Assembly (NCBI RefSeq): GCF_937884665.1
Contig: NZ_CAKZYF010000192.1
Span: 1-64,000, forward strand
Length of the DNA stretch: 64,000 bases
From: an uncultured Allomuricauda sp.
Lineage (GTDB): Bacteria > Bacteroidota > Bacteroidia > Flavobacteriales > Flavobacteriaceae
Direction: 5' to 3'
Shown here: piece after piece, positions 1 through 64,000 of the stretch
Layout: each line of letters starts with the position of its first letter
Numbering within the stretch: the stretch's first letter is position 1
The notes under the pieces: model-generated
What the model saw: the letters and a program-made list of their open reading frames with translations, nothing else
The model's database searches: none
Told to the model about the DNA's origin: nothing
Position numbers and translations under genes: made by a program

Positions 1-1335
1 TAAGAGCGAGTTTTTTCCGTAGACCACCTCATCATGTGAGAAAGGCAACATAAAGTTTTCGGTGAACGCATAGGTCATGCTAAAGGTGATGTCATTTAAA
101 TCATAGGAACGATATATGGGCTCTTTCTTGAAAAATTCCAGGGTGTCGTGCATCCATCCCATCATCCACTTCATTCCAAAACCCAAACCGCCATAATGCA
201 CCGGCTTGGAAACCCCGGAAAAAGCAGTCGATTCTTCTGCAATGGTCTGTACGCCTTCAAAGCTGGCATATACTTCGGTGTTCATTTCACGGAGAAAGGA
301 CATCGCTTCCAGATTTTCGTTATTTCCATACATATTGGGCTCCCATTCTCCATCTTCTCGGGAATAATCCAAGTACAGCATAGAAGCTACGGCGTCCACC
401 CGCAATCCATCTACATGAAATTGGTCCAACCAAAAAATGGCATTGCTAATCAGAAAAGCCCTCACCTCATTTCGCCCATAGTTAAAAATCAGACTTTTCC
501 AGTCCGGGTGGTACCCTTTACGCTTATCTGGGTGTTCGTACAGACAAGAACCGTCGAAAAACCCGAGCCCATGCGCATCTTCAGGAAAGTGGGAAGGCAC
601 CCAATCCAATATGACTCCAATACCTTTCTGGTGAAATTTATCTACAAGAAGTTTAAAATCCTCTGGCTTTCCAAAGCGGGAGGTCGGAGCAAAATAACCT
701 GTCAGTTGATATCCCCAAGAAGGATCAAAAGGATATTCCATTATAGGCATGAACTCTACATGGGTAAATCCCATATCCTCCACGTAAGCTACCAAATCGT
801 CCGCAAGCTCAATATAACTGAAAGATTCCCATCCGTTCTTTTTCTTCCAAGAACCCAAATGGACTTCATAAACGGAATAAGGTTTGTCCAAAGCGTTCTT
901 TTCCTTTCGATGTTCCATCCAAGTTTCATCCTTCCAATCGTAGGAGGCGTCCCAAACGATGGAGGCCGTTTTTGGAGGGATTTCGCAATATCTTCCAAAA
1001 GGATCCGCCTTTTCGGTCCAGATATCCTGATTGTGTGATTGAATTTTGTATTTGTACAAAGTTCCTCGGTCCAAACCTGGTATAAAACCCTCCCAAATAC
1101 CACTTTCGTCCCAACGCACATACAGTTTATGTTCGCCTGCGTGCCACTGATTAAAGTTTCCTACCACGGAAACCGATTTTGCGGAAGGGGCCCATACCGC
1201 AAAGTAAGTACCCCGTTTTCCATCCACTTCGGTCAAATGGGCTCCCAATTTGTCATATAACCTAAAATGTTTACCGGCCTTAAAAAGATTGATATCAAAC
1301 TCCGTAAAAAAACTATGGGCAAGAACTTCGGACAT
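1..1335 (-). CDS. glgB: 1,4-alpha-glucan branching enzyme, 5' part (runs off the window)
   Basis: Glycogen branching enzyme (GH13, cytoplasmic) that makes alpha-1,6 branches in glycogen. The frame is open for exactly 445 codons from the ATG at 1335 to the window edge; the family usually has about 630 residues, so the C-terminal part lies outside. The N-terminal CBM48-type region has a YFAVWAPSAKSVSVVGNFN-like segment, followed by the GH13 barrel. All three catalytic carboxylates are visible: nucleophile D314 in GLRVDAV, acid/base E367 in IAEES and D435 in SHDEVVYG. Related glucan enzymes occur further on (GH13 at 10.1 kb, GH65 at 47.4 kb), but none is adjacent. Identification is secure. Confidence 0.95.
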   Translation of the reverse strand, partial: MSEVLAHSFFTEFDINLFKAGKHFRLYDKLGAHLTEVDGKRGTYFAVWAPSAKSVSVVGNFNQWHAGEHKLYVRWDESGIWEGFIPGLDRGTLYKYKIQSHNQDIWTEKADPFGRYCEIPPKTASIVWDASYDWKDETWMEHRKEKNALDKPYSVYEVHLGSWKKKNGWESFSYIELADDLVAYVEDMGFTHVEFMPIMEYPFDPSWGYQLTGYFAPTSRFGKPEDFKLLVDKFHQKGIGVILDWVPSHFPEDAHGLGFFDGSCLYEHPDKRKGYHPDWKSLIFNYGRNEVRAFLISNAIFWLDQFHVDGLRVDAVASMLYLDYSREDGEWEPNMYGNNENLEAMSFLREMNTEVYASFEGVQTIAEESTAFSGVSKPVHYGGLGFGMKWMMGWMHDTLEFFKKEPIYRSYDLNDITFSMTYAFTENFMLPFSHDEVVYGKNSLL

Positions 1336-1491
1336 ATCGATTGGGTTTAGTGGATACAATATTACGCATCTTTAAATTAGCAAGCCAGACCAGGTCCGGC
1401 TCCCGCTGGATAAATCAAAAAAACAAAATGGAACGCTTTTTGATTATCAGTTAGGACCTTAGAAAATAGTTAAAATCAAAAATTCAGAAAC

Positions 1492-2070
1492 ATGAAAAAA
1501 ATCAATACGATACTTGGTACATTTTTACTTTTGTTCATAGTTGCTTGCGAAGGACCTGAGGGACCTCCAGGATTTGATGGACTACCCGGACCACAAGGGA
1601 TACAAGGACCTCCTGGCGAAGAGGGACGGGTAATCGAACTGGATGGGGTAAATTTTGATTTTATTGCCGCGGACAACCTCTATAGCGCATTGATCGCCTT
1701 TAGTGAAATTACCACTTTTGAGGTGTTGGAATCGGACGCAGTTCTGATATATCGATTTGATGGAACCGTTGAACTAAACGATGGGAGCACTGCGGATGCG
1801 TGGAGCCAACTCCCCCAAAGTTTCTTTTTGCCCGAAGGTACCCTGCAGTATGTATTTGCCCACACCTTCGTGGATTTCGAGATATTTATCGATGGGAACT
1901 TTGACCTTTCCGCCATTAGCACAGATTTTTCCGATAATCAATCCTTTAGGATAGTGATACTTCCCGGCCAATTTGCAAGCAGTTCCAGAATGGACACCTC
2001 TAGCTTGTCCAACGTAATGTCCGCATTGGGTATAGATGAAAATCAAATAACCAAGGTTCAACTTCAATAA
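1492..2070 (+). CDS. Collagen-like repeat lipoprotein
   Basis: A 192-residue predicted lipoprotein. Residues 1-18 form a signal peptide ending in the lipobox IVAC with Cys19. Directly after it comes a short collagen-type Gly-X-Y stretch with Gly at every third position from about residue 21 to 45 (GPEGPPGFDGLPGPQG and on). The remaining 145 or so residues form an unrecognised globular domain rich in Asp, Phe and Ser. Collagen-like lipoproteins of this layout are common in Flavobacteriaceae, but their role is not established. A short triple-helical stalk displaying a C-terminal domain is an inference. The gene stands alone and is followed by a strong hairpin terminator. Confidence 0.8.
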   Translation: MKKINTILGTFLLLFIVACEGPEGPPGFDGLPGPQGIQGPPGEEGRVIELDGVNFDFIAADNLYSALIAFSEITTFEVLESDAVLIYRFDGTVELNDGSTADAWSQLPQSFFLPEGTLQYVFAHTFVDFEIFIDGNFDLSAISTDFSDNQSFRIVILPGQFASSSRMDTSSLSNVMSALGIDENQITKVQLQ

Positions 2071-2088
2071 CTTTTAAAATCATATAAA

Positions 2089-2122
2089 CGAAGTCCTGTA
2101 AAACTGCAGGACTTCGTTATTT
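2089..2122 (+). terminator. Rho-independent-type terminator after the collagen-like gene
   Basis: A perfect 10-bp inverted repeat (CGAAGTCCTG at 2089-2098, CAGGACTTCG at 2107-2116) with an 8-nt loop, followed by a T-rich tail. It lies 18 nt after the stop codon. Confidence 0.75.
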
Positions 2123-2152
2123 GTATGGAATCCGTTTTGAGGCGTATTTTTG
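2120..2152 (+). promoter_or_regulatory. Bacteroidota-type promoter for the msrB pair
   Basis: TTTG at 2120-2123, a 21-nt spacer and TATTTTTG at 2145-2152 match the Bacteroidota consensus TTTG-N17-23-TAnnTTTG. The msrB1 ATG is about 40 nt downstream. Consensus match only. Confidence 0.6.
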
Positions 2153-2193
2153 AAAGGAAAGCAAAAAAAAGCGACGAATTATAAAAAGAAACC

Positions 2194-2685
2194 ATGGGGA
2201 AAAATTTGCTTTGGATCGCTCTTCTGATAATCACGGGATGCCGGGGTGTGCCCCAAGAGCAGAAAAAGGAACTCGCGGAAAAAAAAGAATTTCCTATCGC
2301 AAAGACCGATGTAGAATGGAGGGCACAGCTAACGGACATGGAGTACTATGTGCTGCGAAAAGCGGCTACTGAAAATGCTTTTTCAAGTGAACTTTTGGAT
2401 AACAAAGAAACAGGCACCTATGTTTGTGCCGCCTGTGATACACCGCTCTTTCGTAGCGAGAATAAATTTAATTCGGGAACGGGATGGCCAAGTTTTGACC
2501 AGGAGATAACGGGGAGTGTCGCTTATGATGTCGATTACAAAATTGGATATGCCCGAACGGAAGAACATTGTGCTACTTGCGGCGGACATCTGGGGCATGT
2601 GTTTAATGACGGTCCGCGAAATACTACCGGAAAAAGGCACTGTATTAACGGTGCAGCCCTTAATTTTGTTCCAGATGCCCAATAG
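2194..2685 (+). CDS. msrB: Peptide-methionine (R)-S-oxide reductase, lipoprotein form
   Basis: MsrB reduces methionine-R-sulfoxide in proteins. The 163-residue product starts with a lipoprotein signal (lipobox ITGC, Cys16), so it is probably anchored in the periplasm. The zinc-site CxxC pairs CAAC and CATC and the core LGHVFNDGP are present, and the catalytic Cys150 lies in RHCING. The segment holding the usual resolving Cys reads SGTGWPSF, with Thr instead of Cys (compare SGCGWPSF in E. coli MsrB), so it is either a 1-Cys enzyme or resolves through another Cys. It is 22 nt upstream of a second msrB and probably co-transcribed with it. Confidence 0.93.
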   Translation: MGKNLLWIALLIITGCRGVPQEQKKELAEKKEFPIAKTDVEWRAQLTDMEYYVLRKAATENAFSSELLDNKETGTYVCAACDTPLFRSENKFNSGTGWPSFDQEITGSVAYDVDYKIGYARTEEHCATCGGHLGHVFNDGPRNTTGKRHCINGAALNFVPDAQ

Positions 2686-2707
2686 CATCAGCTTATCACC
2701 AAAAAAA

Positions 2708-3112
2708 ATGCAATTGAAAAAATACACTGTTGAAAAAACTGAATCGGAATGGAAGCAACAACTTTCATCTGATGAGTATCGAATTCTGAGACAAAAAGGA
2801 ACCGAGTATCCCCATACCGGGGAATTTAATCTACATTTTGAACAGGGTTCCTACCACTGCAAAGCATGCAATGCCAAACTTTTTGAAAGCCAGAATAAAT
2901 TTGAGAGTGGGTGCGGTTGGCCCTCTTTTGACCAAGCTGTTGAAGGTGCGATCGAATATATTCGGGATACTTCGTACGGAATGATTCGAACTGAGACGGT
3001 ATGTGCCAATTGCGGTGGCCATTTGGGGCATGTTTTTAACGATGGCCCTAGAGAAACTACAGGTCAAAGATACTGTATCAACTCCCTTAGTATTGGTTTT
3101 GACCCATCTTGA
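2708..3112 (+). CDS. msrB: Peptide-methionine (R)-S-oxide reductase, cytoplasmic form
   Basis: A second MsrB of 134 residues, the family's standard length, without a signal peptide. The ATG at 2708 is chosen because the conserved domain starts here; the frame stays open upstream to 2516, but only as overlap with the preceding gene. It has both CxxC zinc pairs (CKAC, CANC), catalytic Cys123 in RYCINSL and, unlike its neighbour, the resolving-Cys motif SGCGWPSF. The two genes therefore differ in predicted location (periplasm against cytoplasm) and recycling chemistry. Tandem duplication followed by divergence is the likely origin. Confidence 0.93.
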   Translation: MQLKKYTVEKTESEWKQQLSSDEYRILRQKGTEYPHTGEFNLHFEQGSYHCKACNAKLFESQNKFESGCGWPSFDQAVEGAIEYIRDTSYGMIRTETVCANCGGHLGHVFNDGPRETTGQRYCINSLSIGFDPS

Positions 3113-3153
3113 TACGTAAAACGTTCAAGCTGCTTTTTTCCCAAAATGCTTCC

Positions 3154-3185
3154 TTGGCAAATGGCATTTGAATTCCGTATTTTTG
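3154..3185 (+). promoter_or_regulatory. Candidate promoter for lpdA
   Basis: TATTTTTG at 3178-3185 matches the Bacteroidota -7 box exactly. A TTG at 3154-3156 lies 21 nt upstream as a partial -33 element. The lpdA start is about 62 nt downstream. Confidence 0.5.
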
Positions 3186-3247
3186 CACCTGCCAAAACCA
3201 AAAATTGGGCATCACCCCAATCATAACTAATTAAAATCTAAAGGAAA

Positions 3248-4639
3248 ATGAGCCATTTTGATGTAATTGTTTTAGGAAGCGGTCCGGGAGGTTATGTAAC
3301 TGCTATCAGAGCGTCACAGCTTGGACTTAAAACCGCCATTGTCGAAAAAGAGAGTCTTGGTGGGGTTTGCCTTAATTGGGGTTGCATCCCTACGAAAGCC
3401 TTGTTGAAATCAGCTCAAGTTTTTGAATATTTGAAGCATGCAGAGGAGTATGGGCTGGTCGCAAAAAAAGTTGAGCACGATTTTGATGCGGTCGTCAAAA
3501 GGAGCCGTACCGTCGCAGATGGTATGAGCAAGGGGGTTCAATTTTTGATGAAAAAAAACAAAGTTGAAGTGCTCAACGGATTCGGTAAAATCTTGCCAGG
3601 GAAAAAAGTCGTTGTCAAAGGGGAACATGGGGACCCTGCCGAATATACCGCTGATCATGTTATCATTGCCACAGGGGCCAGGAGTCGGGAACTCCCAAGT
3701 CTTCCCCAAGATGGGAAAAAAGTGATCGGATATCGAAAGGCCATGACCTTGGAAAAACAACCCAAAAAGATGATAGTAGTGGGAAGTGGTGCCATAGGTA
3801 TTGAGTTTGCTTATTTCTACAATTCTATGGGTACTGAGGTAACTGTGGTGGAATATCTTCCCAATATCGTTCCTGTAGAAGATGAGGATATCTCAAAACA
3901 ATTGGAGCGCAGCTTTAAAAAAACAGGTATTAAAATCAAAACCTCTGCCGAAGTCACTCAAGTGGATACCTCCGGTGAGGGTGTAAAAGCAACCGTCAAA
4001 ACATCCAAAGGAGAGGAAATCTTGGAAGCGGATATTTTACTCTCCGCAGTGGGCATAAAGACCAATATTGAAAATATCGGCTTGGAAGAGGTCGGTATTG
4101 CTGTTGATAGAGATAAAATTTTGGTGAACGATTACTACCAAACCAACATCCCAGGCTACTATGCCATTGGCGATGTTACGGCAGGTCAGGCGTTGGCGCA
4201 CGTAGCTTCCGCAGAAGGTATTCTTTGTGTTGAAAAAATAGCTGGAATGCATGTTGAGCCCTTGGACTATGGAAATATCCCAGGTTGCACCTACTGCATG
4301 CCGGAAGTTGCTTCTGTGGGTCTGACAGAGAAACAGGCTAAAGAGCAGGGCTACGAAATCAAAGTGGGGAAATTCCCATTTTCAGCAAGCGGTAAAGCCA
4401 AAGCCAGTGGAAACTCAGATGGATTTGTCAAGGTCATCTTCGACGCTAAATATGGTGAATGGCTAGGATGTCATATGATAGGCGCAGGGGTAACCGATAT
4501 GATTGCCGAGGCGGTCGTTGGAAGAAAATTAGAGACCACCGGGCATGAAATATTGCAAACGGTACACCCCCATCCTACCATGAGTGAAGCGGTTATGGAA
4601 GCTGTTGCCGATGCCTACGACGAAGTAATCCATTTGTAA
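3248..4639 (+). CDS. lpdA: Dihydrolipoyl dehydrogenase (E3)
   Basis: The 463-residue E3 flavoprotein of 2-oxoacid dehydrogenase and glycine cleavage complexes, which reoxidises dihydrolipoamide with NAD+. Seen: N-terminal FAD-binding GSGPGGY, redox-active disulfide C41/C46 in CLNWGCIP, NAD-binding GSGAIGIEF, the second FAD motif YAIGDV and the C-terminal dimerisation segment with the HPHPTMSE active-site His. Length is typical. No E1 or E2 gene is nearby, so it probably serves complexes encoded elsewhere. The next gene starts 4 nt after its stop and is probably co-transcribed. Confidence 0.97.
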   Translation: MSHFDVIVLGSGPGGYVTAIRASQLGLKTAIVEKESLGGVCLNWGCIPTKALLKSAQVFEYLKHAEEYGLVAKKVEHDFDAVVKRSRTVADGMSKGVQFLMKKNKVEVLNGFGKILPGKKVVVKGEHGDPAEYTADHVIIATGARSRELPSLPQDGKKVIGYRKAMTLEKQPKKMIVVGSGAIGIEFAYFYNSMGTEVTVVEYLPNIVPVEDEDISKQLERSFKKTGIKIKTSAEVTQVDTSGEGVKATVKTSKGEEILEADILLSAVGIKTNIENIGLEEVGIAVDRDKILVNDYYQTNIPGYYAIGDVTAGQALAHVASAEGILCVEKIAGMHVEPLDYGNIPGCTYCMPEVASVGLTEKQAKEQGYEIKVGKFPFSASGKAKASGNSDGFVKVIFDAKYGEWLGCHMIGAGVTDMIAEAVVGRKLETTGHEILQTVHPHPTMSEAVMEAVADAYDEVIHL

Positions 4640-4643
4640 CCGT

Positions 4644-4934
4644 ATGCTGAAAATATTCAGGATTACCGCGATCTTAGAGGGCGTATCCTATATTTTGCTT
4701 TTTGGATTTACAATGCCCTTAAAATACTGGGCTGGCATTTTGGAGCCCAATAAGGTGGTGGGATATGCGCATGGCTGCCTTTTTATTGCGTATGGCGTAT
4801 TGACCCTAGTGGTCTGTTGGTCAAAAAAGTGGAGCATCAAACGATTTATTGTTTTGTTCATCGCTTCTTTACTTCCTTTCGGCACTTTTTACGCAGATAA
4901 AAAGTACCTGAAACCTTTGGATGTTAATGCCTAA
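4644..4934 (+). CDS. DUF3817 small integral membrane protein
   Basis: A 96-residue protein with about three hydrophobic segments and the DUF3817 pattern (FRITAILEGVSYILL near the N-terminus, GYAHGCLFIAYG in the middle). Function unknown; the family is widespread in bacterial inner membranes. It begins 4 nt after lpdA, so the two are probably one transcript. Its stop overlaps the stop of the convergent sugar dehydrogenase by 4 nt (CTAA). Confidence 0.85.
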   Translation: MLKIFRITAILEGVSYILLFGFTMPLKYWAGILEPNKVVGYAHGCLFIAYGVLTLVVCWSKKWSIKRFIVLFIASLLPFGTFYADKKYLKPLDVNA

Positions 4935-6109
4935 TTCTCAACCAAGCGATAAATGCCACCGTCAAAGGAGCAGATATACAGCTCATTGGCCGCGTCTGTG
5001 CCAAAAGATGAAATAGTAAGGTTGCTGTCCACTACCAAAGAATTCTGGGGCGTGTTCCCTGTTACGTCCAACGCCCAAATACGGCCATCCACAAAATCCG
5101 CGTAAATATAATTTCCAAACAGAGCCGGGGTCATAGTCCCGCGATACACAAATCCTCCTGTAATGGATTGGTCGTTACCATTGTGCTGATACTCAAATAC
5201 CGGTGCCTCCAAACCAGAGCTGTTGCAATCTCCAGAAAAACAAAAGGTACCTTCAAAACGTTTCCAACCATAATTGCCGCCATTTACAACAAGGTTGATT
5301 TCTTCCCGCTCATCTTGGCCAACGTCACCTGACCACAAATCCCCTGTTTGAAAATCAAAACTCATCCTCCAAGGATTTCGAAATCCATAGGCATATATTT
5401 CTTCACGTGTATCCGATTGTCCTACAAAGGGGTTATCCATGGGAATACCGTAATTCAGTCCACTACCTGAACGGTCCACATCAATACGCAAAATAGTTCC
5501 CAGAAGATTATCGCGGTTTTGCGCATTGTTGTCCGGGTCACCTCCAGAACCTCCATCTCCAGAAGCTATGTACAGCATATTGTCCGGGCCAAAGGCCAAC
5601 TGTCCCCCATTGTGGTTGGTAAAAGGCTGGGGAATTTCCAACAATATCAATTCGGAGCTGGGGTCTGCCCTATTTGAACCGGAAGGAAATGCTTGAAAAC
5701 GGGAAGTCACCGAAAGGCTTCTAGTCGGTGTGTAATTAACATAAAAATAGCCATTGGATTCAAAATTGGGATGAAATGCCAATCCCAATAGGCCTTGTTC
5801 GTTGGCATTGGTATCAATTTTATCACTGATATCAAGAAAAGTTTCTGATGCATTGGTTTCCGAATCGTTTTGAAAGACCTTTATGGTTCCGCCCTGTTCT
5901 ACAACAAAAATCCGATTACTGGAATCCCCGGCAGTTTGAAAATCAACCGGCCTGGAAAACATCAAATTGGGAAAGGCATTTTGTACGGTAAATGTGGATA
6001 CGATTGGGTCGTCATCATCCAAAGCTGACGACCTATTTTCTTGATCGTCGTCGCTACAGGAGCTAATTATGCCATGAATAAAAGCAAGAAGAACGATATT
6101 CTTTTTCAT
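4931..6109 (-). CDS. PQQ-dependent sugar dehydrogenase-like lipoprotein (GSDH family)
   Basis: A 392-residue six-bladed beta-propeller of the glucose/sorbosone dehydrogenase family, which oxidises aldoses with PQQ. Family segments seen: RIFVVEQGGTIKVF, GLLGLAFHPNF, NHNGGQLAFGPD, IASGDGGSGGDP, GFRNPWRMSFD and GDVGQDEREEIN. The lipobox ISSC (Cys18) is followed by SDDDQ, a composition resembling the Bacteroidota lipoprotein export signal, so surface exposure is inferred. No PQQ biosynthesis genes are in the window, so cofactor and substrate are unproven. Its end overlaps DUF3817 by 4 nt. Confidence 0.88.
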   Translation of the reverse strand: MKKNIVLLAFIHGIISSCSDDDQENRSSALDDDDPIVSTFTVQNAFPNLMFSRPVDFQTAGDSSNRIFVVEQGGTIKVFQNDSETNASETFLDISDKIDTNANEQGLLGLAFHPNFESNGYFYVNYTPTRSLSVTSRFQAFPSGSNRADPSSELILLEIPQPFTNHNGGQLAFGPDNMLYIASGDGGSGGDPDNNAQNRDNLLGTILRIDVDRSGSGLNYGIPMDNPFVGQSDTREEIYAYGFRNPWRMSFDFQTGDLWSGDVGQDEREEINLVVNGGNYGWKRFEGTFCFSGDCNSSGLEAPVFEYQHNGNDQSITGGFVYRGTMTPALFGNYIYADFVDGRIWALDVTGNTPQNSLVVDSNLTISSFGTDAANELYICSFDGGIYRLVEN

Positions 6110-6170
6110 ATCTATACAGTTGGGGATAAAAAAGATACGAAAAAACAGCGCCTTTCAGATGTATCCTAAT

Positions 6171-6593
6171 CTATTGGCTTTTTACAAAACTTTGAATGGC
6201 CAAATCATAGCTCCGTAACCCAAAACCTAAAATTACCCCCTTGGCCGCCCGGGCAATGTGGGAAATATGTCGATAATCTTCTCGCTGATGGGTGTTGGAA
6301 ATGTGAACCTCGACAACAGGAGTTTCCACCGCTTTTACGGCGTCCCCTATTCCTATGGAAGTGTGGGTATAAGCCGCCGCATTCAGGACGATGCCATCAT
6401 ACTGAAAGCCCACTTCCTGGATTTTATCGATGAGCTCTCCCTCCACATTGGATTGAAAATAAGATAGTTCAATTTCAGGAAAGTTTCGCTGCAATTGCGC
6501 AAAATACTCTTCAAAGGTGGTATTCCCATATACTTCAGGCTCTCGCTTTCCAAGTAAGTTAAGGTTGGGGCCGTTGATGATCATCACTTTCAT
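6171..6593 (-). CDS. aroQ: Type II 3-dehydroquinate dehydratase
   Basis: Shikimate-pathway enzyme converting 3-dehydroquinate to 3-dehydroshikimate. Its 140 residues match the type II fold: GPNLNLLGKREPEVYG at the N-terminus (catalytic Tyr in VYG), LNAAAYTHTSI in the middle, EVHISNTHQRE with the catalytic His, and a final GFGLRSY segment. It is monocistronic in appearance; the upstream gene in the same direction ends 66 nt away behind its own hairpin. Confidence 0.96.
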   Translation of the reverse strand: MKVMIINGPNLNLLGKREPEVYGNTTFEEYFAQLQRNFPEIELSYFQSNVEGELIDKIQEVGFQYDGIVLNAAAYTHTSIGIGDAVKAVETPVVEVHISNTHQREDYRHISHIARAAKGVILGFGLRSYDLAIQSFVKSQ

Positions 6594-6610
6594 AGACTAA
6601 AAATACAAAT

Positions 6611-6638
6611 AAAAAAAGGGCAGAAAATACTGCCCTTT
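6611..6638 (-). terminator. Terminator of the 6660-7124 gene
   Basis: Inverted repeat AAAGGGCAG/CTGCCCTTT (6615-6623, 6630-6638) with a 6-nt AT-rich loop. Read on the minus strand it is followed by a T run, and it sits 21 nt after the stop of the barrel gene. Confidence 0.75.
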
Positions 6639-6659
6639 AAAGTCGTTTTCCAGAATGTT

Positions 6660-7124
6660 CTAATCAAATGCATATTGAATGCCCAAGCCAAAGGCTCCTG
6701 CCTCAAACCTGTCCCCCGTATTGGTAAGATTAATGGCAGGACGCCAGTCAAAATTGACGACGATCGGTACTCCATCAATTTTGAAGTCCAAGCCTGCATG
6801 GGGGCGTAGGGCCAGAATAGTATCTGCATTCTCAATGAGGAAGATACTCGGTCCCCCACCTGCATACCATCGTAGGCCTGCGGCGCCATCAAATTCCTTA
6901 TGATAGGAATATAAAAAGGTAATCAAAGTAGCTCCATCTTCAAACCCTAGGTCTGCTTGACCTACATGATTTTCTGAGAAAAAGTACTTTCCGCTTGGTC
7001 CGACAAATGTTGCTCCATCTCCAAAGTCTATTCCTACTCCTACTGCACCCGTATAACTGGATTGCGCAAAAGAAAATCCCGAAAAGATCATGGAAACCAT
7101 CAAAAAAAAGATTGTTTTTTTCAT
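6660..7124 (-). CDS. Small secreted protein, predicted outer-membrane beta-barrel (paralogue 1)
   Basis: A 154-residue protein with a Sec signal peptide (cleavage likely after SFA, before QSSYTG). Alternating hydrophobic/polar segments with a terminal aromatic (QYAFD) fit a small outer-membrane beta-barrel. It is clearly homologous to the next gene upstream: both have KYFFSE(N/K)HVGQA, ATLIT, LYSYHKEF, GLRWY, RPHAGLD and VVNFDWRPA-like segments in the same order. Function not recognised; the fold call rests on pattern only. Confidence 0.75.
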   Translation of the reverse strand: MKKTIFFLMVSMIFSGFSFAQSSYTGAVGVGIDFGDGATFVGPSGKYFFSENHVGQADLGFEDGATLITFLYSYHKEFDGAAGLRWYAGGGPSIFLIENADTILALRPHAGLDFKIDGVPIVVNFDWRPAINLTNTGDRFEAGAFGLGIQYAFD

Positions 7125-7317
7125 ATTCGTTATTTAGTCGTTGTGATTTGTGATGAACATGCCTCCAGAAAAATCTTAAGTCGACATATTCTTGGTTCCT
7201 CTAATATACGAACAGGATGAAAAAAAAGATTAGCTCGCTTTCCAAAATTGTTGGAAACCAAACAAAAAGACGCGGATAATTCCCTGCCTTAAAACGCGTA
7301 AGTTGGTTTGAACATTT

Positions 7318-7776
7318 TTAGTTGATAGCGAACATGATACCGAATCCAAAGCTACCCACTTCATTGTCGCCTGTTTCACTTAAGGCCACCGCTGGGCGCC
7401 AGTCAAAGTTAAAAACCAAGGGTACCCCATCCATTTTGAGATCAAGACCCGCATGTGGACGTAGTGCGAAAATGTTATCGCCATCCAACAAAATAATGCT
7501 GGGGCCAATACCGGTATACCATCGTAATCCCTTTGCCCTAAAAAATTCTTTGTGATAGGAATACAATGCGGTAATCAGGGTAGCATCACTTTCAAAACCT
7601 AGATGCGCCTGCCCCACATGTTTCTCCGAAAAAAAATATTTACCTCCAGCACCCACAAATGTGAGATTGTCATACAGGTCAATCCCAAGTCCCACAGCAC
7701 CATAATAGTTGGTTTGTGCTTTTGTAAGAGATGGTAGGGATAGGGCAAAAATGCAGATGAACAGTAGTTTTTTCAT
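7318..7776 (-). CDS. Small secreted protein, predicted outer-membrane beta-barrel (paralogue 2)
   Basis: 152 residues, a tandem paralogue of the 6660-7124 product, with a signal peptide ending about TKA before QTNYYG. The core is shared across the whole length (GKYFFSEKHVGQAHLGFE, LYSYHKEFFRAKGLRWY, RPHAGLDLKMDGVP). The 193-nt gap between the paralogues, and its separate start, suggest independent expression. Function unknown. Confidence 0.75.
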   Translation of the reverse strand: MKKLLFICIFALSLPSLTKAQTNYYGAVGLGIDLYDNLTFVGAGGKYFFSEKHVGQAHLGFESDATLITALYSYHKEFFRAKGLRWYTGIGPSIILLDGDNIFALRPHAGLDLKMDGVPLVFNFDWRPAVALSETGDNEVGSFGFGIMFAIN

Positions 7777-7832
7777 TTTATCATATTTAGCGTTACTATT
7801 TCAGTTCAAAAGCCCATCCCCACTTCCATTTT

Positions 7833-8348
7833 CTAAAAAAGGAAGAGAATCCCAGCCATCACCAAGGAAAATGTACCTTCATTTTCAATGGCCGTGTAGG
7901 AAACGTTCACCTCTGTATTTCCAGTGATATTGTATCCTAGAATGGGTCTATAGTAGAATCCACCGTCATTTCCTTCGTTGATTCCAATTGCGTATCCTGC
8001 ATCAGCACCAAACTTAAGATCATACGTAGGATAGATTCGCAGGGAACCTGCAACCGGTACAATTTGATAATCTTCAAATTCAGCTTCAATATCAAGTATC
8101 CCATCCGAAATGGTCTGGCTCTCGCCAAAGGCGTTCAAAAAACCTGTAGCGATACCGATATCAATACGTTTTGATACGCCATAGTGGTAGTTTAAATCAA
8201 GGCCCACGCTAAAACGGGATATCTCGGAGGCATCACCTGTCGGAATTCCTGCATTTAGGCCGGCTTTAAAATTACTACGATCTACTTGTGCGAAACTGGT
8301 TAAGGTCACGGTCAACAAAAAAATAAGGGTCGTGCTGGTTTTTTTCAT
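7833..8348 (-). CDS. Outer-membrane beta-barrel-like protein
   Basis: 171 residues with a signal peptide (MKKTSTTLIFLLTVTLTSFA, then QVDRSNFKAG). The body shows repeated short amphipathic strands (FSVGLDLNYHYG, IDIGIATGF, PVAGSLRIYPTY, KFGADAGYAIG, YRPILGYNIT) and ends in a run of Leu/Phe, as barrels do. It is not obviously homologous to the two neighbours. Role unknown. Confidence 0.72.
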   Translation of the reverse strand: MKKTSTTLIFLLTVTLTSFAQVDRSNFKAGLNAGIPTGDASEISRFSVGLDLNYHYGVSKRIDIGIATGFLNAFGESQTISDGILDIEAEFEDYQIVPVAGSLRIYPTYDLKFGADAGYAIGINEGNDGGFYYRPILGYNITGNTEVNVSYTAIENEGTFSLVMAGILFLF

Positions 8349-8530
8349 AATTGCGTAAGGTTTGTAAAACCATTTAACGTCACCTTACCCAAAAAAGTAT
8401 GGACCAGCTGGTTCGTAAGGTATCAGTATTCGCGTTTTGAACCCTGTCTGAATTGATGAAAACCGCTTTTGAATTGACCGATGGGCCTTTGGAATTTCCC
8501 AAGCCCTTTTTTTGTCCCTATTTTTAAAGC

Positions 8531-9427
8531 ATGAATTGGAAAGTTGCTTTAAAAGACTATAAGGACTATTTAAAAATAGAGCGTGGGCTGTCTTCCAATA
8601 CTATTACCAATTATGGGCTGGACATTGAAAAATTAATAGGCTTTCTGGAACAGCATGATGCCAAGGAAAGTCCACTGGAGGTTTCCCGGGAGACCGTACA
8701 GAATTTTGTCCACCACCTGGCCAAACAAATGAACCCACGTTCACAGGCCCGCATTATTTCTGGGCTAAAAGGGTTTTTTAATTTTTTGATTTTTGAAGGA
8801 TATCGGAGTGATAATCCCGTAGATCTTATCGAGACACCCAAAATTGGACGAAAACTACCCGATACGCTTTCAACAGAAGAAATTGATGAGCTCATCGCGG
8901 CCATTGACCTTTCCCATCCGCAAGGAGAAAGGAACCGAGCCATGTTGGAAACTTTATATGGTTGTGGGCTCCGCGTTTCAGAATTGATTTCGCTCAAACT
9001 ATCCGACCTTTTTTTTGCTGAAGGTTTTATCAAGGTTACGGGTAAAGGTGATAAACAAAGGTTTGTCCCCATTGGGGCATTGAACATGAAATACCTGAAC
9101 ACCTATATCCATGAGGTACGCGTGCACTTGGCCATCAAAAAGGAATATCTCGACTTCGTTTTTTTAAATAGAAGGGGAGCCAAATTGACCCGGGCCATGA
9201 TTTTTACGATGGTCAAAAATCTTAGTGAGAAAATTGGGCTTCGGAAGAACATAAGCCCTCATACCTTTCGGCACTCTTTTGCTACCCACTTATTGGAAAA
9301 TGGTGCGGACCTTCGTGCCATTCAGCAAATGTTGGGGCACGAAAGCATTACCACTACCGAGGTCTACATGCACATAAACCGGCAACATTTAACTCAAGTG
9401 TTACAACAATTTCATCCCAGGAAATAA
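8531..9427 (+). CDS. xerD: Tyrosine recombinase XerD
   Basis: A 298-residue site-specific recombinase that resolves chromosome dimers at dif with a partner Xer protein. The N-terminal SAM-like DNA-binding domain (about residues 1-90) is followed by the catalytic domain with R148 in GCGLRVSEL, HTFRHSFATHLL (His and Arg), GHESITTT and nucleophile Y279 in EVYMHIN. Length and motifs are those of a housekeeping XerC/D rather than a phage integrase, and no att-like repeats or cargo genes adjoin it. It ends 8 nt from the convergent barrel gene. Confidence 0.93.
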   Translation: MNWKVALKDYKDYLKIERGLSSNTITNYGLDIEKLIGFLEQHDAKESPLEVSRETVQNFVHHLAKQMNPRSQARIISGLKGFFNFLIFEGYRSDNPVDLIETPKIGRKLPDTLSTEEIDELIAAIDLSHPQGERNRAMLETLYGCGLRVSELISLKLSDLFFAEGFIKVTGKGDKQRFVPIGALNMKYLNTYIHEVRVHLAIKKEYLDFVFLNRRGAKLTRAMIFTMVKNLSEKIGLRKNISPHTFRHSFATHLLENGADLRAIQQMLGHESITTTEVYMHINRQHLTQVLQQFHPRK

Positions 9428-9435
9428 TCGGATTC

Positions 9436-9954
9436 CTAAAACTTCCATTTTCCCCCTAATTGAAGTCGGGGTAAATTTCTACCGTACCCAATTTTACCAA
9501 ATTTTGATTCATTTAACGGTTGTACATATTTTGCTTCCAAAAACATATTTTCCTTCACCTCATACCCCACCCCAAAAAAAGTTTCTTGCATTGGGGTCGG
9601 ATTAGGAAACCCTAAACCTCCGTTCAACAAATCCCATTCCATTTGATATCCTCCAAGTACATAGGTTTTTTCACTTATATATTGCCTAAGTTTAATTGGA
9701 ACGTTAAAACGATCCGCGAAATAGTTTCGGTAATGCTCGCCTCCTATACTAACTTCATTAGTACCCATTAAAGGGAAATGCAATTCGAACCATCCGTAAT
9801 GCGACCCATCCCCAAAGGAAGGATATTGGTGTCCATCCAAATAGATTTTAGGTCGTTCCTCGACTGCATCTGGTTGCGTACCCACTTGACCAGAAACCAA
9901 CTGAAACCAAATAAAAAGGACCAAGAATAAACATTTGGAGATAAATCCCGACAT
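9436..9954 (-). CDS. Hypothetical secreted, beta-barrel-like protein
   Basis: 172 residues with a signal peptide (hydrophobic core LFLVLFIWFQLVSG, then QVGTQPD). The mature part is rich in Gly and aromatics with barrel-like strands (YGWFELHFPLMG, VSIGGEHYRNYFA, TFFGVGYEVKENMFLEAKY) and ends LQLGGKWKF, an aromatic C-terminus typical of outer-membrane proteins. No family recognised. Confidence 0.7.
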   Translation of the reverse strand: MSGFISKCLFLVLFIWFQLVSGQVGTQPDAVEERPKIYLDGHQYPSFGDGSHYGWFELHFPLMGTNEVSIGGEHYRNYFADRFNVPIKLRQYISEKTYVLGGYQMEWDLLNGGLGFPNPTPMQETFFGVGYEVKENMFLEAKYVQPLNESKFGKIGYGRNLPRLQLGGKWKF

Positions 9955-10095
9955 GATGATTGATTTTCATTGAAATTACATCATCCTGCTGATGGCTTTT
10001 AATCTTTTGGCGAAAGTTTAACCTAAAAATCAGCAAAGGAAAAGATGAAAATCGTTCAAAAAAGAGTTTAAATTTGAAGCTTTAAATTTTAGACC

Positions 10096-11787
10096 ATGGA
10101 ATCTAATCAAAGAAAATGGTGGAAAGAGGGTGTTGTATATCAAATTTATCCCAGGAGCTTTCAAGACACTAAGGGCAACGGCATTGGAGATATACAGGGC
10201 ATCATCAAAAGATTGGATTATATAAAAAGTTTGGGCATCGATATCATATGGCTTTGCCCGGTGTACGAGTCGCCCAATGATGATAATGGGTACGACATAA
10301 GTGACTATCGCAACATCATGAGCGAATTTGGTACTATGGCCGATTTTGACCAATTGTTGGAAGGGATGCACCAACGCGGACTTAAATTGGTCATGGATTT
10401 GGTGGTGAACCATACCAGCGATGAGCATTTTTGGTTCCGAGAATCCCGAAAATCCCGGGAAAATCCATATCGAGACTATTATCATTGGTGGCCCGCGGAA
10501 AAGGGCATTCCCCCAAAACGGTTCAGTTATTTTGATGTAGACGGTGACGCTTGGAAATATGATGAGCAAACCAATAGCTACTACTTACACTATTTCTCGG
10601 TAAAACAGCCCGACTTAAAATGGGAAAATCCCAAAGTGCGCCAAGAAATTTATGAGATGATGCACTTTTGGTTCAAAAAGGGTGTGGACGGTTTTCGGAT
10701 GGATGTGATTCCTTTTATATCCAAGGATGTTTCCTATCCCGAATTGCCGGAAAAGTATAATGGCAATTTCGTTCCGTTCTATGCCAATGGCCCCAAACTG
10801 CATGAGTATTTGCATGAAATGAACAAAGAGGTACTCAGCAAATATGATATTATGACCGTGGGCGAAACACCTGGGGTGGATAGGGACCAAGCTTTGCTTT
10901 TTGTGGATGAAGACCGGGAAGAACTCAATATGTTCTTCCATTTTGAGCTGATGTCCCTAGATCGCGAAGGCGATGAAGTGTTCTGGATGCGAAAAGACCC
11001 TTGGAAACTGACGGAATTCAAAAAGATTTTTTCGGATTGGGATGAAACCTTTGCTGAAAAAGGTTGGGGCAGTCTCTTCTTGAGCAATCATGATAATCCC
11101 CGGACGGCGAGCCGTTGGGGCAACGATACTTCAGAGCATTGGTACAACGCCACTACCATGTTGCACTCCTTTTTGTTGACCATGAAAGGTACACCCTATT
11201 TCTATTATGGTGATGAAATAGGTATGACCAACATTCGTTTTGATGCTATTGAAGATTATCAGGATATTAATACCCTAAATCGGTATGCACTGCTAAAACA
11301 GCAAGGTATGGATTTGGATACCTTTCTAGAAAACGAGAAAGAGGCCAGTCGGGACAATGGCCGTACACCCATGCAATGGGATAGCTCGGAAAATTCTGGT
11401 TTTTCCAATTCAAGGCCTTGGTTAAAGGTGAATTCAAACTATAAAGACGGAATCAATGTGGAAAGCCAAGAAGCAGATTCTAATTCAGTGCTCAATTATT
11501 TTAGAAAGATGGTCCAAGTTCGCAAAGACCATTTGGGCCTGGTGTACGGAAACTACAGACTGCTTCTCCGCGAAAATGAAGAAGTGTACGCCTATACCCG
11601 AATCATGGATACGGAGAAGTATCTGGTGCTGCTAAGCTTTTCCACCGAAAAAACAACCGTAGATATCTCAGCTGAAAATTTTGGAACACTTGATCTCATT
11701 ATTTCCAATGACGCTTCGAATGCCCATTTAGGGAATGGTGCCTTTGAGTTACAGCCATATCAAGCATGTGTGTATCGATTTGGATAG
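10096..11787 (+). CDS. GH13 alpha-glucosidase / oligo-1,6-glucosidase
   Basis: A 563-residue cytoplasmic-looking (no signal peptide) GH13 hydrolase releasing glucose from the non-reducing ends of malto- or isomalto-oligosaccharides. The N-terminal WWKEGVVYQIYPRSFQD is typical of the MalL/oligo-1,6-glucosidase group. Catalytic residues: nucleophile D203 in GFRMDVI, acid/base E257 in VGETPG and transition-state D333 in SNHDNPR. The QPDLNW-type specificity segment reads KQPDLKWENP. Whether alpha-1,4 or alpha-1,6 bonds are preferred cannot be settled by eye. It stands alone between convergent or unrelated genes. Confidence 0.93.
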   Translation: MESNQRKWWKEGVVYQIYPRSFQDTKGNGIGDIQGIIKRLDYIKSLGIDIIWLCPVYESPNDDNGYDISDYRNIMSEFGTMADFDQLLEGMHQRGLKLVMDLVVNHTSDEHFWFRESRKSRENPYRDYYHWWPAEKGIPPKRFSYFDVDGDAWKYDEQTNSYYLHYFSVKQPDLKWENPKVRQEIYEMMHFWFKKGVDGFRMDVIPFISKDVSYPELPEKYNGNFVPFYANGPKLHEYLHEMNKEVLSKYDIMTVGETPGVDRDQALLFVDEDREELNMFFHFELMSLDREGDEVFWMRKDPWKLTEFKKIFSDWDETFAEKGWGSLFLSNHDNPRTASRWGNDTSEHWYNATTMLHSFLLTMKGTPYFYYGDEIGMTNIRFDAIEDYQDINTLNRYALLKQQGMDLDTFLENEKEASRDNGRTPMQWDSSENSGFSNSRPWLKVNSNYKDGINVESQEADSNSVLNYFRKMVQVRKDHLGLVYGNYRLLLRENEEVYAYTRIMDTEKYLVLLSFSTEKTTVDISAENFGTLDLIISNDASNAHLGNGAFELQPYQACVYRFG

Positions 11788-12021
11788 GTTTTTAGGGAGC
11801 GCTCACAACCAGCATTTCATGTACCTCGCTTTAGGGAACGTTGGGATATCATACATGAAATTCATGAACACAAGAACAAGAACCATTTTCAAATTGGCCA
11901 AGATATTTTGAGTAGCTGGGGGTATAAATCCCAGGATCTTATTGCCAACCTTCGCACCAACCTAAAATTATCCGTATGCGTTTTTTCGTTTACCAAAGAT
12001 GCCTTAAGCTGGATGTGCTGA
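11788..12021 (+). other. Startless open frame after the alpha-glucosidase, possible gene remnant
   Basis: After the TAG of the GH13 gene the same frame stays open for 78 codons up to the TGA at 12019-12021. Its translation has protein-like composition (for example RERWDIIHEIHEHKNKNHF and IGQDILSSWGYKSQDLIANL), but the only ATG is near its end. It may be the 3' remnant of a deleted gene or chance. No family recognised. Confidence 0.25.
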
Positions 12022-12029
12022 GTCCGTTT

Positions 12030-12800
12030 TTACTTTTTTGTTCCCAATAAATAAAGAATAACACCTCCTCCTGACTTTATCTTTTCAATTTCCCAAATAT
12101 AGGTTTCTGTACCTTCCAACGGTTCTACCAATCCCTTCATTTCCTTGACCGAATACGTCCGCAATACGGAAACCAATCCATCCCATAAAACAAAAAGCGG
12201 TAACAACGGAATAAGGTAAGTGAAAACAATGCGCCCCAGTTTGAATGGTCTGATAAACGGGGTAGTGAACAAAACGCTTATCGGTGAGATAAACATGGCC
12301 AGTATGCTTGGTATGCTTCTTTCCTGGGCTTCGAAAACTGCTATCGCACTACCTGCATCTATGGCATTTTGTAAGATGCGTTTTGCATCATCTGGTCTAA
12401 AATGGTGCAGGGACAAAAATTGGGTCCGCAATCCTTTCAATTCTAAGGGCACGTTTCTTGCGTCGACCGGTTCTTCAATATATTCAAAATTATCTGCTTT
12501 CCTTTTGGTAAACTCAAAAGCCGGAATGTTAGGATAGAAATCCGTTAGTGTTATTTTAAGATTTGGAATATCTTTTTTCAGTTCGTCATTCAACCATATG
12601 AGTCCGCCTCCGCCGCCTGAACCAAGGTCGACAATATGATTTGTTTTGCTTTGGGCAAGTCCTTTTTTTATTATAGGGACGATGGGTTTGTACAATTTGG
12701 TTTTGTTGGACAGGAACTGTAAAAAGTCAGTGATATAATTTCTTAAAAAATCAGGAAACCATTTCTGGTCTTCAAACTCAAATAGGTGTACTCTTCCCAT
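12030..12800 (-). CDS. Class I SAM-dependent methyltransferase with hydrophobic insert
   Basis: 256 residues. The SAM-binding motif I is HIVDLGSGGGGGLIWL at about residues 55-70, followed by a post-I acidic strand (ITLTDFYPN) and a segment FLSLHHFRPDDAKRIL like the catalytic-loop region of class I methyltransferases. Residues about 165-215 hold two hydrophobic stretches (ILAMFISPISVLF, IVFTYLIPLLPLFVLW), unusual for a soluble methyltransferase and suggesting membrane contact or a lipid-like substrate. Substrate unknown; the gene is isolated. Confidence 0.75.
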   Translation of the reverse strand: MGRVHLFEFEDQKWFPDFLRNYITDFLQFLSNKTKLYKPIVPIIKKGLAQSKTNHIVDLGSGGGGGLIWLNDELKKDIPNLKITLTDFYPNIPAFEFTKRKADNFEYIEEPVDARNVPLELKGLRTQFLSLHHFRPDDAKRILQNAIDAGSAIAVFEAQERSIPSILAMFISPISVLFTTPFIRPFKLGRIVFTYLIPLLPLFVLWDGLVSVLRTYSVKEMKGLVEPLEGTETYIWEIEKIKSGGGVILYLLGTKK

Positions 12801-13125
12801 ATTATCAATAAATTCGTTGGAGGTTTAGGTATCAACAGTACAAAACAAATAAATCAATTTGCAACAAAACGCTACAAATTCAAGCTTAAAAGAACCTGAA
12901 AATTGACATTTGCTACTTTTGGGTTGACGGATGCTACATTCCAGTTAATACCCTCCAGTTTGCGAAGCCAACTTGAAAATGTACGTGATTGCTTTCTTGC
13001 ACAAATGGCCACTGATTATGCTGGCTATTTCACCCTATACATGATTCGGGAATAATTCGTGGTCAATGGCCTTTTTAGGACATAGAACGGATTTTCCTTA
13101 AAAAGGTATGATACCCGCTTTCGCA
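12801..13125. other. 325-bp intergenic region without a supported gene
   Basis: It lies between the methyltransferase start and the ndh stop. A plus-strand frame at about 12903-13055 is open for some 50 codons (including ATFQLIPSSLRSQLENVRD and AQMATDYAGYFTLYM) but lacks a convincing start and neighbours. It may be a decayed gene fragment. Nothing else recognised. Confidence 0.4.
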
Positions 13126-14448
13126 TTAAGGATTCTGTATCACTTTCCGATCTCCAGAAGCCTGATATTGTTTTTTAAAGGGACGGATGATCAATCTGGC
13201 TTCTCTATCAAATTTGATGTAATTGTAGACCCAATTGATAAAGACCACTACCCTATTCCGAAATCCAATCAAAAAATACAAATGGACGAACATCCATACA
13301 TACCAGGCAAATACCCCTTGGAACTTGAATTTCTTTAGGTCGACAACAGCTTTGTTCCGCCCAATGGTCGCCATACTGCCTTTATCTTTGTATTTGAAGG
13401 ATTTCATCGGTTTCCCATCAATCAAGCGTGCCAAGTTCTCCCCAAGACTTTCTCCCTGTTGGATGGCAGGTTGTGCCATCATGGGATGGCCGTGCGGATA
13501 AGCCTCCGATTCCATTTGGGCCACATCGCCTATGGCAAAAATTTCCTTGAATCCTTCTACCTGATGTAAATCATTCACTTTTAACCGACTTCCCCTGCTG
13601 AGCAGTTCCTTAGCATCAAGTCCTTCTATTTGAACCGCTTTGACACCTGCTGCCCAAACCAAGGTGGCAGCTTCAAAAGAAATCTCGGTATTGGTGGAAA
13701 CTTTTTTTCCGTTATAGTCCTCAACCCGGATGTTCTTCCAAACATGGACTCCCAATTTTTCGAGAAAACGCTCTGCTTTTTTGGAAGCTACCTCGCTCAT
13801 CGCGGGCAAAATCCTATTGCTTCCCTGTACCAGATTGATTTGGGCCCGTCGCGTATCCAGATCGGGATAGTCTTTGGGAAGAATTCCCTTTTTGATTTCT
13901 GCCAGGGCACCTGCCAGTTCCACTCCGGTAGGTCCTCCACCAACGATAACAAAATTCATCAGAGCGTCCCTTTCATGTAAATCATCCGTCAATAGGGCCT
14001 GTTCAAAGTTTTCAAGAATCAGACTTCTCAGATTTAAAGATTGGGGCACCGACTTCATGGCCATGCCATAGGCCTCAATATTCGAATTACCAAAAAAATT
14101 GGTCTCCGAACCTGTTGCCACAACCAAATAATCATAGGCAATAGCGCCTATATTGGTTTCCAATCTTCGGTTCGATGTATCAATTCGCATGACCTCTGCC
14201 AATCGAAAGAAAAAATTGGGATAGCCTTGCAATACTTTACGGATCGGATATGCTATGGAGTCGGGTTCCAGACCCCCAGTGGATACCTGATACAAAAGGG
14301 GTTGGAAAGTATGGTAGTTATGCTTGTCCAACAAAATGACCTGTACATCAAGCCCACATAGTTTTTTGGCCAATGCGATGCCACCGAAACCTCCTCCGAT
14401 AATTATGATCCGGGGAAAACTGGACTGTGGAATATTCATTTCGGACAT
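13126..14448 (-). CDS. ndh: NAD(P)/FAD-dependent oxidoreductase, type II NADH dehydrogenase-like
   Basis: A 440-residue NDH-2-like flavoprotein expected to pass electrons from NADH to quinone at the inner membrane without pumping protons. FAD motif RIIIIGGGFGGIALAKKL at the N-terminus, quinone-region YHTFQPLLYQVSTGGLEPD, NAD motif IVGGGPTGVELAGALAE, and IFAIGDVAQME plus AQPAIQQGE in the second FAD region. The C-terminal about 60 residues contain a hydrophobic/amphipathic membrane anchor (VFAWYVWMFVHLYFLIGF). The frame is open upstream to 14547, but homologous sequence starts near MSEMNIPQ, so the ATG at 14448 was chosen (14439 is also possible). Confidence 0.9.
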   Translation of the reverse strand: MSEMNIPQSSFPRIIIIGGGFGGIALAKKLCGLDVQVILLDKHNYHTFQPLLYQVSTGGLEPDSIAYPIRKVLQGYPNFFFRLAEVMRIDTSNRRLETNIGAIAYDYLVVATGSETNFFGNSNIEAYGMAMKSVPQSLNLRSLILENFEQALLTDDLHERDALMNFVIVGGGPTGVELAGALAEIKKGILPKDYPDLDTRRAQINLVQGSNRILPAMSEVASKKAERFLEKLGVHVWKNIRVEDYNGKKVSTNTEISFEAATLVWAAGVKAVQIEGLDAKELLSRGSRLKVNDLHQVEGFKEIFAIGDVAQMESEAYPHGHPMMAQPAIQQGESLGENLARLIDGKPMKSFKYKDKGSMATIGRNKAVVDLKKFKFQGVFAWYVWMFVHLYFLIGFRNRVVVFINWVYNYIKFDREARLIIRPFKKQYQASGDRKVIQNP

Positions 14449-14751
14449 GAGTGTAAATTTAAGAATTCCCTTGATTGCTAAACCATTGTACATTGATTTT
14501 TTGTAAATCGGGAATAGATGGTCGAACCCTATAACGAACCGATGCATCCTTTTTCTTGAGTACCGGGATTGAACTATCGGAATGCCACAAGGAGCATGCG
14601 TTTATCAGGAAATTGAAAATTGTTCCATGAGCATATCCATGTCAAATTTGGAAATACGAATCGATAATGGACCAGCAAAACTTATTCTTTATACCTTCGA
14701 TGTAACAAATCATGATTTTTGGGTACATATCAGAAAAACTTACCAACCACT
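14449..14751. other. Divergent intergenic region between ndh and the ECF sigma gene
   Basis: About 300 bp expected to hold promoters for both flanking genes. No clear TAnnTTTG box, hairpin or repeat could be assigned with confidence, and no coding potential was recognised apart from the in-frame upstream extension of ndh. Confidence 0.4.
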
Positions 14752-15246
14752 TTGAACAAAGAACTGGAGCATCGTTTTGTAACCGAACTTGAGAACAATC
14801 AGAACATAGTTCACAAAGTTTGTAGCTTGTACACAAACGATAGGGACTCGCACAAGGATTTATTCCAAGAAATTACCATTCAATTGTGGAAGGCGTATCC
14901 CAAGTTTCGAGGTGATGCCAAGTTCAGTACCTGGATGTATCGTGTTGCACTGAATACGGCAATCACGCTGTATCGAAAATCAAAGAAACGGGTACAGACC
15001 CAGGATTATGACTCTGTTATTTTTAGGATAAAGGCCGACGAATATGATGATACCCAAGAAAAGCAGCTCAAACTTATGTACAACGCCATTAAACAGCTTG
15101 GGGATATTGATAAAGCCTTGGTCTTCTTATACTTAGAGGATAAAGACTATAGTGAAATATCGGAAACCTTGGGTATAACTGAGGTAAATGCCCGGGTAAA
15201 AATGAACCGGGTAAAAAACAAATTAAGAACCATACTAAATCCCTGA
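14752..15246 (+). CDS. RNA polymerase sigma factor, sigma-70/ECF family
   Basis: About 164 residues. Sigma region 2 includes DLFQEITIQLWKAYPKFRGD and FSTWMYRVALNTAI, and region 4 (YSEISETLGITEVNARVKMN) is a helix-turn-helix for -35 recognition. No in-frame ATG exists near the start. The TTG at 14752 (MNKELEHRF) fits the domain boundary best, and a TTG at 14719 would add 11 residues. The membrane protein 5 nt downstream is its likely anti-sigma factor. Targets cannot be read from the sequence. Confidence 0.88.
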   Translation: MNKELEHRFVTELENNQNIVHKVCSLYTNDRDSHKDLFQEITIQLWKAYPKFRGDAKFSTWMYRVALNTAITLYRKSKKRVQTQDYDSVIFRIKADEYDDTQEKQLKLMYNAIKQLGDIDKALVFLYLEDKDYSEISETLGITEVNARVKMNRVKNKLRTILNP

Positions 15247-15251
15247 CCGCA

Positions 15252-15893
15252 ATGGATGAACTGGAACTCTTAAAAAAAGATTGGCAGAACAAGGAAGTGA
15301 ACCTTCCAAAACTGTCCTATGATGATATCTATAAGATGATATGGAAGAAATCATCCTCCATGGTCAAGTGGATTTTTTACATCAGTATCATTGAGTTTGT
15401 TTTTTGGGCCGCCTTGAATATTATTTCGAGCGACCCACAGTATATGCAGAACCTAAAGGCCATGCATATTTACAATGTTATGATGGTGCTGAACTTTATC
15501 AATTACGGAATTATCCTCTACTTTATTTTTAAGTTCTACATGAACTACCGAAAAATCTCTGTCACGGATTCTTCACGAAACCTAATGAAAGCGATATTAA
15601 AGGTAAAACGTACCGTTACGCAATATGTATGGTTTAACCTCATCATCTTTGCAACCAGCATCATCATCAGTCTTTATGGAGTATTGATCTACAGTGATGA
15701 AGGCAAGGAAATTGTGGAAGTGGCAATTCAGCATGGCAACGAGATGACATTTTGGTTTTTGATAATTGCCTTGTCCCTATTGTTCACAGGAGTGCTTCTT
15801 GTGGTAATTTGGCTATTTTACAAGGTTCTTTATGGTATTTTGCTCAAACGTCTTAAGGAAAATTATACGGAATTGAGGAAATTGGAAGTTTAA
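15252..15893 (+). CDS. Four-TM membrane protein, probable anti-sigma factor
   Basis: 213 residues with a soluble N-terminus (about 1-38, MDELELLKKDWQN) and about four transmembrane segments (around 38-58, 75-97, 125-148, 160-190), then a basic C-terminal tail. Position 5 nt after the ECF sigma gene and this topology match flavobacterial sigma/anti-sigma pairs, with the cytoplasmic N-terminus likely holding the sigma factor. No classical zinc anti-sigma motif is seen, so the function is inferred from context. It overlaps the convergent acyltransferase by 4 nt (TTAA). Confidence 0.7.
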   Translation: MDELELLKKDWQNKEVNLPKLSYDDIYKMIWKKSSSMVKWIFYISIIEFVFWAALNIISSDPQYMQNLKAMHIYNVMMVLNFINYGIILYFIFKFYMNYRKISVTDSSRNLMKAILKVKRTVTQYVWFNLIIFATSIIISLYGVLIYSDEGKEIVEVAIQHGNEMTFWFLIIALSLLFTGVLLVVIWLFYKVLYGILLKRLKENYTELRKLEV

Positions 15894-16702
15894 TCCCCTT
15901 TGTAACTATACCGTCTTTTTTGATGCTCCTCTTCGTATGCTATTAAATCTTCTTGGGGAATGACCCGTAAGAAAGAGGGGTGTTGTTCTATGGCATACTC
16001 CAATTTTTCAATAATCGCTTCCACGGATTCGTTGTCATAATCTATTTCCAGGGGAGCTTTGATTTGCATCGACTGCAATATTCCCTTCTTTTTGACACGG
16101 AGCCCCTTTTTATCGAAGGAACGCCTGAAACCGTCTATCACAACAGGAACCACTACAGGTTTATATCTTTTAATAATATGCGCGGTCCCTTTTCGCAAAG
16201 GTTTCCAAGGTGTAGTGGTACCTTGGGGAAAGGTGATTACCCATCCATCTCGTAAGGCCAGGGCAATATTGCTGATATCGCTCATCTTTACCTGACGGTT
16301 AACATCCTGACCATCAGCGCGCCATGTTCGTTCGATACTGATGGAACCCGCGTATGCCAAAATTTTGGTCAGGAGACTTTTTTTCATGGTCTCCTTGGCC
16401 GCCACATAATAAATGTTCAATTTGGGCTGCCAGAGATATCCCAAATTCTTGATGCTGTCTTCTCTTCCACTCAAACTGGCGTTGAATACATGGAACATCG
16501 CCACGACATCGGCGAAGTAAGTCTGGTGATTGCTTACAAATAAAACGTTGTTTTCAGCTAGGTCACGGAGTACTTGCGAGCCTTCAATTTCCAACGTATT
16601 GAACCCCTTGTAGCGTTGATGCGTGATAATACCTGCAATACGTATCAACCATTTTTTCAAGAACAAGATATGTCCAAAAGGATTTTCTTTAAAAAGCCCC
16701 AT
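15890..16702 (-). CDS. Lysophospholipid acyltransferase family protein (PlsC-like)
   Basis: A 270-residue 1-acyl-glycerol-3-phosphate acyltransferase-like membrane-associated enzyme. The first acyltransferase block is SNHQTYFADVVA, with one extra residue between His and Asp compared with classical HX4D. The phosphate/substrate block reads TFPQGTTTPW, with PQGT in place of PEGT. Both variations place it in a divergent branch, so the exact acceptor (phospholipid or ornithine/serine lipid) is open. It is a single gene, 36 nt downstream of the Nudix gene in the same direction and possibly co-transcribed. Confidence 0.85.
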   Translation of the reverse strand: MGLFKENPFGHILFLKKWLIRIAGIITHQRYKGFNTLEIEGSQVLRDLAENNVLFVSNHQTYFADVVAMFHVFNASLSGREDSIKNLGYLWQPKLNIYYVAAKETMKKSLLTKILAYAGSISIERTWRADGQDVNRQVKMSDISNIALALRDGWVITFPQGTTTPWKPLRKGTAHIIKRYKPVVVPVVIDGFRRSFDKKGLRVKKKGILQSMQIKAPLEIDYDNESVEAIIEKLEYAIEQHPSFLRVIPQEDLIAYEEEHQKRRYSYKGD

Positions 16703-16738
16703 ATACTACTGTGAATGGCTAATTTACAAAAATGGACT

Positions 16739-17380
16739 TTATAGCACCTGTTCTAAAAGTTCCTTGATTTCGCTCATCATCATTGCCGTGGCACCCCAGA
16801 CGGTGTAACCATTTAATTTAAAGGCAGGTACACTGATATTTTTGGCGTAGGAAGTACTTAGTTTTTCCTCGGACAGATTCGCATGGTCCATAAAATCCAT
16901 AAGGTCGACCTCTACAATGGCAGCTACTTCGCTTTCCTGTATATGAAATGTAAGGGGGTTTTCGCTCAATCCCATAAAGGGCTGTACCAAGTAATTGCTC
17001 GGAGGGATATACACCTCGCTAAGTGTTTTTAGAATTTGGATTTTTGTTGGTGACACCCCAACCTCTTCATGGGTCTCACGCAGTGCAGTTGCTAAAGGTG
17101 TAGTATCCTCAGGCTCCGATTTCCCCCCTGGAAAAGCGATTTGGTTGGAATGTACACCTTGGTAGGTTTTTCTGAGAATTAGTAGTAGCTGTGTCCGTTG
17201 ACTTCCATCGGGGTAGAAAAGCGCCATGACCGCGGCCCGTTTTGGATTTTGGGCCTTGATCTTTTTGGACTCCAGCCATTGTTTCCGAAAAGCGGGTGAC
17301 ATTTTATGATGTGATTCCGTTCCAGGCAACGGCAGATTTTTTACTTTTAAGACCTGTTGGTAAAACTCCTGAAAATACAT
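16739..17380 (-). CDS. Nudix CoA pyrophosphatase-like hydrolase
   Basis: 213 residues with the CoA-pyrophosphatase branch signature around the Nudix box: IAFPGGKSEPEDTTPLATAL followed by RETHEEVG, with the metal-binding Glu residues in REtxEE. An upstream segment (PKRAAVMALFYP) starts the Nudix fold. Likely hydrolyses CoA or acyl-CoA to phosphopantetheine and 3',5'-ADP. The frame runs open upstream to 17677 opposite the PPIase gene, but the domain begins at the ATG at 17380 (MYFQEFYQQV). That start codon overlaps the divergent PPIase start by two bases. Confidence 0.88.
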   Translation of the reverse strand: MYFQEFYQQVLKVKNLPLPGTESHHKMSPAFRKQWLESKKIKAQNPKRAAVMALFYPDGSQRTQLLLILRKTYQGVHSNQIAFPGGKSEPEDTTPLATALRETHEEVGVSPTKIQILKTLSEVYIPPSNYLVQPFMGLSENPLTFHIQESEVAAIVEVDLMDFMDHANLSEEKLSTSYAKNISVPAFKLNGYTVWGATAMMMSEIKELLEQVL

Positions 17381-18107
17381 GAGGCGTAAAGAATTAGCTT
17401 TTTTTACAAGTATACTACTATTTTTGGTGGCATCCTGCGGTGGGAATTCCAAAAAGCAAGCACAAGAAAACACCGTCCGGATAAAATTTGAGGATACCCT
17501 CTCCTTGGTCAAAAAAGAAAACGAGACCGAGAAAAAAACAGAACCGGAAAAAGAGGAGTTCCTTCTCACGGAAGAAAACGCGATAGACTTCTTTTTTAAG
17601 TATGCCAGGGAAGAAAAAGCCAACAAGGTAAAACTTACTACGAGTATGGGCAGTTTTACCATACAGTTATATGACAACGTTCCCTATCACAAGGCCAATT
17701 TTATTTATTTGACCCGCAAAGGATATTTTGACAATACCCAATTTCATCGCATAGTAGAAGATTTCATTATTCAAGGAGGCAACTCAGATGATACGGAAAC
17801 CCCAAAAAAAAGAAGGAGCATTGGACGCTATTTGCTTCCCCCGGATGCCAAAAAAGGATATAAGCACCATAGGGGCACTATTTCGATGCCGAGCAGTGAA
17901 CGGGACAATCCCCATAAACTCGCTTCTCCTTTTGAGTTTTTTATAGTGGTCACCAAACCAGGCTCGTACCATCTAGATGGATCCTATACCCCGTTCGGAA
18001 AGGTGATTCAAGGAATGGATGTAGTAGATGCCATAAACCAAGTTCCCGTTGGTGATGGAGACTGGCCTTGGCAAAATGTCTACATCTTAAAGGCTGAAGT
18101 ACTTTAA
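17379..18107 (+). CDS. Cyclophilin-type peptidylprolyl isomerase, lipoprotein
   Basis: A 242-residue protein-folding isomerase tethered as a lipoprotein (lipobox VASC, Cys20, followed by GGNSKK, so probably periplasmic). Residues about 21-75 are a charged Glu/Lys linker. The cyclophilin domain covers about 85-242 with TTSMGSFTIQLYDNVPYHKA, FHRIVEDFIIQGGN, GTISMPSS and FFIVVTKPGSYHLDG. The FHR active-site Arg is present. An insertion with PPDAKKGYKHHRG is typical of the flavobacterial subgroup. The start overlaps the divergent Nudix start (CATG) and the stop overlaps the convergent TRIC gene by 4 nt. Confidence 0.92.
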   Translation: MRRKELAFFTSILLFLVASCGGNSKKQAQENTVRIKFEDTLSLVKKENETEKKTEPEKEEFLLTEENAIDFFFKYAREEKANKVKLTTSMGSFTIQLYDNVPYHKANFIYLTRKGYFDNTQFHRIVEDFIIQGGNSDDTETPKKRRSIGRYLLPPDAKKGYKHHRGTISMPSSERDNPHKLASPFEFFIVVTKPGSYHLDGSYTPFGKVIQGMDVVDAINQVPVGDGDWPWQNVYILKAEVL

Positions 18108-18721
18108 TCAGTACCTCTTGAATAGATAGAAGGCAAACTAATACCAAAACGAACCGCTAAAATTCGAAGTAGGATCACAAGAAGGATGGCACTTACATAG
18201 GCATACTCTTCAACAACCCCTGATGATTTCAGAATGAAGTACAAGGCCCCACCTAAAATACAGGCAGTGGCATAAATCTCTTTTCTAAAAATCACTGGAA
18301 TTTCATTACAAAGAATATCCCGAAGCACCCCGCCAAAGCTAGCGGTAATCGTCCCAAGGGCGATGCACATAATCGGAGACAGATTTGCCTCCAACCCTTT
18401 TTCAATACCCAGTAAAGTGTATAGCCCGATACCAATCGTATCAAACAAAAAAAGGGAGGTTCTTAGGTATTTCAATTGTTTTGAAAAGATTATGGTGAAC
18501 GTCATTGTAACGGGAATGATGATCACGTAGGTTAGATCTCGCATCCAAATAACGGGAGTATTTCCTATTAATAGGTCCCTCAGGGTACCGCCGCCTATGG
18601 CAGTAACAAAGGCAATGATGAGCACCCCGAAAAGATCCAATCGCTTTTCCATGGCCACCAAAACTCCCGAAACTGCAAAAGCGACTGTTCCAAAAACGTC
18701 AACCAGCTGATAGAGTGTCAT
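18104..18721 (-). CDS. TRIC/UPF0126 family cation-channel-like membrane protein
   Basis: A 205-residue, seven-helix membrane protein of the trimeric intracellular cation channel family (UPF0126). The two inverted-repeat signatures are clear: AIGGGTLRDLLIGNTPV near residue 45 and ASFGGVLRDILCNEIPV near residue 130. Bacterial homologues form K+-permeable or otherwise monovalent-permeable channels; physiological role uncertain. The start codon shares one base with the stop of the RDD gene (TAATG), so the two are translationally coupled. Confidence 0.9.
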   Translation of the reverse strand: MTLYQLVDVFGTVAFAVSGVLVAMEKRLDLFGVLIIAFVTAIGGGTLRDLLIGNTPVIWMRDLTYVIIIPVTMTFTIIFSKQLKYLRTSLFLFDTIGIGLYTLLGIEKGLEANLSPIMCIALGTITASFGGVLRDILCNEIPVIFRKEIYATACILGGALYFILKSSGVVEEYAYVSAILLVILLRILAVRFGISLPSIYSRGTD

Positions 18722-19446
18722 TACATTTTTTGGGTGAAGTAGTTGTAATCCTTAAGCACGGTATCGAGATACTGGGCATCATACAATTCTGATTTGGTAT
18801 TTAAAACGCTCTCAACTTTAACGCGAAGTGCTTTTAACGTTTTAAAATCACTGCTTTTCTTTGCTATCAAATACGTATCCTTTATCAAACGAACATCTTT
18901 GTCCGTTAAAACTGTAACATTGGTAAACTTCGGTTGGTACTGTTCCTCTACTTCTTCCAATATGGTATGGGATACCTTGGTCTTGTTTTTAGTACTGATT
19001 ACCACGGTTCCTGCAGCGGCGTCCCCAAGACGTTGTCTCCGCTCTGAAAAAAGAATACTCAAAATACCGATAGAGCCAAAAAAAATCCATATGTCCACCA
19101 AACGGAGCATCCAACGCACCAGGTAATTGCTCCAATGTACCGGAGTTCCGTCCAGACGCACTACACGCATTTTGAGAAGCATCTTTCCTACGGTCCTTCC
19201 ATTAAAAATGCTGTGCATCAACAAACTGTAAAACATCGCGGGAAGAAAAATTAGGGCTACCAGTCCTCTTTGGGTCCACGTATCTTCATAAACAAAGGAC
19301 AAGGCATCTTTGATAAGATTTACCAAAACTGCGTACATGTATAAAATCAGACCATCGATGAGAAAGGCTATTATCCGCTCCCCCAACCCTACGATTTTAT
19401 AGTCTAGGTTTACATTTTGTGTAGTATTGATTTGGAGGTTGCCCAT
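18721..19446 (-). CDS. RDD family membrane protein
   Basis: 241 residues. The RDD domain (about 15-160) shows GLGERIIAFLIDGLILYMY, then GRTVGKMLLKMRVVRLDG and RWMLRLVDI, with three to four transmembrane segments. The C-terminal about 80 residues are soluble. It lies upstream of and coupled to the TRIC gene, and divergent from the SpoIIM operon with only 36 bp between starts. RDD genes frequently accompany SpoIIM/MoxR/DUF58 clusters, so it is treated as part of that locus. Confidence 0.88.
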   Translation of the reverse strand: MGNLQINTTQNVNLDYKIVGLGERIIAFLIDGLILYMYAVLVNLIKDALSFVYEDTWTQRGLVALIFLPAMFYSLLMHSIFNGRTVGKMLLKMRVVRLDGTPVHWSNYLVRWMLRLVDIWIFFGSIGILSILFSERRQRLGDAAAGTVVISTKNKTKVSHTILEEVEEQYQPKFTNVTVLTDKDVRLIKDTYLIAKKSSDFKTLKALRVKVESVLNTKSELYDAQYLDTVLKDYNYFTQKM

Positions 19447-19482
19447 ATAACATTAATTTTAAGCTTTAGGTAATACATACGT

Positions 19483-20457
19483 ATGCGCGAGGCGGCCTTT
19501 GTGAAGCAAAATAAGGAAAAATGGATAGCATTTGAAAAAGCGATCCAGAATGGGTCTTCCACGAATCCGGATGAGTTGGCGGATGGCTATATCCAACTTA
19601 CCAACGATTTGGCCTATGCGCAGACCTACTATGCTGAAAGTAAGACCCTGTTGTACCTTAACTCGCTTGCCTCGCAAGCACATCAGAAAATTTACAAGAA
19701 CAAGAAAGAGTCCAGAAACCGAATTGTTGAGTTTTGGGGATATGAGTTTCCGCTGTTTTTCAGGCAATACCACAAGACCCTGCTCATCACCTTCCTAATC
19801 TTTGCAACCGCCACGGCAATAGGAAGTCTTTCGGCGCTCAATGACGGTACTTTTCTTCGGTTGATCCTTGGGGATGGATATGTTAACTTGACTTTGGAAA
19901 ATATTGCCAAAGGAGAACCAACTGCCATTTATAAAAGCGGTAGCGAAATTGGTACTTTTCTTGGAATCACCATAAACAATATCCGCGTGGCTTTTTTGGC
20001 CTTCGCTTTTGGAGTAATCACCAGCATTGGAACCATTTATATTTTGTTTAGCAACGGTGTTATGTTAGGCGCCTGTGTCACGTTTTTCTACACGAAAGGT
20101 GTCTTTTTTGAAGCCAATCGCCAAATCTGGCTGCATGGGACCATTGAAATTTCAGTAATTATAATCGCGGGCTGTGCAGGTCTTATCATGGGGAACAGTA
20201 TTCTTTTCCCCAAAACATTTTCTCGCCGTGTTTCATTTATGCAAGGGGCAAAGGATGGGCTAAAAGTAGTGGTGAGCACGATTCCTTTTTTTATCATAGC
20301 AGGTTTTATCGAAGGTTTCATAACCCGTTATGCCGACATGCCGGACTGGTTGGCCTTTCTAATTATAGGCGGTTCATTGGCACTTATCATTTTTTATTAC
20401 ATCCTATATCCCATACTTCTAAACAAATTACATGAGAAACAACTACATAGAGCTTAG
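19483..20457 (+). CDS. SpoIIM/DUF95 family membrane protein
   Basis: 324 residues with a soluble N-terminal helical region (1-95) and five to six transmembrane segments carrying the DUF95 pattern (GITINNIRVAFLAFAFGVIT, GTIYILFSNGVMLGA, LHGTIEISVIIIAGCAGL). The family is named after a sporulation protein, but this organism type does not sporulate; in Bacteroidota the gene belongs to the MoxR/DUF58 neighbourhood. First gene of a six-gene run; its end overlaps the next gene by 26 nt. Confidence 0.88.
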   Translation: MREAAFVKQNKEKWIAFEKAIQNGSSTNPDELADGYIQLTNDLAYAQTYYAESKTLLYLNSLASQAHQKIYKNKKESRNRIVEFWGYEFPLFFRQYHKTLLITFLIFATATAIGSLSALNDGTFLRLILGDGYVNLTLENIAKGEPTAIYKSGSEIGTFLGITINNIRVAFLAFAFGVITSIGTIYILFSNGVMLGACVTFFYTKGVFFEANRQIWLHGTIEISVIIIAGCAGLIMGNSILFPKTFSRRVSFMQGAKDGLKVVVSTIPFFIIAGFIEGFITRYADMPDWLAFLIIGGSLALIIFYYILYPILLNKLHEKQLHRA

Positions 20458-21370
20458 GATCAATCGCGATTTTGGGGATATCCTGTCCATTTATTTCGAT
20501 TTTCTGAAACAGAACATCAAAAAATTTACCAATGTTTTTCTTAACTACAACGGGATTTTCATCGTTGGGCTTTTGATAACGAGTTACCTTCTGGTCTCTG
20601 GTTTTGTTGGATTAATTGCGGCGGATGGACTCTATGGCAATGGCAGCGGTTCGGTTTCCGATGAAGATTACCTCATCTACCTCTTTTCAGGATTGGGCAT
20701 CTTTTTGATTATTTTTTTATTGGTTGCAGGACTGAATTTTAGCATCAGTTCCGCCTATCTTGTAAAATATGATGAAACCTCGGGCAATCATTTTGATAAA
20801 AAGGAAGTGTGGCTCCTTTTTAAGGATAGATGGGGGGACATCCTACTTTTTATCATACTGCTCATACCACTGTACATAATCTATTTGGTAGTGGCCATTG
20901 TTTTTACGTTTATTCCCCTAATTGGCATCTTCGTACAATATGTACTCCAATTTTTTCTCGCCGCATGGATAGGAGTTTCCTTTTTTTGTATGCTATCAGA
21001 AAAAAAGGGGGTAATCACATCATTTAAGGAGGGATGGACTCTGGTGATAAACAATTTCTGGAGGTCCGTTGGGGTCAACTTTATCTTGGGGCTTTTGAAC
21101 GGGCTCTTGTTTTTTATCATCCTGCTCATCCCAGGGGTAATAATAGGATTGTATACTTTTCATGTCGTGGAAAATAATGTAGATGTGACCGGCTCTGTCA
21201 TTTCCATGGTCGTGTATACACTCGCGCTTTGTTTGGTTTTGATTGCCTCGGTCTATGCACAATGTCTTTCCCAATTTGTGAATGGCATTCTGTATTATGC
21301 GTTACACGAAAAAACCTATAATGTGAACACCAGAAGCAAGATAGAGCAAATCGGAAAATCAGGATTGTGA
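20432..21370 (+). CDS. Multi-pass membrane protein in the MoxR locus
   Basis: 312 residues with about six transmembrane segments (around 42-65, 85-108, 137-165, 170-190, 215-240, 255-285) and short charged loops. It resembles the loosely defined DUF975/DUF4013-like group in layout, but no firm family could be named. It overlaps SpoIIM by 26 nt and the following DUF4129 gene by 4 nt (GTGA), which argues for tight co-translation and stoichiometric assembly. Confidence 0.8.
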   Translation: MRNNYIELRINRDFGDILSIYFDFLKQNIKKFTNVFLNYNGIFIVGLLITSYLLVSGFVGLIAADGLYGNGSGSVSDEDYLIYLFSGLGIFLIIFLLVAGLNFSISSAYLVKYDETSGNHFDKKEVWLLFKDRWGDILLFIILLIPLYIIYLVVAIVFTFIPLIGIFVQYVLQFFLAAWIGVSFFCMLSEKKGVITSFKEGWTLVINNFWRSVGVNFILGLLNGLLFFIILLIPGVIIGLYTFHVVENNVDVTGSVISMVVYTLALCLVLIASVYAQCLSQFVNGILYYALHEKTYNVNTRSKIEQIGKSGL

Positions 21371-22089
21371 GGAAATCTACAGGTATTCTCTTCCTTATCC
21401 CCTTATTCATCTTGGGCAATCCACAATCCAAGGATTCGCTCAGTGTATCCTACGATACAGATTCCAAATTGATGGAACGGGGATTTGATGGGGACCTATC
21501 CCAAAAATACCAAGGCGATGCGTTCAACTATGAAACCAAGACCGGAGAATCCCAAAATTTATTGCTCCGGGCACTTCGCTGGTTTTTCAATGGTTTGGGG
21601 GATATTTTCGGGGTTGACGTTCCACCCAATACACTGGTAATCCTAGAATACCTGATTTATGTGCTCATGGCGGCATTGGTGATTTACCTACTGGTCCGCT
21701 TTTTCATCAATGAGAAGTTCAGTTCCATTTTCACCAAAAAGGCCACTTCGCTTTTGGATTTGGACCTGTCCGAAAAACATATTGAAAATTTGGACTTGGA
21801 CGCACTCATGGAAGATGCGTTGAAGAACAAGGACTATCGCCTTGCCGTGCGTTACCAATTCTTGAAGGTTTTGAAGCGCCTTTCACAAAAGGAGTTGATT
21901 GATTGGCATTTTGAAAAGACCAATTCAGATTACCTAAAGGAATTACGGGAGACCCGCTTGAAGACAACTTTTAAGGAAGTATCCTATTTGTACGAGCACA
22001 TTTGGTACGGGGAAAACACCATAAACAGGCACCAATATGAAAAGACAGACGATAGATTTAATGCTTTGCACATTTTAATCCCGCAATAA
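21367..22089 (+). CDS. DUF4129-containing membrane protein
   Basis: 240 residues: N-terminal signal/anchor (FLIPLFILG), a periplasmic segment, one central transmembrane helix (LEYLIYVLMAALVIYLLVRF) and a cytoplasmic DUF4129-like domain (YRLAVRYQFLKVLKRLSQ, then WHFEKTNSDYLKEL). Elsewhere DUF4129 is often the C-terminal domain of TgpA-like transglutaminases next to MoxR and DUF58; here it stands alone without the transglutaminase. It starts with GTG overlapping the previous stop. Confidence 0.82.
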   Translation: MRKSTGILFLIPLFILGNPQSKDSLSVSYDTDSKLMERGFDGDLSQKYQGDAFNYETKTGESQNLLLRALRWFFNGLGDIFGVDVPPNTLVILEYLIYVLMAALVIYLLVRFFINEKFSSIFTKKATSLLDLDLSEKHIENLDLDALMEDALKNKDYRLAVRYQFLKVLKRLSQKELIDWHFEKTNSDYLKELRETRLKTTFKEVSYLYEHIWYGENTINRHQYEKTDDRFNALHILIPQ

Positions 22090-22091
22090 TT

Positions 22092-23306
22092 TTGGATAGA
22101 AGGTCGAAAATAATACTTGGCGTTTTTTTCTTGGTCGTCCTTGGGATTATCATTACCGAAGTGGTTCGCCCCAGACCTATCAACTGGCGTCCGTCCTATA
22201 CGAACACGGACAAGATTCCCTTTGGTTGCTACGTACTTTACAACGAACTGCCCACGCTTTTCAAAAACAGTGATATCCAGACCAGTTATGAGAATCCGTA
22301 TGATGTTTTAATAAGCAGGGATAGCCTGAACACACAAAAATCAGGTTTTGTTTTTATAAACAACTTCATCTACTTTGAAGAACAGGAAACCCTTAAACTT
22401 TTGGACTATGTGGACCAAGGGAATACCGTTTTTATTGCTGCTGGGGATTTTGGCAGGTTTCTATCCGACACACTGAACATCAGGCTGCTGTCCGATTATG
22501 CCTTGGAAGAGACCGAAGCCAAATTGAATCTCACCCATACCGATTTTAAAAAAGCATCCTATTCCTATGAAAGAGGTATGCTTTACACGCATTTCACCAG
22601 TTTGGATACCCTCAATTCCCAGGTGTTGGGACACATTGAGTATACCAAAAGAAATGTTTTGCAAAACAAACCTGATGAATATATAAAAGCACCGAATTTT
22701 ATACGGACCAAATTTGGCAAGGGCACTTTTTTATTGAACGCCACACCACAGGCGTATACCAATTATTATTTATTGAAGGACAATCAGGATTATGCGGCGA
22801 ACACCCTTTCTTACCTAGATGAGCAGGAAATACTTTGGGACAACTATAAAAAATCAGGACGTGTGGTAGTCACATCACCCATGCGGTTTGTTCTTACCCA
22901 AAACAGTCTAAAATGGGCCTATTATCTCACCATTTCAGGACTTTTGCTCTTCGTTGTTTTTAAAGCAAAGCGGGAGCAACGCATCATTCCCGTCATCAAA
23001 CCTTTGGAGAATTCTTCCGTAGAATTCGCGCGGACGGTAGGTGCGCTCTATTATCAAAACCGGGACCATGCCGATTTGATACACAAAAAAGTCACCTATT
23101 TTATGGCGTATTTGAGGAACCGATATCACATGGAACTTTCCCATATTTCCGAAAAAACCATACGGGAACTGGCCGCCAAATCAGGGAAAGATAAAAAGGA
23201 AGTAAAAAAACTATTGGAACTAATCGTTTCATTGAAAAACAGACAGATGCTCACCGAAAAGGACAGCATCGAGCTAAACAAGAGAATAACCAATTTCAAA
23301 ACATGA
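22092..23306 (+). CDS. DUF4350 domain-containing membrane protein
   Basis: 404 residues: an N-terminal transmembrane helix (IILGVFFLVVLGIIITEVV), an extracytoplasmic DUF4350 domain (about 30-265, with the conserved start YTNTDKIPFGCYVLYNELP), a second transmembrane helix (about 275-295) and a cytoplasmic helical tail with LENSSVEFARTVGALYYQ. The apparent start is TTG, two bases after the DUF4129 stop. Function unknown; the flanking helices place the DUF4350 domain on the opposite side of the membrane from the ATPase. Confidence 0.82.
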   Translation: MDRRSKIILGVFFLVVLGIIITEVVRPRPINWRPSYTNTDKIPFGCYVLYNELPTLFKNSDIQTSYENPYDVLISRDSLNTQKSGFVFINNFIYFEEQETLKLLDYVDQGNTVFIAAGDFGRFLSDTLNIRLLSDYALEETEAKLNLTHTDFKKASYSYERGMLYTHFTSLDTLNSQVLGHIEYTKRNVLQNKPDEYIKAPNFIRTKFGKGTFLLNATPQAYTNYYLLKDNQDYAANTLSYLDEQEILWDNYKKSGRVVVTSPMRFVLTQNSLKWAYYLTISGLLLFVVFKAKREQRIIPVIKPLENSSVEFARTVGALYYQNRDHADLIHKKVTYFMAYLRNRYHMELSHISEKTIRELAAKSGKDKKEVKKLLELIVSLKNRQMLTEKDSIELNKRITNFKT

Positions 23307-23309
23307 TTT

Positions 23310-24308
23310 ATGGAAGAAAAAGAGGGGCAGAACGACGGTTTGGAATTTAATTCCAAGATTGATTTAAGCCAACTGCAAAGCGCAGTGGCACAAACCCAAA
23401 AAGAATTGGGCAAAGTCATTATTGGGCAAGAACGTATGATAGAGCTATTGATCATTTCCATTTTGGCCAACGGACATTCGTTGATAGAAGGCGTCCCGGG
23501 GGTTGCCAAGACCGTAACCGCCAAGCTTCTGGCACGGACCATGGACGTCGATTTTAGCCGTATTCAATTTACGCCGGACCTTATGCCCAGTGATATTTTG
23601 GGAACCTCGGTCTTTAACGTAAAAACCTCGGAGTTTGAGTTTAAAAAAGGCCCTTTGTTTTCCAATATAATTCTGATTGACGAAATCAACAGGGCCCCGG
23701 CAAAGACCCAGGCCGCGCTCTTTGAAGCCATGGCGGAAAGACAGATTACGATGGATGGAACAGAATATGTCATGGAACCCCCATTTTTGGTGTTCGCCAC
23801 TCAAAATCCTGTGGAACAAGAAGGTACTTATCGCCTTCCAGAAGCCCAATTGGACCGTTTTTTGTTCAAAATCAATGTTCAGTACCCATCGCTGGAAGAA
23901 GAAGTACAGATTTTGGAACGCAAACACGAGCAAAAAAACCAAGTGGAAGAGGAGTTGGTAAAAGCCGTCTTATCCGCCGTAGAGATTGCCGAGTATCAAA
24001 AAATCATCAAGGAGATAACGGTTGAAAAGAACCTTATTACTTACATCGCCTCAATTGTAAACCATACAAGAAGTAACGCCAATCTTTATCTAGGCGCTTC
24101 GCCCAGGGCTTCCATAGCATTAATGGATGCTTCAAAAGCGCTAGCTGCCATGAATGGACGCGATTTTATTACCCCGGACGACATTAAAAAAGTGGCAGCT
24201 CCCATATTGGCACATAGAATCATACTTACGCCTGAACGTGAAATGGAAGGGTTGACCGCAGGCCAGGTCGTGAACCAAATTATTGAAAGCATCGAAATCC
24301 CAAGATAA
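23310..24308 (+). CDS. MoxR-family AAA+ ATPase
   Basis: 332 residues, cytoplasmic. Walker A GVPGVAKT, Walker B LIDEINRAPAKTQ, sensor 1 FATQNPVEQEGTYRLPEAQ, and the arginine-finger/sensor 2 region LGASPRASIAL. MoxR ATPases remodel or activate partner proteins, typically those with vWA or DUF58 domains; the partner here is almost certainly the next gene. It begins 3 nt after the DUF4350 stop. Confidence 0.94.
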   Translation: MEEKEGQNDGLEFNSKIDLSQLQSAVAQTQKELGKVIIGQERMIELLIISILANGHSLIEGVPGVAKTVTAKLLARTMDVDFSRIQFTPDLMPSDILGTSVFNVKTSEFEFKKGPLFSNIILIDEINRAPAKTQAALFEAMAERQITMDGTEYVMEPPFLVFATQNPVEQEGTYRLPEAQLDRFLFKINVQYPSLEEEVQILERKHEQKNQVEEELVKAVLSAVEIAEYQKIIKEITVEKNLITYIASIVNHTRSNANLYLGASPRASIALMDASKALAAMNGRDFITPDDIKKVAAPILAHRIILTPEREMEGLTAGQVVNQIIESIEIPR

Positions 24309-24317
24309 AAATTACGG

Positions 24318-25652
24318 TTGAAACGATTTTTTGGACATATTTACTTACAACAGCGCTTTTTTACGGTACTGGTCTGTATTATTGTAGGTTTCCTGTTGTC
24401 CTACATTTTTGAAGAAATCTACGGTGTTTTCAAGATTCTCTTTTTCGCCTTGGTTCTTTTGTTGCTAGTGGATTATCTTTTGCTGTTCACCTCAAAAGGT
24501 AAAGTAGTGGCCAACCGAATCTTGCCGGATAAACTCTCCAATGGAGACGCAAATCCCATTCAGATTTCAATTACCAATAATTACCTGTTCCACACGCGTT
24601 CCAAAATCATTGATGAGTTGCCCTTTCAATTTCAAAAGCGGGATTTTAAGCTCAGTTGCTCCTTGAAACGTGGAGATACCCGGCTTTTTGAATATATGTT
24701 ACGCCCCACAGAAAGAGGGGTTTACGCTTTTGGCCATTTAATCGTATTTACCGCTTCCCCCATTGGTCTGTTGGCAAGGCGGTATCGCTACAATACCTCG
24801 GATGAAGTCCCGGTGTACCCTTCCTTTTTACAACTTCGGAAATATGATCTCATCGCCTTCACCAATCGTTTGCACGAGTACGGTTTGAAGAAAATAAGGC
24901 GGATTGGCCACACGATGGAATTTGAACAAATTAAAGAGTACGTTCAGGGAGACGATATCCGAAACATCAACTGGAAGGCCACGGCCAAGAAAAGTCAGCT
25001 GATGGTCAACCAATACCAGGATGAAAAGTCGCAGCCCATATATTCTATAATCGACAAGGGTAGGGTGATGAAAATGCCATTTGAAGGGCTGAGCTTGCTG
25101 GATTACGCCATTAACGCCACCTTGGTCATCAGTAACATTGCCTTGAAAAAACAGGATAAGGCAGGGATGTTCGCTTTTAGCAATAAAATTGAGAACCGTG
25201 TGGTCGCGGAGCGGCGAAATTCACAAATGAACCTGATACTGGAAACACTTTACAATTTAAGGACCAATTTTGTGGAGAGTGATTTTAGTAGACTCTATGT
25301 GGACGTCAAAAGAAACCTGAATCAACGCAGTTTGCTATTGCTGTATACCAATTTTGAGACCTTGGACGCCCTATACCGTCAAATGGGCTATTTACAAACC
25401 ATGGCCAAACAGCATTTGTTAGTGGTCATCTTCTTTGAAAATACGGAACTCGATCTCTTCGCCGATAAGAAAGCAGAAAGCACCCAGCAGATTTTCGAAC
25501 AGACCATTGCCGAAAAGTTCGTTTATGAAAAGAAATTGATTGTCAACGAGTTAAGGAAGCACGGGATTCAAACCATATTAACCAAACCGGAAGATTTGAC
25601 CATCAATACAATCAATAAATACTTAGAAGTAAAAGCTAGGGGAATGATTTAG
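24318..25652 (+). CDS. DUF58 domain protein (vWA-like MoxR partner)
   Basis: 444 residues: two N-terminal transmembrane helices (about 12-58), a beta-rich region, then DUF58 with the hallmark GDDIRNINWKATAKK and a vWA-like C-terminal domain. The metal-site motif DxSxS is replaced by D246-KGRV in SIIDKGRVM, so a canonical MIDAS is unlikely. The start is TTG, 9 nt after the moxR stop. It probably docks to the MoxR ATPase at the membrane. Its 3' end overlaps the convergent YfiM-like gene by 17 nt. Confidence 0.9.
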   Translation: MKRFFGHIYLQQRFFTVLVCIIVGFLLSYIFEEIYGVFKILFFALVLLLLVDYLLLFTSKGKVVANRILPDKLSNGDANPIQISITNNYLFHTRSKIIDELPFQFQKRDFKLSCSLKRGDTRLFEYMLRPTERGVYAFGHLIVFTASPIGLLARRYRYNTSDEVPVYPSFLQLRKYDLIAFTNRLHEYGLKKIRRIGHTMEFEQIKEYVQGDDIRNINWKATAKKSQLMVNQYQDEKSQPIYSIIDKGRVMKMPFEGLSLLDYAINATLVISNIALKKQDKAGMFAFSNKIENRVVAERRNSQMNLILETLYNLRTNFVESDFSRLYVDVKRNLNQRSLLLLYTNFETLDALYRQMGYLQTMAKQHLLVVIFFENTELDLFADKKAESTQQIFEQTIAEKFVYEKKLIVNELRKHGIQTILTKPEDLTINTINKYLEVKARGMI

Positions 25653-26139
25653 GCGCTACGGAAAAATGCTCCAATACAGTATCAGAAAATCCGAGCGGAG
25701 TCAATCGAGGAAGCTGGGACGCTTTGTCCCGTTCTATTTCCGCATCTAGATTCATCGGGTAATAGTGCATGTTATAAAACGTGGTCTCCCTACTTTTACT
25801 GTAACGAAGTCGTTTGTTTCGCTTTTTTGAAAAAAGTTCAATGGCAATTCCTACGGTCACCCCGCCCAGAATGGTGGCGATTAAATCATCATTGTCCCAG
25901 CCGTTTTCGCGTTGGCCTGCATCTACGGCCTCTTTGGCCACTCCGATGAGCGTGCTCCCAACAACGGCCCCAGCAAAAGTCCAAACGCGATTTCCATCAG
26001 AAGCTTTTTTGGCCACACCGGCGCCCACCAATCCAAAGAGACTGCCGCCCACAAAATGAAGGGCTTTATCGCGTTCCACCTGTGCCTGCAAATGCAGAAC
26101 TAAGCATAAAACGACCAATGTGGGGATTACTCTTTTCAT
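25636..26139 (-). CDS. YfiM/DUF2279-like secreted protein
   Basis: 167 residues with a signal peptide (VIPTLVVLCLVLHLQA, then QVERDKALHF). The segment ERDKALHFVGGSLFG, two Gly-rich hydrophobic stretches and KEAVDAGQRENGWDNDDLIA resemble DUF2279/YfiM-like proteins with their DK-x-x-HF start and GWDxxDL motif. Start at 26139 chosen because the signal peptide begins there; the frame opens at 26157. Function unknown, probably envelope-associated. Confidence 0.7.
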   Translation of the reverse strand: MKRVIPTLVVLCLVLHLQAQVERDKALHFVGGSLFGLVGAGVAKKASDGNRVWTFAGAVVGSTLIGVAKEAVDAGQRENGWDNDDLIATILGGVTVGIAIELFSKKRNKRLRYSKSRETTFYNMHYYPMNLDAEIERDKASQLPRLTPLGFSDTVLEHFSVAPKSFP

Positions 26140-26173
26140 ACACCCTAAAAGTATCAAAAAGTAGTTGTAAAAC

Positions 26174-27121
26174 CTATAATGGGAATACTTCTTTTACAGC
26201 GCGGTTATACTCTGTTATCAGGTCTTCAAAAAGGGTTGCCACGGGTTTAATCCCATGGATTAGCCCAGACACCTGACCGATTTCAAGTTCACCTTGTTCC
26301 ATATCCCCTTCAAACATTCCCTTTTTGGCACGGGCTCGTCCCAGCAGCGTTTTTAATTCTGCTATTGAAGCATTTTGTTGATAAGCCGCTTGCACTTCTT
26401 CATAAAACCTATTCTTGAGCATTCGTACCGGTGCAAGTTCTTTTAAGGTAAGCTGCGTATCACCCTCTTTTGCATCTACGACTGCGTTTTTGAAGGCATT
26501 ATGGGACGAGGCTTCGGTACTGGCCACAAAACGACTCCCGATCTGGACCCCATCCGCACCTAAAACCATAGCCGCCAACATAGCTCTTCCCGTGGCAATA
26601 CCTCCGGCGGCAATAAGTGGAATCTGAATCTGTTCCTTTACCAAGGGAATCAAGACCATGCTCGTGGTTTCGTCACGACCATTGTGCCCCCCTGCCTCAA
26701 ATCCCTCTGCAACAATGGCATCAACACCGGCATCTTGGGCTTTTAAGGCAAATTTCACACTGCTTACCACATGGACCACGGTGATCCCCTTTTCTTTCAA
26801 GAAAGCGGTCCATGTTTTGGGATTTCCAGCGGAGGTAAAGACAATTCGGACTTCATTATCAACAATGACCCGCATCAGCTCCTCCAAATCCGGATACAAC
26901 ATAGGGACATTTACGCCAAAGGGCCGCTTTGTGGCCTGTTTGCACTTTTTGATGTGTTCTTCTAAAACTTCAGGGTACATACTACCGGCTCCCAAAATGC
27001 CCAATCCCCCCAAATTGGAGACCGCTGAGGCCAAACGCCACCCGCTGGCCCATATCATGCCAGCCTGCACGATGGGATATTGTATATCGAATAAACTGGT
27101 AATTCTGTTTTTGACTTCCAT
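26174..27121 (-). CDS. NAD(P)H-dependent flavin oxidoreductase / nitronate monooxygenase-like
   Basis: A 315-residue FMN-dependent TIM barrel of the 2-nitropropane dioxygenase/FabK-like family. Seen: IQYPIVQAGMIWASGWRLA at the N-terminus, SNLGGLGILGAGSM, VAEGFEAGGHNGRDE (family His), IAAGGIATGRAMLAAMVLGA and DGVQIGSRFVA for FMN phosphate binding. It may oxidise alkyl nitronates or act as an enoyl reductase; the family cannot be split reliably by eye. Start at 27121 chosen at the domain edge. It begins 2 nt after the mnmA stop, so it is co-transcribed. Confidence 0.88.
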   Translation of the reverse strand: MEVKNRITSLFDIQYPIVQAGMIWASGWRLASAVSNLGGLGILGAGSMYPEVLEEHIKKCKQATKRPFGVNVPMLYPDLEELMRVIVDNEVRIVFTSAGNPKTWTAFLKEKGITVVHVVSSVKFALKAQDAGVDAIVAEGFEAGGHNGRDETTSMVLIPLVKEQIQIPLIAAGGIATGRAMLAAMVLGADGVQIGSRFVASTEASSHNAFKNAVVDAKEGDTQLTLKELAPVRMLKNRFYEEVQAAYQQNASIAELKTLLGRARAKKGMFEGDMEQGELEIGQVSGLIHGIKPVATLFEDLITEYNRAVKEVFPL

Positions 27122-27123
27122 CC

Positions 27124-28314
27124 CTACGAAATAACCCCAGATCCTACGAGTTCGTCCTCTAAATACCAAGCGACAAATTGACCTTCTGTTATGGCCGACT
27201 GTTTTTGTTCAAAGTCCACATAAAGTCCTGATGTTGTTTTATGTAAGGTAGCTTTTTGCAGCGGTTGTCGGTATCTTATCCGGGCTTGTACCTCAAGGGT
27301 TTGGTCTGATTTTAGCGACAAATCAGGTCGTACCCAATGTACCTCATCCTCCTTTACAAACAGCGTTTGCCGAAACAGCCCGGGATGGGATTTTCCCTGT
27401 CCCGTGAAAATGATATTGTTTTCCACATCCGTTTCAATGACAAAGAGAGGTTCTTTGGTACCGCCCACATCCAAACCTTTTCGCTGGCCAATGGTGAAAT
27501 AATGGGCCCCCTGGTGCTCGCCCACCACAGTGCCATCTGAAACGGAATATTCTTTTTTTTCGGCGAGAAACGCCAATTCTTCTTGTTTCGAATGAAAACC
27601 CCTTCCATTTTCTTGAAAGTGGCTTGCGGTAGAAGGCACTTCTACGATAACCCCTTTCTTTGGTTTGAGCTTTTGTTGCAAAAATTCTGGTAATCTAACT
27701 TTTCCAATAAAGCAAAGTCCCTGTGAGTCCTTTTTATCGGCCGTTATCAAATGGTTATCGGCAGCGATTTTTCGAACTTGTGATTTTGTCAATTCTCCAA
27801 TGTGAAAAAGTGTCTTGGACAATTGTTGCTGAGATAACTGACAAAGAAAATAAGACTGGTCCTTATTCTCGTCGACTCCTGCTAAGAGTTGGTAGGACTC
27901 ACTGCCATCTTCCTCAATGATTGTTCCTTTTCGGCAATAGTGGCCTGTGGCCACATAATCTGCACCCAATTGCAGCGCAATTTTTAGGAAGACATCAAAT
28001 TTAATCTCCCTATTGCAGAGAACATCAGGATTTGGGGTGCGCCCTTTTTCATATTCATTGAACATATAGTCCACAATACGTTCCTTATACTCAACACTCA
28101 AATCAATGGTCTGAAAGGGAATCCCCAATTTCTCGGCAACGATAAGGGCATCATTACTATCTTCCAACCAAGGACATTCATCAGAGATAATGACCGAATC
28201 GTCATGCCAGTTTTTCATGAAAAGACCAATTACCTCATATCCCTGCTCTTTCAATAAATAAGCAGCGACGCTGGAATCTACTCCTCCTGACAAACCGACA
28301 ACTACCTTCTTCAT
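27124..28314 (-). CDS. mnmA: tRNA-specific 2-thiouridylase MnmA
   Basis: 396 residues. It adds sulfur at position 2 of U34 in tRNA-Lys, -Glu and -Gln. PP-loop [18 protein letters not shown] at the N-terminus, catalytic Cys in [23 protein letters not shown], and the second Cys in SQGLCFIG, followed by the C-terminal tRNA-binding barrels ([14 protein letters not shown]). The [19 protein letters not shown] insertion after the first strand is common in Bacteroidota MnmA. ATG at 28314 chosen at the PP-loop start; the frame opens at 28329. Confidence 0.96.
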
Positions 28315-28333
28315 ACGCTTTATGTTCACGGTG

Positions 28334-28341
28334 CAAAATTA
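28334..28341 (-). promoter_or_regulatory. Candidate -7 promoter box for mnmA
   Basis: Minus-strand TAATTTTG matches TAnnTTTG 19 nt before the mnmA ATG. No good -33 TTTG is seen at the usual distance, so this is a weak call. Confidence 0.35.
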
Positions 28342-28593
28342 CAAAATAGCTCTTGAAAATTTGATGACAGCAATACGTCGAGCTAAAAACAGAACCTAAC
28401 ATCAAATAAATGAAAAACGTTATGCTTTTGTGATAAAATTTTGAGCTTTATCAAATAAACTTGAACGGTGTATTTGTTAAAGGCTTTACAAGCGTTAAAA
28501 TGGGTATGACCTAGAATCAAGAATGCATCTGTAATGTGGACTACAATACGTCCTACTGTCAAATACAAGAACAAAAAACCAAATGAATTGAAA

Positions 28594-30642
28594 ATGAAAA
28601 CCATTCCACAACCAGGAAAGCTCCTAATCCTTTGTTTACTGTCTTTTTTTGTTATTACCTGTAGCAATAATGACGATGATGTCAGTCCTGAAACTGAAAA
28701 TGAAATTAGTACTACAGATGGCAATCCAAATGCTACCCCATCATTACCTAACATAGTAAGGTTGGCCGGTTCCGTAGATATGCTAAGCACCCTTCTTGAT
28801 GCCATCGATACCGCGGATGCGGGGATTGCCGAAACACTTTTATCCGAAGGGGCTTTTACCGTTTTCGCACCCTCCAATGATGCATTTACCGATTTGTTCG
28901 ATCAATTGGAAGATTTTGACACTTTAGCCGATTTTGATGAAGCAGAAGAAAAGCAGCTACTGGCCCTAATTCTTCAATACCATGTAATTGCCGACAATGA
29001 GGCGTTCTCCAGCAATCTGACCGATGGAACGGTCTTGACCACATTGCAGACTGAAGAACTGAATATCATAGTGGACGGCAGCGTGTTTGTACAAGACAAG
29101 ACAGACGAACTGGCCGAAGTGATCGGTGCAGATAATGATGCATCCAATGGCGTGGTCCATATCGTGGACAAAATAGTATTGCCCCAAGCTGCACTGGATG
29201 TGCTCTTCCCAAAACCGAGCCTGGTCGAATTGGTAATGGACACAGAAGAATTGTCCTTGTTGGAGGAGGCGGTCATCAAAGCGAACTTGGTAGATGCCTT
29301 GAACGGCGAAGGACCCTTCACGGTATTTGCTCCGACCAACGCTGCAATCGAAGAACTCTTTACACTTCTCGGGGACACTTTTACCAGTTTTGATGACTTT
29401 GACAATTTCCTGGAATTGCAAATCCTAGAGCAAATTTTGCTGTACCATGTAGTACCCGCTAACCTAAACTTGTCCGATTTGACCCCAGGACCTGTCAATA
29501 CCTTACTTGAAAATGAAATGTTGGAAATTGTTGTGGACGGAAACACTTTTGTACTTGGAGATGCCTCAGATATCAATGCCAACATTATAACACCTGACCA
29601 AGAAGCCAGTAATGGAGTGGTCCATCTTATCGATAAGATTTTGATTCCGCAAGAAATCCAGGATTTTTTGAATACCATCAATCCCGATGACCCAAGTAGT
29701 GGTTTGCCTACCTTAAAAGAATTGGTGGAAAACTCGGAAGAACTTGAATTCCTCGAAGCCGCCTTGAAGTTGACCGGCCTATTGGAGACGCTTGGCGAAG
29801 ACGGTCCGTTCACCGTTTTTGCACCAACGAGTGAGACCATTAGCTTTCTATTCGCGCTTATTGGGGGTTCTATTGGAAGCATTGAAGATTTTGACCTGGA
29901 TTCTGAGATTGATATTTTAAGAAAGGTGCTGAGTTATCACGTGGTACCTGGAACATTCACTTCCGCCGATTTAACCCCTGGGAACCTAACTACTTTACTT
30001 CCAAATGACGGATTCGAAGTAGCGGACCTTATGGGTGAATTGGTTTTGGTTGATGGGCTGCATCTCCCCGTGCACCTATTGGACACGGATATCCCAGCAA
30101 AAAATGGAATAATCCACACCATAAATAGGGTCATGGTACCCGAGACGGTAAGAGATGCAATTCTTACTGAAACTGAACAAAACTTTTTGGACCATATTGG
30201 ACATTTTGTAGAATCTGACCAATTTGTATACGCCTTTATGCTTGTTAGGGATAGCTTTGAAGATGTTTTGGAAGGGGATGGGTTCACTTTGTTTTTACCG
30301 AACAATTCAGCCTTTTTAGAGTTGTTTGAGGATTTAGAAGGTGTTGAATCCCTAGAAGATTTTGATACAATAGATGAACTTTACCTTCTTGGGGAGATTT
30401 TATTGTACCATTGTGTCCAAAATAGTACAATCCTTTCATCCAGTTTGTTTAACGATAAGGAATTGAAGACCGTGCAAGGGGAAACCTTGAAGGTCAAAGT
30501 TGGTAATGGCGTCTTTATCTTAGACAAAACAGATATACCAGCGAAAATCACATCCCCTGATATAGAAGTACTTAATGGTGTAATTCATACAATTGATAAA
30601 GTATTGCCTCCTGGACGGGTACTTCATCAAATTTCATCCTAG
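28594..30642 (+). CDS. Fasciclin-repeat lipoprotein with four FAS1 domains (first of three)
   Basis: 682 residues, counting from the ATG at 28594 that opens the signal peptide; an upstream ATG at 28534 would add 20 non-signal-like residues. Lipobox VITC (Cys23) followed by SNNDDD. Four FAS1 domains begin near residues 53, 210, 374 and 533, each with the two family boxes: a GPFTVFAPTN-like segment (GAFTVFAPSN in domain 1) and the C-terminal NGVVHIVDK-like segment. Domain 4 is the most divergent (GFTLFLPNN). FAS1 domains mediate adhesion; surface display is inferred from the lipoprotein and acidic signal. It ends in its own strong terminator. Confidence 0.93.
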   Translation: MKTIPQPGKLLILCLLSFFVITCSNNDDDVSPETENEISTTDGNPNATPSLPNIVRLAGSVDMLSTLLDAIDTADAGIAETLLSEGAFTVFAPSNDAFTDLFDQLEDFDTLADFDEAEEKQLLALILQYHVIADNEAFSSNLTDGTVLTTLQTEELNIIVDGSVFVQDKTDELAEVIGADNDASNGVVHIVDKIVLPQAALDVLFPKPSLVELVMDTEELSLLEEAVIKANLVDALNGEGPFTVFAPTNAAIEELFTLLGDTFTSFDDFDNFLELQILEQILLYHVVPANLNLSDLTPGPVNTLLENEMLEIVVDGNTFVLGDASDINANIITPDQEASNGVVHLIDKILIPQEIQDFLNTINPDDPSSGLPTLKELVENSEELEFLEAALKLTGLLETLGEDGPFTVFAPTSETISFLFALIGGSIGSIEDFDLDSEIDILRKVLSYHVVPGTFTSADLTPGNLTTLLPNDGFEVADLMGELVLVDGLHLPVHLLDTDIPAKNGIIHTINRVMVPETVRDAILTETEQNFLDHIGHFVESDQFVYAFMLVRDSFEDVLEGDGFTLFLPNNSAFLELFEDLEGVESLEDFDTIDELYLLGEILLYHCVQNSTILSSSLFNDKELKTVQGETLKVKVGNGVFILDKTDIPAKITSPDIEVLNGVIHTIDKVLPPGRVLHQISS

Positions 30643-30670
30643 AAACTTGGTTTTTTCTTAATTTTTTATC

Positions 30671-30705
30671 CGGTCAACCTATAATCAGGTTGACCGTTTT
30701 TTTTT
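30671..30705 (+). terminator. Strong terminator after the first fasciclin gene
   Basis: A perfect 10-bp stem (CGGTCAACCT at 30671-30680, AGGTTGACCG at 30687-30696), 6-nt loop, then nine T. It separates the first and second fasciclin genes into different transcription units. Confidence 0.9.
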
Positions 30706-30825
30706 AGTCTTCCCATTTTGTTTAAGTCTTTTTGTTAAACTTTTTATAAATAAGTATAAACAAAAGCAACTGTTTTAGTTGAAATTAATCTTAAAAACAT
30801 TAAACAAAATCTAAAAACAGTTTCT

Positions 30826-32709
30826 ATGAAAACACTAATTAAGTTATCTCAAATTACACTAGTGATTTTTTCTTTGGTATTGGTATCATGCTCCGATGAT
30901 GACGATGCACCAAATACAAATCCCCCAGGCCCAGAGACGAATATTGTTGAAACCGCACAAGCTACCCAAGACCTCAGCAGCTTGGTGGCCGCCTTACAAC
31001 AAGCGGACCAAAGTCCCGATAATGACTTGGTTGCGGCTTTGAGTGGTGATGGGCCATTTACGGTATTCGCACCAAATAACGCAGCCTTCACCGACCTTTT
31101 GGCACAGTTGGATGGGTTCGATACCTTAGCCGACTTTAATACAACTGAATTACAAAACCTTTTGGCCGTAATTCTACAATACCACGTTATTGCGGGTACT
31201 ACCGCATTTTCCACCGATTTAAGTGATGGACAAACCTTGAATACACTTTTGGCAGATGCATCTTTGACCGTTTCGAGAGATGGAGGTGTTTTTATCCAAG
31301 ATGCTACTGATGTTGATGCAGAAGTAATTCTCGCTGATGTAGAAACTACGAATGGAATTGTCCATGTTATTGATAAAGTTCTTTTGCCACAGACTATCTT
31401 GGACCAGTTGGCTGACATTATATTGGTGCCCATCACCGATTTGGCCATAGCCAATCCCAACCTTCAAAGTTTGGTAGCAGCACTTACAGCTGCAAATGGA
31501 GACCTTCCTACCGTTTTACGTGGAGATGGCCCCTTTACCGTTTTAGCTCCAACCGACGACGCATTTACTACATTCCTTGACGGACAGGAAATCGGAGATT
31601 TGGACGTTGAAGTTTTGACAAATGTATTGCGCAACCACGTTATTAATGGAGAATTACTTTCTACAGATTTAGAGAATTTAGGTTCAGGTTATACCAGCAC
31701 ATTGGCCACAGGTGTAGATGAGCAAAATGTGAGCATCTTTTTTGATGCCACCGATGGCGTTGAGTTCAACGGTGTTTCCACGGTGACGACCCCAAATGTA
31801 CAAGCATTAAATGGAGTGGTGCATGTTGTCAATACCGTTATCGATATTCCTAACGTTGTAGACCACGCCGTGGCCAATCCAAATTTATCGGAATTGGTAA
31901 CTGCATTGACTGATGGTGGAAATACTACTTTCACCGATTTACTTTCAGATGCTACTGGCACATTTACGGTTTTTGCACCGGTAAATGCAGCTTTTGACGC
32001 TTTTGATAATCCAAACAGCAACGACATCAACGCCGTATTGTCCAATCACGTAGTTTCTGGAATAGCTGCATTCAGTACTGGATTGATGAATCAATACGTC
32101 AACACACTTGCAGAGTTTGACACTGAAGAAAATTTGAGTCTCTATGTCAATACAGATGACGGCGTTACCCTTAATGGAATAAGTGACGTAGTGGAAGCGG
32201 ATATTGTAGCTTCCAATGGCGTGATTCATGCGGTGAACACCGTTATTGACTTGCCTACCGTGGTGACCTTTGCTACAGCTGATCCTAATTTCAGTACGTT
32301 GGTCCAAGCTTTGACGACTTTGACGCCAAGTGTAGACTTTGTATCGGTACTTCAAGCGCAGGATGGCAATGGCGATGATCCCTTTACCGTCTTTGCTCCT
32401 ACCAATGCAGCATTTGATGCCTTGACCGCAATCCCTATGGAGGATGACTTAATCCCTATCCTTCAACATCACGTAATTGCAGGTGCCAACATCCGTGCAG
32501 GAGACTTAACTGAAAACGGAAATACGGTAACCCCTGCCACTTTAGAAGGTGATACGTTCACCATTACCTTACCTGGTACCAATGGTAATATTGCCGATGT
32601 AACCGATGGTGCTGGAAATACCGGCATTGGAATAGACCAAGTTGACGTCCAAGCCATCAATGGCGTAATCCATGTATTGGATGCTGTTTTGACGCCAGAC
32701 ACTAACTAA
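30826..32709 (+). CDS. Fasciclin-repeat lipoprotein with four FAS1 domains (second of three)
   Basis: 627 residues. Lipobox LVSC (Cys22) followed by SDDDD. FAS1 domains begin near residues 39, 203, 344 and 479. Domain 1 resembles domain 1 of the third protein (IVETAQATQDLSSLVAAL). Domains 2-4 form a distinct subtype repeating (A/T)xANPN and NGVxHxVNTVI and have shorter spacing (about 135-140 residues). Thus the three proteins are not simple copies but mix at least two FAS1 subtypes. Probable surface adhesin or matrix protein. Confidence 0.93.
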   Translation: MKTLIKLSQITLVIFSLVLVSCSDDDDAPNTNPPGPETNIVETAQATQDLSSLVAALQQADQSPDNDLVAALSGDGPFTVFAPNNAAFTDLLAQLDGFDTLADFNTTELQNLLAVILQYHVIAGTTAFSTDLSDGQTLNTLLADASLTVSRDGGVFIQDATDVDAEVILADVETTNGIVHVIDKVLLPQTILDQLADIILVPITDLAIANPNLQSLVAALTAANGDLPTVLRGDGPFTVLAPTDDAFTTFLDGQEIGDLDVEVLTNVLRNHVINGELLSTDLENLGSGYTSTLATGVDEQNVSIFFDATDGVEFNGVSTVTTPNVQALNGVVHVVNTVIDIPNVVDHAVANPNLSELVTALTDGGNTTFTDLLSDATGTFTVFAPVNAAFDAFDNPNSNDINAVLSNHVVSGIAAFSTGLMNQYVNTLAEFDTEENLSLYVNTDDGVTLNGISDVVEADIVASNGVIHAVNTVIDLPTVVTFATADPNFSTLVQALTTLTPSVDFVSVLQAQDGNGDDPFTVFAPTNAAFDALTAIPMEDDLIPILQHHVIAGANIRAGDLTENGNTVTPATLEGDTFTITLPGTNGNIADVTDGAGNTGIGIDQVDVQAINGVIHVLDAVLTPDTN

Positions 32710-32719
32710 AACTTTTCAC

Positions 32720-32755
32720 AAGGGATACTGAGAGAACTTCAGTATCCCTTTTTTT
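32720..32755 (+). terminator. Terminator after the second fasciclin gene
   Basis: A perfect 12-bp inverted repeat (AAGGGATACTGA, 32720-32731; TCAGTATCCCTT, 32739-32750) with a 7-nt loop and a T tract. It lies 10 nt after the stop and 20 nt before the next ATG. Confidence 0.88.
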
Positions 32756-32775
32756 AACCTAAAAACACATATGAA

Positions 32776-35298
32776 ATGAAAAAAGTGCTACGATTGAGGA
32801 GCTTTCTCCTCCTGCTTTCTATTGCCTTATTTACCGTATTTGCCTGTAGCGATGATGATGAACAAGCACTGGCAGAAATGATTGCGGACGAACAACTCAA
32901 CATCGTTCAGACTGCCCAAAATACAGATGCCTTAAGTTCTTTGGTGGCGGCCCTTACCGCAGCGGACGTAAATGAAGATTCAGATTTAATTGGCACCTTG
33001 AGCGGTGAAGGTCCGTTTACGGTGTTGGCGCCAACAAATGATGCTTTTGACGCGTTATTGCAAAGTCTGGAGGGATTTGATTCCTTAGAAGATTTTGATA
33101 CTGAAGAAGAAAGGGCCCTGTTAGGAACCATTTTACAGTACCACGTTGTCGCCGGCAGTACCCTTGCTTCTACCGATTTGAGCGACGACCAAGCATTGAC
33201 TACGGTCCAAGGAGAAAATGTAATCGTCAAAAAAGATGGAGATGATGTGTTCTTTGATGATGCAACGGACAATGACGCCCAAGTAATTATCCCTAATGTG
33301 GCCACTTCCAATGGTATAGTCCACGTGATAAACAAGGTCTTGTTGCCCCAAGAAGTTATTGACGCCCTGACTCCACCGGATGACCCCGGAACTTTAGTGG
33401 ATATTGTTGTAGCCACCGAAGCTTTATCACTCCTAGAAGCTGCTGTAATCAAAGCTGACTTGGTTGATACCTTGAATTCCGAAGGTCCTTTCACGGTCTT
33501 CGCACCAACAGACGATGCCTTTGTGGCGCTACTGGATATTTTGGGGGATGATTATGTTTCGCTGGACGATTTTGATACCGAGGAAGAAATTGATTTGTTA
33601 CGCAATATTTTGTTATATCATGTTATTCCTGCGCAGGTGCTGGAAGCCGACTTGGAAGTTGGGGATGTACCAACTGCCTTTACCGATAACTCCATATCCG
33701 TCATAGCTTCCGAAAACACATTTGTGATTGGAGATGCCTCCGAGACCAATGCGAACATCACAGATACAGATATTTTGGCCTCAAACGGTGTAGCACATAC
33801 CATAGATAAAGTGCTGTTACCACAAGCCGCTTTGGATTTTGTGGAGTCCTTACAATTAAAGACCATCGTGGAAATTGCCATCGAAACGGACGATTTAAGT
33901 CTATTGGTAGATGCTCTGCAAGCCGTCAATGCCGGACTTGTGGAAACTTTGAGCAGCGAAGGGCCTTTCACGGTTTTTGCACCTACAAATCAGGCATTTC
34001 TTGACCTTCTGGACATTCTGGGAGATGATTACAACAGTCTTTCCGACTTCGATACACAGGAGGAAATTGATTTGTTAATCGACATTTTAACCTACCATGT
34101 AGTTTCAGGAACAGCTGCTTTCTCAACCGATTTGAGCGATGGACAGCACATTCCTACCGTATTCGGCGATAACGTTGGTATAAGCCTTACCAATGGTACT
34201 GTACATGTGGTAGACGCTTCTGATGATAATGCCACTGTGGTACTACCTGACTTAGCCGCCAGCAATGGTGTGGTCCACGTGATTGATAAAGTCTTGCTAC
34301 CTCAAGTTGCTTTGGACTTTGTGGCTTCACTTCAGCTAAAAAATATAGTTGAGATTGCTGTGGAGACGGACGACTTGAGTGTTTTGGTAGATGCTTTGAC
34401 AGCTGCCAATGCGGGTCTGGTCGAAACCTTGAGCGGTGAAGGGCCATTTACTGTTTTTGCTCCAACCAACCATGCGTTCGTAGATTTACTGCATGCTTTG
34501 GGTGATGACTTCAATAGTTTGGCCGATTTTGACACGCAAGAGGAATTGGATATCCTGGTAACGATTCTCAAGTACCATGTTGTGGCCGGAACGGCAGCAT
34601 TTTCGACAAGTTTATCAAATGGACAGCAAATACCCACGTTCCAAGGTGAGAAGGTCGGAATTGTCCTGACAAATGGTACGATTCATATTGATGATGCCAC
34701 GGATGATAATGCTTCGGTTGTACTTCCGGACGTTCAAGCAAGCAATGGTGTGGTCCATGTAATCGACAAAGTACTGTTGCCACAAGCCGCTTTGGATGCG
34801 CTTACTCCACCAACTCCCAATATTGTGGAACTTGCCCAGTCCGTAGATGACCTTAGCCTTTTGGTAGATGCCTTGATACAGGCCGATGCGGGATTGGTTG
34901 AAACGCTAAGCGGAGATGGCCCATTTACGGTCTTCGCTCCAACCAATCAGGCTTTCGCCAGTTTACTCCATGCCTTGGGTAATGAGTTCAATAGCTTGGC
35001 CGATTTTGATACCCCAGAAGAGAAGGAGTTGTTGGCCAAAATACTCACCTATCATGTAGTGGCAGGAGATGCGTTCGCCGCAGATGATATCAAGGATCAC
35101 CAGAGATTTCATACCGTTCAGGGAGAGGATTTGATCGCCGTTTTCAAACACAGAAATGGGAAAGACCAATTATTCATCCGCGATAAAACACATATTGATG
35201 CGAAGGTAATAGGTGCCGACAATTTCGCCAGTAACGGAGTGGTACACGTAATAAACAAAGTTTTGTTACCGAGAGAAGTACTGGACGCGCTGCATTAA
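32776..35298 (+). CDS. Fasciclin-repeat lipoprotein with five FAS1 domains (third of three)
   Basis: 840 residues. Lipobox VFAC (Cys24) followed by SDDDE. FAS1 domains begin near residues 42, 207, 362, 522 and 681. Domains 3 and 4 are very similar (VEIA(I/V)ETDDLS(L/V)LVDAL, then ETLS(S/G)EGPFTVFAPTN) and lie exactly 480 nt apart, showing recent internal duplication; domain 5 has the same ancestry. Every domain keeps the NGV(V/A/I)H(V/T)I(D/N)KVLLP box. The ATG at 32776 starts a clean signal peptide. Likely adhesive surface protein; ligand unknown. Confidence 0.93.
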   Translation: MKKVLRLRSFLLLLSIALFTVFACSDDDEQALAEMIADEQLNIVQTAQNTDALSSLVAALTAADVNEDSDLIGTLSGEGPFTVLAPTNDAFDALLQSLEGFDSLEDFDTEEERALLGTILQYHVVAGSTLASTDLSDDQALTTVQGENVIVKKDGDDVFFDDATDNDAQVIIPNVATSNGIVHVINKVLLPQEVIDALTPPDDPGTLVDIVVATEALSLLEAAVIKADLVDTLNSEGPFTVFAPTDDAFVALLDILGDDYVSLDDFDTEEEIDLLRNILLYHVIPAQVLEADLEVGDVPTAFTDNSISVIASENTFVIGDASETNANITDTDILASNGVAHTIDKVLLPQAALDFVESLQLKTIVEIAIETDDLSLLVDALQAVNAGLVETLSSEGPFTVFAPTNQAFLDLLDILGDDYNSLSDFDTQEEIDLLIDILTYHVVSGTAAFSTDLSDGQHIPTVFGDNVGISLTNGTVHVVDASDDNATVVLPDLAASNGVVHVIDKVLLPQVALDFVASLQLKNIVEIAVETDDLSVLVDALTAANAGLVETLSGEGPFTVFAPTNHAFVDLLHALGDDFNSLADFDTQEELDILVTILKYHVVAGTAAFSTSLSNGQQIPTFQGEKVGIVLTNGTIHIDDATDDNASVVLPDVQASNGVVHVIDKVLLPQAALDALTPPTPNIVELAQSVDDLSLLVDALIQADAGLVETLSGDGPFTVFAPTNQAFASLLHALGNEFNSLADFDTPEEKELLAKILTYHVVAGDAFAADDIKDHQRFHTVQGEDLIAVFKHRNGKDQLFIRDKTHIDAKVIGADNFASNGVVHVINKVLLPREVLDALH

Positions 35299-35340
35299 AC
35301 GAATGTAAAGCCTATTTTTGTAAGCTTTTTACTACTAATA

Positions 35341-35373
35341 AACTCCCTTTATTTCGATAAAGGGAGTTCTTTT
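35341..35373 (+). terminator. Terminator after the third fasciclin gene
   Basis: A perfect 12-bp stem (AACTCCCTTTAT, 35341-35352; ATAAAGGGAGTT, 35357-35368) closed by a TTCG loop and followed by CTTTT. Confidence 0.85.
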
Positions 35374-35526
35374 ATCGGGTGAAAAAAACCGTTCGTCGAT
35401 GACACATCAAAAGGGTGTTTTTTACCATACAAAAACCCTCCATTTGACAACTATTAATTTTTTAAACTAGTATTCTGCCGCATCTTTGAAGTCCCAAATC
35501 TTTCCAAACTATACCTATCCATGCAA

Positions 35527-35555
35527 AACGCCTCCAAAAGATGGAGGCGTTTTTT
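35527..35555. terminator. Hairpin terminator, probably bidirectional, before DUF6515
   Basis: A 10-bp stem (AACGCCTCCA, 35527-35536; TGGAGGCGTT, 35542-35551) with A-rich left and T-rich right flanks, so it can stop transcripts from both strands. It most likely serves the minus-strand DUF6515 gene, 25 nt away. The 150 bp between this hairpin and the fasciclin terminator hold no gene. Confidence 0.75.
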
Positions 35556-35575
35556 ATTTATTGGCTGGGTGGTTT

Positions 35576-36142
35576 TCAATATTCGTCCTCCGCTTCAAGT
35601 ACTTCTATAACTTCATAACCGTCTTCAACTGCTTGATAAACGGCTTCGTTCAGTTCATAAGCGGTAACACCCTCAAAATCGATTTCCTGTGCATCCTCGG
35701 GTAATTCGTTGACGATTGCCCCGATCGGGGGTTCGGCAATTTCAAAAGAATCCTTGGATTCTCTATAAAACAAACCATCTGCGTAATTGTAATTGGTCCC
35801 ACCAACATTGATCACCACAGATGTGGCCGGTAAAGCCCTTAGACGAAATCCTCTGGGGGGAAAGGTCCGTACGTATACTCCTCCCCTTTTAACGTAGTAC
35901 ATGCCACCAACCGGATAATAATTTATCCGCCTAAAGGTAATTGCTCGCGTATTGGCAGGTAAACGCTGTAGCGTTCTTCGATATACTCTTCGGTTTTGCC
36001 TCCGAACGCGTCTTTTTACCCGTCGGTTCTTTCGAACGGCCCTAACCGTTAGCCTATCTACCGCAACTTGTGCTTCAACACATTCTGTGGAACCAATAAA
36101 AATAAATACAAAGATAAATAGCGCTAAATATAGATTTTTCAT
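35576..36142 (-). CDS. DUF6515-like secreted protein with basic N-half and acidic tail
   Basis: 188 residues with a signal peptide (cleavage near VEA, before QVAVD). Residues about 34-60 are strongly basic (RKNRRVKRRVRRQNRRVYRR), the middle has the repeated pattern YYPVGGMYYVKRGGVYV and YNYADGLFYRES, and the last about 45 residues are strongly acidic (EVIEVLEAEDEY at the end). The YxxxxGxYY repeats fit DUF6515. Function unknown. The charge split suggests self-association or binding to a polyanion, which is speculative. Confidence 0.75.
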   Translation of the reverse strand: MKNLYLALFIFVFIFIGSTECVEAQVAVDRLTVRAVRKNRRVKRRVRRQNRRVYRRTLQRLPANTRAITFRRINYYPVGGMYYVKRGGVYVRTFPPRGFRLRALPATSVVINVGGTNYNYADGLFYRESKDSFEIAEPPIGAIVNELPEDAQEIDFEGVTAYELNEAVYQAVEDGYEVIEVLEAEDEY

Positions 36143-36243
36143 AGTATCGATGAAGTAGGTTTAATTGTTTGACTATAGTTAAACCCAAAGGTTTAATAGG
36201 GTCAATCCTAAAAACGGAAAAAACCTGAACATCGTATCAAAAT

Positions 36244-38115
36244 CTATCTTCTTCCCCCTGTTTTCTTCTGGGCTTCAGCCTGTTCCATCATTTCTCGCAT
36301 TTTGCGCTGGAACTTGTTCTCTTTTTTGGGCTTCTTTTTGTTCTCCTGGATTTGGGCATGGATTTTATTTTCATCCAAAATGTAGTTCTTTATCGCCAAC
36401 ATGATGAATATGGTTATCAAATTGGAAATAAAATAATATAGACTCAAACCACTTGCGTAATTATTGAAGAAAAACAACATCATCAAAGGAGACAGGTACA
36501 TGATAAACTTCATGTTGGGCATCCCCGGTTGTTGTTGCATCTGCATGGTCTGCCCCGTGGTCAAGGTCATATAAAAGAAGATGGCAATAGAAGCCAAAAT
36601 CGGAAAAAGACTTACGTGATCTCCGTAAAACGGAATAGCAAAAGGAAGGTTGAAAATCGTATCATAAGAAGAGAGATCCTCGGCCCATAAAAAGGATTTC
36701 TGCCGCAACTCAAACGAGGTAGGAAAAAACATGAACAGTGCGTAAAAAATAGGTAGCTGAAGCAAGGCCGGAACACAACCGCTCATCGGACTGACCCCGG
36801 CTTTGTTGTACAGCTTCATGGTCTCTTGCTGCTTTTTCATGGCATTGTCCTTGTATTTGTCATTGATTTCCGTTATTTCGGGCTTTAGGACCTTCATTTT
36901 TGCTTGGGACAAATACGATTTATAGGTTACTGGGGACAAAGCCAATCGAACCACTATGGTCATTATGATAATGGCAATACCATAAGGAAGGAAAGAACTC
37001 AAGAACGCGTAAAAGGGTGTAAATACATATCGATTGATCCAACCAAAAATTCCCCAACCAAAAGGAATCGATTCTACCAGGCCCAAGTCTTTATAATCAT
37101 CCAGAACCTTTGCATCCGTAGGTCCGTAATACCAATGCATATTTTCGGACAACTCCCCACCTTTCAAGTCCAAGGATGCTTGAGCGCTGTACTCTTTGGT
37201 AAATTTGGTGTCTTTGCTTTCCTCTTCCACTAAATTTTTGGAGCGGAGTTCAACAGTTTCAAAAGGGTCATCCGCAGCTAAAATGGAACTGAAAAAATGC
37301 TGCCGATACGACAACCATTTCACATCTACTTCACTTTCTTCATCCGAATCGCTACTATCGGATAGCTTACTTATTTTGCCTCCATCGTGATTATAGGTAA
37401 GTCGCGTGTACCTGTTTTCATAATTGACACTTTTGTTGTGCCGTATTCCCTTCAAATCCCATTCTAAGGTAATGGGTCTTCCGTCGTTGAAAATTCCATT
37501 CAAACCTTGTGAGCGTATGGTAAAATCCACCAAATACTCCTCAGGTTTCATTTCATATCGATATTCCAAAAACTGATTTTCAGAAACTTTTGCTTTCATG
37601 GAGAGTACTTGAACTCCTTCATTTTGGGTCAGACTGGGTTCAAAGAACAAGTCTGAAGTACTGAGGGTTCTGTTATCTGACGTAACAAAGTTTAGTGCAA
37701 AATTGGCGTTGCCATCTTTTATGAGAAATACTGGAATGGAATCGTAGGTCACAAATTCCTTCATTTTGGCCTGAACGATTTGACCACCTTGGTTGGCAAT
37801 TTGAAGATGGAGCACCTGGTTTTCCAGGGTTGTGATTTTATCGGAAACCTTTGTGAATCCAAAAGCACCCACCTGGTTTTTATAACCCGCCAGCGCGGTC
37901 GAGTCCGCAGTGTTTAAAGTCTTCTTTACAATTTTCGTCTCATGCTTAGGGGTCTCCTCCTCCTTTTTGACAGCTGCCTCCACTTTTTCCTGTTCTGCCT
38001 TTTGGGCCTCCAATTCCTCTGCTGTAGGCTGATTTTGATAAAACATAAAAATCAAAATCCCAAAAATCAACACAAACCCAATTAGGGAATTGATGTCCAA
38101 CTTCTTTTCCTCCAT
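36244..38115 (-). CDS. yidC: Membrane protein insertase YidC
   Basis: 623 residues, the usual Bacteroidota length. It inserts and folds inner-membrane proteins with or without SecYEG. N-terminal transmembrane helix (LIGFVLIFGILIFMFYQ), a large periplasmic beta-rich domain (about 60-340), then the conserved five-helix core: ALSPVTYKSYLSQAKMK with the hydrophilic-groove Arg just before, MKLYNKAGVSPMSGCVP, and the terminal SLYYFISNLITI helix. The C-terminal tail is basic (KKPKKENKFQRKMREM), suited to ribosome binding. It lies downstream of pyrG with its own promoter-like element. Confidence 0.96.
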   Translation of the reverse strand: MEEKKLDINSLIGFVLIFGILIFMFYQNQPTAEELEAQKAEQEKVEAAVKKEEETPKHETKIVKKTLNTADSTALAGYKNQVGAFGFTKVSDKITTLENQVLHLQIANQGGQIVQAKMKEFVTYDSIPVFLIKDGNANFALNFVTSDNRTLSTSDLFFEPSLTQNEGVQVLSMKAKVSENQFLEYRYEMKPEEYLVDFTIRSQGLNGIFNDGRPITLEWDLKGIRHNKSVNYENRYTRLTYNHDGGKISKLSDSSDSDEESEVDVKWLSYRQHFFSSILAADDPFETVELRSKNLVEEESKDTKFTKEYSAQASLDLKGGELSENMHWYYGPTDAKVLDDYKDLGLVESIPFGWGIFGWINRYVFTPFYAFLSSFLPYGIAIIIMTIVVRLALSPVTYKSYLSQAKMKVLKPEITEINDKYKDNAMKKQQETMKLYNKAGVSPMSGCVPALLQLPIFYALFMFFPTSFELRQKSFLWAEDLSSYDTIFNLPFAIPFYGDHVSLFPILASIAIFFYMTLTTGQTMQMQQQPGMPNMKFIMYLSPLMMLFFFNNYASGLSLYYFISNLITIFIMLAIKNYILDENKIHAQIQENKKKPKKENKFQRKMREMMEQAEAQKKTGGRR

Positions 38116-38156
38116 GAAACGTATTTAATAAAAAACTTAGGTAATATCAATGTTGG

Positions 38157-39817
<1,661 letters not shown>

Positions 39818-40028
39818 GGGATTTCTATTACGGGAGATAAAGGTACAAATTGAAGTGCAAACGGAAGCGGCCCGTAAGGAAAATAATTCTTTTCGACTAC
39901 TTTACAACTGGATTATTATGTGGATAAATTTAACCTTTTGAAAACTTGAAGGTGTCCCTGAAGAAATTCTTTATTCCTACTTTATGGACCTATTTAGAAA
40001 ATATATCTCTACCTAAAAAATTAAACTA

Positions 40029-40796
40029 ATGCAGAAGCGTCTCGTTTTTCTATGTTTTTTTCTGATAACATCAGGTCTTCTTGGCATTTCTTGTAGCAGC
40101 GATTCTGAGCCATTTGATAGCGCCAATGAGGAAATCAATGAAGAAACCTCCACTGAAGATGAGACCGACCAGGGTTCCACTGACGATACGAACGACGGTT
40201 CCAGTGAAGAGAATACCGATGACGATTCCCCAAATAACGACACGGACACTTCTGGAGAGGACGATACTTCTGATGACGGGAGTATGAACGGGGACCAGGG
40301 TGACTCTGATGGCGATAACATGGATGATGATTCTGCTGCAGATAATGGCACCCAAACAACACTGCTCACTGGAAATTGGCGGTTGGTCAGTGCCACGGTG
40401 GAAAATGGTGAGGCATCCACAACCTTTAACAACGCGGTGGTCACCTTCCCTTTTTCTTCAAGTTCCAAAGAGGAGAACGTAGATATTACTTTCCAGGAAA
40501 ATCCGAATATTATCCAAGGTATGGGACAATACACCAATGTCCTTGAATTTACCATTATCAATCAAAGTTTTACCGAAGAGACCACTTTTAATAGCCCGCT
40601 GACCAATGGGAACTGGGAAATCATGGACAACCAACTGATAATAAGTGACAGCGACCAAACGGATGGAGCGTTTACCGTGGTACAGTTGACCTCCAACACC
40701 GCTACTTTACAAACTGAATTTGAGGAAACGGTACCTACGGAAGATTTCGAGCTTGATGTAACGGGAGTTTTGGTGATCGAGCTCGCACGAAATTAG
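40029..40796 (+). CDS. Lipocalin-like lipoprotein with long acidic linker
   Basis: 255 residues. Lipobox GISC (Cys22). Residues about 23-110 are a low-complexity Asp/Ser/Glu/Asn/Thr linker with repeated DDDS and DTSGEDD-like runs. The C-terminal domain starts LLTGNWRLVSATVENGE and resembles the lipocalin-like/DUF5004-type folds of Bacteroidota lipoproteins (GNWxLxS start, alternating beta-strands to VLVIELARN). Ligand and role unknown. The acidic run might bind divalent cations or act as an export signal and spacer. Confidence 0.75.
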   Translation: MQKRLVFLCFFLITSGLLGISCSSDSEPFDSANEEINEETSTEDETDQGSTDDTNDGSSEENTDDDSPNNDTDTSGEDDTSDDGSMNGDQGDSDGDNMDDDSAADNGTQTTLLTGNWRLVSATVENGEASTTFNNAVVTFPFSSSSKEENVDITFQENPNIIQGMGQYTNVLEFTIINQSFTEETTFNSPLTNGNWEIMDNQLIISDSDQTDGAFTVVQLTSNTATLQTEFEETVPTEDFELDVTGVLVIELARN

Positions 40797-40800
40797 ATCG

Positions 40801-41037
40801 CTAAAATCTCGGGTATTCTTTTTGAAGTTTTCGAATCAAATCCTCCAGACCATTGTCCTTTACCGTTAGCATTGTATCCAGATAGTTCCCCAACGTTCCC
40901 TTTGGAAAACCTTTCTGCTTGAACCAAACGAGGTATGGCAGTGGCAAATCGACCAAATAGCGTCCTTTATATTTGCCAAATGGCATTTTATAATGGGCCA
41001 ACTTTACTAAATCTTCAGAATTGGGCTGTATTTCCAT
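40801..41037 (-). CDS. DUF3820 family small protein
   Basis: 78 residues from the ATG at 41037, where the conserved part begins; the frame opens at 41184 over the divergent gene. The DUF3820 hallmark MPFGKYKGRYLVDLPLPYLV is complete, followed by FPKGTLGNYLDTML. The fold resembles the exonuclease-associated 'quick switch'-type domains. Function unknown. Confidence 0.88.
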   Translation of the reverse strand: MEIQPNSEDLVKLAHYKMPFGKYKGRYLVDLPLPYLVWFKQKGFPKGTLGNYLDTMLTVKDNGLEDLIRKLQKEYPRF

Positions 41038-41082
41038 GTGTTGTGCTAAAGTACTACCTTTCCCAAAGCAATTCATCAACCT

Positions 41083-41946
41083 ATGAAAAGACGCAATTTT
41101 ATAACCACGGCCGCGATTGGTTCGGTGAGCGCAGTGACGCCTGCAGGAATATCCAGGAAAAGTGACACAAGACAGGAATTTCAATTAAAAAACAATATTA
41201 ACCACAGTGTGTGTCAGTGGTGTTTTAATCATTTGCCCTTGGAGGATTTTCTCAAAGCACTTGTTGGTCTTGGCATATATGCCATTGATCTTATCGGTCC
41301 GAAAGACTGGCCGCTATTGAAGAAATACGACATACATTGTTCTATGTGCAACGGGGCTGAAATAAGTCTTACTGAAGGATGGAATGATCCCGAATACCAT
41401 GAAAAGCTGATTGCGAATTATACCGAAATCATCCCAAAGGTTGCAGAAGCAGGATACACCAACCTTATTTGCTTTAGTGGTAACCGTAGGGGCATGAATG
41501 ATTATGTGGGATTACAGAACTGCGTGGACGGGCTTTCCCAGGTCTTGCCACTCGCTGAAAAACATGGGGTGGTCATCCAAATGGAACTATTTAACCAAAT
41601 CAACCATCCCGATTACATGGGTGATAGTACACTCTGGGGCGTTGAACTCTGCAAACGTTTGAACAGCGATCACTTCAAACTGCTTTATGACATATACCAC
41701 ATGCAAATCCAAGAAGGAGATATCATCAGGACTATTCAAAAGTACCATTCTTACTTTGGGCATTACCATACCGCGGGAGTTCCCGGTAGGCACGAAATTG
41801 ACGAAACCCAAGAGCTATATTATCCCGCTATCATGAAAGCGATTCTGGACACTGGGTTCAAAGGGTATGTTGCACAGGAATTTATAGTGACCTGGCCTGA
41901 TAAAATTGGAGCATTAAAAGATGCGGTTGGTCGTTGTGATGTTTAA
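41083..41946 (+). CDS. Hydroxypyruvate isomerase-like sugar isomerase with Tat-like signal
   Basis: A 287-residue TIM barrel of the AP-endonuclease-2/hydroxypyruvate isomerase family. An N-terminal MKRRNFITTAAIGSVSAV twin-Arg signal suggests export by Tat. Metal and substrate residues appear in VVIQMELFNQ, LLYDIYHMQIQEGD, GHYHTAGVPGRHEID and GYVAQEF, the usual order of Glu, Asp, His and Glu ligands. Tat-exported members of this family are common in Bacteroidota sugar pathways. Natural substrate unknown. Isolated gene, 6 nt from the convergent DUF922 gene. Confidence 0.85.
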   Translation: MKRRNFITTAAIGSVSAVTPAGISRKSDTRQEFQLKNNINHSVCQWCFNHLPLEDFLKALVGLGIYAIDLIGPKDWPLLKKYDIHCSMCNGAEISLTEGWNDPEYHEKLIANYTEIIPKVAEAGYTNLICFSGNRRGMNDYVGLQNCVDGLSQVLPLAEKHGVVIQMELFNQINHPDYMGDSTLWGVELCKRLNSDHFKLLYDIYHMQIQEGDIIRTIQKYHSYFGHYHTAGVPGRHEIDETQELYYPAIMKAILDTGFKGYVAQEFIVTWPDKIGALKDAVGRCDV

Positions 41947-41952
41947 ATGGGT

Positions 41953-42483
41953 TTACTCTTTTTTTAAAGCTTCGGTTATTTTTTTGTTCCACTCCAATTG
42001 TTTTTCCCGATTTCTGGAAAAATCGGTTTCCCAATCATAAAGCTCTTGATAGTCTTTCAATTCTTTAAGGATGTCCTTGTAAATCTTTCGAATTTCAGCT
42101 TTTACATTATCCGAGAAAGAAGTTCTGCGCAATTTTCTGCGCATTTTGCGAGCGAAAAGCTCGGATATATCGAAATGAAGCTGCTCATGACCTAATATGA
42201 AATCATCGCAGATGTCCGGCTTGTACCAGGACTCGTTGGGATAGAAATAGGCATTCACTTCAAAATCAAGCTGTACTTCATGGTGAATCAGGTTTGCCGA
42301 ATACTTATAACTGATTCCGCTTGCGGTCGTGGCTGCTGGGTTGGCATCTGGGGGGACTTTTCCCCTAAAATCGCTCCAACCTAACCTTCGGTCCGCACTC
42401 CAGAGGATTCCTTCCTCAATTTCCTGGGAAAACCCAGAAAAACCAAGGAAACAGAGGCAACAGATTAGAACTACTTTGTCCAA
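41953..42483 (-). CDS. DUF922 protein, putative secreted zinc protease
   Basis: 176 residues with a signal peptide (VVLICCLCFLGFSGFS, then QEIEEG). The segment ILWSADRRLGWSDFRG is typical of DUF922, and a HExxH metal motif is present in ILGHEQLHFDISELFAR. The C-terminal third is helical and charged. The family is annotated as predicted Zn-dependent secreted proteases without proven substrate. Its start overlaps the OsmC end by 13 nt, making it the last gene of the guaA operon. Confidence 0.8.
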   Translation of the reverse strand: MDKVVLICCLCFLGFSGFSQEIEEGILWSADRRLGWSDFRGKVPPDANPAATTASGISYKYSANLIHHEVQLDFEVNAYFYPNESWYKPDICDDFILGHEQLHFDISELFARKMRRKLRRTSFSDNVKAEIRKIYKDILKELKDYQELYDWETDFSRNREKQLEWNKKITEALKKE

Positions 42484-42875
42484 TGAAATTCAATTTCCTT
42501 TTCTATATCAGGGTGAAGACTATAGTGTACAGGGCAAGTATTTGCTGTATGTTCCAGAATTTTTCGATGCTTTTCAGAGGTCTTTTCGGGCAGCTGCAAC
42601 CTAACTTCGATTTTAGTGATGCGCCTTGGATTTGCGGCCATGTGTTTGGTGACTTCTGCTGTAGAACCTACCAAATCTACCTGCAAATCCCTAGCTTTTA
42701 TGCCCATCATGGTCATCATACAGCTGGCCAAACCTGTTGCTACCGTATCCGTTGGAGAAAAAGCCTCTCCTTTACCATTGTTGTCCACGGGTGCATCCGT
42801 TATGAATTCATTTTCCGAACGAAGGTGAAGACATGTGGTACGCAAGCCTCCGTTATAAGTTACTTTCGAGGTCAT
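42471..42875 (-). CDS. OsmC family protein
   Basis: 134 residues. OsmC/Ohr-like redox protein with the two conserved Cys in GLASCMMTMMG and TANTCPVHYSLH, which reduce organic hydroperoxides in characterised members. The YhfA-like start [15 protein letters not shown] defines the ATG at 42875; the open frame extends upstream only by overlap with the previous gene. It overlaps the LysM gene by 23 nt and DUF922 by 13 nt. Electron donor unknown. Confidence 0.9.
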   Translation of the reverse strand: MTSKVTYNGGLRTTCLHLRSENEFITDAPVDNNGKGEAFSPTDTVATGLASCMMTMMGIKARDLQVDLVGSTAEVTKHMAANPRRITKIEVRLQLPEKTSEKHRKILEHTANTCPVHYSLHPDIEKEIEFHWTK

Positions 42876-44988
42876 CCAGTTGAACTTGTTTGATTTGTAA
42901 ACTATCGTATTCCATAATATAGGCTGCATTGTTGTGATATCCCGAGGACCAATCTTTGTAGTAATCAAAACGATTTCCAGAATACTCCGTAAGCCCAATA
43001 ATTTTAGAAGTCTCAAACAGATTGTTCTTATGGGACAATTTCAACAGCACGTCATAGGTAAGGTCAAAACCGCGGGTCGCATAGCGATCAGGCTTGATAC
43101 CCTTAAAGCGCTTTCGATATGCTTTTGTAAAAGCATCGTTCCGTGCCTCCCGATAAAAAGAGGGATATAAAAATCTTAAATTCGACAAATGGGTCTTGGA
43201 TACCGCATCACTTTCAAAAGCATTATTGAAACTGGTTGTCAGCATGCGAACGGACATTTCTTCTGTATTTGCTGAGTTTAAAATAGAGCTTACACTTGAA
43301 ATCATATTGGCCTGGTCTGTTTCCAAAAAGACCCAATTCTCCTTTTTTTCTGAAAGTTGTATCAAAAATCGATCGAGATGTAAAGATTTGTTGTCTATCA
43401 CTTTTGCAATTTGGGCAGCAGGAAATTTGGACAGGATGGTATCATACGCCATTTGATGTGACGAATCTGCGACTATTATCACATTTTGGTCCGTGTATAT
43501 TTTTTCTAAGTAGGATAACATCTTTGTGCGCAATACTTCTTCTTTGGGAACAGAATAAAAAACGTTTCCGTGCCCCAGCGCACTATTGGAGGCCGTTGGA
43601 GAGATGACAGGAATGTTCTGGGAAGAGGCCTGAACAGCAACTTCATCCAAAGCGGCCGAAGCAATCGGTCCGATAACCGCCCCCGTACCGTATAGATTTT
43701 CTTGGAATAGGATTTCTTTTACTTTTTCCTGACTAAGTTGGGTATCGAATGTTTTCACATCTACGGCAACACCTAGTTTTGAGATGGAGTCCAGAGCCAC
43801 CAACGCACCAGAGTAAAAGCCAAGGCTCAGCTTTAAGTCCCGCCGCGTGGTAATTTGGCTTTTGGTCTTTTTGCTATCGTTTAAATTGATGCGATCCAGA
43901 CGGAAGGGCAACATAAACACCAACTTGAGCCGATTGGTGGCATTGATACTATCTTGAAGATTTATTTTGTCCAGGACCAAAGCATTTTTTATCTCTACTC
44001 CTTTGGTATCCTTGGGCAACTTTAAAACCATACCCGCTTTCAGGCCATTCTCGAGTGCAGGGTTCAAATCGAAAAGCGCTTCCCGCGAGATATTGAGGTT
44101 TTGGGTCAATCGAAAAATGTTCTGTTTTGGCTTTACCTCATAAAAAATAAAGTTTTCTGTATTTACCTCGCCCGACGTATCTTTCTTTTTGGGAAGTCGG
44201 AGTACCATTCCCTCTTTAAGCCCTCCACGTTGCATGATTTCTGGATTCAATTTTACGATGGAATCTGATGGAATACCGTATTCACGGCCCAAACTATATA
44301 ATGTTTTTTTCGCAGGGACCGTATAAGAAGTATACAGATCGATTTTTTGATCTGCCAGACTAGCTCCTTTGGGTCTGGGCAACTTAAGTTCTTGTCCAAT
44401 GGCCAAATAATCGGTACTGGAATTCAACTCTGGGTTCAAAATCACAAGACTGTCCACCGATATGCCGTATTTATGGGCAATACTCCAACGGGTTTCTTTG
44501 GGTTGAACTTGGTAAATCTCAAAGTCCAGTTCTTTTTCTTCGTTGGGATCAGGTTTCGGATATTTAGGAATTTGAAGTACCATTCCCTTTTTCAGGGGTT
44601 CGGAATAAAGGTTCCTGTTGTATCTTTTCAACTGCTCCTCGGTGATTCCATATCTTTCCGTCAAGCTGTAAATGGTCTCCCTTTTTCGGACCCGATGTCT
44701 TGAAAAACCTGTGGGTTTGTCTTCTTGCTCCACCACAGGTGCCACTTTTTCCTGCTGTACAACCGCCCCGTCCAACGGAATGACCAGTATTGTATTTGGT
44801 TTGATATCAGCCGCTGTCTTAAGTTCCTTGTTGGATTGCAAGATGGTAAAGGGCGTTACCCGATATTGCCTGGAGATGCTTTGCAAGGTCTCCCCCTCTT
44901 TTACCGTGTGGGTCGCAAACTTTTGGGCAGATACACGCAATAAGGCCAGTATAAAAAAGGCCAAAAAAAGGATTACAGATTTTTTCAT
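42853..44988 (-). CDS. LysM-repeat protein fused to a type 1 periplasmic binding domain
   Basis: 711 residues. A signal peptide (1-21) is followed by five LysM or LysM-like modules at about 25-75, 98-142, 155-205, 222-270 and 280-325 (for example [20 protein letters not shown]), which bind peptidoglycan. From about residue 350 a branched-chain amino-acid/ABC substrate-binding fold runs to the end ([50 protein letters not shown]). No transporter genes adjoin it, so it may be a wall-anchored sensor or scaffold. ATG at 44988 gives a 4-nt ATGA overlap with guaA; ATG at 44994 is an alternative. Confidence 0.85.
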
Positions 44989-46517
44989 TCCCATTCTATT
45001 GTTGCCGGAGGCTTTGAACTAATGTCGTACACTACTCTATTAACGCCTTTAACCCTGTTTATTATATCATTCGAGGTCTTTTGTAGAAACTCATGCGGAA
45101 GGTCTACCCAATCCGCGGTCATTCCATCCGTGCTTTCAACAGCACGTAAAGCTACACATTTTTCGTAGGTACGTTCATCCCCCATGACTCCTACACTATT
45201 TACGGGCAAAAGCATGGCCCCGGCCTGCCAGACCTTATCGTACAGTCCCCATTTCTTTAATCCATCAATAAAAATAGCATCCACTTCCTGCAAAATTGAT
45301 ACTTTCTCCGCAGTAATGTCCCCCAATATTCGAATGCCCAATCCAGGACCTGGAAAAGGATGCCTGCGCAAAATATTGATAGGCATATTTAGCGTGTCGC
45401 CTACACGGCGCACCTCATCTTTGAACAATAATTTTAAAGGTTCCACTATTTTCAATTTCATATAATCAGGAAGTCCCCCCACATTATGATGGCTTTTTAT
45501 GGTAGCCGATGGTCCACCACTGGCCGATACCGATTCGATTCGATCTGGATATATGGTTCCCTGGGCCAACCATTTTGCGTTTTCCACTTGGTGCGCCTCG
45601 TCGTCAAAAACCTCAATGAACACCCGACCGATAATTTTTCTTTTTTTCTCTGGATCGGATTCTCCCGCCAGAGCTTCCAAAAAACGTGCCGAAGCATCTA
45701 CCCCTTTCACATTCAGCCCTAAACCCTCGTACTGTCCCAGCACTGTTTCGAATTCATTCTTTCGAAGTAACCCATTATTTACAAAAATACAATGCAGTTG
45801 ATTTCCAATGGCGCGGTGGAGCAGCATTGCAGCAACGCTGGAATCCACACCACCGGATAGTCCCAAAATTACTTTGTCCGCACCAATTTTTTCCTTTAAT
45901 TCTTCCACAGTGGTCTCTACAAAAGCATCAGGGGTCCAGTTTTGTTGTAAACCGGCAATATGGACCAGAAAGTTTTTGAGCAAATGGGTTCCTACTTCCG
46001 TATGATATACCTCAGGATGAAACTGAATCCCATAGGTGTATTCATTTTTAAAACGATATACAGCATTTTCAACATCATCCGTACTGGCCAATAAATCGGC
46101 ATTATCAGGTAATTGTTTTATCGTGTCGCTATGGCTCATCCAAACTTGGCTTCCCGAAGGAATACCATTCAAGAAAGTATCTCCTGAAATGATGGTCGAT
46201 AAGTTGGCCCTTCCATATTCCCTTGTCGCAGAAGGAGCCACATTGCCTCCATTAAAATGGGCGAGGTACTGTGCCCCGTAGCAAATTGCCAGCAAAGGCT
46301 TTTTCCCTTTAATCCCAGTTAGGTCGGGATGAGGGGCATCTTCAGCTCGCACGGAAAAGGGAGAACCGGACAAAATCACCGCTCGGTAAGGGCTTAAATC
46401 CTCAGGTATTTTATTGTAGGGCTTTATTTCGGAATAGATGTTGAGTTCTCGAACACGTCTGGCAATCAATTGGGTATACTGAGAACCAAAATCAAGGATA
46501 AGTACGTTATTTTGCAT
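44985..46517 (-). CDS. guaA: GMP synthase (glutamine-hydrolysing)
   Basis: 510 residues, XMP to GMP. The N-terminal class I glutaminase has [20 protein letters not shown], catalytic Cys in [13 protein letters not shown] and HPEVYH. The ATP-pyrophosphatase has the PP-loop [19 protein letters not shown], and the C-terminal dimerisation domain ends with the family tail [20 protein letters not shown] at 46517 sits directly at the conserved start; the frame opens at 46532. The first gene of an overlapping four-gene operon with LysM/binding protein, OsmC and DUF922. Confidence 0.97.
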
Positions 46518-46520
46518 GGG

Positions 46521-46528
46521 CAAAAATA
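46521..46528 (-). promoter_or_regulatory. -7 promoter box immediately before guaA
   Basis: Minus-strand TATTTTTG ends only 3 nt before the guaA ATG. If used, transcription would begin at or just inside the start codon (leaderless mRNA). The -33 region has only a partial match (CTTTC). Confidence 0.45.
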
Positions 46529-46720
46529 GCAATTTGCCCTAGTTGGGAAAGTATCTTACAATGATATTTAATCAAGGGGTTATCAACGGAAAAATTAGGA
46601 ATAACATCAGTAGTGAATATGTACTGAGGTACTCCCCCTTACCCGTATCAAGGAATATAATCCGGGGCCGTTTTTTTCTTAACAATATTCGTTATTTCTT
46701 TGCCCCAAACTAGCCTGACC

Positions 46721-47380
46721 ATGATTAAGGGATTCATTTTTGATTTGGATGGTGTTATTACGGACACCGCGGAACAACACTACGTTGCCTGGAAAAGACT
46801 TTCTGACGAAAACGGATGGAAATTTGATAGGGAGGTGAACGATAGACTTCGAGGAATTTCGCGCTTGGATTCCATTAAAGTCATCCTGCAATACAACGGT
46901 ATCCTCTTGGATGAAAAGACTATGGGCAATCTTGCTACCCAAAAAAATGTCAACTATGTGGAAAGCTTGGATGATGTTACGCCAGATGATTTTCTACCAG
47001 GTGCCAAAGAACTGTTGACCCATCTTAGAACAGAAGGGTTTCATGTAGCTCTGGGAAGCGCCAGCAAAAATGCATCCAAAGTCTTGCAACAATTAAATGC
47101 GTTGGGCTACTTTGATGTAATCGGTGATGGCAACAGTGTACCAGAAAGTAAACCCGATCCCGCCATTTTTCTGTACGGGTCGGATAAGTTGGGCCTTCAA
47201 CCAGATGAGTGTATCGTGTTTGAGGATGCAGAAAGTGGAATTGACGCCGCAAAGACAGGAGGATTTTACAGTGTTGGTATTGGTCCAGAAGAACGCGTTG
47301 GGCACGCTGACCTCCGATTCGACACTATGGCAGATGCTACCTTGTTTGAAATAAAATCCTACTTTAAAGACTTATTTTAA
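46721..47380 (+). CDS. pgmB: Beta-phosphoglucomutase
   Basis: A 219-residue HAD enzyme interconverting beta-glucose 1-phosphate and glucose 6-phosphate in maltose, trehalose or kojibiose breakdown. HAD motif I FIFDLDGVITDTAEQHY with nucleophile D8 and acid/base D10; LRGISRLDSI cap loop typical of PgmB; LGSASKNA motif II; motif III Lys in VPESKPDPAIF; FEDAESGIDAAKTGG motif IV. ATG at 46721 is used; a TTG 21 nt upstream is less likely. Twelve nt before the GH65 gene, so co-transcribed. Confidence 0.95.
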   Translation: MIKGFIFDLDGVITDTAEQHYVAWKRLSDENGWKFDREVNDRLRGISRLDSIKVILQYNGILLDEKTMGNLATQKNVNYVESLDDVTPDDFLPGAKELLTHLRTEGFHVALGSASKNASKVLQQLNALGYFDVIGDGNSVPESKPDPAIFLYGSDKLGLQPDECIVFEDAESGIDAAKTGGFYSVGIGPEERVGHADLRFDTMADATLFEIKSYFKDLF

Positions 47381-47391
47381 AGTCTTTATCC

Positions 47392-49425
47392 ATGAAAAGC
47401 TCCTGCTGTTTTTTACTTGCATTCCTAACGAGCGCTGTGCTCCTCGCACAAAATAGGGATTGGACCCTCTCTTCGGGCAAAGTGGAAAAATACACCGGTA
47501 TTGTCGTGGCCAACGGGAGAATTGGTATCCTACCAGACGACAAACCTTTTCGAACCAAGTCCATCATTCTCAACAATGTCTATGACAAGGAATCTCCCCA
47601 GGGTGTAAGCAAAATTCTTTTGGGGATAAACTTTGCCCAACTGGGGTTGGAAATAGATGGAGAAAGAATCGACGAAAACAATATTTCCGACTGGCGACAA
47701 ACGCTGGATATGAAAGCAGCTCGCTTCACCACGCAATTTACTTTCAAGGACAAAGCCAAAATATCCTATACCATTTATGCCCTGCGCAATATGCAGTACT
47801 CGGGATATATCGATATACAAATACATCCCTTGAAAAATCTTGAATTAAAGGCTATTGGAATTATTGAAACGCCAGAAGAGTACCACAGTCCGAACAGTAC
47901 GTTTAGAGTGTTGCAGGATTTGGAAACAACCATGCCCATTTTACAAACTGTGGCAGAAAGTAGATTAGGACGTCATATTGTAAGTTCTTCGGCAACTTTC
48001 ATCTGGCATGGTATAAATTCAACTAGGGAAAATCAACGACCCGAGTTGGTCCATGAACCAGTTTCTTCCTATGAAAATCAGCTTTCCTTCAAGAAAACGT
48101 TGATAAAAGGGAAGCCTTTTGAATTCGCGTGGACAGGTGCCGTTTGTAGCACTCAGGATTTTGAAGACCCCCAGACTGAATCTGAACGATTTGTAATCTT
48201 CAATCTTTTGACACCAAAAAAGGATTTGTTGCAACGGCACAAAATGTTATGGGAAGAACTTTGGAAAGGAGATATCGTTATTGAAGGCAATCTACAGGAC
48301 CAACTGGATGTCAGATTGGCTCTTTACCATCTTTATTCTTTTTCCAGGGGAGATTCAGATTTGAGCATAGCGCCCATGGGCCTCTCTTCCCAAAACTACA
48401 ACGGCCATATTTTTTGGGATACCGAATTATGGATGTTCCCTCCCCTGCTCATGCTGAACCAGGATATTGCCCGGTCTTTAGTGAATTACCGCTCCGATAG
48501 GTTGGGTAAAGCCAAGGAAAAAGCCATCAATTTTGGATATAAAGGTGCCATGTTTCCCTGGGAAAGTGATGATACCGGCGAAGAGGCCACGCCCGCATGG
48601 GCCCTGACCGGAACTTTTGAACATCATATCACCGCTGATGTGGCCATTGCATTTTGGAATTACTATCGGGTAACCCAAAATAAGGACTGGCTCAAAGCGC
48701 GTGGGTATCCCATGCTGAAGGAGGTTGCCGATTATTGGGTGAGCCGCTCCACCCTGAATGAGGATGGCAGCTACAGTATTAAAAATGTGGTGGGTGCCAA
48801 TGAATTTGCTCCCAATGTGGATGACAATGCATTTACAAACGGTTCCGCCATTACCGCATTGCAATACGCAACAGAGGCGGCCAAGACTTTGGGAGAAACC
48901 ACGGACCCTTGGTGGACTAATGTGGCCTCTAAAATTCGGATTTTGAAATTTCCCGATGGTACTACCAAGGAGCACGCCACCTATAATGGGGAACGCATCA
49001 AACAGGCCGATGTTAATTTATTGACCTATCCTTTGGATGTTGTGAATGATGAGGAAACCGTTTTAAAGGATTTGAAATATTACGAACCCAAATTGGCGGA
49101 AGAAGGACCGGCCATGGCGCAATCTATATTTGCAGTGATTTATGCACAATTGGGAAATGCCAAAGAAGCTTATCGGCTTTTTCGTAGAAGTTATGAACCC
49201 AACAAACGTCCACCTTTTGGCGCATTGGCCGAAGCTGCAACCAGTGATAATCCCTACTTTGCAACTGGAGCTGGGGGTATGTTACAGGTAGTTTTAGCAG
49301 GATTTGGAGGGCTGGAAATCACAAATGAAGGTATTGTCCAAAAAAATCCAATTTTACCTAAAGAATGGAAATCCCTTACCCTAAAAGGGGTTGGACCCAA
49401 TCGGAAAACATACACAGTAAAATAA
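47392..49425 (+). CDS. Secreted GH65 alpha-glucosidase/phosphorylase-family enzyme, probably a hydrolase
   Basis: 677 residues with a signal peptide (FLLAFLTSAVLLA, then QNRDW). (alpha/alpha)6-barrel motifs of GH65: GHIFWDTELWMFPP, FPWESDDTGEEATPAW and NVVGANEFAPNVDDN, where E471 is the general acid. The region after FGALAE has E614 followed by TGAGGMLQV. This acidic residue in place of a phosphate pocket fits GH65 hydrolases, such as the alpha-1,2-glucosidase of Flavobacterium johnsoniae, better than phosphorylases. Periplasmic location, away from phosphate-sugar metabolism, agrees. Linkage specificity is not proven. Expressed with pgmB. Confidence 0.88.
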   Translation: MKSSCCFLLAFLTSAVLLAQNRDWTLSSGKVEKYTGIVVANGRIGILPDDKPFRTKSIILNNVYDKESPQGVSKILLGINFAQLGLEIDGERIDENNISDWRQTLDMKAARFTTQFTFKDKAKISYTIYALRNMQYSGYIDIQIHPLKNLELKAIGIIETPEEYHSPNSTFRVLQDLETTMPILQTVAESRLGRHIVSSSATFIWHGINSTRENQRPELVHEPVSSYENQLSFKKTLIKGKPFEFAWTGAVCSTQDFEDPQTESERFVIFNLLTPKKDLLQRHKMLWEELWKGDIVIEGNLQDQLDVRLALYHLYSFSRGDSDLSIAPMGLSSQNYNGHIFWDTELWMFPPLLMLNQDIARSLVNYRSDRLGKAKEKAINFGYKGAMFPWESDDTGEEATPAWALTGTFEHHITADVAIAFWNYYRVTQNKDWLKARGYPMLKEVADYWVSRSTLNEDGSYSIKNVVGANEFAPNVDDNAFTNGSAITALQYATEAAKTLGETTDPWWTNVASKIRILKFPDGTTKEHATYNGERIKQADVNLLTYPLDVVNDEETVLKDLKYYEPKLAEEGPAMAQSIFAVIYAQLGNAKEAYRLFRRSYEPNKRPPFGALAEAATSDNPYFATGAGGMLQVVLAGFGGLEITNEGIVQKNPILPKEWKSLTLKGVGPNRKTYTVK

Positions 49426-49430
49426 CTCAG

Positions 49431-49456
49431 AAAACCTCGAATATTCGAGGTTTTTT
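49431..49456 (+). terminator. Terminator of the pgmB-GH65 operon
   Basis: A 24-bp perfect palindrome (AAAACCTCGAAT and its complement, 49431-49454) followed by T residues, 6 nt after the stop. Confidence 0.88.
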
Positions 49457-49521
49457 CTTTACAAATATTTCTTTTTCAAAAGGTTAGTTAAATTTTCTAT
49501 TTTTAGGAAAAACCAACCTCA

Positions 49522-51393
49522 ATGAAAATCTCTATCTGGAAACTCTTTTTCCTCTTTCTTTTTTTAGGGCCTTTGGTTCTAGCTCAACAAAATCAGAAAC
49601 TGGATAGCCTTATTAATTTACTGGATAAAAGAGAGGGAGAACCTAAAGCCGAACTATTGAATGAAATCATTCAGATTGAATTATATAATAAACCAATTCA
49701 GGTAAAAACACGGATTGAAGAACTTATTTCCCATTCCCAAAGAATTGAATATACCAAGGGAGAGGCCAATGGCTACTATCGAATGGGTGGATATTTCTTG
49801 AATCAGGGTAAACTGGATTCAGCTGAATATTATCACGGAAAATCACTTGAGATGCATTCAGAGATTGAAAACATCCCAGGTATTTTAAATGGTAATGTCC
49901 AGATCGCCCTCGTATATATGTATCAAAATAAGTTTGATTTGACTTACGACCACTTGAACCAGAACATAAAGATGTACACCAATAGGGATACCGTAAACGA
50001 AAAGAAAGAGTTTAAGTTTATTGGATCAACCTATCATACGTTGACCAATGCTTATACAAAACAAGGTCTTTATAATTTGGCATTGGAATCAGAGTTAAAG
50101 GCGCATAGGTTGTACAAAGAATTGGTCGATGATGAGAATTTTGCAGCAAATGCTTTGAATTCTTTAGGGGATGTGGAGAACCAGTTGAATAATTACGATC
50201 AGGCTATTATTTATCTCAGCGAAGCAAATGCCATATTCAATAAAAATGAAAACCGCTTTTTTGAGTTACTGACGCTAATAAATTTAGCCAACGCATATTC
50301 AGGTAAAGAGGATTATCCAAAATGTTTAGAGATTAACCGAAAAGGTTTGGATTTAGCTCAGGAATTGGAAAACAAAGGGCATGAAGCTCAATTATGGGGA
50401 AATTATGGGAATGCCTTCGAAGAATTAAATCAACTGGAGAAGGCAGTCGATTGCCAAAAAAAATCGATTGAAATCTTTCTTGAACTTGGTAATAAAATCA
50501 GCATACTCTACCCCTATGTAAACATTGGGAACCTCTATAGAAAGCTCAACAAGTTTGAACAATCCAAGCATTATTTAGACCTAGTAATTGCTGAAGCCCG
50601 GCGCAACGACCTACATCAACTTTTGGCTCTGGCTTACGAGTTTCGGTCCAACTTAAATGAAGCAAGAAATAATCCTAAACAAGCATTAGAGGACTACAAA
50701 AAATTCAAACAGTATAAAGACAGTCTATTTGACAAATCAAAATCACAACAAATAGAAGCCATGCGCGTGGAGTTCGATACCGAAAAAAAAGAACAACAAA
50801 TAGTATTGCAAGACAAAGAAATCACCGTTTTGGAACAACAGGCTGAAATAAGTACCCTTCAAAAGATACTGTTAGGCGGAGGTTTGGTCTTATCGCTTTT
50901 CGGATTCTATGGCATCCGACAGCGGTTAAAACGAAATAAGCTTGAAAAAGAAAAAGTAGATGCCGAACTCGCTTTTAAAAAGAAAGAATTGACTACCCAC
51001 GCCCTACATCTTGCCAAAAAGAACGAAGTCTTGGAAGGTTTAAAACAAAAAGCCGAAGAACTCAAGGAAAAAGAGGCGTCGAAAAAGGGCTATCAGCAAC
51101 TTAACCGAACGATTAATTTTGATTTACAAGACGATACGAATTGGGAGAATTTTGCACGCTATTTCGAGGAAGTCCACAAAGATATCAATAAAAAGGCAAA
51201 AACAAAATACCCACAGCTCACCTCAAACGAACTTCGGTTAATGGCGCTCTTAAAAATGAATCTCTCTTCAAAGGAGATTGCAAATATCCTGAATATTTCG
51301 CCAGAGGGTATCAAGAAAGCCCGGTACCGGCTTCGTAAAAAATTAAATATTGCTACTGAAGACTCATTGCAGGATTTGGTATTGAGTCTTTGA
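49522..51393 (+). CDS. Membrane-anchored TPR protein with C-terminal LuxR-type HTH
   Basis: 623 residues: signal peptide (1-21), about eight TPR-like repeats (about 60-420, e.g. NALNSLGDVENQLNNYDQAI), a transmembrane helix (about 450-468, LLGGGLVLSLFGFYGI), a coiled coil (about 470-530) and an HTH domain (LTSNELRLMALLKMNLSSKE, then ISPEGIKKARYRLRKKL). This is the Bacteroidota TPR-HTH regulator layout, sensing in the periplasm and binding DNA on the cytoplasmic side. The adjacent phased repeats and lipoprotein gene suggest its target. Confidence 0.9.
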   Translation: MKISIWKLFFLFLFLGPLVLAQQNQKLDSLINLLDKREGEPKAELLNEIIQIELYNKPIQVKTRIEELISHSQRIEYTKGEANGYYRMGGYFLNQGKLDSAEYYHGKSLEMHSEIENIPGILNGNVQIALVYMYQNKFDLTYDHLNQNIKMYTNRDTVNEKKEFKFIGSTYHTLTNAYTKQGLYNLALESELKAHRLYKELVDDENFAANALNSLGDVENQLNNYDQAIIYLSEANAIFNKNENRFFELLTLINLANAYSGKEDYPKCLEINRKGLDLAQELENKGHEAQLWGNYGNAFEELNQLEKAVDCQKKSIEIFLELGNKISILYPYVNIGNLYRKLNKFEQSKHYLDLVIAEARRNDLHQLLALAYEFRSNLNEARNNPKQALEDYKKFKQYKDSLFDKSKSQQIEAMRVEFDTEKKEQQIVLQDKEITVLEQQAEISTLQKILLGGGLVLSLFGFYGIRQRLKRNKLEKEKVDAELAFKKKELTTHALHLAKKNEVLEGLKQKAEELKEKEASKKGYQQLNRTINFDLQDDTNWENFARYFEEVHKDINKKAKTKYPQLTSNELRLMALLKMNLSSKEIANILNISPEGIKKARYRLRKKLNIATEDSLQDLVLSL

Positions 51394-51397
51394 TGTA

Positions 51398-51531
51398 GCG
51401 TCACTTCGAGTGATTTTTCTATCACTTTGAGCATAGTGAAAAGAAGAAAAATCGTATCGAGAAGTCTTAAATTGTACATTTTTTCACGTGTTCTCGATAC
51501 ATCCGCTGTCAGCGGACACTCGAACTGACGC
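51398..51531. repeat. REP/MITE-like structured intergenic element
   Basis: Outer 15-bp inverted repeats GCGTCACTTCGAGTG (51398-51412) and CACTCGAACTGACGC (51517-51531), one mismatch; inner repeat GTATCGAGAA (51454-51463) with TTCTCGATAC (51491-51500); small hairpins TCACT/AGTGA near 51421-51438 and TCCGCTG-T-CAGCGGA at 51502-51516. Nested palindromes with 'tcgag' ends resemble dispersed repeats seen between genes in Flavobacteriaceae. It may also act as a terminator or RNA-processing site for the TPR-HTH gene, which ends 4 nt before it. Confidence 0.7.
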
Positions 51532-51581
51532 TTTTCGTACTAACTGATTTCACCTTTAAACATAAGGCTTCCCAAAGCCTT

Positions 51582-51633
51582 CCACCTCTTGTCCCTATTT
51601 ATTTTCAAGGTGTCCACCCCTTGTCCACCCCCA
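51582..51633. promoter_or_regulatory. Phased direct repeats, possible operator
   Basis: CCACC(T/C)CTTGTCC occurs at 51582-51594 and 51614-51626 (32 bp apart, about three helical turns), with a further TGTCCACCCC-type copy 11 bp on (51611 and 51622). Located about 60-100 bp upstream of the likely promoter of the 51785 lipoprotein, this could bind the neighbouring TPR-HTH regulator. Inference only. Confidence 0.45.
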
Positions 51634-51694
51634 TTTTTTTACTTCTCAAAATCAGCGTTTTAGGTTTGTACCGTCATGTATTTGACACAACCAG

Positions 51695-51775
51695 TTTTGT
51701 GGTCTTGCTCGGCTAAGGGCTGCAGACCGTTACCGGGCGAGTCGCACAGAACCAAAGAGAATTCCAACCACAAAA
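51695..51775 (+). promoter_or_regulatory. Inverted-repeat leader of the large lipoprotein gene
   Basis: A 9-bp perfect inverted repeat TTTTGTGGT (51695-51703) and ACCACAAAA (51767-51775) ends 9 nt before the ATG and encloses a G/C-rich stretch. A competing stem GGTCT (51701-51705)/AGACC (51724-51728) shares its left arm. Together these could form alternative leader structures. No known riboswitch class recognised. Confidence 0.35.
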
Positions 51776-51784
51776 CATCCTTTT

Positions 51785-54148
51785 ATGAAAAACGTATTTA
51801 ATAGTTCTGGAGAGCGCATTATATGGCTCCTACTCAGTTTGGGCATGCTTGGCATTTCATGTAGCTCAGAAAACGGAATAGAACCCATAGGAACCGACCC
51901 CTGTTCAGAAAATCCCTGCGCAAATCCAGAACTATGTTCCCAAAATTGCAACGATTCTGGAGTTGGTCTTTCCAGAAAAGACTTGGAACCTCAGGGCAAT
52001 ATAACTGAAACCGCTACTGGCTATTTGGTAGAGGGTAGTCTCACAATTACTCCTGAATCTGGGGAACCTATTATATTGACTGAGGCTGATTTAGATGTTG
52101 AATTTAATGAAGATGGAACTCTTCGGAGCATTAGTGGAACTTCTGAAGTTCCTTCGTCAAGTAACTATTTCGAATTTGAGAATCCCATTCAAGCAGATAT
52201 TGGGTATTTCACAGGCAGGTTTTTGAATCAAAACAGAAGTTATGAGATTAAATTGGTAGATGATTTTACCTACTTCGTTTTTGCTATTTCTGTGGGTTTT
52301 GAACTAAAGCTTGGCGCCAATGATAATCCTGATGCTCAAAAACCCCTTTCCATAGAAGCACCCATTGGAGGGCATATCGCATACATCGCCGATTACAATG
52401 ACCCCATGTTTTTCTTTTCTATCGGAGGAGATACTCTTGGTGGCGACGACCAAGGTGATGACAATAATGATGATAACAATGGAGATGGAAATAATGATGG
52501 CGGCGACGGAAACAACGGAGGAGATGGGAACAATGGCGGCGACGGAAACAACGGAGGAGATGGTAATAATGGCAACGGTAACTCCAGCCATACCAAATTA
52601 GGGGGTGTAAGTTTCGGAGCTTCTTTGGGGGCAAATTTTAATTATACGCCAACTAACCCTGTAACGGGTAATATTATTTCTTTCCCTGCGGATTTGGTAA
52701 CGGGTGGTACTGTATCTTTTTTCAATGTTTTGGAGACTACAGGAATGCTATATCAGAATCGAAGCTTTAATGCTGACCTTGACTTCAACGAACCCTTGAA
52801 TTCAGAATTTGGAATTGGCTTCCAAGCTGGCATTAATGGTACACTTGACCTTTCGCTTGGAATCACATCCTTTATTTCGTTCGGTTTTCCTATTGCGTCT
52901 GGCAGTGCAGCCGTTGTTGCTGAAGCTTCCAGTGAAGGTGCTACCGGCAAGGCCTTTATCAGCGGATTGGTAGATCCTGATTTATCTTGGTGGCCAGATT
53001 TCATTCCAGTAGTCCCTGATGGTAATCTCAATGCCTATGGCTCCATTGTACAGAGCGGCTCTTTTGATATTGGACTTTCCGGGTCATTCAGTATGGAAAC
53101 CCCAACTACCAACCATATTGTTGAAGGTATGCTTCGCGCAACTCCAGATGCTTTCACCATGGATGGAAAGGTAACAAACAATGATGAAATCTGGGAAGCC
53201 AATGTAACCTTTACCAAAGACCAGACCAGAGCTATTGCAACTCCTCCAGTTAACTTTGCTGATGGCATATCTGAAACCGTTACCGCTCAAATTGACAAGG
53301 CAATAGAAACCACCGAAAAAGCGCTTGCAGATTTGGAAGCGGCGAACGAACAATATGAATTTGAATTAAGCTTAAGAGGATTAAGAGCTGCTTTACCCAG
53401 TATCATTTCAGATGCTGAAGATGCTATCGACAATGCAGTAAGTTCAACTATTTCGGATGCACGGACGCGGATAAATAATTCTCTGAACGCCAGAGATTTG
53501 GTTAGATGCAGTGATAATCTCAGTGGTCAAATGACCGCTATTGTCCGAGGACATAGAAACGCTCTTACTCGGCTTGGGGATGCGGTTAATGATCAAAACG
53601 ACAATGAAACCGTCCGAGCAGAGCTGGAAGGTGCTCTTCGGGATTTAGCCGCTATGGATAGGATTACCCGAACTTTTTCGGTATCCGTGGAATATGCATC
53701 CAAGTTTACTGGGTGTTCCATTGGTCCTAGGTTCACCGAATCTAGAAGTGAAAGAATAGATAGTCAAGTTTTGACTGCAGCCCAAAAAGCACAGTTATTG
53801 GAAGCAGCGGACAATGTTAAATTCATTGCCGAGGCAGACGGAATTCGATTTGATGCACAGGTCATTGTAGACCAGCTTCCAACCGTTCAAGAACTGGAAA
53901 CCCTACGTGATGGTGTAGAAGATTGTGTGTCTGAACTCACGGAAGGCATTGAAAAATCTGGGTTCACTTATATTCATGATACCGGAGAATTTATACCATT
54001 TATAGTAATCAATGGGGAAGAAAAAGAAGTGGAAAGCTTCGATATTTTCAGCGCAGACGAACTCGTGGCCAAAGCTAGAATTGAAACGGATGGATGCAAC
54101 CCCAATCAGGCATTGAAACGTCTTCAAGCAGAAGCAGCACTCAGATAA
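51785..54148 (+). CDS. Large modular lipoprotein with Gly/Asn/Asp repeat
   Basis: 787 residues. Lipobox GISC (Cys26), then a Cys-rich segment (DPCSENPCANPELCSQNC) at about 38-56 resembling an EGF-like or disulfide knot. A beta-rich region runs to about 220, followed by a DNA-encoded tandem repeat of GGDGNN units (about 220-265), a second beta-rich domain (VSFGASLGANFNYTP onward) and a helical, coiled-coil-like C-terminal part (about 500-787, e.g. ETVTAQIDKAIETTEKALAD) with several Cys. Function unknown. Downstream of the TPR-HTH regulator and the REP-like element. Confidence 0.85.
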   Translation: MKNVFNSSGERIIWLLLSLGMLGISCSSENGIEPIGTDPCSENPCANPELCSQNCNDSGVGLSRKDLEPQGNITETATGYLVEGSLTITPESGEPIILTEADLDVEFNEDGTLRSISGTSEVPSSSNYFEFENPIQADIGYFTGRFLNQNRSYEIKLVDDFTYFVFAISVGFELKLGANDNPDAQKPLSIEAPIGGHIAYIADYNDPMFFFSIGGDTLGGDDQGDDNNDDNNGDGNNDGGDGNNGGDGNNGGDGNNGGDGNNGNGNSSHTKLGGVSFGASLGANFNYTPTNPVTGNIISFPADLVTGGTVSFFNVLETTGMLYQNRSFNADLDFNEPLNSEFGIGFQAGINGTLDLSLGITSFISFGFPIASGSAAVVAEASSEGATGKAFISGLVDPDLSWWPDFIPVVPDGNLNAYGSIVQSGSFDIGLSGSFSMETPTTNHIVEGMLRATPDAFTMDGKVTNNDEIWEANVTFTKDQTRAIATPPVNFADGISETVTAQIDKAIETTEKALADLEAANEQYEFELSLRGLRAALPSIISDAEDAIDNAVSSTISDARTRINNSLNARDLVRCSDNLSGQMTAIVRGHRNALTRLGDAVNDQNDNETVRAELEGALRDLAAMDRITRTFSVSVEYASKFTGCSIGPRFTESRSERIDSQVLTAAQKAQLLEAADNVKFIAEADGIRFDAQVIVDQLPTVQELETLRDGVEDCVSELTEGIEKSGFTYIHDTGEFIPFIVINGEEKEVESFDIFSADELVAKARIETDGCNPNQALKRLQAEAALR
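52499..52570 (+). repeat. 36-bp tandem repeat inside the lipoprotein gene
   Basis: Two head-to-tail 36-bp copies (52499-52534 and 52535-52570), identical except near the end, each encoding GGDGNNGGDGNN. Flanking sequence holds degenerate GDGNN-type units. In-frame copy-number change is expected by slippage. Confidence 0.85.
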
Positions 54149-54170
54149 ATTCAGGAATGTCCAAAAAAAT

Positions 54171-54204
54171 AAAAGCCCCGGGAACCACTCCGGGGCTTTT
54201 TATA
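54171..54204 (+). terminator. Terminator after the large lipoprotein gene
   Basis: An 11-bp stem AAAAGCCCCGG/CCGGGGCTTTT (54171-54181, 54190-54200), 8-nt loop, T tail, 22 nt after the stop. Confidence 0.92.
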
Positions 54205-54350
54205 AAATCAAAACCAACCTAAACATATGAGTTAACCAACTCAATATTTAAATAAAAATCATAGTAATTTTCATACTTAAAACAACCGCCTTCCCAAAAA
54301 CCCTACCTTATTTTCCAATTTTTTTAAAAAAAGTTAGTTTCTTGCCATTT

Positions 54351-54893
54351 ATGGAATCATTCTTTAACGAGTTATCCACGGAGTTAAAACTTGGGACGAC
54401 CAAACGAGGACATCCGTTTCGCTATTTTAGTTTAGCCACCAATGGTTTGAATGAACATTTGGGTATCAGGACCGTAGTATTGCGAAAAGTTACTCCAGAG
54501 TTGCGATGCACCTTTTATTCCGACAAGCGTTCAAAAAAAATGGAAGAACTGGCAAGCGACCCAGCCGTTTCCGCACTTTTCTATCATCCGAAAAAACTAT
54601 GGCAGATAATTATCAAGGGGAAGGCCAAAATTGAAAATGATACAGAAGTTTTAAAGACTTTTTGGAACGGCATACCCATAAAGGCAAGAAAGGATTACAC
54701 AACGCAACTGCCTCCTGGAACTCCAATGGTAAAAGAAACCGACATCGAATATCTAAATGATGGGGATTACTTTACCATGGTACATATCATTCCCGAACAG
54801 ATAGAGTTCCTAAAACTAGAGCGGCCCAGCCACAGTCGGGTACTTTTTTCCAAAAGAAAAGGGGATTGGGTTGGTACGCAATTAGTGCCTTAA
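54351..54893 (+). CDS. Pyridoxamine 5'-phosphate oxidase-like flavin-binding protein
   Basis: 180 residues. The split-barrel PNPOx-like fold is indicated by RTVVLRKV, FYSDKRSKKMEEL (FMN-phosphate loop), ALFYHPKKLWQIIIKGKAKI and FTMVHIIPEQIEFLKL. It is a family of FMN- or F420-type oxidoreductases with loose specificity, distinct from PdxH. The ATG at 54351 was chosen over a TTG 9 nt upstream. Overlaps the convergent bshC 3' end by 12 nt. Substrate unknown. Confidence 0.85.
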   Translation: MESFFNELSTELKLGTTKRGHPFRYFSLATNGLNEHLGIRTVVLRKVTPELRCTFYSDKRSKKMEELASDPAVSALFYHPKKLWQIIIKGKAKIENDTEVLKTFWNGIPIKARKDYTTQLPPGTPMVKETDIEYLNDGDYFTMVHIIPEQIEFLKLERPSHSRVLFSKRKGDWVGTQLVP

Positions 54894-56483
54894 AATCAAA
54901 AAGGAGCTTTCTAGAGGATTTAAATGTGCCAGTAACCAATCGATGAGTTTCGGTCCTATTTCCAAATACGCTTCAGAAAAATTCAACTGTCGTTCCTGAA
55001 GGGATTGGTTGGGGAACAACTCATTTTGAATATCCGTCATCCGAACCACATGGTCCTTCAACTTTCGCTTTTGAGCTTTTAAAAGTCTTTTTTCCAGTAC
55101 GTCAAGACCTTTCTTCTGCTTTATCTCCTGGGCTTTTACTGCCTTGATAAACGTACTGTCCGTTTGTTCGGCCAAATCGTACAACAGCGCAAATTGTTTT
55201 TCAAGATGCTTTTTTTGTGGGGTAAAGTTGATGTCTATATTGGAAATTTCCCGAATTTTTTTATTGATAAAACTCGTTTGCTTTAAAAAAAGATCGGAAC
55301 TGTCCAATTGTAGTTTTTTGATCTTATCCCCTTGCTTTTCGGTCATTAGCAGTGCGGAATTGCGTAAAAGAAGTATCGGAAAACTTACGCCCAAAGAATC
55401 AAAATAGGACTAGAGTTCCAACCAATAGTCGAGCTCACCTCCACCACCGTTATAGCTTAGATTAGGTAAAATCACTTCTTGATACAGCGGTCTCGCAATT
55501 ACGTTGGGGGAAAAACGCTCGGGATGCTTTTCCAATTCGTCTTCCAATTCGCTTTGGGAAAATACGATATCTGTATTGTTGACCGCGTAAATGTTGTCTT
55601 TGAAAACAAGGCGTTCCCGAAGACCTTCCTTCAAGTAGAAGTAATTGATCTCTCTTGGATTTACCTGGATTTTGTAGGTATCCGAAACCTGGCTCAACAG
55701 GCGTATGGACCGAGAAACTTGTGCGAATGGGATTTTTTCAAAAATGTCCTTTTTCACGTAAGGAACCAAAAGCCTTTTTAAATCAGCATCATCGCCATCA
55801 ACGATTACAAGACCATATTTTCCGAACAAGGTGTTGACCAGGAAACGGGTCGCTTCAGCCAGCCGGTCTTGTTCCAAATAGGAAGTTGTAAAGAGTTCGA
55901 TAAGCTTTTTGGCATGAACGGAATCGTCTAGCCGGGCTGACCATGTCTCCAATACCTCGTCCAAGCCCCTTGTGGACCGTCTCCCTACAGCACCAGTCGC
56001 GTCCTGGTTCCACTGTACTTTTTGACCCTTAAAATTGAAAAAGTTTATTTCGTCAAAATCATGGTCTTCCGTGGCCATCCAGTAAACCGGGACAAAATTG
56101 AAATGTGGATACTTTTCCCGTAACCTATCTACCATATTAAGTGTCGATACAATCTTATAAAGGAAATAGAGCGGTCCGGTAAATAGGTTCAATTGATGTC
56201 CAGTAACCACGGTAAAGGTCTCTTTCTTTTCCAGGTCGATAATGTTAGTACGGGTGGCTTCAGACAACTCAAATCCCCGATATTGATTGCGAAGGCTATT
56301 GACAAGTACCCCTCTTTGATTTGAATCGTAGGTCTTTTGCTTTTCAAGAATCTGAGCCTCGAAATTCTCAAGGGTCGGAAATCTATTGTAAAATGGGGCC
56401 AGTGCTTCCTTTTGGTCGAGATAATCGCAAATAAGTGGAGAAAAATAACCTGTTTTCCGAAAAGGTATACAATCTACTTCCAT
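54882..56483 (-). pseudogene. bshC: Bacillithiol biosynthesis cysteine-adding enzyme, interrupted by in-frame TAG
   Basis: BshC adds Cys to GlcN-malate in bacillithiol synthesis. The full 533-codon frame would match the family length, but codon 358 is TAG (minus strand, 55410-55412). Before it: FTVVTGHQLNLFTGPLYFLY and YWMATEDHDFDEINFF. After the stop the same frame resumes SYFDSLGVSFPILLLRNSAL and the C-terminal coiled coil to the end at 54882. Homologues have Lys at this place (AAG to TAG, one change). No frame change. Either a nonsense mutation, sequencing error or readthrough. Other genes in the window use TAG as stop, so the code is standard. Confidence 0.9.
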
Positions 56484-56641
56484 TAAAAATTGTAAAAAAC
56501 GAGCTAAAGATACTTTTCTTCTTTCTTTCTGTTCACAAAAATACGTTAATTACCTTTTTGCCGTTGAATTCCCGTCATAAGGGGAATTTCGCCCCTTTTG
56601 TTCGTAATTATTGCTAGATTTGAAGTAAACTGACTGACCGA

Positions 56642-59092
56642 ATGGAAAAAAAACTACTCCTACTCATCTTTATCGTTTTTTTATCTGCAAATGCGCAAGA
56701 TTTAAAATCTCCTTCCGAATTCCTGGGGTACGCTTTAGGTTCAGAATTTTCAAGACACCATGAAGTAGTGGATTATTACACCTATTTGGCTGAAAATGCA
56801 TCAGACCGGGTAAAACTGACCACCTATGGTAAAACCAACGAGCGAAGACCATTACTTTTAGCTTATGTAAGCTCCGCGGAAAATATGGCAAATCTGGAGA
56901 CCATTCGGCAGGAGCATTTGAAAGCGACAAAAGGAGAAGGAAACGCCAGCAAGGCGATTGTCTGGCTCAGCTACAACGTGCACGGCAATGAAAGCGTCGG
57001 TACTGAATCCTCCATGTTGACCATTTATGAACTTTTGACCTCTAAAAAAGAGTATTTGGAAAACACGGTGGTCATTATAGATCCCTGTCTCAATCCCGAT
57101 GGACGGGACCGCTACAACAATTGGTATCTACAGTACAAAAATACCCCTTACGAGTTGGACCCTAACAGTAAAGAGCACCACGAAGGTTGGTGGACGGGAA
57201 GGAGCAATCATTACATGTTTGACCTGAACAGGGATTGGGCGTGGCTCACCCAAAAAGAAAGTCGCCAACGTATTGCGTTCTACAATCAATGGTTGCCGCA
57301 TGTGCATGTGGATTTTCACGAACAAGGCGTGGACAATCCCTATTACTTTGCTCCCGCCGCTGAACCATATCATGAGGTCATCACTAAATTCCAACGTGAT
57401 TTTCAGGGCGTTTTGGGAAAAAATCATGCAAAATATTTTGATGCCAATGGTTGGTTTTATTTTACCAAAGAAGTCTTTGACCTTTTTTATCCCAGTTATG
57501 GAGACACCTACCCTACTTATAACGGAGCCATTGGGATGACATACGAACAAGGGGGAAGTGGCCGGGCTGGCCTGGGCATACTCACGAAAATTGGGGATAC
57601 CCTGACTTTAAAAGATAGAATAGCACATCATCATACCACAGGTCTTTCAACCGTAGAAGTTTCTTCAAAGAATGTGGAAAAGCTTATATCAGAGTTTAAA
57701 CAATTTTATCAAAACAAGCGCTTTCAATATAACAGCTATGTGATGCAGGGAAATGACGACCAAATCAATATGCTGAAAAAACTCCTTGATCAACATGAAA
57801 TTGAATATGGCCAAGCTGAAAAAGGTAGCGTAAAGGGCTACAGTTATCAAACAGGAAACACAGCCTCCATGAACACTACGGAAAAAAGTCTTGTTGTCTC
57901 CACAAATCAAACTAAGGGCACGTTGGTAAAGGTGCTTTTTGAACCCAAGGCCAAACTGAGTGATTCGTTGACCTATGATATCACAGCTTGGTCCTTACCC
58001 TATGCCCACGGACTTGAGACCATCGCATCCACCAGTCTTGTCGCATCCAAAAACTGGGATGACACTGACGCTTCACCTGAACTGGAGCCAAATTCGTATG
58101 CTTTCCTAACCGATTGGAACAGCATGGAAGATGCCCGTTTTCTTGCAGAATTATTAAAGGAGAACATTCGCGTCCGAAAAACCAATCATCCCTTTTCACT
58201 GAAAGGAAAATCGTTTGAAAGGGGAAGTCTTATCATAACCGCTGCGGACAACAAGAACAAGAAAGATTTTCTTCCTCGCTTAAAAGAGATTTCAAAGAAG
58301 TACTCCAAAGAAATAATGAGTTCAAACACGGGCTATGTTGACTCTGGAAAGGACTTTGGTTCCCGTTATGTAAAAATGATTGAAAAGCCCAAAATCGCCA
58401 TACTGTCCGGAAAACCAACTTCTACACTAAGGTTTGGTGAGGTTTGGCATTTTTTTGAACAACAATTGAAGTACCCGGCGACAGTCATAGATGGAGATTA
58501 TTTTAAATCAGTTGATTTACAGAAATATGATATCCTTATACTTCCCAATGGAAACTATAGCAGTTTTCTAAACGAAAATCAACTAAAAAAACTAAAAAAC
58601 TGGGTAAATGACGGGGGTAAACTGTTGGCGATGGGAGGCTCAATTAGCGCTATCAGTAGCGAAAAAGGTTTCGGTATCCAAAAGAAAAAGGAAAGTAAAA
58701 CAGATTCAACACAAAGTGAACTCAAGCTGCATAAAAATACCCAACGCGAACGCATAAAGAACGCCATAACCGGAGCAATTTTTAAGGCGAATGTAGATAA
58801 CACCCATCCTTTGGGTTATGGGTATGGAACTACCTATTTCACCTTAAAGCTTGGAAACTCAAGTTTTGACTATTTAAAGACAGGCAATGTGGTATATCTC
58901 GATAAAAGCAGTCAACCTGTTTCGGGTTTTGCCGGCAGCAAGGCTCAGGAAAAAGTTGGGAAATCCTTGATTTTTGGGGTTGAACGTTCGGGTAAAGGGC
59001 ACATTATTTACATGGTGGACAATCCCCTATTCAGAGGTTTTTGGGAAAGTGGCAAGCTCTTTTTTGCCAACGCCCTGTTCATGCTTGATTAA
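56642..59092 (+). CDS. Secreted M14 zinc carboxypeptidase-like protein
   Basis: 816 residues with a signal peptide (LLLLIFIVFLSANA, then QDLKSP). The M14 metallopeptidase domain (about 30-370) has the zinc ligands H114 and E117 in NVHGNES, H226 in VDFHEQG and catalytic E302 in MTYEQGG. The C-terminal half (about 380-816) includes a GATase1/ThuA-like Rossmann segment (IAILSGKPTSTLRFGEVW, YDILILPNGNY, WVNDGGKLLAMGGS). Probably degrades peptides in the periplasm or medium. Single gene. Confidence 0.92.
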   Translation: MEKKLLLLIFIVFLSANAQDLKSPSEFLGYALGSEFSRHHEVVDYYTYLAENASDRVKLTTYGKTNERRPLLLAYVSSAENMANLETIRQEHLKATKGEGNASKAIVWLSYNVHGNESVGTESSMLTIYELLTSKKEYLENTVVIIDPCLNPDGRDRYNNWYLQYKNTPYELDPNSKEHHEGWWTGRSNHYMFDLNRDWAWLTQKESRQRIAFYNQWLPHVHVDFHEQGVDNPYYFAPAAEPYHEVITKFQRDFQGVLGKNHAKYFDANGWFYFTKEVFDLFYPSYGDTYPTYNGAIGMTYEQGGSGRAGLGILTKIGDTLTLKDRIAHHHTTGLSTVEVSSKNVEKLISEFKQFYQNKRFQYNSYVMQGNDDQINMLKKLLDQHEIEYGQAEKGSVKGYSYQTGNTASMNTTEKSLVVSTNQTKGTLVKVLFEPKAKLSDSLTYDITAWSLPYAHGLETIASTSLVASKNWDDTDASPELEPNSYAFLTDWNSMEDARFLAELLKENIRVRKTNHPFSLKGKSFERGSLIITAADNKNKKDFLPRLKEISKKYSKEIMSSNTGYVDSGKDFGSRYVKMIEKPKIAILSGKPTSTLRFGEVWHFFEQQLKYPATVIDGDYFKSVDLQKYDILILPNGNYSSFLNENQLKKLKNWVNDGGKLLAMGGSISAISSEKGFGIQKKKESKTDSTQSELKLHKNTQRERIKNAITGAIFKANVDNTHPLGYGYGTTYFTLKLGNSSFDYLKTGNVVYLDKSSQPVSGFAGSKAQEKVGKSLIFGVERSGKGHIIYMVDNPLFRGFWESGKLFFANALFMLD

Positions 59093-59304
59093 CGCTCTTT
59101 TTAACAAAACCCCTAAAGTTTTCTTAAAAAAATCATATCCTTTTGTAAGGCAACACGGCCTTTATCAGACTATATGGTATCTTTGAATACGGTCTAAATC
59201 TTAACATTTTAAAAGTCGCTCCAAAAAAAGAGCTTGTAAGCAATAGACCACTTATTTCATTAAAAATCATTAACTTAGAAAAGACATAGTTAAAATCAGT
59301 TGTT

Positions 59305-60621
59305 ATGGATACCCAGACTATAAAAAACAAATCCACCCTTTATTACACAAAACTGGTGGTCCTTTGTTTTCTAGCTTCAATCACATCAGCTTTTGCGTTG
59401 CAGCAAGAACAACAAGAGGACTTCAAACAATACCGTGGTGAGGTCATGGATGCCTCATCCAAAAAACCTTTGGTGTTCGCCACCCTATCTTTGGACGGGA
59501 CCAACATCAGTACAATAAGCAATACCGAAGGAGAATTTCTTTTAAAAATCCCGAAAAGTGAAACAACCGGAACCGTAACAGTTTCGTTCTTGGGCTACAA
59601 AAGCAAGTCCATACCACTTGCCGATTTAAAGCCCAACAAAAACAAAATTACCTTAGAAATATCAGTGACACAGCTGTTGGAGGTCAATATCAATGCACCT
59701 AAGGATGCAAGGGCTTTGGTCAAGGAAACTCTAGCAAAAAAGGGAGATAATTATTTTGACGACCCCACCTTAATGACTGCGTTTTACCGCGAAACCATTA
59801 AAAAGAGACGGAAGAATGTATCCCTCTCCGAAGCAGTTGTCAATATCTACAAGTCTCCGTACAATTCACTGCGCAAAGATGCCGTGGAACTTTACAAAGC
59901 GAGAAAAAGTACAGACTACAGCAGATTGGATACTGTGGCTTTAAAACTTCAGGGAGGCCCCTTTAATACGCTTTACGTGGATATTATGAAGTATCCCGAA
60001 TACATTTTTGCGGATGGACTCATCGATTATTACGATTTTTCATTTAATCGCTCCACGAGAATCAATGATAAATTGATATATGTGATACAGTTCAATCAGC
60101 GTCAAGGCGTCAGTGAACCCTTTTATCAAGGAGAATTGTTCATCGATGTTGAAAACAGAACTCTTACCAGCGCAGTGTACACTTTAAATATTACGGACCG
60201 TGCCAAGGCTTCTGAGCTTTTTGTACGGAGAAAACCGGCAAAGGTAGATGTATGGCCAACCGAGGTAGCTTACCGAGTGGACTATCGGGAAAAAGGTGGG
60301 AAATGGTATTATGGTTATAGTAATGTTCTTATGGAGTTTAAAGTGGATTGGAAGGATAGGCTTTTCAATTCGGTATACAGTATGACCGCCGAAATGGCGG
60401 TTACGGACTGGGAAAAGAACAGTAGTGGACAATTGCCCAAGAACAGGGAACGTATCAAAAAGTCCATTATTCTAGGAGATGAAGCCATTGGATTTTCAGA
60501 CCCTGATTTTTGGGGGGAATACAACATCATAGAACCTGAAAAATCCATTGAATCTGCCATAAAAAAGATTCAAAGACAGCTCAGACGCTCCAAACCAAAA
60601 AGTGGAACATCTACCCCCTAA
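59305..60621 (+). CDS. CarboxypepD_reg-like domain protein
   Basis: 438 residues. Signal peptide (about 1-32), then a CarboxypepD_reg-like domain (RGEVMDASSKKPLVFATLSL, with GTVTVSFLGYKS) as at the start of SusC-type receptors. The rest (about 130-438) is a beta-rich Bacteroidota-specific region (FYRETIKKRRKNVSLSEAVV, EPFYQGELFIDVENRTLTSA), not a TonB plug or barrel. Cell-envelope role likely, function unknown. Confidence 0.82.
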   Translation: MDTQTIKNKSTLYYTKLVVLCFLASITSAFALQQEQQEDFKQYRGEVMDASSKKPLVFATLSLDGTNISTISNTEGEFLLKIPKSETTGTVTVSFLGYKSKSIPLADLKPNKNKITLEISVTQLLEVNINAPKDARALVKETLAKKGDNYFDDPTLMTAFYRETIKKRRKNVSLSEAVVNIYKSPYNSLRKDAVELYKARKSTDYSRLDTVALKLQGGPFNTLYVDIMKYPEYIFADGLIDYYDFSFNRSTRINDKLIYVIQFNQRQGVSEPFYQGELFIDVENRTLTSAVYTLNITDRAKASELFVRRKPAKVDVWPTEVAYRVDYREKGGKWYYGYSNVLMEFKVDWKDRLFNSVYSMTAEMAVTDWEKNSSGQLPKNRERIKKSIILGDEAIGFSDPDFWGEYNIIEPEKSIESAIKKIQRQLRRSKPKSGTSTP

Positions 60622-60658
60622 GATCAGGTTTCAGCGAACCAGCTTGTAGATAATACAT

Positions 60659-60683
60659 AAAAGCCCCAATACTTGGGGCTTTT
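60659..60683. terminator. Bidirectional terminator between the CarboxypepD_reg-like gene and rocD
   Basis: An 11-bp stem AAAAGCCCCAA/TTGGGGCTTTT (60659-60669, 60673-60683) with a 3-nt loop, T-rich on either strand, between two convergent genes. Confidence 0.85.
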
Positions 60684-60684
60684 T

Positions 60685-61926
60685 CTATTTCTGAAATGTA
60701 CTAAGTGTTTTGATTATGATGGAAACACAATCCATTAACTGTTCTCGAGTAATCACTAAGGGTGGGGCAAACCGAATAATATTTCCATGTGTGGGTTTTG
60801 CCAAAAGACCATTGTCCTTTAATGCCATACAAATATCCCAAGCAGTGGAGCTATCTTCCGTATCATTGATGATGATGGCATTCAAAAGTCCTTTTCCCCT
60901 TACTTTAACGACCAAATCACAGGTCTCGATAAATTTCCCCAACTTCTCACGAAAAAGATGGCCTAAGATATCAGCGTTCTGCGCCAACTTTTCATCCCGC
61001 ACCACCTCCAGCGCGGCGGTAGCTACTGCACAGGCCAACGGATTTCCCCCAAAGGTAGAACCATGTTCGCCTGGCTTAATGGTCAACATGATTTCATCAC
61101 GTGTCAATACAGCTGAAACGGGGAATACCCCTCCAGAGAGCGCCTTGCCCAACACTACAATATCAGGTTTAAAACCCTCGTGGTCACAGCATAGCAACTT
61201 TCCCGTTCTTGCAATACCTGTCTGTACCTCATCCGCAATAAAGAGCACATTGGCTTCTTTACAGATTTCATACGCTTTCCGCAAGTAGCCTTCATCCGGA
61301 ACATTTACCCCGGCCTCCCCTTGAATAGGTTCCACCATAAAAGCGGCAACATTGGAATCGCTCACAGCCTCCCGTAATAACTCCAAATCGTTGTAAGGGA
61401 TAATTTCGTATCCCGGCATGAAAGGGCCAAAACCTGAAGTGCTGGACGGGTCAGTTGACGAGGAAATCGCTCCTAAGGTCCTTCCCCAAAAATTTCCTTC
61501 TACAAAAATAACCTTAGCTTGGTTTTTAGGCACTTTTTTAATTTCATACGCCCATTTCCGCGCAAGTTTGACGGCAGTTTCACCGCCTTCTACACCTGTA
61601 TTCATGGGCAAGACGCGGTCATATCCAAAATAAGAGCTCACGAATTTGACATATTGCCCCAAGATATCGTTGTAAAAAGCCCGTGATGTGAGTGTTAATT
61701 TTTGGGCTTGTTCGGTAAGCGCCCCAACAATTTTTGGATGGCAATGCCCTTGGTTTACCGCCGAGTACGCAGAAAGAAAGTCATAGTATTTTTTTCCTTC
61801 CACATCCCATACGTGCACCCCTTTGCCTCGGTTCAACACTACCGGTAGCGGGTGATAGTTATGGGCTCCGTACTTGTTTTCTAATTCAATTGCTTGCTTT
61901 GACGCCAGTTGTTCTAAAACAGCCAT
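60685..61926 (-). CDS. rocD: Ornithine aminotransferase
   Basis: A 413-residue class III PLP transaminase, ornithine + 2-oxoglutarate to glutamate-5-semialdehyde + glutamate. [48 protein letters not shown] and [16 protein letters not shown], where the Lys forms the Schiff base; [17 protein letters not shown] near the second substrate site. It belongs to the ornithine branch of this family, judging by NYHPLPVVL and the [13 protein letters not shown] start. Single gene. Confidence 0.95.
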
Positions 61927-62065
61927 TTTAAAAAATTTAATGTTGATAAAATAACTATTCCTTCTGTACCTTTTTCCCTTCGAAGATTTCGAAAATTCAG
62001 CGTAGGAGAGAAATCATCCTTGTAGAACTGTAAAAGTATAAAATGTAGATGAAAGGTAAAACCGT

Positions 62066-62073
62066 TATTTTTG
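62066..62073 (+). promoter_or_regulatory. -7 promoter box immediately before rlmD
   Basis: TATTTTTG ends 3 nt before the rlmD ATG, as at guaA. No good -33 TTTG is seen. It would give a leaderless transcript if used. Confidence 0.4.
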
Positions 62074-62076
62074 CGC

Positions 62077-63489
62077 ATGCGAAAAAGAAGGAGGCGACAA
62101 ATCTTTGAAAAAATAGAAGTGCTGGACGCCGGAGCTAAAGGCAAAGCTGTGGCCAAGGCGCCGGATGGTAGAGTCATCTTTTTATCCAATGCTGTACCAG
62201 GAGATGTTGTGGACATCCAAACCGTCAAAAAAAGGAAAGCCTACTTTGAAGGAACGGTCACCAAAGTGCATGCTTACTCGTCCAAACGTACACAGCCGCA
62301 CTGCAAACACTTTGGTACTTGTGGGGGGTGCAAATGGCAGCACATGTCCTATGAGCACCAGCTCTTTTTTAAGCAAAAGGAAGTAGAAAATAATCTAAAA
62401 CGAATTGGAAATCTAAAACTCCCGGAAATTTCTCCAATTCTGGGCTCCAAAAAAAAATACTTCTACAGGAACAAAATGGAGTTTTCCTTTTCGGACAGCC
62501 GGTGGTTGACGGAGAACGAAATCAACTCCAAAACACCAATTACCGATAAAAATGCACTGGGTTTTCATATTCCTGGAATGTGGGATAAAATTCTCGATAT
62601 TGACATGTGCCATCTGCAAGAAAATCCCTCAAATGCCATTCGATTGGAGTTTAAGAAAAAAGCCCTGACCTTGGGTATACCTTTTTACAATCCAAGACAA
62701 AGATCAGGTGTCCTTCGCACATTGATGATTCGTATTTCTTCACTGGGGGAAATCATGGTTTTGGTCCAGTTCTTCAAGGATGTTCCTGCAAAAAGGGAAC
62801 AACTTTTGGGATACATCAAGAAAACGTTTCCAGAAATTACCTCGCTTTTATACACCATAAACGAAAAAGCCAATGATACTATTTACGACCAGAAAATCCT
62901 TTGTTTTTCAGGTCGAGATCATATTTTTGAAAAGATGGAGAACTTAACGTTCAAGATAAATCCCAAATCCTTTTATCAGACCAATTCAGAGCAAGCATAC
63001 GAACTTTATAGGGTCACCCGGGATTTTGCCGGTCTTACAGGAAAGGAACTGGTTTACGATTTGTACACAGGTACTGGTACAATTGCCCAATTTGTTGCCA
63101 AAGGCGCCAAAAAGGTCATAGGAGTTGAGTCCGTACCAGAGGCGATAGCCGATGCAAAAGTAAACGCAGAAAACAATGCCATAACCAATACCGAATTTTA
63201 TGCAGGAGAAATGAGAACGGTCTTGAATTTCGATTTTATCGACAAGAATGGTGCTCCCGATGTAGTCATCACCGATCCCCCAAGAGATGGCATGCACAAA
63301 CAGGTAGTTGAACAGCTTTTAAATACAGCTCCTCCAAGAATTGTATATGTGAGTTGCAATAGTGCCACCCAGGCGAGGGATTTAGACATTTTACAATCCC
63401 AATATCAAATCAAAAAAGTACAGCCTGTGGATATGTTTCCCCAAACCCACCATGTGGAAAATGTTGTACTTTTGGAAAAACAGGTATAA
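62077..63489 (+). CDS. rlmD: 23S rRNA (uracil-5-)-methyltransferase RlmD
   Basis: 470 residues. Methylates a uracil of 23S rRNA (U1939 in E. coli). N-terminal basic region and TRAM domain, an iron-sulfur Cys set (HCKHFGTCGGCKWQ plus a later DMCHLQ), SAM motif VYDLYTGTGTIAQFVAKGA, ITDPPRDGMH, and nucleophile Cys in IVYVSCNSATQARD. ATG at 62077 chosen; a TTG two codons earlier also fits. The DUF6452 lipoprotein follows at 31 nt. Confidence 0.95.
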   Translation: MRKRRRRQIFEKIEVLDAGAKGKAVAKAPDGRVIFLSNAVPGDVVDIQTVKKRKAYFEGTVTKVHAYSSKRTQPHCKHFGTCGGCKWQHMSYEHQLFFKQKEVENNLKRIGNLKLPEISPILGSKKKYFYRNKMEFSFSDSRWLTENEINSKTPITDKNALGFHIPGMWDKILDIDMCHLQENPSNAIRLEFKKKALTLGIPFYNPRQRSGVLRTLMIRISSLGEIMVLVQFFKDVPAKREQLLGYIKKTFPEITSLLYTINEKANDTIYDQKILCFSGRDHIFEKMENLTFKINPKSFYQTNSEQAYELYRVTRDFAGLTGKELVYDLYTGTGTIAQFVAKGAKKVIGVESVPEAIADAKVNAENNAITNTEFYAGEMRTVLNFDFIDKNGAPDVVITDPPRDGMHKQVVEQLLNTAPPRIVYVSCNSATQARDLDILQSQYQIKKVQPVDMFPQTHHVENVVLLEKQV

Positions 63490-63519
63490 TTTTTGAGTGT
63501 TTAGAGTCTTTAAGCCGAA

Positions 63520-64000
63520 ATGAAAAAAATCCTTCCCGCTTTTTTTATCCTGTTTCTATGCACCTACTTTTCTTCCTGTGAACGTGATGACATTTGTGTA
63601 GATGGTGATACTCCTTTGCTGGTTTTGGCCTTTTTTGATGCTACCGATACAACGGATAAAAAGGCCGTGAACGCCATTCGGATAAAGGCGCTTGATAATG
63701 ATAGTATTCTTAATGACAGTGAAAGCTTCAGTTTTACCGATAGAGGAACCACTGGGGCCGGTGCACAGGATTCAATACTTATCCCGCTGCGAATCAACGG
63801 AACCAGTACATCGTTCACTCTTATTTCAAATTCTGCGGACGATGCGGAGACCGAAGAAGAAACGGGGAATATAGATACATTGACCATTACATACACCACA
63901 CGCGAAGCTTTTATCTCGAGAGGTTGTGGTTTTGTCATCAATTTTGACAATCTCAACCTTGAGGTCACCACTGATGATGAAAATTGGATTCAGGACATTA
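63520..64000 (+). CDS. DUF6452-like lipoprotein, 5' part (cut by the window end)
   Basis: 160 codons visible. Lipobox FSSC (Cys20) after a signal peptide, then ERDDICVDGDTPLLVLAFFD, which resembles the DUF6452 start, and beta-strand-rich sequence (LIPLRINGTSTSFTLISNS). DUF6452 lipoproteins often follow rlmD in Flavobacteriaceae. Function unknown; its end lies outside. Confidence 0.75.
   Translation, partial: MKKILPAFFILFLCTYFSSCERDDICVDGDTPLLVLAFFDATDTTDKKAVNAIRIKALDNDSILNDSESFSFTDRGTTGAGAQDSILIPLRINGTSTSFTLISNSADDAETEEETGNIDTLTITYTTREAFISRGCGFVINFDNLNLEVTTDDENWIQDI

Follow-up and report, generated by a model that had tools for sequence, protein, structure and literature searches.

The genes bshA to bshC are present in Bacteroidetes, and deletion mutants of bshB and bshC in Chlorobaculum tepidum grew only about 20% slower, as reported in PMC6282198. 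The BshC family is represented by the model TIGR03998, by the domains PF10079 and PF24850 and by a solved structure (PDB 4wbd). As for interrupted genes in sequenced genomes, it is stated in PMC3711429 that singleton frameshifts confirmed by BLASTp are expected to reflect errors of sequencing and not genuine indels. Here, a bshC frame interrupted by a single stop codon was compared with these two precedents, and the interruption was found to be most likely, and in our judgement quite probably, an error of sequence or assembly, the gene being presumably intact in the organism.

The bshC locus

The window, i.e., the whole 64,000-nucleotide stretch of DNA analysed, belongs to contig 192 of a 216-contig draft genome of 4.2 Mb, for which a completeness of 96.91% and a contamination of 4.19% are given. 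Its gene order was common to the related genomes G022 and G066, which also carried the nearest bshC genes (74% identical), while the nearest named ones were those of Allomuricauda and Flagellimonas. Elsewhere in the window, three adjacent long ORFs of 702, 627 and 840 aa (28534-35298, plus strand) had repeated domains matching one another, which resemble fasciclin-type repeats, and a 413-aa ORF (60685-61926, minus strand) had counterparts of 425 and 426 aa in the two relatives, to which it was only about 67% identical.

The bshC gene was placed on the minus strand at 54882-56483 as a frame of 533 codons followed by a terminal TAA, and otherwise unbroken except for one in-frame TAG at codon 358 (55410-55412, read 55412-55410). 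From 5′ to 3′, it comprised 357 sense codons, the TAG, 175 sense codons and the TAA, with the frame constant throughout.

55413..56483, minus strand: bshC codons 1-357, N-terminal Rossmann-like domain (PF10079, profile positions 1-362 of 380)
55410..55412, minus strand: in-frame TAG, codon 358, where homologues have Lys or Arg; probable sequence error, from frame and alignment
54882..55409, minus strand: remainder of the bshC frame, C-terminal coiled-coil domain (PF24850 match; dN the same either side of the stop)
55428..55457, minus strand: bshC codons 343, 345 and 352, departing from columns invariant in 82 homologues, from the alignment

Residues 1-357 matched PF10079 with 408.5 bits, and the part after the stop matched PF24850 with 163.9 bits. 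When read through, the protein scored 441.9 bits against TIGR03998 (model positions 2-526 of 529; curated cut-off, 265.8 bits), far enough over the cut-off and across nearly the whole model for a BshC, and the structure 4wbd could be aligned to its residues 19-513; only the frame, in the sequence as given, was not uninterrupted. The preliminary description, which had recognized the same frame on both sides of the TAG and a BshC of normal length, was thus borne out.

In the read-through protein, the PF10079 match ended at residue 375 and that of PF24850 started at 377, placing the TAG 17 residues short of the former and 19 short of the latter. Such a location near the domain junction might suit a working split gene, in which translation would start anew beyond the TAG and each domain would be made as its own polypeptide. 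However, the first in-frame start past the TAG was a TTG at the sixth codon, no in-frame ATG occurred before the 22nd codon, and none of the 68 full-length homologues of the genus was split at this position, making this arrangement hardly credible.

Conservation at the stop site and on either side

The alignment of homologues consisted of 82 distinct BshC sequences from 89 loci, leaving out L043, L084, L088-L091 and one duplicate protein. The residue aligned to the TAG was Lys in 75 and Arg in seven of them, encoded by AAA (53), AAG (22), AGA (5), CGA (1) and AGG (1), and no other homologue examined had a stop at this site. Both nearest relatives presented AAA there, not AAG, the G022 gene (L084) being outside the count of 82. 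The earlier proposal that one base change, AAG to TAG, had struck a Lys position holds for the Lys consensus, and AAG may, but need not, have been the starting codon.

Four columns invariant among the 82 homologues were broken in this bshC (117, 343, 345 and 352), all of them 5′ of the stop and three within the 15 codons preceding it; no invariant column of this alignment was broken after the stop. The three departures close to the stop are absent from the preliminary description. Any other of the 82 sequences had at most two such departures, although 5/82 others matched the departure count of the present bshC when the threshold was lowered from 100% to 97%. In random draws of four of the 123 columns, 0.8% of the trials placed at least three of them no more than 17 codons from the stop; this test of clustering was devised after the data had been seen. 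Some of these departures may represent true divergence; in terms of dN, bshC ranked 37th of the 41 window genes, i.e., among the faster ones.

The dN values before and after the stop were 0.213 and 0.209 against G022, and 0.207 and 0.205 against G066, while the comparison of G022 with G066 gave 0.106 and 0.098 for the same two parts. Since dS against this genome was saturated, dN/dS ratios were unusable. The relaxed constraint beyond the break that marks a pseudogene in decay was not found, and an old pseudogene was rejected because conservation was equal on both sides and change was no faster past the stop.

Pathway partners and the genus survey

Counting the present one, 71 genomes of the genus were surveyed; a bshC match was present in 70, and the gene was full-length and free of stops in 68 of the 70 others. 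In the remaining two, it was found as two pieces on two contigs (G037) or gave no match (G060, 71% complete). A second copy elsewhere in the present genome was rejected, only one match being obtained. The pathway partners bshA and bshB1 were each present as one match (562.8 and 300.8 bits, respectively, both exceeding the cut-off), with no stops inside either of them.

These observations bear on the reading in which the TAG is a real, recent nonsense mutation that left a 357-residue fragment lacking the coiled-coil domain and abolished bacillithiol production, a loss tolerated as bacillithiol is non-essential. The equal conservation on either side of the stop would suit a very recent loss, and the mild growth defect of the C. 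tepidum bshC deletion described in PMC6282198 indicates that a real loss of this non-essential gene could occur. Nevertheless, bshA and bshB1 were intact, the gene was whole in almost all of the other genomes and, as described below, comparable breaks affected essential genes of the same assembly, so that a recent mutation is considered unlikely. The view that the organism itself has a broken bshC, with bacillithiol lost unless the stop is read through, is accordingly not the best reading of the locus.

Broken genes across the assembly

About 289 kb of this genome (G000), made up of the window and 12 additional stretches, was compared with the matching stretches of G022 and G066; a thirteenth stretch, C185, was without a paired stretch in the relatives. 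Conserved genes were counted where covered over at least 85%, amounting to 189 with G022 as reference and 187 with G066. Interior breaks were found in seven of the 189 genes, and the same seven appeared among the 187, comprising three TAG, one TAA, one TGA and two frameshifts, with the families of the broken genes, pyrG included, assigned from the G022 copies.

bshC (window): TAG at codon 358, listed with both references
pyrG (window): frameshift near residue 75, listed with both references
M28 peptidase (L142, contig C106): TAG at 380 of 517
lipA (L143, contig C170): TAG at 279 of 291
Glycosyl hydrolase 3 (GH3) plus beta-lactamase domain protein (L144, contig C129): TGA at 572 of 969
metG (L146, contig C2): TAA at 234 of 691
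ileS (L138, contig C55): frameshift near 221 of 1142

The breaks of metG and ileS had already come to light in a synthetase search when their stretches were chosen, which biases any rate drawn from those two, whereas the other five were unselected in that way, though bshC and pyrG had been named in the preliminary description. In the control comparison between G022 and G066, 219 and 220 genes were free of frameshifts and none was accepted as having an interior stop; eight genes (G022 versus G066) and seven (G066 versus G022) were set aside by eye, either as spurious ORFs or because their stops preceded the true start. Similar curation was applied to the present genome. With G022 against it, 19 genes were listed, of which seven were kept and 12 dropped by eye, the stop seemingly preceding the true start (within the first 38 residues in 11, and at residues 84 and 99 in one, the stop at 99 also occurring in G066). 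With G066 against it, 17 were listed, seven kept and 10 dropped, mostly for stops or stop-bearing insertions in the first 49 residues; dropped ORFs of 133 and 148 aa had later stops, yet stops were present in G022 too. Later stops among the control genes set aside were those at residue 99 of the gene with the 84/99 stops and at residues 101 and 107 of the 133-aa ORF.

Three of the seven broken genes, pyrG, metG and ileS, were each single in this genome and present only as the broken copy. Loss of the Met- or Ile-tRNA ligase is lethal, as is loss of CTP synthase unless cytidine is fed. The pyrG lesion had been reported in the preliminary description and was recovered here as a frameshift relative to both relatives.

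38181..39814, minus strand: pyrG (CTP synthase), frameshift near residue 75, about 39590; compared with G022 and G066, both whole

Full-length or near full-length pyrG was found in 67 of 69 other genomes (none in G049 and a fragment in G060), and three of those 67 matches (G025, G069 and G028) had one TAA listed inside the matched span. Likewise, metG gave one long stop-free match in 66 of the 69 others, the exceptions being fragments in G049 and G060 and two adjoining matches in G020 that formed one open frame. For ileS, many relatives were listed with a TAG in the span; in the 17 loci checked, these stops fell at residues 4-8 of a query that extended too far upstream and would precede the likely start. 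The ileS gene of G054 was split between contigs. Breaks similar to that of bshC were thus observed in indispensable genes present as a single copy, and since the cell cannot live without their products, the lesions of pyrG, metG and ileS are most simply taken as errors.

Departures from invariant columns were also counted in these genes among about 30 genomes per gene: five were broken here in pyrG (at most two in the others), 11 in metG (at most 10 in the others) and 14 in ileS, for which one other genome had 19; the excess may stem partly from the longer branch of this genome. When 179 genes were scanned for clustered radical replacements, nine clusters were obtained here and none in either relative. 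By eye, most of these looked like true divergence or over-extended reference frames, and therefore nothing was drawn from them, this genome being the outgroup of the three. The base spectrum of the lesions, with apparent transversions to A or T at or beside the stops, was not used either, stop codons being A/T-rich and the cases few.

In a search for ABC-transporter domains, one of 49 matches presented a stop: L148, with a single in-frame TAA towards the end of the short contig C185 and no paired relative for comparison. The same search gave one weak TAA-bearing match in each relative, below the cut-off. No stops were found in the eight matches to the elongation-factor GTPase domain, a result that adds nothing to the case for errors. 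Two GTPase-domain matches of both relatives, probably EF-Tu and EF-G judging by length, were missing here. These missing matches, together with the lack of any Trp, Tyr, Thr or Ile tRNA among the 29 tRNA loci found, indicate that the assembly has gaps despite its stated completeness. The 16S rRNA gene, considered as a sign of metagenome assembly, was uninformative, with no match here and none in G066 either.

Possible read-through of the stop codon

A further reading holds that the TAG is read through by means of a suppressor tRNA-CUA or recoding, yielding full-length BshC. The frame past the stop was conserved, in keeping with this reading. No tRNA-CUA was detected by ARAGORN among the 29 tRNA loci. 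This absence is weak evidence because the four isotypes mentioned above were also missing from the list, in which 150 of 254 candidates were scored, so that a tRNA-CUA could have been missed. On the other hand, among 183 sampled conserved genes TAG was the terminator in 45 (TAA in 106 and TGA in 32), comparable breaks were made by TAA, TGA and frameshifts, and the other homologues had no stop at the site. The pattern of suppression or reassignment, with breaks by TAG only and TAG rare as terminator, was not observed, and amber reassignment was rejected on the same grounds. Read-through of the bshC stop is therefore regarded as very improbable, and amber suppression cannot explain the whole set of breaks because TAA, TGA and frameshifts are among the lesions. 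That the strain truly carries all the breaks and is rescued by general read-through of stops and frameshifts, bshC included, has a likelihood close to negligible.

Interpretation and comparison with known systems

A sequence or assembly error is favoured for the TAG since the same assembly breaks pyrG, metG and ileS, by another stop or by a frameshift, and the bshC lesion looks the same as theirs. We infer that the TAG itself is one of the assembly's errors. The organism would then carry an ordinary, intact bacillithiol synthesis gene, and the TAG at codon 358 would stem from one erroneous base, or from several in close succession, in the consensus of this fragmentary draft from the Flagellimonas/Allomuricauda group. 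The BshC of the living organism would attach cysteine to GlcN-malate, the final step of bacillithiol synthesis. With at least three essential genes broken, no single lesion of this assembly should be equated with the loss of a gene. A genuine stop would mean that bacillithiol synthesis was recently lost in a member of a genus in which 68 of the 70 other sampled genomes keep the gene whole, a modest finding.

The set of breaks resembles the error-caused gene breaks dealt with in PMC3711429 in that they occur in one genome, the relatives are whole and some of the genes are essential; that source treats frameshifts, whereas five of the seven lesions here are in-frame stops. Compared with the BshC family (TIGR03998), the gene differs by the TAG at codon 358 and by changes at three invariant positions shortly preceding it, and is alike in length, in the possession of both domains and in a score above the cut-off when read through.
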